Under the pieces are notes generated by a model. The model was not told the origin of the DNA. It saw only the letters and a list, made by a program, of their open reading frames with translations, and made no database searches. 64,000 nt of DNA from Artocarpus heterophyllus (Eukaryota > Streptophyta > Magnoliopsida > Rosales > Moraceae): positions 27,198,459 to 27,262,458 of the forward strand of contig CM046331.1 in the NCBI GenBank assembly GCA_025403435.1, in the 5' to 3' direction. The translations under genes and the position numbers were made by a program. This document shows positions 1 through 64,000 of this stretch, piece after piece (position 1 is the first letter of the stretch; every line of letters begins with the position of its first letter).

Positions 1-110
1 AAATTTGCCACATGACAACTTATAGAGTGCTTTCAAAGTGCAACTTTTTTTTTTGGGGGTATTTTCACCAAAATTAATGATGTGATGTTTATTTTGATAT
101 ATATGAGCAG

Positions 111-1165
111 GTGAGGCACATGAAGCTGCAAGGAAATTTAGAATATTGTAAAGAAGCAAGTGGTATTACAAGGCTTGGATTAGCTGCATTGTTTCTCTTC
201 ATAGTAGCTCACATTGCAGCCAATTTTTTCAGCGCATGCACGTGCCTTTCTTCCATTGAAGAGTGGGAGAACTTGTCATCTGCTTACCGGAAAATATGGT
301 TTGCTTGGTTCATTCAATCATGGTATGTCTACATCCTCTTAATTTTCTTTTTATTTTTTGCTAGTGCTAGGTAGGGAATTCTTTTCGACGTCGGGAAAGA
401 TTATTCCCGACGCCTGGGGAGCATTTCCGACGCCTTGACTGCACCGGAAAATGCTATAAACTGAAAGTCTAATTTTTCAAGCCAAATATGGATATGGGGT
501 TTTCTATCCCTTGCATATTGATTTCTTTGGCTGAGTACGTTAAATCATATATTAATTGTTCTACAACTTGCTAGCTGTTTTTACTAGGATACTTCCTGAG
601 TTGGAATTAGTGTTACTTTTGCATTTTAAAAGGGAATTACAAACGTTTGTATTTCATATTAATATATATATATATATTAGTGCACATGTTACGTGACATA
701 AAGCACCATATTATAACTATTATATTATATAATCATGTCGATGTTTGATACGATTCCTCATAATGTCACAGTTACAGAAATATATATATATATATATATA
801 TATCCTTGCTCGATCAAACTAATGACTGTATTTAACATCCCATATACTCATACAATTATAGATCATTAGATTTTGAATCTGTGATGATCACCGGAATAGA
901 TAAAGTGATCAAGCTACACAGTGACAAAAGTTATATATTGATCCTCAGGATCATAGCAGCCGTCGGATTTTCCGTGCTTATAATAGGGATGTTACAAAAC
1001 TCGAGATCAGAAGGATCATGCAAAATCCTAGAGTACCATTTTCTGCTGATTGGCGGCATATCATGTTTCATGCATGGCCTCGTCTGCGTTGCAATGTACA
1101 TTACGGTAACTATCTGCTTTGGGAATCCCAATAGTACTACTAGTGAACACCAACGCCATCCTTAA
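111..1165 (+). CDS. DUF1218-family membrane protein, 3' two exons (5' end outside window or unseen)
   Basis: Two exons are supported: 111-322 (acceptor GAGCAG before 111, donor GTATGT after 322) and 949-1165 (acceptor CCTCAG, stop TAA 1163-1165). Joining them restores a Trp codon across the junction (TG/G) and gives one open frame of about 142 residues. The protein has hydrophobic segments: LGLAALFLFIVAHIAANFF in the first exon, then IIAAVGFSVLIIGML and a third ending in VCVAMYITVTICFG. Cysteines lie between segments (SACTC). This layout fits plant DUF1218 proteins (MODIFYING WALL LIGNIN-like), four-helix endomembrane proteins linked in the literature to lignin composition. The start codon and first transmembrane exon are not visible, because the frame runs into a splice acceptor at 110, so the gene is partial here. 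The 626-bp intron contains AT microsatellites. The family call comes from pattern recognition; the exon structure is seen directly. Confidence 0.7.
780..803. repeat. AT microsatellite in DUF1218 intron
   Basis: An uninterrupted AT dinucleotide run; a shorter one lies near 660-677. Both are within the intron of the DUF1218 gene. Likely polymorphic; no function is implied. Confidence 0.9.
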
Positions 1166-1676
1166 TGTATTGTCCCTAACTCAATTTGTGTTGTCTTTTA
1201 AGTTTCAATTAGCTAATTTATAAGATAATACATATTGACATTAATTTCTTGTTTAATATATGTTTAACATAATTACTTGATATGCAATTTCTCCTCTACT
1301 GAGTATTCCTCAAGAGAAGAAACTGCATGGGAATTAGATGATTGGAATGAGCTCTTCTTCTTTTCTTTTCTTTTTTTGGAGAAGTAATGAGCTTTTGATG
1401 AATCATTAAAGAACGTTTTTTTTTTGGGATGTTATGATATTTTTCTCATGTTACCTTGGTTAGAATATGAAATGTTGCAATATTGGCACAAAAGAAAAAG
1501 ATCCAATCTTGAAGACAAATCAGAAAATATGCAATAAAAATTATTAATTTAAGCAAAAAGGAATATTGGTGATTATTTTTTTTAGGGACTACGGACTAGT
1601 TCTTTCCTGGTATATAAAACCAATATTGTAGCTTGATCCTTTCTACGTTAGCATAACAATTGTATATTGTAAGAAT

Positions 1677-2262
1677 TAGGGCGTTCGCAAATGGGAAATC
1701 TGCTTTTCAGTCGGTAGGGACGGCGGTCGATAATTTCCAATCCACAGTAGTGGGTTTTGAGAAAGATGAACTGAGCACCGACCGACTATAAGAGAGATTC
1801 GATTAGTTTTATTTCGACTAATGTTGGTGGGTTTATGGCAATAAATTGCGCAGTCAGTTTTAGATAGAGTAATCAATCAGAAGACAGATGGTAACCCAAT
1901 ATTTGAATAGCAACAGCTTGATCTTTTTTCATTTCTAATCAAAATTTAATTAAATAAGCTAAGACCTAACATTATATAGGTTACAATAGGAATATATTTG
2001 ACATATATTTTATGAATCATAACATCAATATTTCATTGTATTAATATATATATACATATATATATGTATATTAATATAAGCTAGACCAAGTCCTAATTGG
2101 TACCGAGGAAAAAAAATTCTTCCAATAACTAACCACCAAATTTATATAGGTGGTCAGTTTCCAATCAACGGCGGTTGGTTTTTAACTTAAAATCGACTTT
2201 TTGATTTTTTTCAATCAATTAGACGATCGGTTTCAGTTTTTTGGTTATTTTGAACAGCCTTA
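1677..2262. repeat. possible hAT-type MITE between DUF1218 gene and solo LTR
   Basis: The left edge (AGGGCGTTCGCAAA) and right edge (TTTTGAACAGCCTTA) are imperfect inverted copies, as in hAT-derived MITEs whose ends read AGGGCTGTTCAAAA. The inside has many CGGTCGG/CCGACCG words and no ORF of note. No clear 8-bp target duplication was found, so limits are approximate. The rest of 1166-2443 is AT-rich with no recognised gene. Confidence 0.4.
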
Positions 2263-3295
2263 GTGAGATTTGTGCCTCGAGTTTCTAAAGATTATACAGG
2301 TGTAAAAATGTTTTCCAATCAGCGATCTTCTTTGGTGTGGTTGTGCCGAGGACATGACCCTAATGACTTTTTCAAAATACGACATTGAGAAATTTACAAG
2401 AAAGAATGATTTAGAGTTATGATATGTAAAGATGAGAGTCTCACTCGTTGTAACGTCCCGAAATTTATTTAATATTAATGTAATGTAAATGATGAATTAG
2501 TGTGCCATAATTAAAGTTTTAACTTTAATTAGATTATTTGGTTGGGTTTTTAGTTTTTGGTTGTTTTGTTAAATTGATATGTTCAAAAGATTCCTTGTTG
2601 ATTTAAAATGATGTTTTGAGTTTTAAAACACAACAATTTGTAAAATGTTAAAAAAATACTCCGTTTTACAAAACTGTGGGCGGCACATGGTTTTCGCACA
2701 GTAAAACCGCCCACCGATTTTCTCTATTTATTTTCCTTTCCTCTCTCTCTCTCCTCACTTCCACGCCCATCTCTCTCTCTCTTCCCTCTCTCTCTCGGCA
2801 GCTCACTCTCTCCCAATCTCTCTCAAATTTTTGAACTCCATTTCGAATCCAAGCTTCGGGATAGCAAGGAGGAAGCTCGGGGACGTGATTCGGCAACCGA
2901 GAACGCGGATTGAAGCTTCGATTCGAGGTTAGATTCGAAATTTCTAAACTTTTTCAAAATTTTCGAATTTGTGTATTTTTGAAATCTAAGTTTGTTTTAG
3001 CTTAGAAAACCGTGGATTTGTGTTAAATGAGCTTAGAATAACTAGAATCTAAACCTAGATTGAAGAAAAACGGATTGGATTCAAGATTTTCATTTTTCTC
3101 CTCTTTTTCTCATTTTCGGATTTTTGAAGATTTTGAGTTCAAATGTTGTTTAAATGATTCCAAACATGTTTTAGAATGTTTTTCTATCAACTATAGTTAT
3201 TTTTCATGCCTGGGAACTGAGAAAAACAGGTTGGAATTCAGATTTGGATTTTGGGGATCGAGAAACCCGTGGCTGGGATTTCTGGATCTTCCCAG

Positions 3296-3466
3296 TTCGG
3301 CAGGCCGAAGTTCATGTTCGGCAGGCCGGAGTGATGATCGGCAGGCCGGTGTTCTTCCGACCGGCAGGCCGAATCTGGGGAAATGTTCGGCAGGCCGAAC
3401 TTTGCTTCCGGCAGGCCGAACTGTACAGTTCGGCAGGCCGAAGCAGGGCGTCCGGCAGGCCGACCG
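3296..3466. repeat. eight-copy dyad repeat TCGGCAGGCCGA inside solo LTR
   Basis: Eight copies of CGGCAGGCCG start at about 3298, 3319, 3339, 3362, 3388, 3409, 3431 and 3452. Each unit is an inverted half-site (TCGGC-AG-GCCGA). Spacing is 20-26 bp, mostly 21-22, close to two helical turns. The spacers between copies are not conserved, so this is not a simple tandem duplication. It is strongly GC-rich against an AT-rich background. Confidence 0.9.
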
Positions 3467-4086
3467 AGGCATGGAAAATTTTGTGATTTTTACCCGATTT
3501 CATTGTTTTGAACCCTGATTTAAATCCCAACCTTATAGGATGATTTTAATGATACAAATGGCACACTAGGACATCATGAAATGATTTAGTAACATAGGAT
3601 GTTTCGAACTAGATATTGATTGATTTAGTTGGTATCTAGGATCGTTCGTGGTTCCGTGGAGCTAACGTATAGCGGACCGGGATTACGGTGTGGGGTACCG
3701 GCACGAGTATTGAGGTAGGACTTCTATCCTATTTCTTTGGTAGCCTGGTTTTGAAATGATTTGGCTTTGAAAAGGATTTCTATCAAAATGTTTTCAACGG
3801 TTGTTTGAAAATGGTTTTATCGGTTATATTTTCATATACCGTGACATGAAATGAATTTCATAATGAATGTAATTGACAACACTCGGTAAATGGGTTTTGA
3901 ATGATAATGATAATAACCACATGGGCATGATGCCATATCAGAGATCGGGTCGTGATCGACCTTGGGGGCAGGTCCCGAAACCCAGCTGGGCCACTACGGT
4001 GGTGATATCATGGTTTGCCTAGGTAAAAGTAAATTGGTGTTTTGATTTGACGAGTAGACTGTTCTGTGTCAGAACGGTTCTACTCA

Positions 4087-4088
4087 AT

Positions 4089-4127
<39 letters not shown>

Positions 4128-4132
4128 TTCAA
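4087..4132. repeat. TTTA tetranucleotide microsatellite
   Basis: About eleven uninterrupted ATTT units inside the solo LTR. Simple repeat. Confidence 0.9.
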
Positions 4133-4639
4133 GTTTCTTCTTGCATAACTCCTGATAATGCTATGTTTCTTTGCATTAAATTATTTTATAAAACTTAGTC
4201 CTACTGAGCCTTTCGCTCACGTTTTATCTGTTTTAAATTCCCCCTCTAGGTGGTTTCCCATTTAGGTTTGGAGAAGATTCTTCGGACAGAACTCAGGAGC
4301 AATAGGAGAATTTATTTACATTCTGTATTTATTAATCAAGGCATGTAAGATTTTAACTTCATTTATACTTGGACTGTAATTGTATTTGTGATATTGTCAG
4401 ATCCATGTGTGTGCACAAGTTGTGGGTTGTGGAACCCATATTCGCGGTTTTTATTCAATTATTATTATTTGCTTAATATTTATAAATTCTTTATAAAATG
4501 TGGTGGAAATTCTTCTTTATTTCTTGCTTAATTGGATTTTTAAACCCTTAATTTCAATCAAACTCTCCTTTAATTAACCTAAATATTCCGCCACGTCACC
4601 TCCCGTACTCCGGGGCGTGACGCTCGTTCAGCGACACAG

Positions 4640-7460
4640 CGAGATCATGATGATACTTTGGGAGGCAAAAGAATATACAAGCACATTGCTAGAGTTTTAG
4701 GAGGAAAAAAAAACCTTCTTGACGTCTCATAGCGCACTAATTTTGAGACCTATAGGTCGTTTGGGCTTTAATTGGAAGATATAAAGATGAATTAACCAAG
4801 GTAATCTTAGATCATGAAAATTTTGGGGCTGTTCTTGATCAGGTCTTTACCAAGTGAGTATGAGAGCCTTTCTGGCATGGTTGTGATTCTTTGTCTTTAG
4901 GGGATGTTCAATCAACATTGATTTCCAAAAAAAAAAAAAAAAAGATCAAGAAATCATTAAAAAAAGGAACATGTTGGGGAGGGACTTGTGGCTTGAGAAA
5001 GGTAAAAAAATAGAGACATTAAACAGAAAGAAAAATCAGGGTCAAAGTCCAAGACGAAGAGGAAATGCTCCTCATGATGGACATTATAAGCGTAATTTCT
5101 CTAAAAAGCTATAAAGACATGGATGGGTTAGGTGGAGATCAAGCGATGCACAGAGCTCATCCCTTTTTGTTAAAGTTTGGGCTTCATACGTCCTTTATTT
5201 GTGAGTCAAGAAAGATTTCCATCGTAAATCGGCCAAGGAAATCAGAGACATGCATGCCAATTATCTCTAATGGTTATGATGAAAACTCAGATGTCTTGGC
5301 AATTGCAGACATGAGAATAGTGTTTTAGTGAATTCTAGACTTGGGTTGTTCTCTCCACACGATCCCAATTAGAGTTTGGTTCACAACTTATCAGGACATG
5401 GAATGTAGCAACATAATCATAGGTCATGTTTCAACATGTAAAGATACTTAAATTGGTTCCACAAAGAAAAAAATGGAGAGAGGATTGCAGGAATTGGCAA
5501 AAGAAAATTTATTGTGCAAAGAAAATTTGGGAACCTGAAATTTTGTGAATGTTGTGTTCTCGATAAGCAATGTAGGGCCAAGTTCAAGAGCAATCCTATT
5601 TAACTTTTTGGGACCTAGTACAGTACACTACATATTAGACTGTGGCTTACAGTTTTGTGAGTAATAGAGTTATAACCCCATTGAGATGAAAATGATTTTT
5701 TTCAAGTTCAATGTAGGAATTCATGACACCAAGAAAGTGCTACACTGCATCCATCTTGACTCATGGAGACCCTCAAGGGTTATCACAATGATGGTAGGTA
5801 TTTCTTAGGGCTGGCTAAGGGTTATGACACAACGACACGACATGAACACGATATGATTTTTTATGGATTAGTGTCAAAAAATTGTCATGGGATATTTTGT
5901 GTCAACCTGGACTCTGTCCAAAAATAGATTGTATTTGTGTCAACCAGCTTGATACAACTGACTAGTAGGTTAATCGTCTATTGTTAAAAACAAATACTCT
6001 GCCCTAGCATATATATGTATTATCAACAAATTGACACTTAATTAGATGTGTCTGCTGTAAGGAAGTGATTTAATTATGAAAAATATGTGTTTTATGATTT
6101 TTTATATAATGTTGGTGCATAAATTATAAATTTGAAGTTATAAAAATTATGAGTTAATTTCGGGTTGCAGTTTGATTGAGGGTGCCTATTACATATGTCA
6201 TGGGTTAGGGCTGGTCGTGTTCGTGTAAACTGTGTCAATGCAAGTCGGATTAGTGTCAGAATTTTTCAACCCATTCATGTCATAGGTCATGTTGGTGTTG
6301 AGTTATTTTATACATGTTTGAGCTTCACCTTGATACAAATATGACTTGCCGCCGACGTGAATTCTTGTCCCTTATAAATGACTATGTTAGGATATTTTAG
6401 ATATATTCAACTTATGAATTCTTAAATGATAACCGAAGGAGATAAATGACACTATTTCCCTACATTATTTGGCTTTATGTTTTCACTTTGTTTGGAAATG
6501 TAGCGAGAGTTGAAACATGCTGTAGCCTTATCTACAACAGAGGAAATATACAAAAACTACAAGGATGAAAGGTTTAGGAAGAAGTTGGCTGTTGATTAAA
6601 AGAAGTTGAAAGTTTTTTAAGAAAGGAATAAGAGTAATTTAAGTTTTTATAAATTTCTTTTTTCTAATAATTACAGTACTAAGGTAATAGGAAACGAATA
6701 GGTTTTCAAGAAAAAGGAAGGCATACTAGGAGTTTAAGTCGTTAGATCCAAAGCAAGGAGTGGACTACAATGATTTTTTTTTTCTTTTCTTTTTTTTTAG
6801 TTGTGAAGCATAGTTTAGTGAGCCAGCTTGAGTGCCATTTTTGCTGTTAATGGTCACAATTGAAACAAAGAACAAGAACAAATGGACATGAAGATGATAA
6901 TATTTCTTTGTTAGGAAAATGGAATAAAGAATTTTAATGCAACAACCTAAAGGTTAAAACAAACTGGATGTGTTTGCTTTTGAGGTCTTTATGATCTCAA
7001 ACAGTCTCCAAGGCAAAAAAATAAAAAAAATTTACACTTTTTGTTGAAATGTGGCTACTGGAAGAGTCAATATGACAAATGTGTTCAAGAATTGAAAGGG
7101 AAGGATTTTATCTATCATTTTCCCTGTGTTGACGATATGTTACTAGCATGCTAACACACAAGTAAAACAAAAAACAAAAAAAAAAGAGAGAGAGAAATTA
7201 ACGGTTAAGTTTGCAATAAAAAGACTTGGGAGCAAAAAAGAGGATTTTAAGCATGAAAATATAAAGAGATAGAGACATAGGAAAATACTCTCCCTCAAGC
7301 GAATTATCTAAGGAAGATCTTGGAGAGAAGAAAGTGATGAATAGCATTCTTTATGCTCTTGTTATTGGTGGTATGATGTTGGCCATGGTTTGACACAAGA
7401 CAAGATTTGTTGCCAAAAGCTAGTGGTTAAGTTGGCTCCTCATACATCGAAGGGACAAGA
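4640..7460 (+). pseudogene. decayed Ty1-copia retrotransposon coding remnants
   Basis: Reading across frames on the plus strand recovers short copia motifs separated by stops and frameshifts. Near 4838-4880 is a gag-like LPSEYESLSGMV. Near 5300-5390 is a protease-like segment (ILDLGCSLH), followed by a possible GAG-pre-integrase piece around 5540-5590. Near 5745-5800 is an integrase-like HLDSWRPSRV, continuing after an inserted MITE at about 6365-6420. Near 6510-6545 is an RNase H-like LKHAVALSTTEE. Near 6980-7140 are reverse-transcriptase pieces GLYDLKQSPR and CVDDMLLAC. Near 7250-7320 is an RT tail-like KYSPSSELSK. No LTRs were identified, and every domain is broken. The RNase H-like piece sits before the RT pieces, which is not the normal order, so the relic may be rearranged or a mix of two copies. 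Confidence 0.65.
5805..6365. repeat. MITE-like insertion interrupting the copia integrase remnant
   Basis: The integrase-like reading frame stops at TATTTCTT before 5805 and resumes at AATTCTTG after about 6365, with an unrelated block in between that starts AGGGCTGGCTAAGG and is rich in GACACGACATGAACACG-type words, as seen in plant hAT-type MITEs. The right end is degenerate and the target duplication (TATTTCTT versus GAATTCTT) is imperfect, so limits are approximate. Confidence 0.5.
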
Positions 7461-7809
7461 AGTTTTAGTTTGATTTATGTGTTCACTTTGTTTTGAATTA
7501 AATAAAAAATGTGTCTAAAAAGTAAGTTAGGACTGAGAGCTACTGTAGTATATGTAGCACAATTTTGCTTTATACTATAGCATGTGAGAGCTTTATATTG
7601 TTTGAGTTAGAACTGAGTTTGCTTAACACCTTATAAATTTTAATTTATTGGATGAAATATTGCTAAGTTTGTGAGGAGAATGATACACACACATATATAT
7701 TGGGCAAAGTAAACACAAAATCAAGGTTTGAGAAAATTATAAAACATGCGTTTTAAATTTCAAGTCACGTCAGACTTTTCGTTTGTTTAAGTGATGAAAA
7801 GAGTAATGT

Positions 7810-7936
7810 AGTGTTTGACTTAATGGTTCAAATTACAACGTATAAAAAAAAACTACAACATATAACTTTTAGCAGCTACAATGCTTTTAGTTACAAATGG
7901 TTCAAATTATTGGTTTAAACCACTCTCCCAAACATC
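7810..7936. repeat. MITE, GTTTGG-type terminal repeat family
   Basis: The ends read GTGTTTGACTTAATGG and CCACTCTCCCAAACAT, in inverted orientation. The inside carries the ACAACATATAA / GGTTCAAAT words shared with other copies in the window. Non-coding. Confidence 0.5.
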
Positions 7937-8369
7937 CGATAAATTTTTTTAGTGCTTTAAAATTTTAGGGAAAGACGATATATTTCAAAATTCGCAGGAC
8001 AAAGTTATAAAGAAAGGTCCTAACATGCTGTTTGATGTGTAGGTTTTACACCATATAGACAGTTCAAAATGACCTTTGGTGGAGTAATGACTAAGTTGGT
8101 TTTAAACTATGGAGACAATTTTAAACTGACCAAAACACCTAAAATTTAAACTTTGCTCTCCCCCCTCCTTGCCCAAATTTCAGGCGACTTTGAATTATTT
8201 TGTATATTTAAAACATTCTTGTTCTTGTTTTCCTTTATAAATCATAATTTATAAACACCAGTTCTCGTTTTAAATTATTATTTTTGTTTCAAATCTTTAT
8301 ATATAAAAGGTCAGTTCAAAACTATCGTTTAAATCATTCAATTTAGAACTTGTAATTCAAAATATATAA

Positions 8370-8530
8370 GGTGTTTAGTAGGGTGGTTAAAACTATTGAC
8401 TAAAATTGTTTTTATTATAACATATAAAAACTTTATATTGTAGTAACTTTTTTATTATTACTATAACATATAAAAATTTTATATTATTTATAACAAAAAA
8501 AATAATATAAACTATAGCTTATTAAACACC
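8370..8530. repeat. MITE, GTTTGG-type terminal repeat family
   Basis: The left end GGTGTTTAGTAGGGTGGTT matches the inverted right end CTTATTAAACACC. The inside is AT-rich with ATAACATATAAAA words. Same family as 7810-7936, 51068-51208 and 56415-56575. It lies about 490 bp upstream of the H2A start codon. Confidence 0.6.
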
Positions 8531-8748
8531 TTTAGAAAATTATAAATCAAACCATCTCAAACTCGCTTACAAAACGAACTCTAATTTATTCATGATTAAT
8601 GAAATTCGGTTCCTGTACATGATGTCGTGAGGTTGGTTTGATGTCGCTGGCCACAAGGCGCTGCCAGTGAGGACAACCGTACGGGAGATAACTACCTCAA
8701 AAGTACAGTACAAGGTCATTCTAGTAATTTCACAGACCCTTCAGAAGG

Positions 8749-8911
8749 TGACGTCGATCCCCTTGTCACGCAAATCCAAACAAAACGCGAAAGCAAATGG
8801 GTTTTGAACGAATCTCAACCGTCCATTTTCTTCTCGATCCGACAGCTCCCAACCTCGATCCGCACGGTTCAATCCCATTGGCCAATTTCAAAGCCCCGCC
8901 CCTTATATATA
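8749..8911 (+). promoter_or_regulatory. histone H2A promoter elements
   Basis: TGACGT near 8750 is the reverse complement of the ACGTCA hexamer typical of plant histone promoters. GATCCGCA (8857-8864) is a 7/8 match to the inverted histone octamer. ATTGGCCAAT near 8877-8886 is a palindromic CCAAT box. A TATA box, TTATATATA, lies at 8903-8911, about 110 bp before the ATG. The order and spacing fit a replication-dependent plant histone promoter. Confidence 0.65.
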
Positions 8912-9018
8912 CCCAAAATCCGCTTCGAGTCCCCTTCACTTTTCAATTTTTCATTTCCAACGCTTCCTTGTCTTTCTCTCTCCAACTTCTTTCTCTAGAT
9001 TTTCTTGAAGCTTCGTCA

Positions 9019-9898
9019 ATGGCGGGTAGGGGAAAAACCTTGGGATCTGGAACCGCCAAGAAGGCCACCTCTCGGAGTAGCAAGGCCGGCTTGCAATTCC
9101 CAGTCGGCCGTATCGCGAGGTTCTTGAAGGCCGGCAAGTACGCCGAGCGTGTCGGCGCCGGAGCTCCGGTCTACCTTGCTGCCGTCCTTGAATACCTAGC
9201 TGCTGAAGTAATTTCTCTCTTCCGGTCTTTCTCTAAACATTTTCGCTTTTGGTTCTTGTGATTTTGTGTTTCTAGCTCATGTTCTGTCCTGTTCTGAATC
9301 TAGGGTTAGGGTTTTGAATTTTTCCTTAATTCTGCAGAATTCGACACTGCTCATGAACTCCAGCGATAATGCGTGTGATGAAACCTTGAAATTATTGGTT
9401 TTTTTTTTTGCGCTTTAATTGCTAACAAAACGCTAAATGTGATTTAGATCTTTGCCCTGTTTTAGGTTTTTTTCCCTTTTTTCTTTGGAATTTTTTTTAA
9501 AAAATTTAATTTTGTAATTAAATTTCTTAATTTTCAAATAAGATTGAATATATTTCTTTATACAGAAGTTATCATTGTTCATTCTTTCTCAATCGATTAT
9601 CTGTTAATTTTAATCTTTTTCCTAATCTAAATTAGGGTTTCAATTTAGGCTAATTTTGATGAATTTGTGTGGATTTCAGGTTCTAGAGTTGGCTGGTAAT
9701 GCTGCGAGAGACAACAAGAAGACCAGAATCGTTCCTCGCCACATCCAGCTGGCGGTGAGAAACGACGAAGAGCTGAGCAAGCTTCTCGGTGACGTCACCA
9801 TCGCCAATGGCGGTGTGATGCCGAACATCCACAACCTTCTTCTCCCTAAGAAGACGGGCACTTCCTCCAAGGCCTCTGGCGGTGACGACGACTCCTAA
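9019..9898 (+). CDS. H2A: histone H2A (canonical, replication-type)
   Basis: Two exons, 9019-9207 and 9680-9898, with a 472-bp intron (donor GTAATT, acceptor TTTCAG), encode 135 residues. The N-terminus [11 protein letters not shown] and core motifs [39 protein letters not shown] and [19 protein letters not shown] are diagnostic of plant H2A, including the acidic-patch glutamates (EYLAAEV...ELAG). The tail ends [16 protein letters not shown]. It has no SQEF motif (not H2A.X) and no SPKK motif (not H2A.W), and it is not H2A.Z, so this is the canonical form packaged into bulk nucleosomes. The intron sits at the AAE/VLELAG junction. The start at 9019 is chosen over upstream in-frame codons because MAGRGK is the conserved mature N-terminus and lies downstream of the TATA box. 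No lesions were seen. Confidence 0.97.
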
Positions 9899-12721
9899 AC
9901 TCTTTCGAAGAAGAAAAAGAAGAAGAAAACAACAAGAAGCCCTGATTTCTCTCACAATGTCCTATTGATTTCCACTCGCTGTCAATGGATCAAGCTTTCT
10001 TTTTCCTTTTTAGGGTTTTTTTTAATTAGTTGCTTGTTTTTCTGTTTGTGGGATTTTAGTTTTATTAGGTAGTTTTTAGGGTTCAGTTTTAGGGATTGTG
10101 AATACGATTATCTTCTGTTACTTCAAAATATATTTCTTTTTTCCCTTTCATCTTTTGTAACTTTCTGTTTCCATTTTTCATGTGGGTTTTACATACTGAC
10201 TGAGAACGCCGAAACATTTCGCCACTTGATCAATATTATCCATCTTTTTTTTTTTTTTTTTTGGTCGTTTCGATGTGGTTTGCAACTTCGTAAACTGAGA
10301 ATTGAATGTAGTGTTTTAAGTAGATTATCGGCCGTTTCTAAGTTAATGTCGTTTTTACTATCAAACTTGAGGGATTTGAAGGAGCGAATTTTAATGGGTT
10401 GGAAAAAAAAAGGGGGTTCTTTTTGAGGCTTTAGATTCAAGCGAGAAATCTCTTCAAATTTTTTTTGACTTTTGAGTTCTAGTGTTAATTTGGCGGCGTT
10501 GGAGTTAACTCAATGTCCTATTACTAGGTTACTGATTCTAGTGATTTCAAAATATTTTAAATTGCCTTTTTGTTTGTTAAGAGAGTTTTTTCACAAAAAA
10601 ATTGAATTCAAATCTTTAGCGGGCCCTTTGTTCTCACATGTGATTTTTTGATGTTAACGGACACGTTTAAATTTTAATAAATCCTCTGTAATGTTATACT
10701 AGAAATATAAGTAACTTCTGACGGAGTTATAGAGATGTAACTACAGAATCACAAACTAAGTTCATATTTGGTCAAGTGATCCACCGGTTCTACCGAAAGA
10801 CCTTTAAAATGGCGTAATCTCATCGGCTCTTGACCAACCAATTTGCTGTCATTGTCCTTTAGATGTATTAGTTACATGTACAATTCCATTTTTGTTTTTT
10901 ACTGACTGAAGTCTCCATTCGCCATCAGCAAATGACCTCGTCATCTGTAAACGACAATTAACAACCAACAGAACCTCAGGTAAAAAGGAGGAAATGAGAC
11001 AACCCATTTGTTGATCACGAAAAAGGAAAGTCAAACAACCTTGTGAGTAGTAGAAATAAGAAAAAGTAAAAGCGAAGCTATTTTGACTTGTACTTTTGCT
11101 CGGTCATATTTGCATTTCAACTTGACTTCCAGGTTATAAGGAATTGTCGAACTTGGCGAGTCAACAAATCTGCAGAAGTCAAAAGTTTGCCAGAAATTCA
11201 TCAATGAGGCGTGAATCAGTGCTATAGAAGCACAGTTATGCTGCAGAGAACTTAAGTGACTACGCTTGGCTAGCAGCCCAATCTGATTGAGACAATTTGG
11301 CAGGATGCCACGGTTATCAAGTCTTGAATTAATGCCACATTTCCAACGTGAGTACAAATTCATGTCCCCATTGGGATTTTTCTAGTCATCTTTCTCTCCT
11401 CCACTGCCTGCCTCTTTTTGTGGTGCGAACAAGACGATGGGGACGTATGATACGATATTGAAGGACTACAGAGGCAATACTGTCGTCAAAATTCATTATA
11501 ACCTGACAATGAATTAGGGAAGAAAATAAAAGAAAGATAATTAAGGAAATAGTAATTTTGCCATGTTACTAGTGAAATTCATTTGTTCTGAACACGTGAA
11601 CTTTAATTTCCAACTTTACATCATTGTTTTAAAAATTTGCGGATGTTAGATTCGATCGAAATTGGACACAGTGGCCTTAAACTAAGATAACTATAAAATA
11701 AATTAGTCAAGAAAACCCATATATAATTTTTTTTTTTAATTTTCCAACGTTAAATCAACTATAATCTATATCAAAGGAAAGTTTTAAAAAAATTTATATC
11801 CGTCAAACTTGTTTGTTAGTACAATTAATACAAAGTTGAAAATATGTAGTCAGAGCAGGATTAGATCACATTATTTATAAAGAATTCCTTCCCTTTTGTG
11901 TCATGAACAGGAATTAGATTTTTCCATCAACTGCATGTTAGGTATAAAATATTATTTTCAGCAAAAAAAAAAAAAAAGTGCATATCAAGGGTAATGAATG
12001 AAAGTACTAATTTAGGATCAAAGACTTGTTTGAATCATTTTAAGAGACAAGGATTAAAATCAAGTTTAATTTGTTTTCTTTTATAGTTCATGTGTACTTC
12101 AGTTTCAATTGTCAAATATGGAATACAGATCTAGTGCCCTTAATGGGACCACATACATGTTGACATGAAACAAAACTTTTCTTCAAGGCTAAAAGCGCAA
12201 TTTTCTACAAAGGAATAGGAACGGAATTTACTACATATTTGAAGGCTTCATAGCCACGTAAAAGAAGATTTTCAACTAAATCTCGACTATCTAGCTACAA
12301 ATTTCTTACTCCAAAAAAATAAAAACAAAAGAATCAACAAACTAACTTTTTACAAAGAATCAAAAGATACAGAATAAACGACTTACTAATCACATGTTGG
12401 ACAAATTCATGAGGTCCATCACAATCCACTCCCCAAAAACCACCATAAAACAATGATCTTTTCCACTTTTGATGTTGGCTGAAACGGTTTCCATTAATCG
12501 TCTCGAAGGAGTTCTCTTCATTGACAATGGAGAAGCATCGACGAAATAACCGACCGTGTTTCGCATTGTTCAATCTTCTACCATTATAACAACTGCCTGA
12601 ACAAAGAGAGAGAAAAGAAAGGAAAGAACTGATCAAAACTTCCGAAAACATTCACAAGCAATACAATATCTTAGCATGTTAGAACCGAGCATTCAATCTC
12701 ATACCTTTTCCTAGATGAAAC
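9899..12721. other. intergenic: H2A 3' region and unassigned DNA
   Basis: The first 300 bp are probably the H2A 3' UTR (CT- and T-rich). A poly-T tract lies near 10243-10261. Between about 10760 and 11480, and again at 12334-12651, base composition is less AT-rich and there are minus-strand ORFs of 61-110 codons with no family I recognise. The second block could be formin 3' UTR sequence, since it lies just past the formin stop codon. No other features were found. Confidence 0.4.
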
Positions 12722-15700
12722 CTATGGACCCTCGTCGTCCGAACTAGAATAGTCCACTCGTCGATCTGTGATAGCCGGGAAAAGCCGCTCACGTAGGTCA
12801 ACAGGGGACTGGCGGGTATCAGAGGAAGATGTTGGGGCTGCATGCTGGCGGAGATCGGAGGAAGATGTTTCCTTTTTTGGTACTTTTGAGGGCTTTCTTG
12901 GTGCCTGTCTCACCTCTTTGCAAACCTTATCTAACATTAGCAAGAAATCTCGCACGATAATAAACAAACGTAAACCTTCATCCTTCCCTGCATTTCCATG
13001 GAAATAGTCGCCGGTGCTCTTCACTAGAGCTGTGATTCTTTTTTCTTCTTCTAAAAGCCCCGAGATTTCTACCTCAGCATTCTGCACAAAGTTCTCGAGT
13101 GTTTGATGGAAACCACCATCTTCTTCCAAGCTCTTCATTTCTGAATGGAGAAATTTTCCGGGTTTTTGCCAACGACTGACCAAGTTTGGCAACAGTTCCT
13201 GTTAAGCTGTCAGCATCCAAAACTGCTGCTCTCTTGACATTCTCAAGTTCGTTTCCCAAACCTGAAACTACTTGAAGACCAAGAGAGCGATAATGCTCTT
13301 CCATATCGTTTGAAGCTTCTTCAAGGAGATCGTCTGATTTGATGCTGGAGAGGCTCTGGCTTTCTCTGGCTACACGAACAGCTCTTATGCCCTCGGAGCG
13401 GATAATCTCCTGAACAACAAAGTGCAAGAGCGTTGTCTTGCCATCTGTTCCTCTTACATCTGACAGTTTTAAAAGGGTGTCGAGTTTGAATGCTTGTGCA
13501 CCGCCATCGAAATGTCCCGTCGTTCATGCGATTTCCAGTTTTGAGAACAGCTTCCAGAAGCTTGAGGAAAAGCCTGCTATTTCTGAGTTCCTTGCAAGCT
13601 ACCTGCAACAGTGCACCGATATGCCATATGAGACCACTACTATTAATGATGCTTGAATCATAATATGCCGCTTCCATATCCAACCAGCAACCAACTGTGT
13701 GATGTGACCGAATGACTTTAAAGATCTTAAACATGGCAAATGGATGCAATCTATGTGTCCTATATGCTGAAGCTATCGATAATAACATTGTTATGGAGAC
13801 TTAGTCATAAGTTGAAATCCTATAAATATGTTTTGGAGACTTGAAGATAAAAGTCAAAATGGAAGTAGAGCATTCTTTGCCAGTTTGTTTGCAAAGTGTT
13901 TTTTAATTTTATTTTTTGTTATTTTTTAGTTTTTTCTTTTGGTCTAAAGAAGTTTTCACTATAGGCTTGGTCAATACCAACTCCAATCTTACTTTGACAA
14001 AATTGTTATTCAAGTGTTTATACAATTTCCTCTTGCATTGGCCTACTATCCTTTCCCCCTTTTTTCTTCTCTTTACTTTTAGGTTTAAAAGTAGTATAAT
14101 GCAATATGTCATCAGCAACGTATACCTCCTTGTATTATGCGTGTAGTCAATATTTCATACTATATTAGCACAGTCAAAATTTAGGCCCTTTTATGTCTCT
14201 ATAAGATAGGTTTTAATGTTGTTGCCAGATTTTCTCACTTCAAACTTTCTAGCAGTTTATAAGAGAAACTTTCATAAAAGTGGTTGAGATAAAGATTTGA
14301 AACACAAAATCAAACAATTCAAGAGAGATAAATTATGGTAATCCAATTGACTACCTCTAGAGTTGCAAAGGACTCTTTAGCGATGGCAACCTCCTCGGTA
14401 AGAATAGACATGAAAAGCAATGCTTCCAGCCGCTTAAAAGCAAATGGAATGTCAATTAACACTTTAAGGAACCGCTCAGCAGGCCCAAGTTGAGAAAGCT
14501 CTCCATTGAACATTCTAAGCTTTAGTTCTTCATCCGTTGTTGGTGTCATTTTCAACAAGCTCTGAAGGAATTCCGAGGGAAGCTCATTTCCTATTCACCA
14601 AGACGTACAACAAATCAGTTCAAAACATGCTCAGAAGTACAATAATTAATACAATCAATGTACAATTTCTATTGCATTCCCATTTTCTTAATAATTGCTT
14701 CTTCTTAACGAAACCATTTTAGTACGAGTGTATAAATGAAGTATAACTACCACTCCACTGTGTTATATATCGTCAATCAACAAAGAGCATGAATTAGAAT
14801 TTCCAAGCCAGAATCATCATAGCCTCTTTTTCCATCTTTCCTTTCCACATCTTAGATTTATTACAGATAGAATTGCTAAAACATGCTCTCTCAACAGTAA
14901 ACAGATAAAGGAATTTATATTTTCCTGCATGTAAATATCTAAAGTGTAGAACAATCACTTTTCAAATTGTGTAGGTAGTCACATAATCTTTCTTTCATGA
15001 TACATTCATATGTCTGTCCTATTGCATTAGATTATCCAAGAAAAATCAGGAAAAGAAGTTTACCTTCACGAAGTGCATCACAAACTTCTTCTATTCTCAC
15101 ATTCAATGCCCGTAGAAGAATTGCTAAATTTTGCGATTTTTTTGGATCTATAATCTGAATAAACTGGGGTGAAGGATCCTGTAATGCCGACTCTTTTTTC
15201 TGTACACTCTTACCTTTATCGGTCGCAGCATAACCAAAAAGAGTTTCTATCATATTCTCATCAAACCTGCCAAATGAGAATGTAACAAAATTCAGAAAAA
15301 TACTAAATCCAATAACTCACGCGAGCGAAGAGCAAAACAAGTTTGCAACTTACTGAAACGATCCAGATTTAATCTGATGCCAAACCATTGAATGATCAGG
15401 GTTGGCTAAAACTTTATCCCAAAAAAAGGGCTTCAGCTTGGCTTTAGGAGCATCAGCTTCACCCTCCAAGTCAGCTCCCTCACTAGAAGAAGCGTTTAGT
15501 GGATGTTTAGGTGCAGGAGGTGGAGGCCTACCTCCCTTAGAACCTAGGGGCAATTGAGGAGGTCGAGGAGGAGGAACACCACCTTTTGGAGGCGGTGGTG
15601 GTGGTGGGCGAGGACCGGTGTTGGAGCCAGGAGGCAATGGAGGTGGTGGCGGAGATGGCCTAGGAGCAGGAGGACCTAGGCTACCAACGGGTTTCAGGGA

Positions 15701-17696
15701 GGGTGGTGGCACAGGAGGGGGAGGAGGACCAGGCTTGGTGGAAGGAGGGGGAGGAGGAGTAGGCTTGCTGGAAGGAGGCTTAAACGAAGATGGTGGTTCA
15801 GGAGGGAGGGGATCTGCCCTGCCAGGAGGCGGCTTAAGAGGAGGCATTCCCATAGGGGCGGTCTCTACCCTTCCGGGTGGAGGCTTTAGAGGAAAACTTG
15901 GCACCTGTGAATTAGTATTATTGGATATATCAAATGTTTTAAATTCAGAAGCACCTGTGCTAGACACGGTATTATTAAGTGAAGTATGGACAACACTAGA
16001 TGATGTATTAAAATTTCCATCCAAGGAAGACCCCATTCTGTGCTGACTTGAGTTATTCCCAAATGATTGATGCCCCAGCCCCTCTTCTTTTGCTGAATTC
16101 CCAAATGCATAGAACTTAGGTGATGATGCTGCAAGATCAAAAATTAGAAATGATTACTTAAACAGTGACGGACAATAATAGATCGTGATTACAAGACACA
16201 AGGGAGATGCATACCGGCAGAGAAGTCGCTTAAGCTTAGGCTTAGTAAGGGCCTCTCGTCGTTTTGTCTTACTTTGGAGCCAGGTTTGCAGAATCCACCA
16301 CAACATAAAAAAAACAATAATACAACTACGAATGTCACAGATGCAGTTACCGCAACAGCAATTACAACTGATCTATGGCTATTACTTGTCTTATCTGGTT
16401 GTGCATCTGGCCCAGAACCAGCAACGGAAGAAGAGTTTTCAGCAGGCGGAACTCCCAAATTTGCATCATTGATATCGGGTGGAAAATATGGTGTTCTCGG
16501 AGATGGTGCAGGGGGATCAGTACTAGGAGGTTGAGAAGGGGAAGGTGCCAGTCCTGGAGTGGGACTAGGCGCTCCAGTTGTAGGAGCTGGAGTGGGTGCA
16601 ACCGAGATGGTCTGAAGATATCTTCTAGGAACATAATCTCCTGGAAATATGGACTCAAAATACTTGGAATACCATTTCTTAGAGCTGCTGTCTTCTCCGG
16701 AGACGTGAAAGGGAAGATTATGGTTTTGTATACAACCCAAAAGGATTTGCTTCACCTGAGGATCAAGAAAACTGATTGCTTTCCAAATGTTTTCTCTTGC
16801 TAGTGACAGGCTCTTTGGATCAATTTCATGTGTTCTACTGAATCTTTCCTCTGGAAAGCTTAAGTCTAGTTCTTGAACAAATTTCTTCAAATGGATCACA
16901 TCTAACTTGCAATAAAACCACAATTCCTCTGCCTGAAATCCATAAAATTGTGATAAGTTTCATGTCTACTCATGTGCATTCAAATGTACTACAGTATAGA
17001 TGCAATCATGAATTCACAAATACCAGATTTTCTCACGTCTTAACTTAAAATTAGAATGGAGACAAATGACACATAAAAATGGATGAAGAAAAGAAACATA
17101 AGAGGCGTTCAAAATCAATTCATAACAATGAAAAGTGAACCAAAAAAGAAATAGATTTTGAGTTTAATATCAAGATAATTTGCTCCTCAGCAGGTATATG
17201 ATCTCCAACAATCTTTTTTTTTCACCTAATTCATTAGAGGTCCTCACTGATTGGTATAAGATTCTATGCAGGAAGTTAAAGCTGATTCAACCTAACACAG
17301 TCACAACGATTTCTGATTTTAAAATTGAAACAGAAACAGAATGTGGTCCCATAAAATTTCCACCTGAGCTATGCTGTTAATTTAAATTCAAATACAATGA
17401 TCAAGCCACCTAACATAAAATAAATTCATCAAATGCAGTACTCAAAATGTAAAACTAGCCATTCCAAATCTTTTACATATAATGAAACCCACATATATAT
17501 ATATATATATAAAGTTATTAAGATTTCTCACCAAGTTGGCATCAATCTCCCCAGAAGCTGGATCAACCAGTTGCCGGAGAAGCACTTCCTCGGTGGTCTT
17601 CTTTTCATCTGAACTTCTAGAAGCCCAAGCACATAGCAGAATAGCCAAAATTATGAAACAACTTGTCCTTAAAAGACCCATATGTTTTTCAACCAA
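12722..17696 (-). CDS. class I formin (signal peptide, TM, FH1, FH2), with two apparent frameshifts in the last exon
   Basis: Six exons on the minus strand: 17532-17696, 16215-16932, 15354-16128, 15064-15266, 14355-14590 and 12722-13602. All introns are GT-AG and phases agree. Translation starts MVEKHMGLL; the second Met (17681) may be the true start of the signal peptide [19 protein letters not shown]. Exon 2 carries a conserved extracellular region ([29 protein letters not shown]), a Pro/Ser-rich wall-facing stretch and a transmembrane helix ([20 protein letters not shown], about residues 244-268). Exon 3 encodes the poly-proline FH1 (profilin binding) and the FH2 start ([10 protein letters not shown]). 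Exons 4-6 encode FH2, which nucleates and caps actin, including [20 protein letters not shown]. The family role is actin nucleation at the plasma membrane. In exon 6 one extra base near 13507 and another near 13151-13157 break the frame; ignoring both gives about 990 residues ending SSSDDEGP. As written, the protein would stop within FH2. Confidence 0.88.
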
Positions 17697-20600
17697 AATA
17701 CACTTACCATTTCATCAAAAGCCAAAACCCTCTGTCTCAGAAACCAAAAAAAAAAAAAAAAAAAACCCAGAAAAGAAAAACCTTGTTCGCCAAAACCCCA
17801 CCAGCCAAAAAAAAAAAGCTTCTAAGTTTCTCTCCTCCCAAGAAGACCCAATTCGACTTTCTGAAAAAACACCCAATATATCAATATTCCGAGCTTGTAC
17901 AAGCAGATTCTCGAAGACCCACCAGAGTTTTTGCAGCCAAATTCGAAACTTTAGAACAGAATTGAAAAAATGAGTTTGAAAAAGAAATAGTTTTCAAATA
18001 CTGTTCAAATTAGAAGATGCCTCCTCAAAGCAAGCCTTGAAAAATAAATAAATGAGGCGGTAAAATCAGAGAAAAATATTAGCTCCTTCTAAGAAATCTT
18101 CAATCTTCAATCTTGAAAATAATGGGTCTTGTCTTGGATTCAGAGTCTGACCAGATCCACCAAAAGAAACTGGAAAAAAATATAAGCTTGCAAAAAGGTT
18201 TGTTTGCATGTACAAAATATTACAGGTGTTGACCATTACTATGTAATAACATGTCCAAAAAGGTTAATTTTTTCTTGGAAATGTTTCGCAATAAAAGCTG
18301 CCGACTGGGTTTCTTTTCTTTTTTTTTTTTCCTAAAACTGCTATTACTGTTTTTTCAATGCTATTTATATTTATTTTTCGCCGCCGCGGTATGGTGGTAT
18401 CATGGCAACGACTTCGTAACGGGGAAGAAAGCGTGTTTTTATATAAACAACAAGAAAAACATTATAAAATTGGTAGAGATTTTAGAGGATGATTTTGCTT
18501 GGAGAGGGTAAATAATAGAAAAAAAATCAAATTCGTAGAGATTCTAGAGTGTTTTTTGCTTGGAAAATTCTTTAGTCATGGTAATTGAAGAAAGCGACTT
18601 GTTTTTTGTATTAAGATTTGTCATTGACATTTGTTAAGAAATTAGAATTATTTTTTTATTATTATTAAGAGTAATAAAATCGTCAATTTATAATTTATAA
18701 TGGTTAATTTTAATGTGATATTTTAGAAAATATAATATTTACGTTTATTTTTAGCCATTAAAATAAGCAACTACTATGAAAAAAAAAAAAGATTACAAAA
18801 AAATTCGCACAAATTCTATACTCATTGTGTTTTTTCCCCTCTAACATCTCTCAAAGAATAAAATAAGACAATTGTCATGGTATGCTACATGTTTTTGGTT
18901 TTACAAACATTTTAATCTTGCTTCTTTTACCTCAAAAATTTTATTTACCTCAAATATATATGTGAAAATTTATATATATCAAAAATAAAAAAATATTTCT
19001 TTTCACAATCTTATAGAATATATAGTTCAATTATATAAACATATAAAACAAAAAGGTTCATCCTACAATATTTGTTGTAAATACTAACGTTGCAGCTAAA
19101 AAGAAAATGTTACGTGTAAAATAATTTTTTCTAGTTCTAAAAAATTACCCTAATACAAAATGGTTTGCTAACTCTTTTCTTCTTCTTTTTTTTTGTGAAA
19201 AATTAATCTGCTATATTAATCCACGGCAATATTACGTGCCGGTCTACCGACAACATTGACCATTTGTTTTTACAAGACTTCTTCTATTTGCTTAAAGACG
19301 GCAATTCCAAACTTGCCATGCCATAAACATAGAATACATTGTAGTAGGACAGTTACTGAGAACGACATTGATAGCAATAAGAATTCTTATGCTCTCCTAT
19401 TAGTTTAATATGTTGCTTGACAGACCTTAGAATTCACAAGTTTAAACCGTGTACCGGTATAAAGTATTTAGCAGTTATAATATAAAATAAAAAACAGCTA
19501 CAGTAAAATAAAATACAACTAGAATGTAAAGCTCTCACATATTATAGTATTTGAACTCATTTTTTTAATTTAAAATGATTTGTAATATATTTTTTTAGTC
19601 GTTGTAATAATTCCTTAATAGTTTAATTTATGATTAAAAATAGTTGTATCTCTTGTGCTATAAATTTTTAATGTGAACAATCATAGATTATAATGTTAAA
19701 AAATTAATCCCAAGCCTACAACAATAGTTCTTTGCTTGTTAGGAAAAAAATAATTCCTATTTTATAGGAACATAAACAAATTCTTTTTTTTCTTACTAGT
19801 AAAAACATATATTTTAATCATTAAATTAACTTTTTAACAGTTTAATCTTTAATTGAAAATAATTTTGTTTCACGATTGGTAGAAACTGATATTTTAATTG
19901 TTAATTAACTTTTTAACAACTTAATCTTTGATTGGAAATAATTTTGTTTCAAACATTATGAAGTACAAACTTTAATGTGAACACTCACATGTTTGACCAT
20001 TAAAAAATTTGTCCAAGAATTATAACAATTTCTATTGCGGCTCCTAATTAAATTGCTATATTCTTTCCTTACAAGTGTCATTTTCATACTGTCTTTCCTT
20101 CATAGTGTTGTTTTCTACTTTTCTTCTTAAAAAAAGGGTATGTTTTTCCTTTTCTATTTCCTATGTTCTTTTTTTTCTTTTTTTGCGTGTGTAACCTTTT
20201 AAAAATTGTGTGACCTTTTAAAATTCTTTTTGTCTCAATAAGTCCCCTATTAAGGCTCCTATGCATCCACAGTGGCACACGAAGCCACGCCTCTGCCCCA
20301 ATAATGCTTCACGCGTAATTGACAATGGGACTTTTGCTTTTTAACTTTTTTTGGTTTTGTGATTCTCCAACTTAGATGACAGTTGGTCGCCTGTTTATTT
20401 TCTGTTTTCTCTCATGTTGAAAATCTGGAATCTATAACCCCATTTATTCACAATATGGATCCTATCTGTAAGGTCTACTTGGATCTAGAGATAAGATTTA
20501 TCTTTTATGTGAGGGTAGGGTTAGATACTGATATTATTCAAGTTTTAATTAAAAAAATGATATAGACAGCAAAAAAATCCTACATTAGAAACTTATAGAA

Positions 20601-21054
20601 TAAAGCAGCATTTTATAAAATGTTAATCTCTTAAAGGGATTGATGAGATGTACTTCTTAGACTCAATTTAAGTTTGCACACGTGTTGTGGGCAGTAAGGC
20701 TGTAGAGGTGCACTCGACATAAACACATGACACCTAGAGATATAATATCTTATTTTCTTTAATTAAATTTAAATTTAATATCTTTATTTTATTTCAAATT
20801 GAATCAACTAATTTAAAATACTATGAATTTATTCTAAAAGGTTATTATTTTTCAGAAAACAATGTGAAATTCAAATTTTTGCTTATAGAAAAGGAATATT
20901 CCGTGATTAAAAATCTTGTAACTAAAAGTTTTAAATACAACAAAAATTCAATTAAAAGTTATGAGTGAATACACATTAGTCGTAACATTTTATTGCAACT
21001 AAAAGTTTTGCTAAAAATTATGATCCAAAGTCTAGTTTTTTGTAGTAGAAGTTA
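17697..21054. other. intergenic: formin upstream region, AT-rich
   Basis: A-rich tracts (17750-17765, 17806-17816) lie just upstream of the formin start and are probably its 5' UTR or promoter. From 18.5 to 21.0 kb the DNA is strongly AT-rich with many homopolymer runs. A partial copy of the CTCTCACATATTATAG MITE word set lies at about 19450-19560. No gene, RNA gene or complete element was recognised. Confidence 0.4.
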
Positions 21055-21826
21055 TTGGGGTATAATTTGGGCAGGCCCCAATCATAAGGCAAAGGCCCAT
21101 CTTGGGTGACTCGTAGTGCAATTCTAACAAATCGAGCCCAATGGAAGTTTTCGATTTGTGCTCGACATCAACATCATATCGAATCTACTCGTCTTTTCAA
21201 CTAGAATGTTCGATGGGCTTAATCACATGAGTTGATTACTTGGCTCGATAAGTGGACCTACACTCTGATTCGTTTGGGAAAAAGAGTGAGAAGTACACAA
21301 ATTGTGAAACTCAACTTTTGGTTCATTGGAATTGGTATACTGGTATTGAGCTCAATAATTTCAGGAGAAGACCTACTAATCCACGAAGCAGAATGTGAGA
21401 TAATGACCTAAGGTTTAAGACAAACGAGAAGGAAACACGTGTCTCATTACTTTAAGCATCATCAAGCCTACTCTTTCCATCAATTTGAGCCCACGATCTT
21501 AAGAAGGGCCTCTATAAATAGAGGGTGGAGGTGTCATTTGAAGGCATCAGAATTCATTCTTACATACCAAAACTATGCTAAAATTGTTCCAAAAGAAACT
21601 TTAGCAAATCTTCTATTTTCTCAGTGAAAACTCTTGTACTTGTACCTATTTTATCATATAGTGAAGAATAGTGGACGTATCTCTGGTTTCAGAGTAAACC
21701 ACTATAAAATCTCAAGTGTGGTATCTTTTATTTTGCAACATTTTACTTTCATTTTCAATTTCATATTCAGTTTGTTGTTAAGATTGTAACTAACGTCATT
21801 TGTGAAGTCTATTAAGACCTAACAAT
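21055..21826 (+). mobile_element. probable LTR remnant or solo LTR of an unassigned retrotransposon
   Basis: The block begins near TGGGGTATAATTTGGG and ends near AAGACCTAACA. It contains a promoter-like TATA box (CTATAAATAGAGG at about 21511), a following leader, CTCTTGTACTTGTACC, and a GTGGACGTATCTCTGGTTTC ... AACCACTATAAAATCTC section. That U3-R-U5 arrangement is common in plant LTRs. No convincing target duplication or coding region adjoins it. The limits are estimates. Confidence 0.5.
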
Positions 21827-23038
21827 GGTGGTTTGAGGGTCCAAATTATCTTGAAATAATTAACAATTTTTATTTTAATTTAGTTAAATTTAATTATAAA
21901 TCCAACGTCTATAGTAGTTACATAGTTATTATTTTAACAACATCATTTTGGAATATATGTAAAATATTAACAAATTATAATCATATTTCAATTCAATAAG
22001 TATATATATAATTAGACCATTCGACTCATTAACCTAATGTTGTGGCATGTCATTGATGCCCATCTAAATCTTAAAGTCATAGGCTAGGCTTTAATGAAGC
22101 AAGGGAAAATTACATTATATGATGAAATTTCTATGATGGAGTTGAAATATAGCAAAATTTCTAGAATATTGTAAAAATATCAAAAATCACATAATAATAA
22201 ATTTTAGAATATTACAAAAATAACAAAAATTACATAATAATTATCATAGAATTTGTACTATATAGAAATATGCTCTAAATGCAATATTTTGAAAGTTTTG
22301 TTATTATTGAAAAAATTATATATTATGTCACACTTTTAAATACTGTGTTTAGTCATGTCATACTTAGAAAAAATTATGCTACAATATCATTCATATTTTA
22401 TGTTAAGTTGTGCTGCAAATAAATATATGTGGCATTTACAAAAAATAAATCCTGGAAGATGACATTTATAAAAGCTCATAATTAAAATTTTGCTATATGT
22501 ATGAAAAGCCCAATTATCAAACAATTTTCCGGTCACAAAGTGTATGATGAAGAATAATACCAAAAATAAGAGCCTACGACAAAGAAGAGCTAAAACGACA
22601 AAGTTTAGTGTCATTTTCGTTCATCACCACCATCTTCTGATTCTCCTCCCTTACATTGGACCACTTGAACAATTTTTTACCAAAAGAGACACACAAAACA
22701 CAAGTATGAAATGTAGGTTCAATCAGATAAAATCACCTTCTCATAACCCTTAATTACAAGGATTAATTGCATTGCCTATCCTAATTTTTTTAAAAAAATT
22801 TGAAATTTCGAACCTTAGTTGCCATGCATTGATTGACGTAACTTTTGTTTTGGTAGATAAGGCCTTCAACTAGAGAAAAACAATTTAATAAAAATAGTCG
22901 AAATAGGCTAAGGTATAGCCAAAGGTCTAAGGAATAAGAACAAGGTCTACAAGTGAACTTAATAAATCTACTCAGGAATCCGTGCTCCGATTGATGGAGC
23001 TAAACGGATCCCTGTCCCTCGACGAAGCTATACTCTTA
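21827..23038. other. intergenic, AT-rich; left flank of the retrotransposon nest
   Basis: Mostly AT-rich DNA with no recognised gene. The last 100 bp (about 22940-23038) are less AT-rich and read on naturally into 39782 onward if the nest is removed, so they belong to the same pre-insertion sequence as the block at 39782-40560. Confidence 0.4.
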
Positions 23039-23394
23039 CTAACTATAACGCTCAAGAAAATTTATTAATTAAAATCCAGAATTGATTTGGATTTAATTAA
23101 TGAATTTTTCCCTTGACGATGAAATGTAGAGTATTTACAGATAATATTAATGTGTGTTATATATGGGAATTTGGTGCAATTTGAAATATTTTTAATGTAC
23201 AAATTTTATGAGTTTAAATACTCAAAAATTTCTGAAAAATCCTGAAATTTATATCACATTAATTATAATCTTATGGTATAAATTAATAAAAGGTAAATAT
23301 GTTGTTTAAAGTAGAAAGTCATGTCATGGTCTAAAACAGTATAAAAGTATCACATATCAGTCAGTAAATTGTTAAAGGTTTCTATGTTTATAAT

Positions 23395-25751
23395 TGTAAC
23401 GCCCCTATATGGGGGTTAACAGTTTTTAATGAGATAAAATAAAAATAAATAATAAAAGTAAAACCTTAAAAATAAAATTTGCCCGGGACTTAAATGAAAA
23501 CTCTCAACTCAAAAATAAAAATATAAACGATAAATAAACCACAGTTTAATGTAGCACCTTAAATTTAATAGTATAAACTGTTGTCATCATCATTTTAACC
23601 CTCAACACATTGTAATACAGTCACAGAAAGTAACAATTGATGCTTACATTATCATGAAGAACATTCTCAACAATTGAAGCAGTCCCAATGTAATATAGCT
23701 ACATCACTTCCTCAATTATATTTCTCGTAGCCACCTCACACTTAGTGAGTCCTGAAAAGATAAAAATATAAGGAAATGAGCGACACTATGCTCAGTAGAG
23801 AAAGCCATTACTCACCTTTAGGTTTTTATCATTACCACATTAAAACCTGCATGGTTAGTAAGTTACATCATATTCCAGATTATGAGGTTTATTATGATCA
23901 CATCTTATGGATACCGTAGTTAATCATTACCAAGTGTCATAATTACACATTTATACAAATATTACCAATCATCATTGTTCCTAGGTATCCATGTTAAATT
24001 GAGTATCACTCAACTCATCGAAACCCAAATGGGCGCACTTGATCACCCTATAAACATTCCAAGGGTGTTCCGGTGAGGGGACATCAAGCCCCGAGTCCTC
24101 ACCAAATCGATTCCTGTACAGTGTGTTCTGGGACTTTCAACCCAAGGAAGCGTCATCGCCTTCCCCCTATTTTACCTTTTAGGGTATTCATGCCCAAGGA
24201 CGTAACCGTCGCCCTCTTCATGTCTCACAATTTCTCTATATTGAATCATTATTAATAGAGTTAGTTTTCCTAACCATGCTTCTCAATTTATAACATGTGT
24301 CAATTCATTATGTTCCTCGCCGTACAATACAAGACGAGTCCATGTCATAGTTTCATATGTGATACTCATATAATATTAGTTCAACATAGATATATATATT
24401 GCGGCAAAACAATCAATTTTAATTCTATAAAAACCTCACAAAAGATGAGTAATAGAATCCCTACCTTTCAAGCTTATCAACAATCTTTTAATCCTTGAAT
24501 CAATTAACGTTAGCTCCATACTCCCTTGATCCTAAGGCGTGCATAAGGACAATTAAAACTAAAGCACAACATACAACTACATTCATAAATAAATCATGTG
24601 TAAACCTATCTTACTAGTATGCCATTAAAGCTTTTATATAAATCTCTTTTGAATACCACAGTAAACAATTTTTGTCTTAACATAATATAAAATGTGAACA
24701 AGTAATCTATATGTTTTAGTCCCTAATAAGATTCATCAATCACTTAGGATAATATTGGAAAGGTTGCAAGACATTAAAGAATTAGGTGGTGAGCAAAGAT
24801 GGGTTCTTGGTTCAGGTTAGCAGCTGGTATACCATAACAAACTGGCAGATTTACTAGTTTTCAATACAAAAATTGAATAATTCTTAGAAAATAAAATACA
24901 ACTCCGATTTAGGTTTATGATAGCTCGTTAGAAAGCCTAGGATGCTACTTTTCAAATATGCAAACCAATTCATAAAATTCATTTTAATTTAATCTTAGAA
25001 TTTCAAGAAATAACCACTGCCCATAGAGGTATTACAAAGTTTAACAATATAAATTTTCTGTCTAGGGCATATACACTTAGACTTCATACATATGCTCCAA
25101 AATAGCAACAAACGTATACTTAGGTTTAAGAACGCAAATTTGAATAATCCTTTAGTATAAAAGAAAATTTATAAATGAAAGACTAAATTTGTTCATAAGA
25201 TTCTAACCTCGGATTATGGTTAGTTGGAAGCTTGAAATAGCTTCAAAACAGGTTCCTTTACTTCGGTATGACTGAAATTCTTGCTCAAATGGAGGTGATG
25301 GTGGCTGATTTTTATGGCTGCCTTGAAGAAGTTCTCTAAGTATTTTGCTTCAGCAAAGAAATGAGAAGAAGAGTGTGGGAACCGTGGAAGATAAAGGAAG
25401 AAAAGATGAAGTCTTTGAAGAGAAGTGATAGAAACAATTATAGAGGAGACATGTTGAAGCATGTCACGGAGGAAATAAAGAAAATGAGGGTCAAGAGTAG
25501 TTGGAAAAGATATCCTTATGTCTCATCTAAAGACTTTAACACACATAATACCAATATGACATTTTTGAGATTTATTAGAAGTTCTAAGGCTTTTTAGTAA
25601 TCATACTAAATAAATATAGGAGAATTTTAGAAAATTTAAAAATAGATAAAAATAAATATTATAAAATAAATTTAAATGAAGCAATTTTTTTTATACACTA
25701 AAAATTAATTTAATTACCTCAATACCCGTTAGGAGAATAACGGGTGTCACA
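23395..25751 (-). mobile_element. solo LTR, family B, inverted, 2357 bp, TSD ATAAT
   Basis: On the plus strand it runs from TGTAACGCCCC to GGGTGTCACA, the reverse complement of the LTRs of the element next door. It is flanked by ATAAT (23390-23394 and 25752-25756). Over the 400 bp nearest the junction I count roughly 2% differences from the neighbouring LTR. It is 382 bp longer, because it keeps a segment between two copies of ATTCATAAA (24581 and 24968) that the neighbour has lost. It is a solo LTR, since no internal region is attached. Confidence 0.9.
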
Positions 25752-25756
25752 ATAAT

Positions 25757-27731
25757 TGTGACACCCGTTATTCTCCTAACGGGTATTGAGGTAATTAAAT
25801 TAATTTTTAATGTATAAAAAAAAAATTGCTTCATTTAAATTTATTTTATAATATTTATTTTTATCTATTTTTAAATTTTCTAAAATTCTCCTATATTTAT
25901 TTAGTATGATTACTAAAAAGCCTTAGAACTTCTAATAAATCTCAAAAATGTCATATTGGCATTATATGTGTTAAAGTCTTTAGATGAGACATAAGGATAT
26001 CTTTTCCAACTACTCTTGACCCTCATTTTCTTTATTTCCTCCGTGACATGCTTCAACATGTCTCCTCTATAATTGTTTCCATCACTTCTCTTCAAAGACT
26101 TCATCTTTTCTTCCTTTCTCTTCCACGGTTCCCACACTCTTCTTCATATTTCTTTGCTGAAGCAAAATACTTAGAGAACTTCTTCAAGGCAGCCATAAAA
26201 ATCAGCCACCATCACCTCCATTTGAGCAAGAATTTCAGTCATACCGAAGTAAAGGAACCTGTTTTGAAGCCATTTCAAGCTTCCAACTAACCATAATCCG
26301 AGGTTAGAATCTTATGAACAAATTTAGTCTTTCATTTATAAATTTTCTTTTATACTAAAGGATTATTCAAATTTGCGTTCTTAAACCTAAGTATATGTTT
26401 GTTGCTATTTTGGAGCATATGTATGAAGTCTAAGTGTATATGCCCTAGACAGAAAATTTATATTGTTAAACTTTGTAATACATCTATGGGCAGTGGTTAT
26501 TTCTTGAAATTCTAAGATTAAATTAAAATAAATTTTATGAATGTAGTTGTATGTTGTGCTTTAGTTTTAATTGTCCTTATGCACGCCTTAGGATCAAGGG
26601 AGTATGGAGCTAACGTTAATTGATTCCAGGATTAAGAGACTGTTGATAAGCTTAAAAGGTAGGGATTCTATTACTCATCTTTTGTGAGGTTTTTATAGAA
26701 TTAAAATTGATTGTTTTGCCGCAATATATATATATCTATGTTGAACTGATATTATATGATTATCACATATGAAACTATGACATGGACTCGTCTTGTATTG
26801 TACGGCGAGGAACATAATGAATTGACACATGTTATAAATTGAGAAGCATGGTTAGGAAAACTAACTCTATTGATAATGATTCAATATAGAGAAATTGTGA
26901 GACATGAAGAGGGCGACGGTTACGTCCTTGGGCATGAATACCCTAAAAGGTAAAATAGGGGGAAGGCGATGACGCTTCCTTGGGTTGAAAGTCCCAGAAC
27001 ACACTGTACAGGAATCGATTTGGTGAGGACTCGGGGCTTGATGTCCCCTCACCGGAACACCCTTGGAATGTTTATAGGGTGATCAAGTGCGCCCATTTGG
27101 GTTTCGATGAGTTGAGTGATACTCAATTTAACATGGATACCTAGGAACAATGATGATTGGTAATATTTGTATAAATGTGTAATTATGACACTTGGTAATG
27201 ATTAACTACGGTATCCATAAGATGTGATCATAATAAACCTCATAATCTGGAATATGATGTGACTTACTAACCATGCAGGTTTTAATGTGGTAATGATAAA
27301 AAACCTAAAGGTGAGTAATGGCTTTCTCTACTGAGCATAGTGTTGCTCATACCCTTATGTTTATATCTTTTCAGGACTCACTAAGTGTGAGGTGGCTACG
27401 AGAAATATAGTTGAGGAAGCGATGTAACTATATTACATTGGGACTGCTCAATTGTAAAGAATGTTCTTCATGATAATGTAAGCATCAATTGTTACTTTCT
27501 GTGACTGTATTACAATGTGTTGAAGGTTAAAATGATGATGACAACAGTTTATATTATTAAATTTAAGGTGCTACATTAAAACTGTGGTTTATTTGTCGTT
27601 TATATTTTTATTTTTGAGTTGAGAGTTTTTATTTAAGTCCCGGGCAAATTTTATTTTTAAGGTTTTACTTTTATTATTTATTTTTATTTTATCTCATTAA
27701 AAACTGTTAACCCCCATATAGGGGCGTTACA
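25757..27731 (+). repeat. 5' LTR of the cargo element
   Basis: 1975 bp, TG...CA. Just inside the start is a perfect 8-bp stem, ACCCGTTA / TAACGGGT (25763-25770, 25777-25784). It matches the 3' LTR base for base wherever I compared them, including three short ORFs. It lacks about 387 bp present in the inverted solo LTR. Confidence 0.95.
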
Positions 27732-27738
27732 GAATTTT

Positions 27739-27770
27739 TGGTATCAGAGCCTAGGTTCGGTTAACCTAGG
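27739..27770 (+). promoter_or_regulatory. primer-binding site and adjacent stem-loop
   Basis: TGGTATCAGAGC (27739-27750) is complementary to the 3' end of plant initiator Met-tRNA and lies 7 nt after the LTR. It runs directly into a perfect 8-bp stem, CCTAGGTT / AACCTAGG (27750-27757, 27763-27770), with a 5-nt loop. The first is the minus-strand primer site. The stem-loop may serve in packaging, dimerisation or priming (inference). Confidence 0.85.
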
Positions 27771-29222
27771 GAGTGTAGCACCACTTTAAAAAAATATATA
27801 TTTTTGAGATGGTTTTGAAGCTGAATTTTCATTGTCATCATCAAAATGAACCTTCACATTGATTTATACAGTCTAGAAGGATGTAACATGGAAAGGCCAT
27901 AGAATGAAAATATCAATAGTTATATGAGTACAATAATTATATAGAAGGAAAGTATTAATAGTTATGAGGGAATGATAATTATATGAAATGAGTTTATAAG
28001 TAGAATGCTTATGAGAGATTCGTATAATATTAGGATCTATAAGCATATCTAATTCGTATAAACGATGAGAAATTCGTGTAGATACGAGGATTTAAGAGCC
28101 TTTTGTCTCGTGAAAAACAATGAGAAATATAAGGCTTGATTTATTGATTTTAAAGTTTGACATAGATATGCCAAATTTTTCGTAATTGATTCAAACCTAA
28201 GTAATGATTATGTGTGGATTCGATGGAGCACATAAGTGTCAATGCCTTTTCTTAAAAGTTCTATATATTTGAGGAATATGATATAAGTTGGGAATCATGG
28301 TATTGAATCTTGAGAGAGATAAATGTTAGACTTTTGGTCTATTGAGACTGTGTAAAGTCTAGAATGCATGAATCTCAAAATTGAAATATTTCGTTACGTA
28401 CATTGTATTTAAGTGTATCAGTGAATCTTTTGGTTACCTAAGGTTTTGTTATATGAGGAAATTATATATTGTATGAGTAGAATTATGGGGATTGTAGATG
28501 TTCTTAAGTAGTAACATCAAGTGTCTTTGTTCATTGATATGGTCTACGTTGGAAGACGTAAATCGTATTGATTTCAAGGTTAGTCGCATTCTAAACCCTT
28601 GGTAGCAATGATGATGAATCCATTGATAGATGTTAAGTATTATGAATAACATATGGGTGTATATATTGTTCAATAAGGTTTTGATTAAAACAAAATTATT
28701 CGAGTTGCTGGAAGATTATGTTGTTATGAAATGATTTTAAATATCATTCAGGAAGATCCTTGTTGTCGTTAAATTAGATTTGTTGTTCATAATTAACTTT
28801 ATCTATAGTGGGCTTTGAATTGGGTTTAAGATTCATACGAATTGGTTTTCAATTTTATGTTTGTTATTTAACTCGTTCTAAATGTGTTAAGGCCCGAAAC
28901 AACCTGACCATTTTCAACTTAGAACATTTGGGCCTAGTTCAAATCTTAAATCAGTTTGATTCACACTGTCTCTCCCACGTGGTCTCTATACGTGTCATAT
29001 ACAGTGGTTTAATTATTGTTTACATATACGTTTACTGTGCGTAAGACCTTATTTCTCCGAGTTCACTTTTTCTCTCTTAATTTGTTATTTTTTCTCTAAA
29101 TCGCAAATCCTCTTCTTTTTCATTAAAAATTCTTCTTTTCCTCTAAAAGAAGAAGGAATTCTAGGATTCTGCAATTTACTATCTTAATTTTTCCTTTCTA
29201 TTTACTCTTCTTTCATCTCATC
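27771..29222 (+). other. non-coding interior of the cargo element, leader to first ORF
   Basis: There is no gag-like reading frame, and stops are frequent in all frames. Near the end are a G-box CCACGTGG (28975-28982) and ACGTGTC (28990-28996), then a CT-rich, T-rich leader (29060-29222) just before the ATG at 29223. This looks like a promoter plus 5' UTR, possibly acquired with the ORF or evolved there (inference). Confidence 0.5.
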
Positions 29223-29744
29223 ATGGACCCAAAGTACCAACACATGAGAAAGTATTTCCCATCACTCTCCCAAAAGATTCTCAGAAAGAAATACAAGGCT
29301 AGAATTACTCGGTTGTGGATTCTTATGCGTTTTGGTATCCCTTGTGATGTGAGAATGTTAATAGAGGGGAAAATCCGTCCGAGTGACTTTAGTCAAGATG
29401 TCGGTTTACCAGGAACAGGTACCAGTCGTAGTGCAATGAAAAGAAGAGCTCGTGCCATCGTGGTCGCTTGTAACAAATGTGGAAGACAAAATTGTAACGG
29501 TAAATGTACTTCACCTGGTTATATGTCTACGAATAGAGAGGATAAAATAAGGTTTTGTAGGAATGGACTTTCAAAGGAGAACTTGGATAGCATCCATCCT
29601 CCTCTCCACGGTCACCCTAGTGGATATGTTCAAGGAGCTATTTTTAAACTCTGGCCTAAATTTTATACAGAAAGACAACGCCTCAGGAATATGGTATTTC
29701 TAGATCCTGTTTGCCAAGCCATAAGAAAACTAGATGGGAAATAA
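29223..29744 (+). CDS. 173-aa basic cysteine-rich protein resembling carla-type viral nucleic-acid-binding protein
   Basis: Intact single-exon ORF inside the retrotransposon. The N-terminal third is basic and hydrophobic, including a helix-like RLWILMRFGIPCDVRMLI (residues 30-47). A Gly/Ser segment follows (GTGTSRSA), then a basic block KRRARA (73-78) and a finger C-x2-C-x4-C-x3-C (Cys 83, 86, 91, 95) followed by TSPG. A His/Pro patch (IHPPLHGHPSG, 124-134) lies further on. The order GxSxxA, basic block, CxxC finger, PG, downstream HP matches what I know of the cysteine-rich nucleic-acid-binding proteins of carlaviruses and relatives, which bind nucleic acid and often suppress RNA silencing. 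The similarity is by motif only; finger spacing differs. Alternative: a derived gag zinc knuckle, though gag uses C-x2-C-x4-H-x4-C and no gag domain is visible. The G-box and leader lie just upstream; the LOG-like ORF follows after 604 bp. Confidence 0.6.
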   Translation: MDPKYQHMRKYFPSLSQKILRKKYKARITRLWILMRFGIPCDVRMLIEGKIRPSDFSQDVGLPGTGTSRSAMKRRARAIVVACNKCGRQNCNGKCTSPGYMSTNREDKIRFCRNGLSKENLDSIHPPLHGHPSGYVQGAIFKLWPKFYTERQRLRNMVFLDPVCQAIRKLDGK

Positions 29745-30348
29745 GTCATCGCTCTATAAAGGTTATTTAGTCTTTACTTATTTGAAGCAGTTTTAGCTGA
29801 TGTTCAACAGTTTGTGTTTTTCTTTTACTCAGAATATTTGCTTTTGTGTTTGAAATAATTGTGATTATTAGATTGATACAGTAAGTGTTAATATCTTATT
29901 TAATTTATGATTTTCTTAAATATATATATAATAAAATATATTATCTTATCAGACACGTTACATACGGTACAGTAATATGTTTGAATTTTGAAAAGCTTAT
30001 CCAGATATTTCAAGATTTGTGTCTCAAATTTCAAAAGTTCTACAGTATTTGTCGTTTATATTAAATTTCTAGACTTGGTGTATATTTGTCAAAAAGTCTA
30101 CAGTTGTGTCATGAGGGTCTTCTGTCAAATTGTTCTCAATTGTCAAAAGTTATACAATTAGAGTCTAATCTTTTTCAAAAAGTGAATCAGATTTTCTGTA
30201 AACTATCAATCACCTTATCTTACTTTCTTATCCGCACAAGATTTTGTTTAAATCTTTGGATTACCTTTTCATTACCTACTCGTCTATCTCTTTAGCCCTT
30301 TTTGTATATTTCTCATCTTTAAAAACTCATGTAGATCCCGAAGTCTAA
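29745..30348 (+). other. spacer between the two cargo ORFs
   Basis: 604 bp, AT-rich. CTCTATAAAGG, a TATA-box-like word, lies at about 29751, just after the first stop codon. There is no splice pattern linking the two ORFs that I can support. How the second ORF is expressed (own promoter, reinitiation or splicing) is not shown by the sequence. Confidence 0.4.
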
Positions 30349-31038
30349 GTGGAGCAGACATTAAGCAACCACTTCTATAAACCAAATATGTCTACCTCCC
30401 AGTCCACGAAGAAAATAAAGAATGTCTGTGTCTTTTGTGGTTCCAGCCTTGGAAAAGATAAAGCTTATTTAGAAGCTGCAAATCACTTAGGGCAAGTCCT
30501 AGCACGCAAGAAGATTAACATAATCTATGGGGGTGGTAGTATAAAAATGATGGTAAATATGGCACTAGCAGCTAGGTCTAGTGACGCTACTGATGTAAGA
30601 ATTTGGCCTCATATTCCAGTTGAAGGAAACCTTTGTAAGGAAGCCATAGGTAAGGGAGAAGGAGTCAGGAGTATCCCTAAAAATTTTAAAGACATAATCT
30701 ATAATTCCGATGCTTTTATAGCATTACCTGGTGGTCTAGGTACTCTTGAGGAAATATTTATAGTTGCTTGTGGGCAATTGTTGGGCTTTTATTCCAAACC
30801 TTTGGGACTGCTGAACGTAAAGCGTTTTTATGACGGTCTTTTGAAATTTCTAGATTACGCTGTGGAAGAAAACATCACTACAGAATCGGAGAGACAAATC
30901 TTTGTCACTACTTCAACAGCTGAGGAATTGATAGATAAAATGCAAATCATACATCCAGAATCCGACACTGCAACATCCAAGCTTGAATGGGAAAGGGAAA
31001 GCCGGGAGCGGCCAATTGATTTGAATCTCCATCTGTAA
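30349..31038 (+). CDS. LOG-like: LOG-like protein (cytokinin-activating phosphoribohydrolase family), intronless, catalytic Arg apparently lost
   Basis: Single-exon ORF of 229 codons; an internal Met at 30388 (216 aa) gives the more typical LOG N-terminus before VCVFCGSS (residues 27-33). It keeps the Rossmann-like fold signature: YGGGS (60-64), DAFIALPGGLGTLEE (121-135) with the PGGxGTxxE nucleotide-binding/catalytic motif and its Glu, and KPLGLLNVKRFYDGLLKF after it. LOG enzymes release free-base cytokinin from nucleoside 5'-monophosphates. Two departures matter. The segment usually reading QRKAEM, which supplies the catalytic Arg, here reads about KNFKDI. The usual GLMG after YGGGSI is replaced by KMMVN. 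So it may be inactive, altered in substrate, or act as a decoy subunit. Plant LOG genes have several introns; the lack of any here fits capture from mRNA. No stop or frameshift is present. Confidence 0.9.
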   Translation: MEQTLSNHFYKPNMSTSQSTKKIKNVCVFCGSSLGKDKAYLEAANHLGQVLARKKINIIYGGGSIKMMVNMALAARSSDATDVRIWPHIPVEGNLCKEAIGKGEGVRSIPKNFKDIIYNSDAFIALPGGLGTLEEIFIVACGQLLGFYSKPLGLLNVKRFYDGLLKFLDYAVEENITTESERQIFVTTSTAEELIDKMQIIHPESDTATSKLEWERESRERPIDLNLHL

Positions 31039-31979
31039 TCTTTTTGTTTTATCTTTGGCATGTAGGCATGTGTGTCCGTATTTCGTGTGTTACGAATAAC
31101 CGTTTACCTTGTATTCTGTGTTTCTTGTGGTACGTCGTTGATCAATCTTTTAGATTCATTGAGCCTAATGCCGGGATGGCTGGATACGGAGTACTTGATG
31201 CTCTCGAAACGCATCCTTCTTAAGGTCCGATCTTTTGTTTATCGATGTTTTTGTATCCTATAAGCATGCATGATATGGATAGCTGGTATACGGAGTGCCT
31301 TGTACTCTCGAAACGTATCCGTATTATGTTTGTAATGTGTAATATTCTGTTAATATTATGTGGAAGTACCAGAGTCAGTTATGGGGATATTCCATATGAA
31401 ATATGAGTATATTATTTGGATTGAATGTTTGTGTAATGAGGATAGCTGTTTAATGAAAAATATGCCGGGTATGTTTGCAACTCTGAGATTCCGTTTAATA
31501 TCTCTATGAGTAAGTTTAATGTATAGTTTTGAATAAAAGCGTTTGTGATATATGTTTTATGATTATGTTTTAGTTTATTAGTTGAGGTATGAAATCAAAT
31601 ATATTTGACTTTTCCTTACTCAAAAAGGAAAAGGAACCTAAAGATGAAGTATATAAAATTTCTCTGGCAATCTCCTTAAATGTGATTGTAAATCACAGTC
31701 CATGGACAATGAAGGACCGGAATCATGATATGGTCAATATGTATGCCTGATCAGATTCTTAGACTATTATACGGTGTTATAAGTTGAAACTTGTCAGAAA
31801 TACTCTTATTGAGGGATTTAGGAGTAAGATTTATTATGCAAGTAAATAAGTGGAAATACGATAACTTAAATTTGGAGGACAAACAACATTAACGGTTTAG
31901 ACTCAGAATTGGAATCATAGTGGAATCATAATTTTTACTAGTATTGCTAGAATTGAAATTTCGAGGACGAAATTTCTTT
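31039..31979 (+). other. 3' interior of the cargo element, with a two-copy structured motif
   Basis: Non-coding. Two related 42-43-bp copies, 31175-31216 and 31278-31320, share GCTGG(A/T)ATACGGAGT and CTCTCGAAACG(C/T)ATCC. Within each, GGATACG-type and CGTATCC-type halves can pair, so each may fold into a stem. The rest is AT-rich. It may be LOG-like 3' UTR sequence or an element signal. Confidence 0.55.
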
Positions 31980-31993
31980 AAGGGGGGTAGAGC
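31980..31993 (+). promoter_or_regulatory. polypurine tract of the cargo element
   Basis: AAGGGGGGTAGAGC directly abuts the 3' LTR start (TGTGACA at 31994). It would prime plus-strand DNA synthesis. The upstream words TTTCGAGGACGAAATTTC are typical of Tekay/Del-type elements. Confidence 0.88.
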
Positions 31994-33968
31994 TGTGACA
32001 CCCGTTATTCTCCTAACGGGTATTGAGGTAATTAAATTAATTTTTAATGTATAAAAAAAAAATTGCTTCATTTAAATTTATTTTATAATATTTATTTTTA
32101 TCTATTTTTAAATTTTCTAAAATTCTCCTATATTTATTTAGTATGATTACTAAAAAGCCTTAGAACTTCTAATAAATCTCAAAAATGTCATATTGGCATT
32201 ATATGTGTTAAAGTCTTTAGATGAGACATAAGGATATCTTTTCCAACTACTCTTGACCCTCATTTTCTTTATTTCCTCCGTGACATGCTTCAACATGTCT
32301 CCTCTATAATTGTTTCCATCACTTCTCTTCAAAGACTTCATCTTTTCTTCCTTTCTCTTCCACGGTTCCCACACTCTTCTTCATATTTCTTTGCTGAAGC
32401 AAAATACTTAGAGAACTTCTTCAAGGCAGCCATAAAAATCAGCCACCATCACCTCCATTTGAGCAAGAATTTCAGTCATACCGAAGTAAAGGAACCTGTT
32501 TTGAAGCCATTTCAAGCTTCCAACTAACCATAATCCGAGGTTAGAATCTTATGAACAAATTTAGTCTTTCATTTATAAATTTTCTTTTATACTAAAGGAT
32601 TATTCAAATTTGCGTTCTTAAACCTAAGTATATGTTTGTTGCTATTTTGGAGCATATGTATGAAGTCTAAGTGTATATGCCCTAGACAGAAAATTTATAT
32701 TGTTAAACTTTGTAATACATCTATGGGCAGTGGTTATTTCTTGAAATTCTAAGATTAAATTAAAATAAATTTTATGAATGTAGTTGTATGTTGTGCTTTA
32801 GTTTTAATTGTCCTTATGCACGCCTTAGGATCAAGGGAGTATGGAGCTAACGTTAATTGATTCCAGGATTAAGAGACTGTTGATAAGCTTAAAAGGTAGG
32901 GATTCTATTACTCATCTTTTGTGAGGTTTTTATAGAATTAAAATTGATTGTTTTGCCGCAATATATATATATCTATGTTGAACTGATATTATATGATTAT
33001 CACATATGAAACTATGACATGGACTCGTCTTGTATTGTACGGCGAGGAACATAATGAATTGACACATGTTATAAATTGAGAAGCATGGTTAGGAAAACTA
33101 ACTCTATTGATAATGATTCAATATAGAGAAATTGTGAGACATGAAGAGGGCGACGGTTACGTCCTTGGGCATGAATACCCTAAAAGGTAAAATAGGGGGA
33201 AGGCGATGACGCTTCCTTGGGTTGAAAGTCCCAGAACACACTGTACAGGAATCGATTTGGTGAGGACTCGGGGCTTGATGTCCCCTCACCGGAACACCCT
33301 TGGAATGTTTATAGGGTGATCAAGTGCGCCCATTTGGGTTTCGATGAGTTGAGTGATACTCAATTTAACATGGATACCTAGGAACAATGATGATTGGTAA
33401 TATTTGTATAAATGTGTAATTATGACACTTGGTAATGATTAACTACGGTATCCATAAGATGTGATCATAATAAACCTCATAATCTGGAATATGATGTGAC
33501 TTACTAACCATGCAGGTTTTAATGTGGTAATGATAAAAAACCTAAAGGTGAGTAATGGCTTTCTCTACTGAGCATAGTGTTGCTCATACCCTTATGTTTA
33601 TATCTTTTCAGGACTCACTAAGTGTGAGGTGGCTACGAGAAATATAGTTGAGGAAGCGATGTAACTATATTACATTGGGACTGCTCAATTGTAAAGAATG
33701 TTCTTCATGATAATGTAAGCATCAATTGTTACTTTCTGTGACTGTATTACAATGTGTTGAAGGTTAAAATGATGATGACAACAGTTTATATTATTAAATT
33801 TAAGGTGCTACATTAAAACTGTGGTTTATTTGTCGTTTATATTTTTATTTTTGAGTTGAGAGTTTTTATTTAAGTCCCGGGCAAATTTTATTTTTAAGGT
33901 TTTACTTTTATTATTTATTTTTATTTTATCTCATTAAAAACTGTTAACCCCCATATAGGGGCGTTACA
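31994..33968 (+). repeat. 3' LTR of the cargo element
   Basis: 1975 bp, same ends as the 5' LTR and colinear with it at an offset of exactly 6237 throughout. No difference was found in the portions compared by eye. Followed by the target duplication ATAAT at 33969-33973. Confidence 0.95.
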
Positions 33969-34955
33969 ATAATCCATTAGTTGATGGAATACAGTATAGA
34001 AAGACACAAAAAAAGAGTATACGGTATAGTGTAATTATATCAATAGAGCAAAAACATAAATATATTGGATACTATATTGGTATTAAAACAGGTGGGGAAA
34101 AGTGAATTATTATATCATGGACTATTTAAATGTATATTTCCTCAACTAACGTTATAGGAAAAATACAGTGTGATATGCAACTATATTGTGTAAAGTTTGT
34201 TGGGACCCACTATAAAATGCCACCCAAAAGGGTGGAATTTTACCAAACAAGATGTGGCCAGTTTCTACCATGGCTTTTGAGCCAAAATTTACCACAAAAA
34301 ATTCTATGGTAGTGACTATGCATGGTAAGTCATCAAGTTGCAATTAATTATACTTAGAATATAACATTTTTTCATGTAAATTAGAACCAAAAATATTTCT
34401 TCTCCTTCCTCCTTGGTTCGGCAGCCCCTAGAGCTCTATCTCCCAAATTTCTTTGGTCAAAAATTTAACCCAGAAATCCACCTTCCAATCAAGAGTGAGA
34501 CCAAGATCAAGTGCGAGGTTCAAGGAAAGACAGTTTTGGAAGGTAAATTTTAGACTTTCTTTATGTGTTTCTAAGGTTTTCTTTGGGTTTTGAAGGGATT
34601 TTGATGTGAGTCTTTTTGTTATGACTTGTGTCTAGGAAAAATAGACAAGATCAAGTCCTTGTGGAGACTCACAAACTCGTAAAACCTTTTGGCAAAAACC
34701 TTAACCTTGCCTTGAATGTTTTTTTTTTAAATGAAATTTTGAGTATATTTTGTACTACATATGGACTATGGCATGTTAAAAGAACATTGTGATATGTTTA
34801 TGTGATTTGTTTTGTGCTTAGTAATGACATGGAGTAAGTAGAAACTAGGGTTTATGTGCTTGAAAATCAAATTTGAAAAAAAAAATATGCATAATGTAAA
34901 GTTTGGATGATCTTCCAAAAAAAAAAATTTTTTTGACATGTTCAAACATGATTTA

Positions 34956-37900
34956 TGTAATGACTGAGGAAACGTCATTAATAAAACCTAATATTTAATT
35001 GGGTTTAATTAATGAATTTATTCTTAAAAATATGAAATTTTGTAAAAATTGTAATTTCTGTGAAAATTACAATAAAATATGAATGAGCGGCATTGATTGC
35101 AAATTTTATGGCATATGTAATGCAATGGTGGATATTGTAAATACAAATTTTATGAGTTTGATGACTTAGAGATTTGTGCATAATATCCATAAAATGAATT
35201 TCATGTCACAATTAATTGTGAAATTGTGATATAAACGAATGAATGATTAGAATGTAAATAGGACATAGAGGTTGTCCTAACCCTAACCGGGGGTAGAAAG
35301 GAGGCCAGAGCAGTATAAGAATACTGCTAAATGAAAACGCAGATACGAAAAATGTCACGATTAGCCTCCAAAAGTCAACGAAAAGTAAGTTAAATATTTT
35401 TATACAGTCTAAGGATAGAAAGTACACTGAATTGACCACGGCAGTATAGGAAAAATACTGTGTGATGAAAAATTACACAGTATAAATTTTTAACTCCACA
35501 AAGTGGACATTTGCTTGAATTCTATTGGGCCAGCAAGCCATGCAATGTGGCCCAATAAGATGAGGACACCTAGTGGTATACTCATGGGTTACCATGAGTC
35601 ACCAAATGTGATAAGGATGCATTTAAGGCAAAGTTATCACAAAAATTCATTTCCTTTCTTTCCTTCCAAGCTCCGGCAGCCATAACCAACAGCTCTAAAA
35701 AAATTTCTCAGCCCCCAAACTTTGCTAAAATACCCCCAAACAAGTTTTACAAGCAAGTACAAGGATTTCCCACAAGTTTTAAGGTAAAATCCTAAACTTT
35801 TTAATGAGTTTTCAATGGATTTTTCATGGGTAAAGGGAAAAAATTAATCCATGGTATTTTTGCATGAAAAGGAATTCCAAGACGAAGTTCAAGAAGCCTT
35901 TGAAGGCTAGAAATCCAAAAAGTGTTATTTGGGTAAGTTTTAAAGTTTAAAGTTTTGAATTTTGTTTTAATTTTTATTCTTTCAAACCCATGAGGGGTTT
36001 TGAGCACATATTTGATGGAATTTCATGTATATGTGATGATTGGCAAGTTTGAGTTGTGAAACTTTGGTTTTTAGTGCAAACCGGTAATTTTTGGAAAAAT
36101 ACTATTTTTGTAATTTTGATGTTTGACTTTGCAAAAGTGATGTTTGAGCATGAGAATGTGTTGATTAAGGCATGGAATGGTTTCTTCAGGGGTAGAATTG
36201 CAAGTTTGAAATAGATTTTTGTAAAAATGCCAAAGGGACTAAATTGAAAGAAAAAGTTCATTCTCGGCAGATTTGAAAAATAGTCAAAAACGCCCCTGTA
36301 CAGTGAGATTTTGGAAAAAGTTAAAACACAAAAGTTGTAGATCTCGATGTGTTAGGTCACGCGGACGGTTTGTCTAAAAACTCAATCATTTGTGAGTTTT
36401 TGATTTTTCAAGAATATGTTAAAAGTGAAAAAAGTGTTAAATGGCAAAAATGTTATTTTTGCAAAATGATTTAAGGCATGGTACCTTAAGTAAAAACGAT
36501 CCTTGAGAAAAATAGGAAATTTTGATGCAAAGAAGTAAATTTTAGTCCCGGGGGTAAAATCGTCAAAATTTTCAGTTCAGGGACTAAACCGCAAAGTTTT
36601 ATGAAAATAGGGCATAATTGAGAAATAAAGAGATTTGACCCACTAGGGTGTTATTTTGAAATTAGTATATGGTTATTTTCGTAAGAATAACGAAATCGAG
36701 CTCGGGTAGGTTAGTAAACCCACGAAGAGCAAAATCGTCATTTTTGTCCAAATAACCCAAACCATTTTGAAATGTTTCCAGTGGAATAAGAAAATGACTA
36801 GAAAGGGTACCCGCCCTTCGTTAGAAACGATAGGGTAAAGTTAGACAGAAATAAGAAAAACCAGTGGTTTTTAGAGTTGTACATAGTAATGCAACACAAT
36901 TTATTAACTAATGGATGTTTCGTATCGAAACATAGTGAAATTTGGCTAATGGCTTTGTAATTGGCCAACAGGATTTTAGGAGTCTAGGAGAAGGGAAATC
37001 GAGGTTAAGTTGCTCGACATTCACATCAAGTAAGTACCCTTCCCACCTACAGTATGAAATGTAGGTTTAGAAAGAAATGTATGTATATGTATACCTGTGC
37101 GTATGATTAAGTGTAAACTTGTATGTTTGCCATGATATGAACACCTAGGGGTATAGTTATGTATGAATAATTGTGAACATATTAATGTGTACCAGTGTGT
37201 ATAGGATGTTATGTACCTGTGAGTACAATAATGAAAATGAGCATGTGTACCATGATTTTGTACCTGTGTGTATAATAATGAAAATGAGCATGTGTATCAT
37301 GATTTCGTACCTGTGTGTACAATGATAAATACTTGAGCATGTATAAAGTAGGTATCTGTGTGTACATTTTATGTTAAGTACCTGTGAGTACATTATGCTA
37401 TATACCTGTACGTATATTAATGTGTACCAGTGTGTATAAAAAGTAAGTACCTGTGTGTACTATGCTATGCAAGATAATTTATGTTTCATGGATAATATGT
37501 GATTATCACTTCATGCATGGTATGTCAACCATAATAAAGGGACTGGTAAATGTATCACCAGAAATTAAGAAAAGTGTCGTACCGACTCCTAACTTAAGGG
37601 GAGTTTAAAGGATATGTTACGGTCACGGTGTTACGTAGACCTAAATGAAATTGCGCAATGGTACGAACACTTGGGCCCTAATAAAGATAAGAAATGATGA
37701 GGATAAAGAAAGTTTATAAGAAAGCATAATTGATTCATGCATTCATATGAATATCCATGTGGGATTTACGGGACTTACTGGGCGTTAGCTCATTAAGTAT
37801 TTCATGTTGTAGGTATTCCGACGAGAAGGTTAGAATAAGTTCAAATGGTGAGCTGGCGGAGGGGTGGATGATGTGCAGATTGGGTATGGAGTCCGCTGCT

Positions 37901-38138
37901 GTAATGATTTCCGCTACGTATGTTTAAAGTTATTTTGATATGAAATGTTTAAAAGAAAGATGTTATGAAAGTAAAAGTATTAATTATGTAAATACAAGTA
38001 TGTGAAAGTATTTTGAGAATTATCAAAGTTAATGTAAGTAAATCTTTTATTTCTGTTTTAAAAAAAAAATTCCTAAATTTTTGCCCTAAAGTAAGTAAGA
38101 AAGAGTTTTATCACAGCCCGAAAAGGCGGGTTGTGACA
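34956..38138 (+). mobile_element. inner solo LTR, family A, 3183 bp, TSD ATTTA
   Basis: It starts TGTAATGACTGAGG and ends CGGGTTGTGACA, with ATTTA on both sides (34951-34955, 38139-38143). It interrupts the outer family A LTR, whose sequence continues from 34955 to 38144. Near the end is a CCCG...CGGG stem just before TTGTGACA. It contains a degenerate array of GTACCTGTGTGTAC units (37091-37462). No coding region. Confidence 0.82.
37091..37462. repeat. degenerate array of TACCTGTGTGTA dyad units inside the inner LTR
   Basis: About eleven copies of TACCTGTG(T/A/C)GTA variants, spaced roughly 20-50 bp. Many are bounded by GTAC on both sides (GTAC-CTGTGT-GTAC), so each unit is an inverted half-site. 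Two larger units (about 37225-37305) also share AATAATGAAAATGAGCATG. Confidence 0.8.
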
Positions 38139-39781
38139 ATTTATTTTCTGTGTAAGATATGAAACTTGTTCAAAATAGTGAGATTTACAACTTTTGTGAA
38201 CAAAATTTTGTGAAATTTTTAAAGTACTGAATTGCAAAGAGTTGTGTAAATTCGACATAATTGAAATATGGCAGAAAGCTCCATATGCAGTTAGAATTTA
38301 GGAAAAATTAAAATACAAAAGTCGTAGAACTCATCGAAATTGTTAAAGGATGCAAATGGCATGTGAAATTTAGCACGGTTTATGAGTTACGAATTTTGAA
38401 AGTTTTAATTGCAAAAATATTTTAAAAAATATGTTAAAAAGAAAAGCGTTTTTTAACTAAGGAATTTCACTTGGAAACTTTAGAGAATAATAATCCTTAC
38501 TAAAAATCAAGCCCAATAGTATAAAATAATCATTTTCGATTCTAGGGACGAAATCATCAAAATTTTCATAATTTGCCTTAAAATCGGAAGGTTTTGTTAA
38601 AATGGATTTTTACTGCAAAAAGAAATTCAACGCTTTGTTTTTCTTTCCCCATAGTCGATAAGTAACATTTTGCAACAATTTAGCAAAAAAAGGGCTCGAA
38701 AAATTTTTTACAAGCCCACGAGGGCAAAAACATTATTTTTTGCAAAATGGCTTAAACGGTCCCCGAAACGTTCGAAATAGAAAAGCACCTTTTCATGGGA
38801 ATTTTTCCATAATCTGTTAGTAACGAAAAGTCAATGCGAGATAAGAAGAAACAAATTATGGAACGCCCAGGTTTCTTTTAGAAACCGACCCATGAATATA
38901 TTAAGTATTTAGGTGTCAAAGTTTTGTTATCAACAAGTAGTCAGTAATAAACGAGTTAGCTAATAACAATAAAATTATCCAAGCACAACACTTAGACAAA
39001 TAGTGAGGGTATCAAGAAATTGGATAAGTGCGGAGTAAATTTTAAGTAAGTTCTAAGCCCCACCAATTATATAGACATAAACCTTTATTTCATTTTAACC
39101 AATTGCAATTATAATACACTTAATTTAAGTTATTAAGCATCATAAATGGTATGCCATCATAATTTAAAAGAATTAATAAATGATTCACTAAATAAGATAA
39201 AGAAGAGTTGTACCAACCTCCCGATGCAAGGGGATCTCTAAGTTATGTTACGGTGTCGGTATTACGACAACCCATATGCGCATTTGGTACGACTACTTGG
39301 GCCCTAGTTAAAGTTAAGGATGTAATGTAAATAATTAAAGTTCATAAATAAGCACAAATGAATCACACATACTAATAGACTTTATTTGTGGGCTATGTTT
39401 AGATTTACTGAACAATAACTCACCTAGTTATTTCATGCTATAGGAAATCCAACGAAGAGGCTGGAATAGAATCACTGTTGAGCTGGCATCGATGGATGAG
39501 CAAAAGTGTAGTAAAAAATATAGATATCGTTACAGGAATGCTTTCATTGTATATTAAGTAATTTTGGACTATGAATTTTGAAGGAAATATTATGTATATT
39601 ATAAGGTAAGATAAGTAAGAAATCTAAACTCTTTTGGAAACAATGTTGTAAAAATAATATATGTAAAATGAAAAGTTTTATGTATATATGTATAGGTGTG
39701 TGTGTATAAATGTTTCCTAATTTTTATAACTATGTAAGTAGGTAACTATTAAGGAACAATTTGAAAGGTCGTTACACTAAC

Positions 39782-41400
39782 GGTGGTCCCACCAACCACA
39801 GAGAAGAGCCACACCTTAACCCTATCTCGACTGAGGACACCATCCAACAAACCAAGAGGCATGGGGATACCATTCTTTAAAAGCTGACTCAGCTTGCAGC
39901 AACACAAAAGCAACAAACACAACTCAGAGGACCAGTGAGGAAACCACTGCCCTAATTACAATTGACCCGAAACGCAAAAACAACTCAAGACATAAAACCA
40001 GAATGCTGCCTCCATTGTGATCCACAGATCCAAAGTCCCTCAACGCCAGCCACTCAAAAGCCTCACCCACCTAACTCTAGCCACCTACCCATAGGAGAGC
40101 TCCCACAGTCTTTTTCCAACTAACCCTATGGCAAGACCCGAACAAGCACCACCCACCCTCACTTAGCGGCACGAACCCACCTTCAGCAAGGGGAAGGCCC
40201 CTTAATATCGGCGTCAGGCACACGACAACCTTTCCCGCCCCACCCATGGCACACCCAAATTGTGGAGCCAACCTCCTCGCCCAATCAACCCAGCTAGATC
40301 TCGGAGGAAATTCGAGTCTCCCATGATCTCCGTGGACAATATCACCTCCTCTCTCCCATGTCCCAAGCCCAGATCGACAACAGAGATCATCTATCTCTTA
40401 GCTCTGTGCCCATCTTCCGACCCGAGTCAAGCATATCTCCCTCTGCTGCATGAATTCTAGCTGCACGAACATTGGCAGGAGACAACCCTCCAACTGAAGA
40501 TCGGAGGCCAACATACTGGTGGTGCGTTGGCCCACCTACCCTAATGCAATCTCTCCACCTTTCTTTTTCTCGTTCTTTCTCTCTCTTTAAAAAGTCTCTC
40601 ACAGAATCAAAGGTGTCTAATGCGAAACATATATATCGTTGATTGACATCACTTATTGCTTGGATTATTACCAAGAAAAAGTAAAGTTTAGGGCTTTTAA
40701 ATGTCAAAGTTAAAGTTTTAAAGTGCAAGATTGAAAAGACGATAAATTTAGGATATGCATAAGTTCAAATCACCTTAAATACAATCACCTTTCAAAATAC
40801 GAAAATATCTACAAAAACATCCATAAAAAAGCTGGTTTCTTAGTCCTGATACAATGTACCACTCTCTTACAAACATAACACAAACTAAAGTAAAAAAAAA
40901 AGAAGGGAAATTTTACCAAATAGCTCAATTTAAATTTTAATTTTAATATAAGTAAATATCACATCTTTAAAATATTTAAGTATATAGTATTTGAAATACT
41001 TAAATTTTTAATTTTATTTTCTTTTTTTTTCTTCATTTTTTTCTTTCGTTTCTTTTTATTTTTGTTTTTTTATTATCTTGTTGTTGTTTTATATTTTTTT
41101 AAATCACTTTATACAATAATAAATTTTGTTTTAATCTAAGCTAACTATTTATTAAATATTGTTATATTTAATATATTTATTTTTATTATTAATTAATGAT
41201 GATCTAATCCTCTTTCTTTGAAATATATATATATATCGATCGAATAGTCGCCTCTCAAAAAACTGGTGTTACTCAGGCTTTAGTGTATTTGAGAATGCAG
41301 TTTGATTTAACTTTACATGGGAGAGATTTATTCTGCATGAGTAAGGAGTTGAAAGGACGTTGTTAAACACACTACAACTCTGAAAATAAAAAGGAAAAAA
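39782..41400. other. GC-richer unassigned block, then AT-rich DNA
   Basis: From 39782 to about 40560 the DNA is clearly GC-richer than its surroundings and continues the sequence that ended at 23038 before the nest inserted. Minus-strand ORFs (40077-40271, 40387-40728) show no domain I recognise. It could be a degenerate non-LTR element or an old gene fragment. From 40560 to 41400 it is AT-rich with homopolymer runs and nothing recognisable. Confidence 0.4.
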
Positions 41401-43527
41401 AAAAGGCGCATTTTTAATTCTCCGTCCCAATCCTTCCCGCAGAAAAGTGCGCGCACGGTAAGAATAACCACTTCTAATCCCTAAAATTCTTTTTCATATC
41501 CATTTTTCGGATTTTATTTTATTCTTCGTTTTTCATTATATCTTGTTTGGTTCCCGAGAAAAAGCGAGAAAGCTTGTGACGGATTTTAGAATCCTGGTTT
41601 GTGACTTGTTTTGCTAGTTTTAGAGACCCATCAACGAAAATCAACTTCTTACTATTGTTTGATTTAGATATATATGTTTTGGTTTGGTACATGTTTCTTC
41701 GTGTCGATTAATGTTAAAGCTTTAATCTTTTTATAATTTGCATTTGTTTTGTCGTTAATTATTTTCTTGATATGGTTGGGGCCTGTTTTGTGTTGGAAGA
41801 TTTTAGCTTTTAGCTAATATGTATATTTATTCCTTAGAAAATTTGCGGGAAAAAAACATTATGTTTACATTTCTGTGTGTGTTTCTTAGATAAAGTTTTA
41901 GTCTTTCATTCCCCTAATTTTTTGTTTTGGGATCAATATGAAATTAGCTATAAGAAAACATTTTTCATTGGTCAAGTTTAGAAATTAATTGCTTAAAAAA
42001 AGCTGAGTTCTCATGACAATATTTAGTCGAGAACAAATAATTAAATTTATTTGAGACCTAATCCCCAATTTTTTGCTCAATTTCCACATCTTTTTGGCGT
42101 CTTTTTAGGTCTTTAAAGCCCGATTTGTTTGAGAATCCTCTTGTCTTCCATGTCCCTTTTTCAGGCCTCTTTTGTTTTTTATTTTTTTCCTTCAAAAAGT
42201 TTCTTCTGTATTTCAATGTTCTTAAGAGAGCTTTTGTTTTGTTTCTATCCTTTTTCTGGATTTAATTTCTGTTCATAGTTACAATTGCGGGTGATTGCTT
42301 GCTCGCGATCGAAGAAAAATTATATTTTTGTCTAAATACATCAATTGATGATTGATGAAATTTCCATTTATCCCCTTTTGATAGAGATCTCATGGCTAAT
42401 TGTAGTGTGTAAGTGCAGTAAGCAAGACCATTCACCCCAGATTTAATCTTTGCTGAAGCCGATCTGTTATCGCTGGATTTATTTTGAAGGAACTGTTTGT
42501 GATAGCCCTATCTCACTTCTTGTGACCTTAGATGCTATAAGGTGTTTATATTTTTGAACCGTGTTTGTCACATAGAACTCATTTTTGTTCAAGTGCTTGG
42601 TGTTATCGGTCATGTATTTGTTAATTTTGTTTTCATTCTTTTTGCTGTTCTTGGGACAAATATAATTGTACGCATTCTACCCTGCGAAGCGCCTCGAGCT
42701 ACTCTTTAAATGTTAATTTCACTTAGTATTTTCTGTTGTTGTCAATTGTTCTTAAAAAACTGTTACATTTTCAGGTTATTCTTTCTGTCATTGTCGTGAA
42801 GACGTCAATTTGTACTACGGTTCCAAATACTGTTGCCAACTCACCGCAATTAGCGCCAGATATTGTCTTTTATCTTACTTCACTTAATTTATTAGCACTG
42901 CTCTTTTCTGCTTACAAGCATAAAGGTTTCTGTGAAGCCATAGAACTAAGATCCTTAACCTTTTAACTTTTCCGGTCTAAGAGGTTCGGTGCATTCTAAG
43001 TTTATAGTTAGGGGATACGGAGTGGCAGAAATGCCAGATTTCCATCCTCATATGAGGCTCGGAAACTCATTGGCGACAAGTCGTCACGGATTGATTCGTC
43101 ATCCTCAAACATTGTTAGCCGACCATTTGTTTTGGACCCTGTTATCGGTCATCAAATTTCCACATGAAATGGGAACCGGGTCCATGTAAGTGATTGAGAC
43201 CTCGAAAACAACAACGATGGGACTATATATATTGAGTTTGGAACCCAAACGCAATCGTTGAGTGGAATACATCCTCTTTGTGTTAGCTCTCAGAGATTTT
43301 TTATGGTGTCTATTTGGAGGGTCACTGGACCAAGATCCTTTAGGTGTTATATTATTTACCAGAGATGTGTTGTGACTTGCCTCTCGCAATAAACATCTTC
43401 ATTGCTACTTATTTACTAAATTTTTTAACTCGACGAAATTTTTCGCATGTTGATTGCAATTACATGGTTGTTGCTGAACTGTTCAACTGTTTTGTTTTTT
43501 CTCACATCAAGAATGTTGGGATGTAAT

Positions 43528-44465
43528 TAACAAGGTGAAGTGGTCTAGGAGGCGTTTGCTACCGGTTTCACCCTTTGGTTGCAAAAAGGGGACGAGTTCA
43601 GAGTGCTAAGTCTTAGGGACGGTTAAGAATGTCAAGTTCGAACCAGTTGAGCACAGTGCAAGCTTTCCTTTTGTGAGGACAAGAAAACCTGCTGTGTACA
43701 CCAGTTGAGCACAGTACAAGCTTTCCTTTTCTGGGGACAAGAAAACCTGCTGTGTACTCTACTCTAAGACAATCTAGTGCTTTCATATGTGCTGCTGCTT
43801 TGGTAAGCTTTGTCATTGCATCTTTCCTTTTGTAATCATGAATCCTGGCAGTAGGAAAAAGATCTTGATCTTCGCTTAGCTTTTTTCTTACAAAATGCTA
43901 GATGTGCTGCGGAGCAAACGCAAGTGGTTACGCGTCAGCTCCAACAATGACTCACATTCCAGGTAATGGCCATGGCCAGTATTACTGTGTTAATATTAAT
44001 TGTAAGTATCAGGCAAAAGTACTGGTGCATTTTTTATGTCGTTCATGTATTGAGCACGTGCTAGTCCAGGCATTAACCAAAACTGTCCGTCCTTGTCTTG
44101 GTTGCTTCTTAGGGGGATATTAATATTTTCTTATCAAAGTTTGAATCTTACTACAGCGAAATTCCCTGTTAAATATCAAGTCGTGATTCATGGGTCTGTT
44201 TTTCTTGTTGAAATTTTGAAAACTGATTTAAAATAATTCATCTGTTGATGATTGAATTAATCATACAGCCAAGAACAAGTTACTTGATCTTGATGACGGT
44301 GGGACTGGATTTCCACCTCGTGATGATGGCGACAGCGGCAGTGGTGGTGGGGGAAATTGGTCTGGTGGTTTCTTCTTTTTCGGGTTTCTTCTTTTTCCTG
44401 GCTTCTTGAAAAGATGAGGAGAGTGAAGGACCTTACCGAGGCAAAAGGAGAAGATAAAGCGAAGT
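43528..44465 (+). pseudogene. broken gene for a Gly-rich chloroplast protein (YELLOW LEAF 1-like)
   Basis: Three exon-like pieces are recognisable. The first (about 43620-43800) encodes VKNVKFEPVEHS and, after a duplication, RKPAVYSTLRQSSAFICAAAL, followed by donor GTAAGC. The second (about 43895-43962) encodes NARCAAEQTQVVTRQ and, in another frame, PTMTHIP, followed by donor GTAATG. The third (44270-44453) encodes LLDLDDGGTGFPPRDD, a glycine run, NWSGGFFFFGFLLFPGFLK and, one frame over, DEESEGPYRGKRRR. The GGNWSGGFFFFGFL signature matches from memory a plastid protein family that includes YELLOW LEAF 1, implicated in ATP synthase assembly. Lesions: a 58-bp tandem duplication, an acceptor reading ACAA where ACAG is expected, a missing base near 43940 and an extra A near 44410. 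Upstream, 41.4-43.5 kb has splice-like sites (donor near 41459, acceptor near 42774) that may be its 5' UTR introns, with no clear coding. Confidence 0.5.
43642..43757. repeat. 58-bp tandem duplication in the broken chloroplast-protein gene
   Basis: Two adjacent copies, 43642-43699 and 43700-43757, start ACCAGTTGAGCACAGT and end CTGCTGTGTAC, with a few differences. 58 is not a multiple of three, so it breaks the reading frame. Confidence 0.92.
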
Positions 44466-44939
44466 TTTGAGATGTCCACAAGCGTAAACATTTAGCTCAA
44501 ATTAATAGCTTGAGGATTAAGGTCTATGGTTTAGTTCTTCGTATGCTGATTAAATTTACCAGCATTCAATTTTTTGGGAACAATGTTAAGAAGTGTTCAC
44601 TTACATGTGTAATGTTCTACTTGAACTTTGATGATGAGCAAGTAGTTTTACGCGGGCTATCTAAATGATAATATAGAAAATAGTTGGATTTACTCGGATA
44701 AATATAGAATTTATGATGTTGTTGCAAAATGTATCAAACCTATAGAACAAAGAAAAATCTTTTTTATCTGCATAGGTTAAAACTACTTTGCTTTTCACAT
44801 AATAATAGGTGTCATCTTAGGAGGTACACTCTATATTAGATTGAGATATATATATTTTGAGTAGACATTATAGAAGAAGTGGTATATTTTAAAGTTTTTC
44901 TGATTACTTTTTCATTTTCACTATTGTACCGTGCTCTAA

Positions 44940-45435
44940 ATTTATTTATTTTTTATTTATACCACTTTTTTTAGTTAAAAAGGTCAAAATATCTTTAGAT
45001 AATACTTGTTTACCTTACTCTAACATATAATACTCATGATCGATTATGTCTTTATACTCTTTGAAAGTTGTATGTTTTAAAGTTTCTTATAAAAGTGGTA
45101 AGATAGTATTAAGATTAAAAAATAATGCCATATAAGTAGTATTTTTCTAATTAATCCGTCAACTAGAGCATAAGATCTTTAGAGTAAATTAGGTGGTATA
45201 TCACTTTTTTAATATTTTACTGTTCCTTTTTTTTTTCTCTCTCATTCTTATTATTTCTTCCAGCCAAAAAGATGAAAATTTCCTAAGACAATATATATGT
45301 GTCTACCACTAACCCATAATATTTAAGATCAATTATGCATTATGTTGCTTTGAAATGACATGTTTTAAACCTTCTCACAAAAGTTATAAAATTGAAAAAC
45401 AAAATCATAGAAGTGGTATTTCTCGAATTGGTCAG
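44940..45435 (+). repeat. diverged direct duplication of about 240 bp
   Basis: The blocks at about 44940-45175 and 45215-45435 share the same order of words: AAAAAG-(G/A)T-(C/G)AAAAT, ACCA/ACCTTACTC-TAACA/ACCCATAAT, GAT(C/T)GATTATG/GATCAATTATG, ATGTTTTAAA and AAAAGTGGTA/AGAAGTGGTAT. AT-rich and non-coding. Confidence 0.5.
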
Positions 45436-45436
45436 G

Positions 45437-45562
45437 GAATAGTTTAAACTATTGGTTTGAAATATAAACAGTGTAAAACATTTACATGCTATAGTGTAAA
45501 GCTCTTACATGCTACAGTTCTCAAACCCAAAATGTTGATTTAAACTACTCTCTGAAACAGCT
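45437..45562. repeat. MITE, GTTTGG-type family member
   Basis: The ends AGTTTAAACTATTGG and TTTAAACTACTCTCTG are roughly inverted. The inside has the family words GTGTAAAGCTCTTACATGCTACAG. The rest of 44500-47140 is AT-rich with no recognised gene. Confidence 0.55.
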
Positions 45563-47151
45563 TAAGACTCATATTTTTCTATGCTTTTTTTTCGTTAGCC
45601 AATCAACTCTGCATCATCCTTCGCCTTCTAAAGTGCAAAATGCAAATCGCTTTTAAAAAGACCTCTAATCTTTCAAGATAAGAGCACCAACTTTCAACCA
45701 TAAACAAAAGATATTCCATTCACCGAAGGAACTCCATAATTTCCATGATCAGAAATTCAAGCATCTATCATGCAGATACTAATCTACTAATCCTGCTTTA
45801 GGGAAAAAGCAGCTCTAATAGCATCTTTGAAGCAATGCCAAATTAACGTGTTAATGTTGAATTTTAATACTTAAATAGAAAAATACTTCTATTTGATGCA
45901 ATGTTATTTTCGATGCTAAAGAATCTAACACGAAGTATAATATGTGTCAAATTTCGATTGGTAGATGTATTCACTATGTCAATGACAATTGCAACACACA
46001 AATCTTTGCTCTACGTATGCAAAATTATTGCCATATGAAAAAAATAATAAAATGGGAAGAAGTGGAGATGCCACTTGATAAGAGATACCCAATTCAAAAT
46101 ATTCCTTTCACATTATTATGCACAAAAAGTAACCCAAAATTATTAACTGGAACCCCACATAATTGATGAGTTCAACAACTTAAAAGTGGTATTATTAGAG
46201 ATCATAAAAGAAATTGTTGTTAAAATAGTATTTGTTGTCACCTATACTATTCACAATGAGAAACTAAAGCCACAAAATAAAATATAAGAATGCTACCCAT
46301 CATTCAATAGGATAATAGGATAATAAGATCACTCATTCTCCTTAAAAATGTATTTAGTTCGAGTCACCACCATCATAATAGGAGAGTACACAGGACATAC
46401 TGTCCCTAAAGTTTTATGGCTAAGCAATTCTTAAAATTGTTAATAAGAGCTCTAGTAGTCCTAAGTTCCATATTCTATAGACTTGAACTTCATAATTTTT
46501 TTCTTTTCAAAAAAAAAAAACTTTATTTTTCTCAGGATCATATATGCATTCACTCTTGAGCATATGATAACAATGGAAAAACCACCCAACCTTGAAGACA
46601 AATGAAAAGGGAGATCTATTCCACACTTGTACAAAGAAGGAAAAAAAAAATGATTGCCTTGCCAAATAAAAAAATAAACTTTTCTATGATGGATTTGTGT
46701 GTACAGCAAGTACATGAAACTGGACGTTTAGCATTAGATTCTGAAGGAGAGAGACCATCAAACAATTTTTTTCAAGGTGGACATCTTTTTTCAATCTTTC
46801 ACATCCTCACTGCTTTACACAAAACTAACTCATCACCAAAGGTTGCCATATTACATATTTTCATGCCTAATCTTCCTGCCAAAATTTTTGTCCAACCAAT
46901 TAGCAATCTCTACAGAAAAAAAAAAGAAAGAAAAAAAAAATTCTTATTTTAGCTTTAAAGCCCTCCAAATATTCCAAGGGAATTTGTTCCCTCCTACCTT
47001 TTTTTTTTTTCTTTTTTTGACCAAGGCTTATCTTGCACTATAAGGACCAAAGCACCACATAAAAGTCTCTCCACCACAATCTTAAAGCTCTGAATAAAGT
47101 TTCTTCTTCTTCTTTGGTTTTTTTTTTTTTCAAGTTTTTCTAAGTCTTGAA

Positions 47152-48953
47152 ATGAGCAGCATTCGCAGACAGATTGAGGTCCTAAAAGAGGACCAAAATG
47201 CAAAGAAATGGCGTGTTTCTCTCAGAGATATCGATGTGTTCAAACTGTTCTTGTCACAAGGCAATCCAATAGCACACAAAGTGTTTGGTGATGGGTCATT
47301 GTTCAGCCCTTTGTTGTTTGGCAAGTTTTTTGATCCTTCTGATGCTTTCCCACTTTGGGAATTTGAGTCTGAAATCTTGTTGTGTAATCTCCGGAGCCTG
47401 GGCAAAACCAGTGTTGATTGGTCCAAAACAGACCAAGATTACGTGCTTAAAGCGGAACCGCCAGATAAGTGTATAACACTTTCCCCCAACGTCTATATCA
47501 CGTTGAATAAATGTCATGTTATGTTATATATATATATTTTTTACGGTAGAAATACGATAGAACGGTCATAATGATGTTTTGTATATGTATATATAATGAA
47601 CATTGTTGATTTTTATGAACAAAGATTGTGGCTACATAATATTGTGCGAGTTAAGGAAGAAAGGGCTTTAGAATCATTATTCCGTGACTCACAAGTTAAA
47701 TATTGTAAAACTAGGGGACCCCAAAACCATATGTTCCAATGGGTTCTACTTGATTTTATGACTTGAAAGGAAAACATGTAAAGGATGGGAGATACATCAT
47801 GAGAAATTAAATGGGATTTTCATATTCAAAATAGAACAATCTAGGTGTGGACACATAACTTATTAATAGTGTGGACACATAACTTATTAATAGTGTGGAC
47901 ACATGCCATAATAATAGTGAATATTTTGAAAAGTCTAGTTTTTGATGGTAAGTGAGCATACTTTCTTAGTCCTTTCTCTTTTGAGCTAAACTCAAATTTA
48001 GTGCTCAATTATAAGTATAGTCCAAACTTTTAAAAGATCTTGGAATAAGTACTCTATCTACTAAATTATCCTAAATTAGTCCTCTTGTTGATCCGACTAT
48101 AAAATTTTTTAACAAAAAATGCATGACTTTCATCTTTATAGTCCTTCCCTAACATGTAAAATTACAAAATTAACTCATATAAAAACCCGCACATCATTCT
48201 CAAATGCCTTTTTCATTGAAATTTTGATAGTTGAATGAGCAAGAAGACTAATTTGGGATAATTTTATAGACGAGGATCTTGCGTTGAGATGTTTTAAAGT
48301 TAAGGATCAAAATGAGATTTTCATAATTTAGGAACTAAAAATGGAATTAATCCTTTTATATTAGTAGTGTAACATGAAAAATTCTAGGCTTTCTACATTT
48401 AAGAATCGAGCTCTATACATAAAGTCTGGTAGCAACGCCTATTCTAATTTCGATCTTAAATCTTAAATTTTGTATAGAGAATTTAGTTAAAATTTCTATT
48501 GCAATCTTACTTACTAAGAAAAGTTATGATTGTGCTTTCAGTCAATTAATTTAAGTTCTGTTAATGCTTTTTACTATCTCAGTTCTGCCAAAAAAAAAAA
48601 AAAAACCCTACTTGGCATAGGAAATTGGAGGTGATAATTCACAAATTTTTGAAACAGGGATTGGGAAAAACAATGTTCAAGTGTATGCTGAGAATCAGAA
48701 AGTAGTGGAGATTTGTGGGCAGTGGAATCAGCAGAGAGAGGCCAAGAACAAAGACTGGAGAAGTGGGAATTGGTGGGAATATGGTTATGTTAGGAGGCTT
48801 GAGCTGCCAGAGGATGCAGATTGGAGAAAAGTGGAGGCTTATTTGACAAACGACACACTTATAGAAATTAGAATTCCCAAGAAGACTTTGGATTGTGACT
48901 CCAGTCAAGGAAATCATGATCATGTTTCTTCTCAAAATTCTGATGAAGTGTAA
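47152..48953 (+). CDS. HSP21.7: class VI small heat-shock protein (HSP20/alpha-crystallin), non-canonical AT splice donor
   Basis: Two exons, 47152-47464 and 48658-48953, encode 202 residues. Exon 1 starts MSSIRRQIEVL and contains SLFSPLLFGKFFDPSDAFPLWEFE, typical of the plant class VI (21.7 kDa) small HSPs. Exon 2 supplies the alpha-crystallin beta strands (GIGKNNVQVYAENQKVVEICG, WWEYGYVRRLELPEDAD), closing with LIEIRIPKK; this IRIP is the conserved I-x-I motif. These proteins are ATP-independent chaperones that hold unfolded clients. The joint PG/IGKNN requires splicing after 47464, where the donor reads CAG/ATAAGT, not GTAAGT; the acceptor is GAAACAG. Neighbouring GT donors break the frame. 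Without splicing, exon 1 reads on for about 35 codons and stops, losing the alpha-crystallin domain. A TATA-like ACTATAAGG lies near 47038. The 1.19-kb intron has a three-copy 24-bp repeat. Confidence 0.88.
47845..47918. repeat. three-copy 24-bp tandem repeat in the HSP20 intron
   Basis: Units GTGTGGACACATAACTTATT plus AATA start at 47845, 47869 and 47893. The third copy diverges after GTGTGGACACAT. Copies one and two are identical. Confidence 0.95.
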
Positions 48954-51067
48954 GTATATAACTGAATACTGCTAAGAACTTGCTTATTTTGACGTACAAA
49001 GAGTGTTGTAAAAACAAAATTAACCTTTTTTTTTTTTGTGGTTGAACATATAATACTCAATAAATGGCCAAGATCATTTAGTAAAGTCAAAGTCAGAATT
49101 ATAATATCTAGTTTTAACTATTTCTTAATTTGTCATTCTTTATAAAAGTATGTTTTGAATTTTAAAAATTTACTTCAATTTTATCCTTATGACTTAGATA
49201 AAATTGAACAGAGTAACATAATTACTTTTAAATAATTATTAAAAATATTTTACATATTAAAAATATAAAAAAATCTAAAATAAAACATTAATTTTTTTTA
49301 AAAAAAGATCTTAAGTTTTTAGACTTTTTAAATTTTCAAATATTTTTTAAAAAATTTTCTAAAAACATGTATTTCACAAACAAATTAGGCTTAATTAATA
49401 ATATTTTTATCTTATCTATATGTTTTTTTAAGTTGAAAAAGTTTGCGAATAATAAAATTGAAACAAAAATTAAAATTCAAAACAAACCTTTATAGTTTCT
49501 AAAACAAAATTACAAATTGAGAAATAATGAAAAATATGAGGTAAGTTATGTAATTAACCCAAATTTTACAACAAGTGCTTTCAACTACAATATGTATAGA
49601 TTAGATTTTGTCAACGTGTGCTAGATCCAATCACTCAAACATCATGATGAATAAGCATATCTATAATACACATTAGAGGTTTGGGAACTTCGGACTATAG
49701 CTATAACAATTCAAATTCTGTGAGACAAAAATACTAGCAAAATTACTTCAAACTAGGTATTTTGAAAACATATTATTCAAACTACAAAGTTATAAGTTAA
49801 AACCAATAGTGTTACAATATTTTTTTACAAAATTTAAATTTTAAACTAACTTTAGTTCGAGCTATTTTTCTAAACGGTCTCTCAATGAAATTGCATAACT
49901 CTAGACTATTGAATTATATAAAAAGTCATTAAAATCTAACATGGTATATAAATTTAGTGAAACTTGATAAGGATCTGTGGCTATTTAGAACTACATACTA
50001 CAAGCAGAGTTTTTTATTTTTATTTTTTTACTCTAACATAGAGTCTCTCTATTAAAATAAGGTACCCTTTATTCAATTAAAACAAGCTCATATGAAACAT
50101 GGATATTAGCGTTTTATGATGTAACAATCAATCTTAAGCAAGAGTTTTTTTGCTGTAGACTTAAACCAGAGTTTGCAACTTTAGAGAGAGAGAGAGATGA
50201 ACAAGATCTCTACTATTTTGTAACCTTTTTAAAATAAGCTCTTAGTTTTATTTAAATGTCAAAAAAGAAAATACAGATATCTTGATCAAACTTCAAGGTA
50301 GCTACTGCTTAATCATGCATGTTTGGAACTCAGGACATTTGTGAGTCCTCGCTCATGCAAAGGATGAAAAATTAATCCCAAGTGATGCTTCATCAACGAA
50401 ATCCATTCATTTTTCTGTTTAGTTGTTAGGAGAGATTCTAGTATATCTTATTTAATTAATTACTATACTAATAAAGAGATGAAGATAATATTTAATAAAG
50501 AAAAACAAACTAAATAAACGAGATTCTAACCAACAAATAAACTTTCTCCAATTCTAAACAATGATGGGTATGAGATAATTCAGAAATTTTCATAGTATCT
50601 ATATATTAATTTTCTGGGCTCCTCTTAAATCTGATTTTGGATTTTTAATTAATTTTAGGTAAATTTAATTTTGGATTGACTGTAGTGCAAAATCTGTTTC
50701 ACATAAATCTTTTATTATGGGTGGATCAAAGCTAAAATAAGAAATAAACAACAAAGCAAGTGTTGCTTAATTAGACAATAATCTCCATTAGCAGAAACAG
50801 AAAAAGGCAATACCTTAGCAAAAGGCAGAAAAAAATTAAAAAAAAATAAATAAAAGAAAACAGCAACAAGGACATTATTTCGACCAAATATTTCCTTCCT
50901 CTATTTACCTGTCTTTGAGAGCCCATTAACCAAAAGCCATCGTGAACTTATGAATTGAAAGTTCCAAAATAAGAACTAAAAATAGATTAATGTGTTTATT
51001 TGAGCCAAAAAAAAAAAAAACTATGATTAGTGTGTAATCAATCATATTTTGTCAAATTATTTATGAG

Positions 51068-51208
51068 CTGTTTGGCAAGAGTGGTCTTAAGTATAAAGCT
51101 TTCATATGCTACAGTAAAAAGAAAAAAAAATTGTTGCAGTGTAAAGCTTTTACATACTATAGTAAAAACAGTTTTAACTAATGGTTCTCACCACCATGCC
51201 AAACACCC
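51068..51208. repeat. MITE, best-preserved GTTTGG-type copy
   Basis: The left end CTGTTTGGCAAGAGTGGT pairs with the right end ACCACCATGCCAAACACC. The inside holds two head-to-head TAAAGCTTT(C/T)ACAT...CTA(C/T)AGT blocks, giving a hairpin-like element of about 140 bp. Confidence 0.75.
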
Positions 51209-53718
51209 TATTAATAAAGGAGCATGAAAAAGTTAATTAGAGAACATATCAAATTTGTAAAATAATGTGACATAATTTGGTTGGTTAAATATCATTTTAA
51301 ACACCAAAATTTGACACATAAATTAACTTTCTTTGGAGCCAGTATAGGACGAGTGGGGACTTATCTTTTTTTTTTTTTTTCCTTCAAATGTTCTATATAG
51401 ATGTATGTATCTATCAGATTGTATCGTTACAAATAGCCGCCACTGAATTATAGCTCCCAAATTTAAAAGACTCGCTCTCAATCGATATTAAAAGAAAAAA
51501 CACTTAATCTAGTTTAATACCCCTGCGTCCTATACATGATAAAGGCCTTTATTTTTTATATAAAAACAAATGAAAAAATAAAATTTACCTTTTTCCTTCT
51601 TTTTCCTCCTCTATATGACTCTTCTACTGCTTTTTTTTTTTTTTTTAATCTTGTCTCATGTCTTATATGTAGTATCAGAGACATAGAGACATAAAGAGTA
51701 GAATGGAGAGAAAAAATAACAAAAAAAATCCTCACCTTTTATACGATATCAGCCAAGAGTGCAAACAAAAGAGTCCTTTTGGTGGTGTTTTTAAAATAGG
51801 TAAAAATGATTTCGTTTTACAAAATAAGAAGTTTTGGATAATGGTGCTGAGAATTGTTCTTATAGTGAGAATGTTGTTTGTTAAATACCTAACATTCAAT
51901 TGTTTATATATTCATTTTAAAAAAACATTCATTCTAAATTTCTAACATTTTCAATGCATAAAATTTTGTCGAAAACAATTGTACTACATTAATATATATT
52001 GATTTTGATTAAATTTTTTGTTTTAGTTATTAGCCTCCACTAATTAAAATTTCTGGCTCTGTCCTTGGACTCTTTAACGATACTAAATAAAAAAACAAAA
52101 AAATAATTTTATATGCAGAGCAATTATGCTTTAATTAATTATATAAAGGTCGGGTCATAATACCTACAAAATACAACTGTTTTGTTCCATCAACAATCAA
52201 TTATATGTTTCCCATACAATAATATATGTCTCAGAAAAATTGATATAGTCTGCACAAAATATAAAATTATCGACTCAACCAAAATATTGAAGAGAAATTA
52301 TTGAACCATAAATTTCTTTTTCATTCTCTTGTTGGTTTCTTAGATACATAACACTTCAACAGTTGGACCCAGTTTTGTTGGTTTTAGATGCTGATTTGGT
52401 CAACAGCAAATACAATGACACATCTTATATTTAAAAACTCTTTATATGCATATACATGTATATATATATATATATAGGTGTCCCTAATTAATGACAGTCC
52501 TAACAGTTTTTTAAGGACTTATGGGTGCCCAGTCAATTTTTCTATCTGAAACGTACCAAACAAATTATAGGATATAACTCATCATACCTAATATTGTAGG
52601 AGTTAATTCCCAAAAACATATAAAAAGAGCCCTATACTTCTGACTTTAATGTGAGACCTTCTATCATCTTTACATTGGATCATATTTAAGCACGCACTTT
52701 ACTTGAAGGAGCAGCAATTGCCACTTTCATTAAAATTCCTTTTTTTTTCATTTAATGTGTTTTGGTGGTACATTAAATAGCAAAAAAAGTATTATATAAA
52801 TATTGCCATGACAAAATGACCCAATGTTCATATTAGATAATTCATTTTTGCTTCTGGAATTCCTTTTTTTTTTTTAATTTTTTAATTCACACACAAACCT
52901 CATAGTATGGAGAAGTTTCACAAATGTAAGTGTCACAAATGATGTGCACCAACATAGAAATTAGAATCAATCTTACAAATTAATTGTTACCCCAAAAGGG
53001 TATTGTTATTTTTTATTTTTTGGGAAATTACAAAAAGGATATTGTTATCAATATTAGAATTAGGCTAAAAGAACTAATTCTCTTGTCTTTATTCCATTTG
53101 GCAAAGCAAAAGGTTCTGATTGCATTAAGCTGGAAAGTGATATAAAACATATCTTATTTTGAGCTTCAAATAACTTTCTATAGTTTTTTTTTTTATTTTT
53201 ATTAGACAGATCAACAGGTTTGGCATAAAACCTTGTCTAAGGAAGAGGGAGGAAGGGGACAATTTTGATAAACATGGATAAAGAGGAAGTTTCCCAAAAG
53301 GATTGGAGAAAAAAAAGGCTACAAAATGGAGGAAGATGTGCACCAAGAAATGAAAAGAAAACACCAACAAATCGCTTGGACTATGTGGGAATTTTCTTAC
53401 AGAAAGTTTTACCCTTTCGTCTGTTACCGTACCATATAAGTAAAATAGGGTGAAAAAGTTTTTTATGGGAAAATAGGTGATAAATTCTTGACCCCCATCT
53501 GACGCAAGAGAAAATTAGTTGTTTAATACTAAGAAAAGGTGGGAAAGTTGTAGAGGGCCTTAGGTTAAGGTGTGCAAAAGTTGGAGACAGGAATATAACA
53601 TTATTTAATTTAACTTTTGTCTTGCAAACCCCGCCAAAAAAAGAGTTTTCTGCAAAAAGACGTTATTAGCCTAACTTCTCATCTATAGGCAAAAAACTAG
53701 TGAACAAATTTTATAACA

Positions 53719-53890
53719 CGTTTAATATTATCAATTTTAACTAAAATATTTTAATTATTATACTGTAAAGCTTTTATATATTATAATATTTTAAAAAATA
53801 AACTATAGTATAAACTCTCATATGCTACAATATTTTTAAACTAAATTTGGTTCAAATTATTAGTTTGAACTAAGGCTCCTATTAAACTTT
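53719..53890. repeat. MITE, GTTTGG-type family member
   Basis: The ends CGTTTAATATTATC and CCTATTAAACTTTT are inverted. The inside has ACTGTAAAGCTTTTATATA and AAACTCTCATATGCTACA. Non-coding. Confidence 0.55.
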
Positions 53891-54050
53891 TCCCCGTATT
53901 TTTAGTATTTATAACAATGTGGCTCTTGAATTTTAGTACGTAACGTCCGTCGTCTTTAGTTTAGAAAACCACAGTTTATAGATGGTTATATCATGTGTCA
54001 ATGTATGAATTGACAAATTATAAATGCTCGGTATTAAATGATAGATTTAC

Positions 54051-54874
54051 CTAGGGGTGAACGGCGGGCGGTTTGATGGTTTTTGGGCAGGTGCGGTGCG
54101 GTTTTTTTAGATGGCGGGTTAGCGATTAACCAACCTGCAAACTGCCACCACATGGCGGGCGGTTTTGGTTTGGTTTTTGATGGTTGCGGGCGGGTGTGGG
54201 TGGGTTAAGGCGGTTTAGACTTATGCTATTGCGCAATATAAGTTTTTGGACCTTTTTTTTAAAAAGTGAAAAAATTTTGTAGAAAATATAAGATGATAAT
54301 ACATAAAGCATTCCCAACAAGTTTGATGCTTAAAGACAGTGACCATATTCAAAAGTACAAATTAAGAAACATAATCATTCACTGCAACAAGAAACATCAA
54401 CTACTCTAAAGTGATAAATAAAGTCAAGAGTCTATAAAAATTAAAGCCTATTCACTGGGTTCGAAAATAATAGAATGCTGCAAATGAAATGATGAACAAA
54501 GTCAAGTGTTCTTTTTCTTTTAGGGCTTTCTCTACTAATTTACTTGATTTGAATTTTGATCACTTCATAAAATAATAGGAGAATTTCTAATTTCTAATAT
54601 GTCAAGATGCAGCCGAGCCCATGCTTGAAGTGTTAGATTGTTCAACCATCTCTAAAATAAGAACAAAATCAAATAAATGATAAGTTTTTTTAAAAAAATA
54701 TATAGGCGGACGGGTGTGGGTTGAACCTGCCCTCAAAAACTTAAAACCAAACCCGCCCACCGAATATATTGAACCCGCCCATCAGTGGGTTGCTAACGTA
54801 AACTCGTTTTTTTTTAGATGGACGGGCGAGGGCGCGGGCGGTTGGCGGGTGCGGGGCGGTTTTTGTACAGCCCT
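54051..54874. mobile_element. non-autonomous hAT-like DNA transposon, 824 bp, 8-bp TSD AGATTTAC
   Basis: AGATTTAC flanks both sides (54043-54050, 54875-54882). The ends are short imperfect inverted repeats: CTAGGGGTGAAC on the left, and GTACAGCCCT on the right (inverted: AGGGCTGTAC). Both terminal zones are packed with GGCGGGCGG and GCGGGTG words, very GC-rich against the local AT-rich DNA, while the middle is AT-rich. There is no transposase ORF. An 8-bp target duplication with AGGG termini fits hAT. Confidence 0.75.
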
Positions 54875-56414
54875 AGATTTACCTTTATAATAAGAATTGA
54901 TAAGAAACTTTAAGAAAATTACATGTAATTTGAATTTAAAATTATTTTAAAACATATATTTAATTATAATTGAAAGAATTTTCTTTGACAAAAACTAAAA
55001 GAAAAAATTAAAACTATTATTCTTTGTAAAAAAATAATATTTCCCTATTTCCTACTCTATAAATTGCATGGAATCCTGGTGTGGTTGCACAATGTCCCAA
55101 GTAGGGGGGTGTATGTTCCTATAGGTCGTGCTCAATGGAGAAGGGGCACACATGGGGAATACAATGTTGCGTAGGGTGGGGCTTTGGATGTAAAAGAGGA
55201 GTAGACGCATACAATATTTGAATTCTCGACATAGATGTTATTTGTTGGTTTTTATTTTTTAGAGATTAGGAGTGTAAGAGGAATATTTTTGTTAATAAAA
55301 GGATCATCTTAAGATGATCATCTCGTGATTACTGAGAACTAATTAATTACTATATTGATAGATTGCAACGGATTTTATAATTTGATTTCAAGTTTGCAAC
55401 TGCTATTTTTTCTTTTTCTTCGTTTCAGATTAGAAAATAGAAAAATAGAGGGGATTTGCATCTTTTTGCCAAGGAAATCTTAGTTTCTGAGTCATGTGCA
55501 TCACACATTATGATTCTCATCAAAAAATTAAGGGAAGGACAATATTTATTACAATTTTCAAGTCTAGTAAAACAAAGGTTACATTTTTACAAGGTAGGGC
55601 AAAAAGCTAAAATTTGTCCAAAATAATCATACAAAGGATGAAAAGTAATTTTTCTTATTTTTTACAAATAGGGTATTTTTCATTTCAGCCTAAACAAATA
55701 AATTCTCAAATCCTTCCTTCAAAAAAAAAAAAAGAAACCATAGAGGATGTCATCATGCTCTCCTTTTTTTTTTTCTTTTTTCTTTTTTCTTTTTGATACA
55801 TTAATGAATCTATTATTGATGTCAACTTTTTGTGTGTCTGAATGCTTCCTCTATATGTGGGTTTTAAAGGGTAGAAAAAAAATGATAAAAAAATAGCTAA
55901 AACAAAGTGTGAAGTTATAACTAGATTATTATCCGAAGAGATGAAACTTAAATAGATCGAAATCTAACTTATAGCACTGATTCTACCATTAGATTTTAAG
56001 AAATCACCCTCAAATTTTTTTTTTTTTAAGAAATCTCTATGATAAAAATGTATCAACTGATACTAGAGAACTTCCTTGATATGGACTGGTCAATGACATT
56101 TGAACTAAATCATGGTGTAACAATCCATTCTCCACTAATAAAATCTTCTAATTTATCTTTTGATGATTAAAAAAAACATACAAATAATTTTCTAGATTTC
56201 ATTTATTTTGTTGCCAACAAAATATATCCTAGCGTTTTTCTTCAAATAACAAACTAAAATATTTGAATAATGAAAAAAAAACTTTGAATAGAAATGTAAC
56301 TTGCCTAAGCTTTTCTTAAATTAGATCCATGCACGTTAGAAAACAAACCAATCTGAACCATAGACCTAATTTTACTTACTATAAATGGTACTTTTATATT
56401 ATTTTAGTAAAAGA

Positions 56415-56575
56415 GTGTTTGGTAAAAGTTGGTTTGGATCACTTTTTCAGTTATAAACAGTGTAAAACTCTCACATGTTACAATAACAATAAAAAAAATC
56501 ACTATAGTGTAAAGCTCTCATATACTACAGTAAAAATAGTTTTAATCAACGAATCTAACCACCCTACCAAACTTT
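56415..56575. repeat. MITE, GTTTGG-type family member
   Basis: The left end GTGTTTGGTAAAAGTTGG pairs with the right end CTAACCACCCTACCAAACTT. The inside has GTGTAAAACTCTCACATGTTACA and GTGTAAAGCTCTCATATACTACAG. Confidence 0.7.
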
Positions 56576-57200
56576 AGAGCTATCTAACTATCCTTTCCTT
56601 TAATTTCCAGCAAATATTCTATGGGTGTCTTATAATTCATCCAATCATTTCCTAACAACTTTTTTTTTTCCATTTTTCTTTCTTTTTTTTTTTCTCGATT
56701 TATTGCACATCTTTATTGTTCTAATTCCATTATTAACTGCTGTGTGCAACGCAATCCAAATTGTACAAGGTAATGGTGGGTCGGTTTTTATTAGTCAAGG
56801 TTTGGTCGGTGTTTGACACAGCTTGGTTTCTTTTATTTTAATATATTTAAATTCTGGCACAGAAAAATATAATTATGTGTTCCTTTTCTTGCAATTATCT
56901 GTACTAGTATTATTATAATTCCTTTTATCATGACTCAAAGTTTTAGAGAAAATACTAAAATAATCAAGTCAAAAAGAAGGCAAAATAATAATAAATAAAA
57001 AGGAAAATATTACTCTGACAAATTCAAGTAAACTCCAAAATTTTCCAATAAAATGATGGCCAAGTAGATGACTTCCAATTAGAAGAAAGATAAATTATAT
57101 GTAATAGATTTTTCGTTTATAAAATTCTTTCCTATGGACTTCCTTGGTCCATGCTTCCATTAGGATGGTGACATTGCACTTCCCCTAAATGAAAGCTACT

Positions 57201-57202
<2 letters not shown>

Positions 57203-57238
<36 letters not shown>
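57203..57238. repeat. TA microsatellite
   Basis: An uninterrupted TA run of about 36 bp. Another TA run lies in a kinesin intron near 59739-59760. Confidence 0.95.
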
Positions 57239-57241
<3 letters not shown>

Positions 57242-58488
57242 GTGGAAGTTGACATTGCATTTGCTAAAATTATAAAGAAAATTAATGAACAAAATTGTTC
57301 ATAATTTAAAAGGAATGCAAATTGTTTGTTAAAATATTGATTGCATCTCTTTTTTTTTTTTTTTTTTTTAACCATAGCTGCTATTCATTTCTATTTTGGG
57401 AACATAAATTGCATCTAACTATGTTTCACGTACAATGTTACATCCTACCAAAAAAAAAGTATAATTTTACATCGGGGGAGTAAAGAAGGTTTTCACGTTA
57501 AAGCCCTAAAGTTCAAAAAAAAAAAAATCACTTTTGTACCATATGTTTTAAAGACATATCATGTTGATATTTTTGTCGTTTGAAAAAAAAATTAAAATTA
57601 CGTTTGATAATACAGTTAAAATTATAAATTAAAATAATAATAGTTTATATTATATTATATAAAAATTTTACATTCTAACAGTTAAATCTAAAATTTTAAT
57701 AAAAGAGGTTGTCAGCGAACCCCAAAACTAAAAATGAGAGATAAAAAATTATATCACACAAAAAAAAAAAAACAAAAAGTGAGAAAGAAAATAAACATAA
57801 GGGTAATATAGGAAATTGATAATACCGCCAGGTCAGGCCTTTAAAAAATATTCAAATCCAAATGGCAGTCGTTAGCTTTATCAACAAACCCACCTGCTGC
57901 TACAAGACGAAAAAAAAAAATAATAATTATAATTCCAATTTTTTTTATAAATATATTATTTAGCATAAATATTTTTGGTTCTGATATATTTATTATTTTT
58001 GTTTTATTTCATAGTGATGGAAATTGCTTTCGCTGTCTCAAGTTTGTCGTCCGTGTGGATCAATCCAATCTTCCTGCTCGCTAAAGCAACGGCTGTGATA
58101 TTCACTCTCACAGTGTTAGCTTTGAATACAATCCATGGTCCCACACCAACCTTTCTAAACTCTCTCTTTCCTCTCTCTCTCTCTCTCCCCTCCTCTTTCT
58201 CCTTCAAATGGCTTCCAAGGAATACTAAACCAGTCTCCATTCCTCAACAACAACAACTGAAAAACTCCATCAAGTTTTCTACTTTAGAGCTCAGTCAAAT
58301 TCTTTACCCTCTTCGGCTTCTTGGGCATCTCTTGGATTCCTCATTTGTGTGTTTTCGTTTTTTATTTCTGTTTTTTTTTTTCTTTCGTGAGTTTTTAAAT
58401 TTTTATTTGGCGATGAAGTGAGCTGTGTGAGAAGAAGTGAGATTTGGGGTGCCAAAACAAAGTTTAAAAAAGAAAAAAAAAAGGAAAA

Positions 58489-61400
58489 ATGGTTGGTACT
58501 GCAACTAATGGAAGAACAAGACAAGCTTTTTCCTTGGTTAATGGAGGATACGACATGAGTCCAAGTAGTGCTCCACCGAGTAATGCTGGTTCAGAATGTG
58601 GTGGCATTGAGTTTACTAGAGAGGATGTTGAAGCTTTGTTGAGAGAGAAGCCCAAAAGGAAGGACAAGTTTAATCTCAAGGTCAGATTTTTATTTTTATT
58701 TTTATTTTTTCTGTTTTGGGGTGTTATGAGAAATGGAGTTTTGGTTTGACTCAGTTTTGACTTGCATAGTTGAATTGCATTCTGATTAGGTACTGATGAG
58801 TTTGAGGTTTTTGTTGTTTGAATCTAATTGAATCTCTAGGAAAAATGTGATCTTTTGGCTGAGTATATAAAAAGGCTGAAACTTTGCATCAAATGGTTCC
58901 AAGAGGTTGAGGCAAGCTATGTGTTTGAGCAAGAGAAGTTACAGAATAGGTTGGAGAAGGCTGAGTTGAGATGCGGCGAAACAGGTATGATTAGATTAGC
59001 ATCTTTTGTTGTCACCTGAGTTCTTAATAAAGTCTGTTGTGAAAGTGACTCACCCTCAATATGCTTGATTTGGTTGTAGAAATCCAACTGAGGAACAAGG
59101 AAGAAGAACTGAATTCAATTATTGAGGAGCTCCGGAAGAATTATGCTTCTTTGCAAGAGAAATTCGAAGAGGAAGAATGCGATAAACTGGTAAGAAGGGG
59201 AAGTGTAAATCCTTTTGTCTTGTTTAGTTTTTACTGATTTCTGTAAGATAATCAAGTTTTTGAATATAACAACTAGGAAGCAATGGACACACTCACAAAA
59301 GAAAGACAGGCCAGACTTGACATTGAGAGGTCGCAGAAAAGCCTCTCGGAAGAGCTTGGGAGAGCTCAGCGAGAGCTCTCAAGTGCAAATCAAAAGGTAG
59401 AAATATGAGGGACATGGATTCTTTGTTTCCTTTTTTCCCCTAAAGTCTTTTTTTACCTTTATTGTGTTCAGACTATGGAATAAGCTCTTACATTTTGAGC
59501 TGGGGTCGTTGAATTCTGCAGATATCGTCTCTTAATGACATGTACAAGCGGTTGCAAGATTACATTGCTAGTTTACAGCAATACAATAGTAAACTTCACA
59601 CAGACCTCTCCACAGTTGAGGACGACTTCAAGCGCGTAGAAAAAGAGAAGGCCAGCATGACGGAGAACCTCAACATTTTAAAGGGTCAACTTACCATGTG
59701 CAAAGTGAGTTTCTACTTTACTGGATCTACTTCTCATCATATATATATATATATATATATTTGCTTTCTTTTACACCTTCTTTATTGATCTACAGTGGGA
59801 CTTATTAATTAAAAGGTCTTGCTCAGTTTGCAAATTGCCAGATTTGTTACAAAGGCCTTGCAAATACCAAGGTCTAGTTATATGAGTTTGGATGTGACAG
59901 ACATTCTTCCGGTGATTGTAAATAACTTGGCAGGTTGAAAAGCTGGAGGGGGGAAAATTTGTGGATTATGAACGTGGCATTTAAATTGAACCCAATTTAG
60001 AAATATTTTAGTTGTCTAAAGTCTAAACTGTTAAAGCTACAGTTATAAAAATTTGGTGGCCACCTGCCTGGTAACTTGAGATCAATAAACACTGGGACTG
60101 AAAAGATTAGTTGGACGGTACGATTAAGATCTTAGATCTGGAGATAGGGGATTCATTTATAGAAACTTTCACAGATGAATGTTAATAGGAGCTTCCTTTT
60201 TTTTTTTCCATTGGTTTTTCTGTTGCTAAAATGGCGCATACTTCCGTTTAGTGAGGACAAGTAACAGCTATGGAGTTTGTTAATACAATAAAGAAGGCAT
60301 TAAGTTATTGTAATTGGATTGAGGTCTACTTTTTCCTGACCTTTTCTCCTGTATGATTTTCTTTGATGTGGAAACTTGGCTAATATTTTTTAATCGATCA
60401 TATACAGGCATCTCATGATGAGGCTGTAAGGCAGAGGGACGCATTGGTCAATGAATCTGCAGGCCTTAAAATGGAGTTGCAACAGGCCGGAGAAGATCGT
60501 GACTGCTTGATACTCCAAGTGCAGAATTTAACAGATGAAGTCGTGAAATATAAGGAATCTACAGAGAGTTTTTGCTCTGAGTTGGATAACCTGACAACAA
60601 AAACAAATGCACTAGAGGTTGCCTTATGCAGTTTTCTTGCATATATCATGCTTGTGGTGACTATTGAAGTGTCCTTTCGAACTAAATATTGTTTCGGGTT
60701 CTTTTCAGGAAAAATGTCTATTGCAAAGTAACGAGATAAGTACATTGAAGGACCAACTAATGAATGCACAAGAGAAACTTCAGGTGACAATATTTGAATT
60801 TTTGTTGAACCTATTAAATTTAAGATATGCAGTTTTGAAGTTCAGTTCATGAACAAAGAACTTCGTATAAAAAGATCCTGAATCTTTTTAGGTGTCCGAC
60901 ATATCTGTATTGGAGACCAAAACAGAATATGAAGAACAAAAGAAACTCATAAGTGAATTACAAAATCGCCTGGCGGATGCAGAATTTAAACTTGTTGAAG
61001 GGGAGATGCTACGCAAAAAGTTACATAATACTATTCTGGTAATATTTTCTGCCCCCTACATTTTTTTTTTGGTTAGGAAGATTGTCTACATCCTGACTGA
61101 ACTCTCTTTTCTTACAGGAACTGAAAGGGAACATTCGGGTATTCTGTAGAGTGCGACCGTTGTTGCCTGATTATGGTTCTTCTAGTGAAGGGAAGGTTAT
61201 ATCTTATCCTACATCAATGGAAGCTCTTGGACGTGGCATTGATTTGGTGCAAAGCGGTATATTTCAATTAGAAAAAGATATCAGATTGCTGCTATGTTCT
61301 TTTCAACTTTTGGTGTTATTGCACTAACAAAAATGTTCATGTCGATAATTAGGGCAAAAACATTCTTTCACGTTTGACAAAGTTTTCATGGCTGATGCAT

Positions 61401-63058
61401 CACAAGAAGATGTCTTTGAAGAAATTTCACAGCTTGTTCAAAGTGCACTTGATGGTTATAAGGTGATCCTAACATCCAAATCTTGTTAAACTTAGTATCT
61501 GCACTATGCAAGTTTAGGCTTAGCTGTTCCATGGTTTTTTCTTTCGTCAGGTGTGCATTTTTGCCTACGGGCAAACGGGTTCGGGCAAAACCTATACCAT
61601 GATGGGTAAACCAGGACAGCCTGAGCAAAAAGGGTTAATACCGCGCTCGTTGGAACAAATATTCCTAACTAGACAATCTCTTCTGGCACAAGGTTGGAAA
61701 TATGAAATGCAGGTTAGTGGAATCCATATTTGTGTGCCCATCGGTTTTACCTATTGCTCGAACATGTGGCTGTAATCTTACCTCTGTATCTAATGCTTTT
61801 TTTGCGTAAAATTTCTCCCAGGTATCAATGCTGGAGATATATAATGAGACCATTCGTGATTTGCTATCAACAAATAGATCATCTTTAGATGTGTTGCGAA
61901 TGGAAAACAGTGTTGGTGGGAAGCAATACACAATCAAACATGACACCAATGGAAACACACATGTATCTGATCTTACAGTCGTTGATGTTCGTAGTGCTAG
62001 AGAGGTCTCTTACCTTTTAGACCGCGCTGCACAAAGCAGGTAACGAAAATAACACTAGTAGTTAGTCATGCCTCTTTATAAGGAGGTTTGTTACATCTAC
62101 ACAAGTTGTTCATTCCTGCTTCAGCTTTGTTAGCGTCTGATTATTGTTTAAGCTTGTGTCATTTATACACTAGCATTAATGACTCAGATTCTGATGTCAC
62201 ACTTGACACAATGAAAATTGGTTTTGTTTTATATTGCTTGGTTTGATTAGGAGAAACAATTCAGTTGCTTATCCTGTATTTCATTTCTTTTAGGTCCGTA
62301 GGCAAGACCCAAACGAATGAACAATCATCAAGAAGTCACTTTGTTTTTACACTACGCATATCCGGTGTTAATGAGGTATTTTAAGATGTTTTTTGAAGCA
62401 TTGATGTTTTAGCTTTAATGTGTGTTGTACTGATGTATCTCATATACATAAATATTCTCTCTATATAGAGCACTGAACAACAAGTACAAGGTATCTTAAA
62501 TCTCATCGATCTTGCTGGGAGCGAGCGCCTTTCTAAGAGTGGATCCACCGGAGACCGTCTTAAAGAAACCCAAGTAAGTATCTTATCAATACCGTGCTTT
62601 TTCATTACCTTCTTTGTTTTTGTTGTGCATTTCTAGTTTTCAAGTTTAAAACAACAATGTCCTTATCAGGCAATCAACAAAAGTCTATCGTCCTTGAGCG
62701 ATGTGATATTCGCCTTGGCAAAGAAAGAGGATCATGTTCCTTTTAGGAACTCAAAGCTTACATATCTTCTTCAGGTAATTTTATTTATCAATATGTAATG
62801 TATTTGTTTCGATTCATTTTCCAAAGTTCTTATACTCCTAAATTCTTGGAACTAATGTTTTTTTTTTTTTTTTGACAGCCATGCCTTGGAGGAGACTCAA
62901 AAACTCTCATGTTTGTGAACATCTCTCCCGAACCCTCCTCGGCAGGCGAGTCTCTCTGCTCGCTTCGTTTTGCCTCTCGTGTAAACGCTTGCGAGATTGG
63001 GGTTCCACGGCGTCAAACCAATGTTCGGTCTTCAGAGTTGCGTCTGAGCTACGGTTGA
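58489..63058 (+). CDS. KIN-14: kinesin-14, C-terminal minus-end-directed motor (ATK1/ATK3 type)
   Basis: Sixteen exons: 58489-58680, 58840-58984, 59080-59189, 59277-59396, 59522-59704, 60408-60617, 60709-60783, 60892-61038, 61118-61256, 61353-61462, 61551-61712, 61822-62039, 62294-62375, 62469-62573, 62670-62774, 62879-63058. All have GT-AG borders and phases close, giving 760 residues, close to the family norm. The N-terminal tail has a conserved [19 protein letters not shown] helix, then a long coiled coil (about residues 90-385) for dimerisation. The motor follows the neck [19 protein letters not shown]-loop [10 protein letters not shown], switch I NEQSSRSH, switch [11 protein letters not shown]-terminal motor after a coiled coil defines kinesin-14; plant ATK members work in spindle focusing and phragmoplast microtubules. 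It ends SSELRLSYG. No lesion was found. Start chosen: first ATG of the conserved tail, after a CT-rich leader. Whether ATK1 or ATK3 is the closer relative needs a tree. Confidence 0.96.
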
Positions 63059-63293
63059 TCTTTGGTAGATGAATAATTTTTTTTTTCCTGATAAAAAAGT
63101 ATATTTTAAGCAATCAATGCTCTGTATCTGCATCACTAGTATTAAAGAGTGAAGTTCCAGAGTGATTCTAACTTTAGGTGTTTTTGTACAGTGAGCAAAA
63201 AATACCATGTTGTATTAAACCACATTGGAAGATTTGATTTTTGTAATTTCTTGAAATCTAATGAGCTTACTTTCTTCAACAATGCTCTAGAGC

Positions 63294-63385
63294 TTGTTTG
63301 ACACACTATATTGTATTGTATTGTATTTTTTCTATATAATACAATGTAATGCAATACAATATAATACGGTGTGTCAAACATAGCC
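63294..63385. repeat. short hairpin MITE downstream of the kinesin gene
   Basis: TGTTTGACACAC (63295-63306) pairs with GTGTGTCAAACA (63369-63380), and the TATTGTATTGTATT / AATGCAATACAATAT inner arms extend the pairing. About 92 bp, non-coding. It may fall within the kinesin 3' flank. Confidence 0.75.
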
Positions 63386-64000
63386 TTAATACATTTTGCT
63401 GCTTTTATGTTATTGATGTTCAAGTGACTATTAAAACATGGCATAAATTATTGCTTAGTTATTTTTCCCTTTCATAATAAATCTAGGCAGTTTAGGAACG
63501 TAGTTTAAACCATAAAATTGTAGTTTAAATAATTTTTTTTTAGTTTGATTGAATTTTGTTACAATATTTTCTCCTATAAAATTTAGAATTTAGATTCTTA
63601 ATTTAAATTAAGTTCCCAATTGACCCAGAAAACGTTGACCAATGTCATTGTGTTAATTGTCAAGCCAGGCCTTTTCCTGATTTGTGCGGGACGTCCTTGT
63701 GCAAGGCCACATGGCCATTCTTTTCTGTGTTGTTTCAGTTTTGTTGTATGTCTTATAAGGAACGAGCCTAGTGAAGAAGATTAATAAGAGTTTGTTGTGG
63801 CTTTTTAGTAAGGATTTAGAACCAAGTTTTAAAGTGCGTTTGCTTTTGAGAAGCTACATTTCGTGGGGTTAAGTGACATTAGAAGTAATTCTAAAGAACC
63901 GAAACTTTATTTTATCAAATCATCTAAACACTTCCAGAATGAGTTTACGAGCTTAAAAATCTAAAGCAGCTATCAAAAAACCACACCAAGCGGTCTTATC
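63386..64000. other. intergenic right end of window
   Basis: AT-rich, then mixed composition. No ORF, RNA gene or element was recognised with confidence. Some words near 63500-63560 (TAGTTTAAACCATAAAATTG) recall the MITE family above. Confidence 0.35.

Follow-up and report, generated by a model that had tools for sequence, protein, structure and literature searches.

Non-autonomous LTR elements are usually regarded as silent freight, LARDs and TRIMs being the non-coding ones among them. LOG-domain extra ORFs were reportedly found by Steinbauerova in 2011 in Athila-like elements. Part of a published account places extra ORFs with a LOG (YgdH) domain in Citrus and Populus Gypsy elements, whose consensuses have pol because they were gathered by their reverse transcriptase, and an AlkB demethylase in an orchid Gypsy element that keeps pol, with the reverse transcriptase in its ORF1 (PMC9289625). 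Bs1 is likewise an LTR element with foreign coding sequence, according to a section of its description (PMC7264820).

The element studied here lies in a window of 64,000 nucleotides of Artocarpus heterophyllus DNA (the whole stretch analysed) and shares with the Citrus and Populus elements a LOG-family ORF in a plant Ty3/gypsy setting. It differs from them, as far as the cited part describes them, in having no gag-pol, a Met-type primer site, a virus-like partner ORF and a degraded LOG site. Like Bs1 and the AlkB element in those same partial accounts it carries foreign coding sequence, but its family has two such ORFs, both selected, and is gag-pol-less and present in thousands of copies. The preliminary description of this DNA knew of no element with such a pair. 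For the ORF pair this holds in the open-licence literature searched (titles and abstract starts, among the matches listed), where neither the pair, nor a viral-type partner, nor a gag-pol-less lineage of thousands was found; it does not hold for the LOG-like domain, which part of PMC9289625 already reports from Gypsy elements in these two genera.

A complete LTR retrotransposon occupies positions 25757-33968, with paired LTRs, a 5-bp target-site duplication, a primer site and a polypurine tract. The 5' LTR (25757..27731, forward strand, TG...CA) and the 3' LTR (31994..33968, forward strand) are each 1975 bp long and identical, with 0 mismatches over their length, and the target-site duplication ATAAT to the left (25752..25756) is matched by that to the right (33969..33973), in agreement with the recent insertion claimed earlier. 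The left copy doubles as the right flank of a neighbouring solo LTR of the same family (23395..25751, minus strand, 2357 bp, of the type with an insert), which has ATAAT on both flanks, is about 2% diverged and is separate from the element. The primer binding site TGGTATCAGAGC (27739..27750, forward strand) begins 7 nt past the 5' LTR and is of the initiator tRNA-Met type. A tRNA-Met primer is typical of most chromoviruses and of copia elements, not of non-chromovirus gypsy elements, as stated in part of PMC6317226.

The interior, corrected to 27732-31993 from 27771-31979, reads on the forward strand as a 5' leader lacking a long sense ORF (27732..29222), ORF1 of 173 aa (29223..29744), an inter-ORF spacer (29745..30387), ORF2 of 216 aa (30388..31038) and a 3' interior lacking a long ORF (31039..31993). 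Both ORFs are intact; the length of ORF2 is counted from its ATG, the 229-aa listing starting at an upstream GTG. A G-rich tract runs up to the 3' LTR and includes the polypurine block TTTCGAGGACGAAATTTCTTTAAGGGGGGTAGAGC (31959..31993, forward strand). Pfam gave no match for ten other ORFs of the interior, 54-88 aa long and including those scanned in the leader and the 3' interior, and neither gag, protease, reverse transcriptase, RNase H, integrase nor a chromodomain was found in the interior ORFs scanned. These ten were picked among the longer of 141 stop-to-stop stretches of at least 20 aa, so that short gag/pol remnants could remain. The absence of gag-pol put forward in the preliminary description is upheld in the ORFs scanned, which hold no ordinary gag/pol remnants in place of the LOG and viral similarities.

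The host genome contains about 3,000 copies of this gag-pol-less LTR family, and the one in the window is young. Over the 985 Mb of the genome, the LTR-primer-site junction was counted 3785 times, the ORF1 probe 3094 times and the ORF2 probe 3084 times, the backward control giving 0 in each case. Thousands of copies rule out a chance one-off insertion, and ORFs unique to this copy are refuted; the non-autonomous spread earlier proposed is supported. Among 54 exact junctions on contig 1, inspected by probe or by small fetches, 53 run into the ORF1/ORF2 cargo and one reads N, and all 25 further copies fetched keep the order leader, ORF1, spacer, ORF2, 3' interior. Of 26 copies, counting that of the window, 12 have both LTR ends within the stretch read; their LTR pairs differ at 0-5 sites of 1961-1975, and target-site duplications match in 11 of 11 readable cases. 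The ORF1/ORF2 pair is found between several LTR types, and frames are broken in some copies (ORF1 in three of eight sampled by junction). The copy L011 has a different flank, which rules it out as another allele of this insertion. Structure, copy number, ORF pairing and the youth of the sampled copies are thereby established.

How such a family moves can be approached through its terminal signals. With Tekay/Del chromoviruses the element shares a Met-type primer site, a 5-bp target-site duplication and the lineage-typical polypurine block, the latter also seen in two gypsy families of the host, L063 (91% over 33 bp, at the same place) and L064 (80% over 49 bp, extending into the LTR start). 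These two, whose open frames measure 1578 and 1554 aa, were the gypsy rows examined of 150 listed, and from their C-terminal sequence we presume them to be Tekay. The LTR start TGTRACACCC is common to the element and L064 and absent from L063. The element differs from Tekay/Del in that no gag, pol domains or chromodomain were found in it, and its LTRs are unlike those of both sampled families. The Tekay/Del-type ends named in the preliminary description are thus supported, as regards the polypurine block, by two open-frame families. An autonomous Ty3/gypsy identity is ruled out for the element itself by its interior, judged from the ten scanned ORFs and the junctions leading into cargo. A partner combining the same LTRs with gag-pol, which the preliminary description had suggested seeking, was not found among the 54 exact contig-1 junctions (one reading N) or at the two gypsy 3' ends. 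Since the polypurine block is common to two open-frame gypsy families with different LTRs, trans-mobilisation by chromoviruses is likely, and the element likely moves on Gag-Pol borrowed from those of Tekay type.

ORF1 encodes a basic zinc-knuckle protein resembling carlavirus nucleic-acid-binding proteins (NABP/CRP-like). Of 14 proteins in its family, 11 match Viral_NABP (best E 1.9e-7) and 12 match Carla_C4 (best E 3.5e-7) at E<=0.1, and neither profile is matched by any of 10 reversed sequences; the reversed controls also gave chance Cys-pattern matches, down to 1.9e-4. The window ORF1 is under the cut-offs of both Pfam families, PF01623 and PF05515 (its two scores being 16.0 vs 23 and 12.6 vs 20.9), and among seven relatives scanned four exceed at least one cut-off (P0122, P0124, P0126, P0129) and three fall below both. 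By these profiles ORF1 belongs to a family significantly similar to carlavirus nucleic-acid-binding proteins, which supports the virus-like ORF of the preliminary description. It has in common with the cysteine-rich proteins of carlaviruses and allexiviruses a basic KRRAR block and zinc-knuckle cysteines, with significant profile matches in some relatives; it differs in its spacing, C-x2-C-x4-C-x3-C, in a long conserved C-terminal part outside the match and in being encoded by a retrotransposon. Its structure model is poor (pLDDT 55), and among viral contigs considered as its source 74 stretches fit a pattern, of which none was confirmed.

The p12 protein of chrysanthemum virus B (CVB) is, in part of one report, a silencing suppressor and transcription activator (PMC7588395), and by this analogy ORF1 likely dampens RNA silencing or shields the element RNA from it. 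Its Cys/basic core is invariant, and its C-terminal part DPVCQFIRKLDGK is conserved beyond the stretches matched by viral Pfam families; together with the lack of gag in the ORFs scanned, this would suit a Gag or nucleocapsid substitute that packages the element RNA and passes it to a foreign Pol. We consider that reading unlikely, as similarity in the ORF1 family, where significant, points to viral nucleic-acid-binding proteins and not to Gag. It can also be speculated that ORF1 is a nuclear activator like CVB p12, which activates transcription besides suppressing silencing (portions of PMC7588395 and PMC9650830), and drives division or a retrotransposition-permissive cell state; but ORF1 aligns over the core region only, and we give this putative nuclear, DNA-binding role little credence.

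ORF2 bears out the LOG-like ORF of the preliminary description, matching PF03641 at 2.8e-21 and the fold of Arabidopsis At2g37210 at E 9.3e-17. That ORF2 is an active cytokinin-activating enzyme, by which the cargo alters the host, would accord with the retained LOG fold, PGGxGTxxE motif and Glu122, and with the purifying selection on ORF2 reported below, but catalytic and pocket residues have been replaced. In CgLOG numbering, with roles taken from part of PMC4979012, the catalytic Arg99 is Asn in ORF2 and Arg in 108 of 120 relatives (the best 120 of 7841 matches), and the pocket has changed from Met96 to Ile, His97 to Pro, Lys100 to Phe, Glu125 to Ile and Trp129 to Gly. Alanine at the tested active-site residues of CgLOG, except S19, left almost no activity, according to that same part (PMC4979012). 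Of 69 near-invariant columns ORF2 further breaks 19, while each of 32 relatives chosen from the 120 breaks between 0 and 10. It scores 125.8 with TIGR00730 against 165-201 in six relatives, and a quick tree leaves it out of the canonical LOG clade of 12 rows and places it with rows including Populus. The cytokinin-enzyme reading was downgraded once these residues had been mapped, and we now hold it very improbable. The loss of the LOG active site can be read from the residues themselves; with the catalytic Arg and most of the pocket gone, ORF2 likely no longer activates cytokinin, and a "cytokinin cargo" in the enzymatic sense is unlikely.

The baseline for assessing selection on the two ORFs was the mutation spectrum in non-coding parts of the family, and the copies were drawn from overlapping best-match lists. 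Among 24 copies picked through their ORF2, ORF1 has 24 synonymous and 29 non-synonymous changes (omega-like 0.38, P=5e-4); among 10 picked through their ORF1 (an 11th, with an indel, was excluded), ORF2 has 9 and 8 (omega-like 0.32, P=0.017), a small test of 17 changes. Both ORFs show purifying selection, seen as a deficit of amino-acid changes, and membership of the LARD/TRIM class, which has no coding capacity, is ruled out. The ORFs might nonetheless be roleless relics of one lucky source copy in a family too young for their loss, since near-identical LTR pairs leave little decay time for most sampled copies, and some frames are already broken. Against this stand the deficit itself, measured for each ORF in copies picked through its counterpart, the persistence of both probes in about 3,000 copies and the occurrence of the pair between several LTR types, and we regard such a passenger origin as improbable.

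That both ORFs are selected implies that a source copy has to encode working proteins in order to spread, and these proteins therefore probably serve chiefly the very RNA from which they are translated. In the mechanism we propose, the element would be transcribed from its LTR and its RNA packaged and reverse-transcribed in trans; ORF1 would bind RNA or siRNA and dampen small-RNA silencing, as CVB p12 does, and the LOG-derived ORF2 would be retained for a purpose other than catalysis, for instance to bind nucleotides or to act as a partner of ORF1. The reading as a whole, of a young gag-pol-less family using chromovirus Gag-Pol, with an RNA-shielding virus-like ORF1 and a non-cytokinin LOG-fold ORF2, has in our judgement an even chance of being right. 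That the family is an anti-silencing hyperparasite, which has lost all replication machinery, uses chromovirus Gag-Pol and owes its spread to a suppressor and a repurposed LOG pseudoenzyme partner, is put forward tentatively and seems to us rather doubtful.

A family of thousands thus keeps two selected protein genes, neither able to copy the element, and one of them a LOG protein retained despite its lost enzyme residues. Plant RNA viruses and retrotransposons apparently have the protein family of ORF1 in common, a point relevant to the origin of the carlavirus suppressors. Whether plant retrotransposons encode virus-type counter-defence, acting in cis, is now a directly testable question.

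The element on the plus strand of the window (25757-33968) is a complete LTR retrotransposon, in which the left (25757-27731) and right (31994-33968) LTRs, each 1975 bp long and on the plus strand, have 0 differing sites over 1975 bp, and ATAAT borders the element at each end. The primer site TGGTATCAGAGC (27739-27750, plus strand), which we take to be of Met type from its match to the tRNA end, starts after 7 bases past the left LTR, and TTTCGAGGACGAAATTTCTTTAAGGGGGGTAGAGC directly precedes the right LTR. The only notable ORFs of the interior, both on the plus strand, are the virus-like ORF1 (29223-29744, 173 aa) and the LOG-like ORF2 (30388-31038, 216 aa counted from the ATG); 10 further ORFs of 54-88 aa, among 141 interior stop-to-stop stretches of at least 20 aa, gave no Pfam match. 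Given the LTR pair, ATAAT, the primer site, the two ORFs and the 10 Pfam-negative ORFs, the preliminary description of this LTR element stands. The LTR also contains a 64-nt intron-like stretch (27311-27374; AAAG/GTGAGTAA ... TTTTCAG/G), and the leader a 42-bp unit present twice (27899-27984, 79% alike). ORF1 has a G-box core, CACGTG (28976-28981), on its upstream side and pyrimidine-rich sequence ahead of its ATG, which could be an internal promoter.

The host genome (985,004,640 bp in 334 contigs, with the window on contig 5) was searched with 40-mers at up to 3 mismatches, with backward 40-mers as controls. The LTR-primer-site probe occurs 3785 times genome-wide, that of ORF1 3094 times and that of ORF2 3084 times, each with 0 occurrences of its backward control, so that the proposed two-ORF cargo is not an insertion unique to this copy. 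If every copy were 8.2 kb long, the family would amount to approximately 25 Mb (2.6% of this genome), but some copies are partial. Among the 54 exact junctions (5' LTR end plus primer site) of contig 1, 44 are followed on their own strand by the exact ORF2 probe at a distance of 2.6-3.4 kb; the remaining 10 were fetched, and 9 have ORF1 sequence (1 rearranged) and 1 reads N; cargo is therefore reached from 53/54, and no gag-pol was seen behind any of these 54 junctions (1 reading N). ORF1 was likewise found at 8/8 junctions sampled along the listing of contigs 1 and 2, being open over the covered part in 5 and broken in 3. All these junctions are free of mismatches and therefore tilt toward young copies. 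Five ORF2 copies in one orientation, spaced by about 6.6 kb, lie at 16537152-16564373 of contig 9, probably as a tandem LTR-interior array.

The order of parts is identical in all 25 further copies fetched (24 from the ORF2 list and 1 from the ORF1 list), a sample that tilts young because copies were chosen by best protein match. Both LTRs lie within the stretch read in 12 of 26 copies, window included, and in these 12 the two LTRs have 0-5 differences over 1961-1975 sites; the 5-bp duplications match in 11/11 of those 12 with both flanks readable. A recent species-specific LTR burst, labelled Copia there, is reported for jackfruit (PMC9791056).

One interior is found between at least three LTR forms, namely the window type, a type with about 378 extra bases and a type with a different U3; five copies (L013, L014, L026, L030 and L033) have this interior and an LTR whose U3, about 1.25-1.39 kb long, is different. 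The window leader differs from that of another copy, L011, at 37 of about 1491 sites, with 0 differences in the last 300, and looks like a mosaic; the several LTR forms and this leader suggest template switching between family members. On the minus strand, a solo LTR belonging to this family (23390-25756) directly adjoins the element; each of the three borders carries ATAAT, as would result if one 5-bp target had served for both insertions. By sequence reading, the window also holds an H2A histone gene (about 9020-9897, plus strand) and a formin-like gene (about 12700-16923, minus strand), whose exon region has its best match in Morus notabilis (75%).

Selection on each ORF was tested in copies chosen by the other, which is the fairer test, and the expectation was taken from the spectrum of non-coding mutations within the family, mainly C to T and G to A. 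In 24 ORF2-picked copies, 3 of them with a stop, ORF1 shows 24 changes that are synonymous and 29 that are non-synonymous (omega-like 0.38, P=5e-4), and ORF2 has 9 and 8, respectively, in 10 ORF1-picked copies (omega-like 0.32, P=0.017), an 11th with an indel being omitted, and a stop in none. Among best matches only, 150/150 scored rows for ORF2 and 146/150 for ORF1 are stop-free.

Window ORF1 alone falls under the Pfam cut-offs of Viral_NABP and Carla_C4. Of 136 candidates in a database search, 15 match at E<=1, one of them named Hibiscus cannabinus, and in an alignment of 14 sequences (window plus 13 of the 15) Viral_NABP is matched by 11/14 members (best 1.9e-7) and Carla_C4 by 12/14 (best 3.5e-7), both at E<=0.1. 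Of 7 relatives scanned singly, 4 are above a curated cut-off and 3 below, and 0/10 reversed controls match either family, chance Cys-pattern hits reaching down to 1.9e-4. The conserved core combines a KRRAR-type basic block with the cysteines C-x2-C-x4-C-x3-C, followed by a conserved C-terminal part beyond the stretches matched by the viral families. The cysteine-rich carlavirus p12, a protein of the same kind, is reported as an RNA silencing suppressor in the cytoplasm and a transcription activator in the nucleus (PMC7588395), and by analogy ORF1 may have such a function.

ORF2 clearly belongs to the LOG family and fold (PF03641, 2.8e-21; At2g37210 structure, E 9.3e-17), its model having a pLDDT of 78.8 with an uncertain pocket region. 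In CgLOG, Arg99 and Glu122 are reported as catalytic, the pocket includes Met96, His97, Lys100, Glu125 and Trp129, and changing active-site residues to Ala, S19 excepted, almost completely abolished activity (PMC4979012). ORF2 keeps Glu122, has Asn for Arg99, and carries Ile, Pro, Phe, Ile and Gly at the five pocket positions, respectively; Arg99 is kept in 108 and Trp129 in 117 of its best 120 relatives out of 7841. Near-invariant columns are broken at 19/69 in ORF2 and at 0-10 in each of 32 relatives chosen from these 120, and in a quick tree ORF2 sits on a long branch and does not fall within the canonical LOG clade. The LOG likeness claimed earlier thus holds for fold and family but probably not for a cytokinin enzyme: given these losses and the tree position, ORF2 is a LOG-fold protein, probably no LOG enzyme, and yet it is kept. 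Among the same best 120 of 7841 (P0001-P0120), PGGLG occurs in 95 and PGGFG in 11, Lys100 is present in only 14, against 108 for Arg99, and many are near-identical, as expected of an element-borne LOG family.

PF24626 (SH3_Tf2-1), presumably marking the end of gypsy integrase, gave 150 scored rows in the host genome, among them rows within open frames 1578 and 1554 aa long. For one row of each open-frame kind (families L063 and L064) we read the next 451 bases, and both show a stop followed by TTTCGAGGACGAAA. The window polypurine block matches L063 at 91% over 33 bp and L064 at 80% over 49 bp; L064 continues into TGTAACACCC, resembling the start of the window LTR, where L063 has TGTAATGACT, and no further LTR similarity to the window was seen in these 451 bases of either. 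An autonomous partner with the same LTRs, looked for as had been suggested, was not found among the 54 exact contig 1 junctions and the two gypsy 3' ends, the LTRs of L063 and L064 differing from those of the window. Met-type primers are described for most chromoviruses and also copia, and not for other plant gypsy groups (PMC6317226). This primer type and the polypurine block shared with L063 and L064 point to a chromovirus-type backbone, and the element would likely use the Gag-Pol of such gypsy elements.

In the titles and abstract openings of open-licence literature, we found neither a plant LTR element described as encoding a carlavirus-type protein nor the pairing of such a protein with a LOG-like ORF. 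LOG-domain ORFs have already been described in Gypsy elements of Citrus and Populus (PMC9289625). As far as these searches show, what is new in this family is the viral-type partner and the pair of ORFs.
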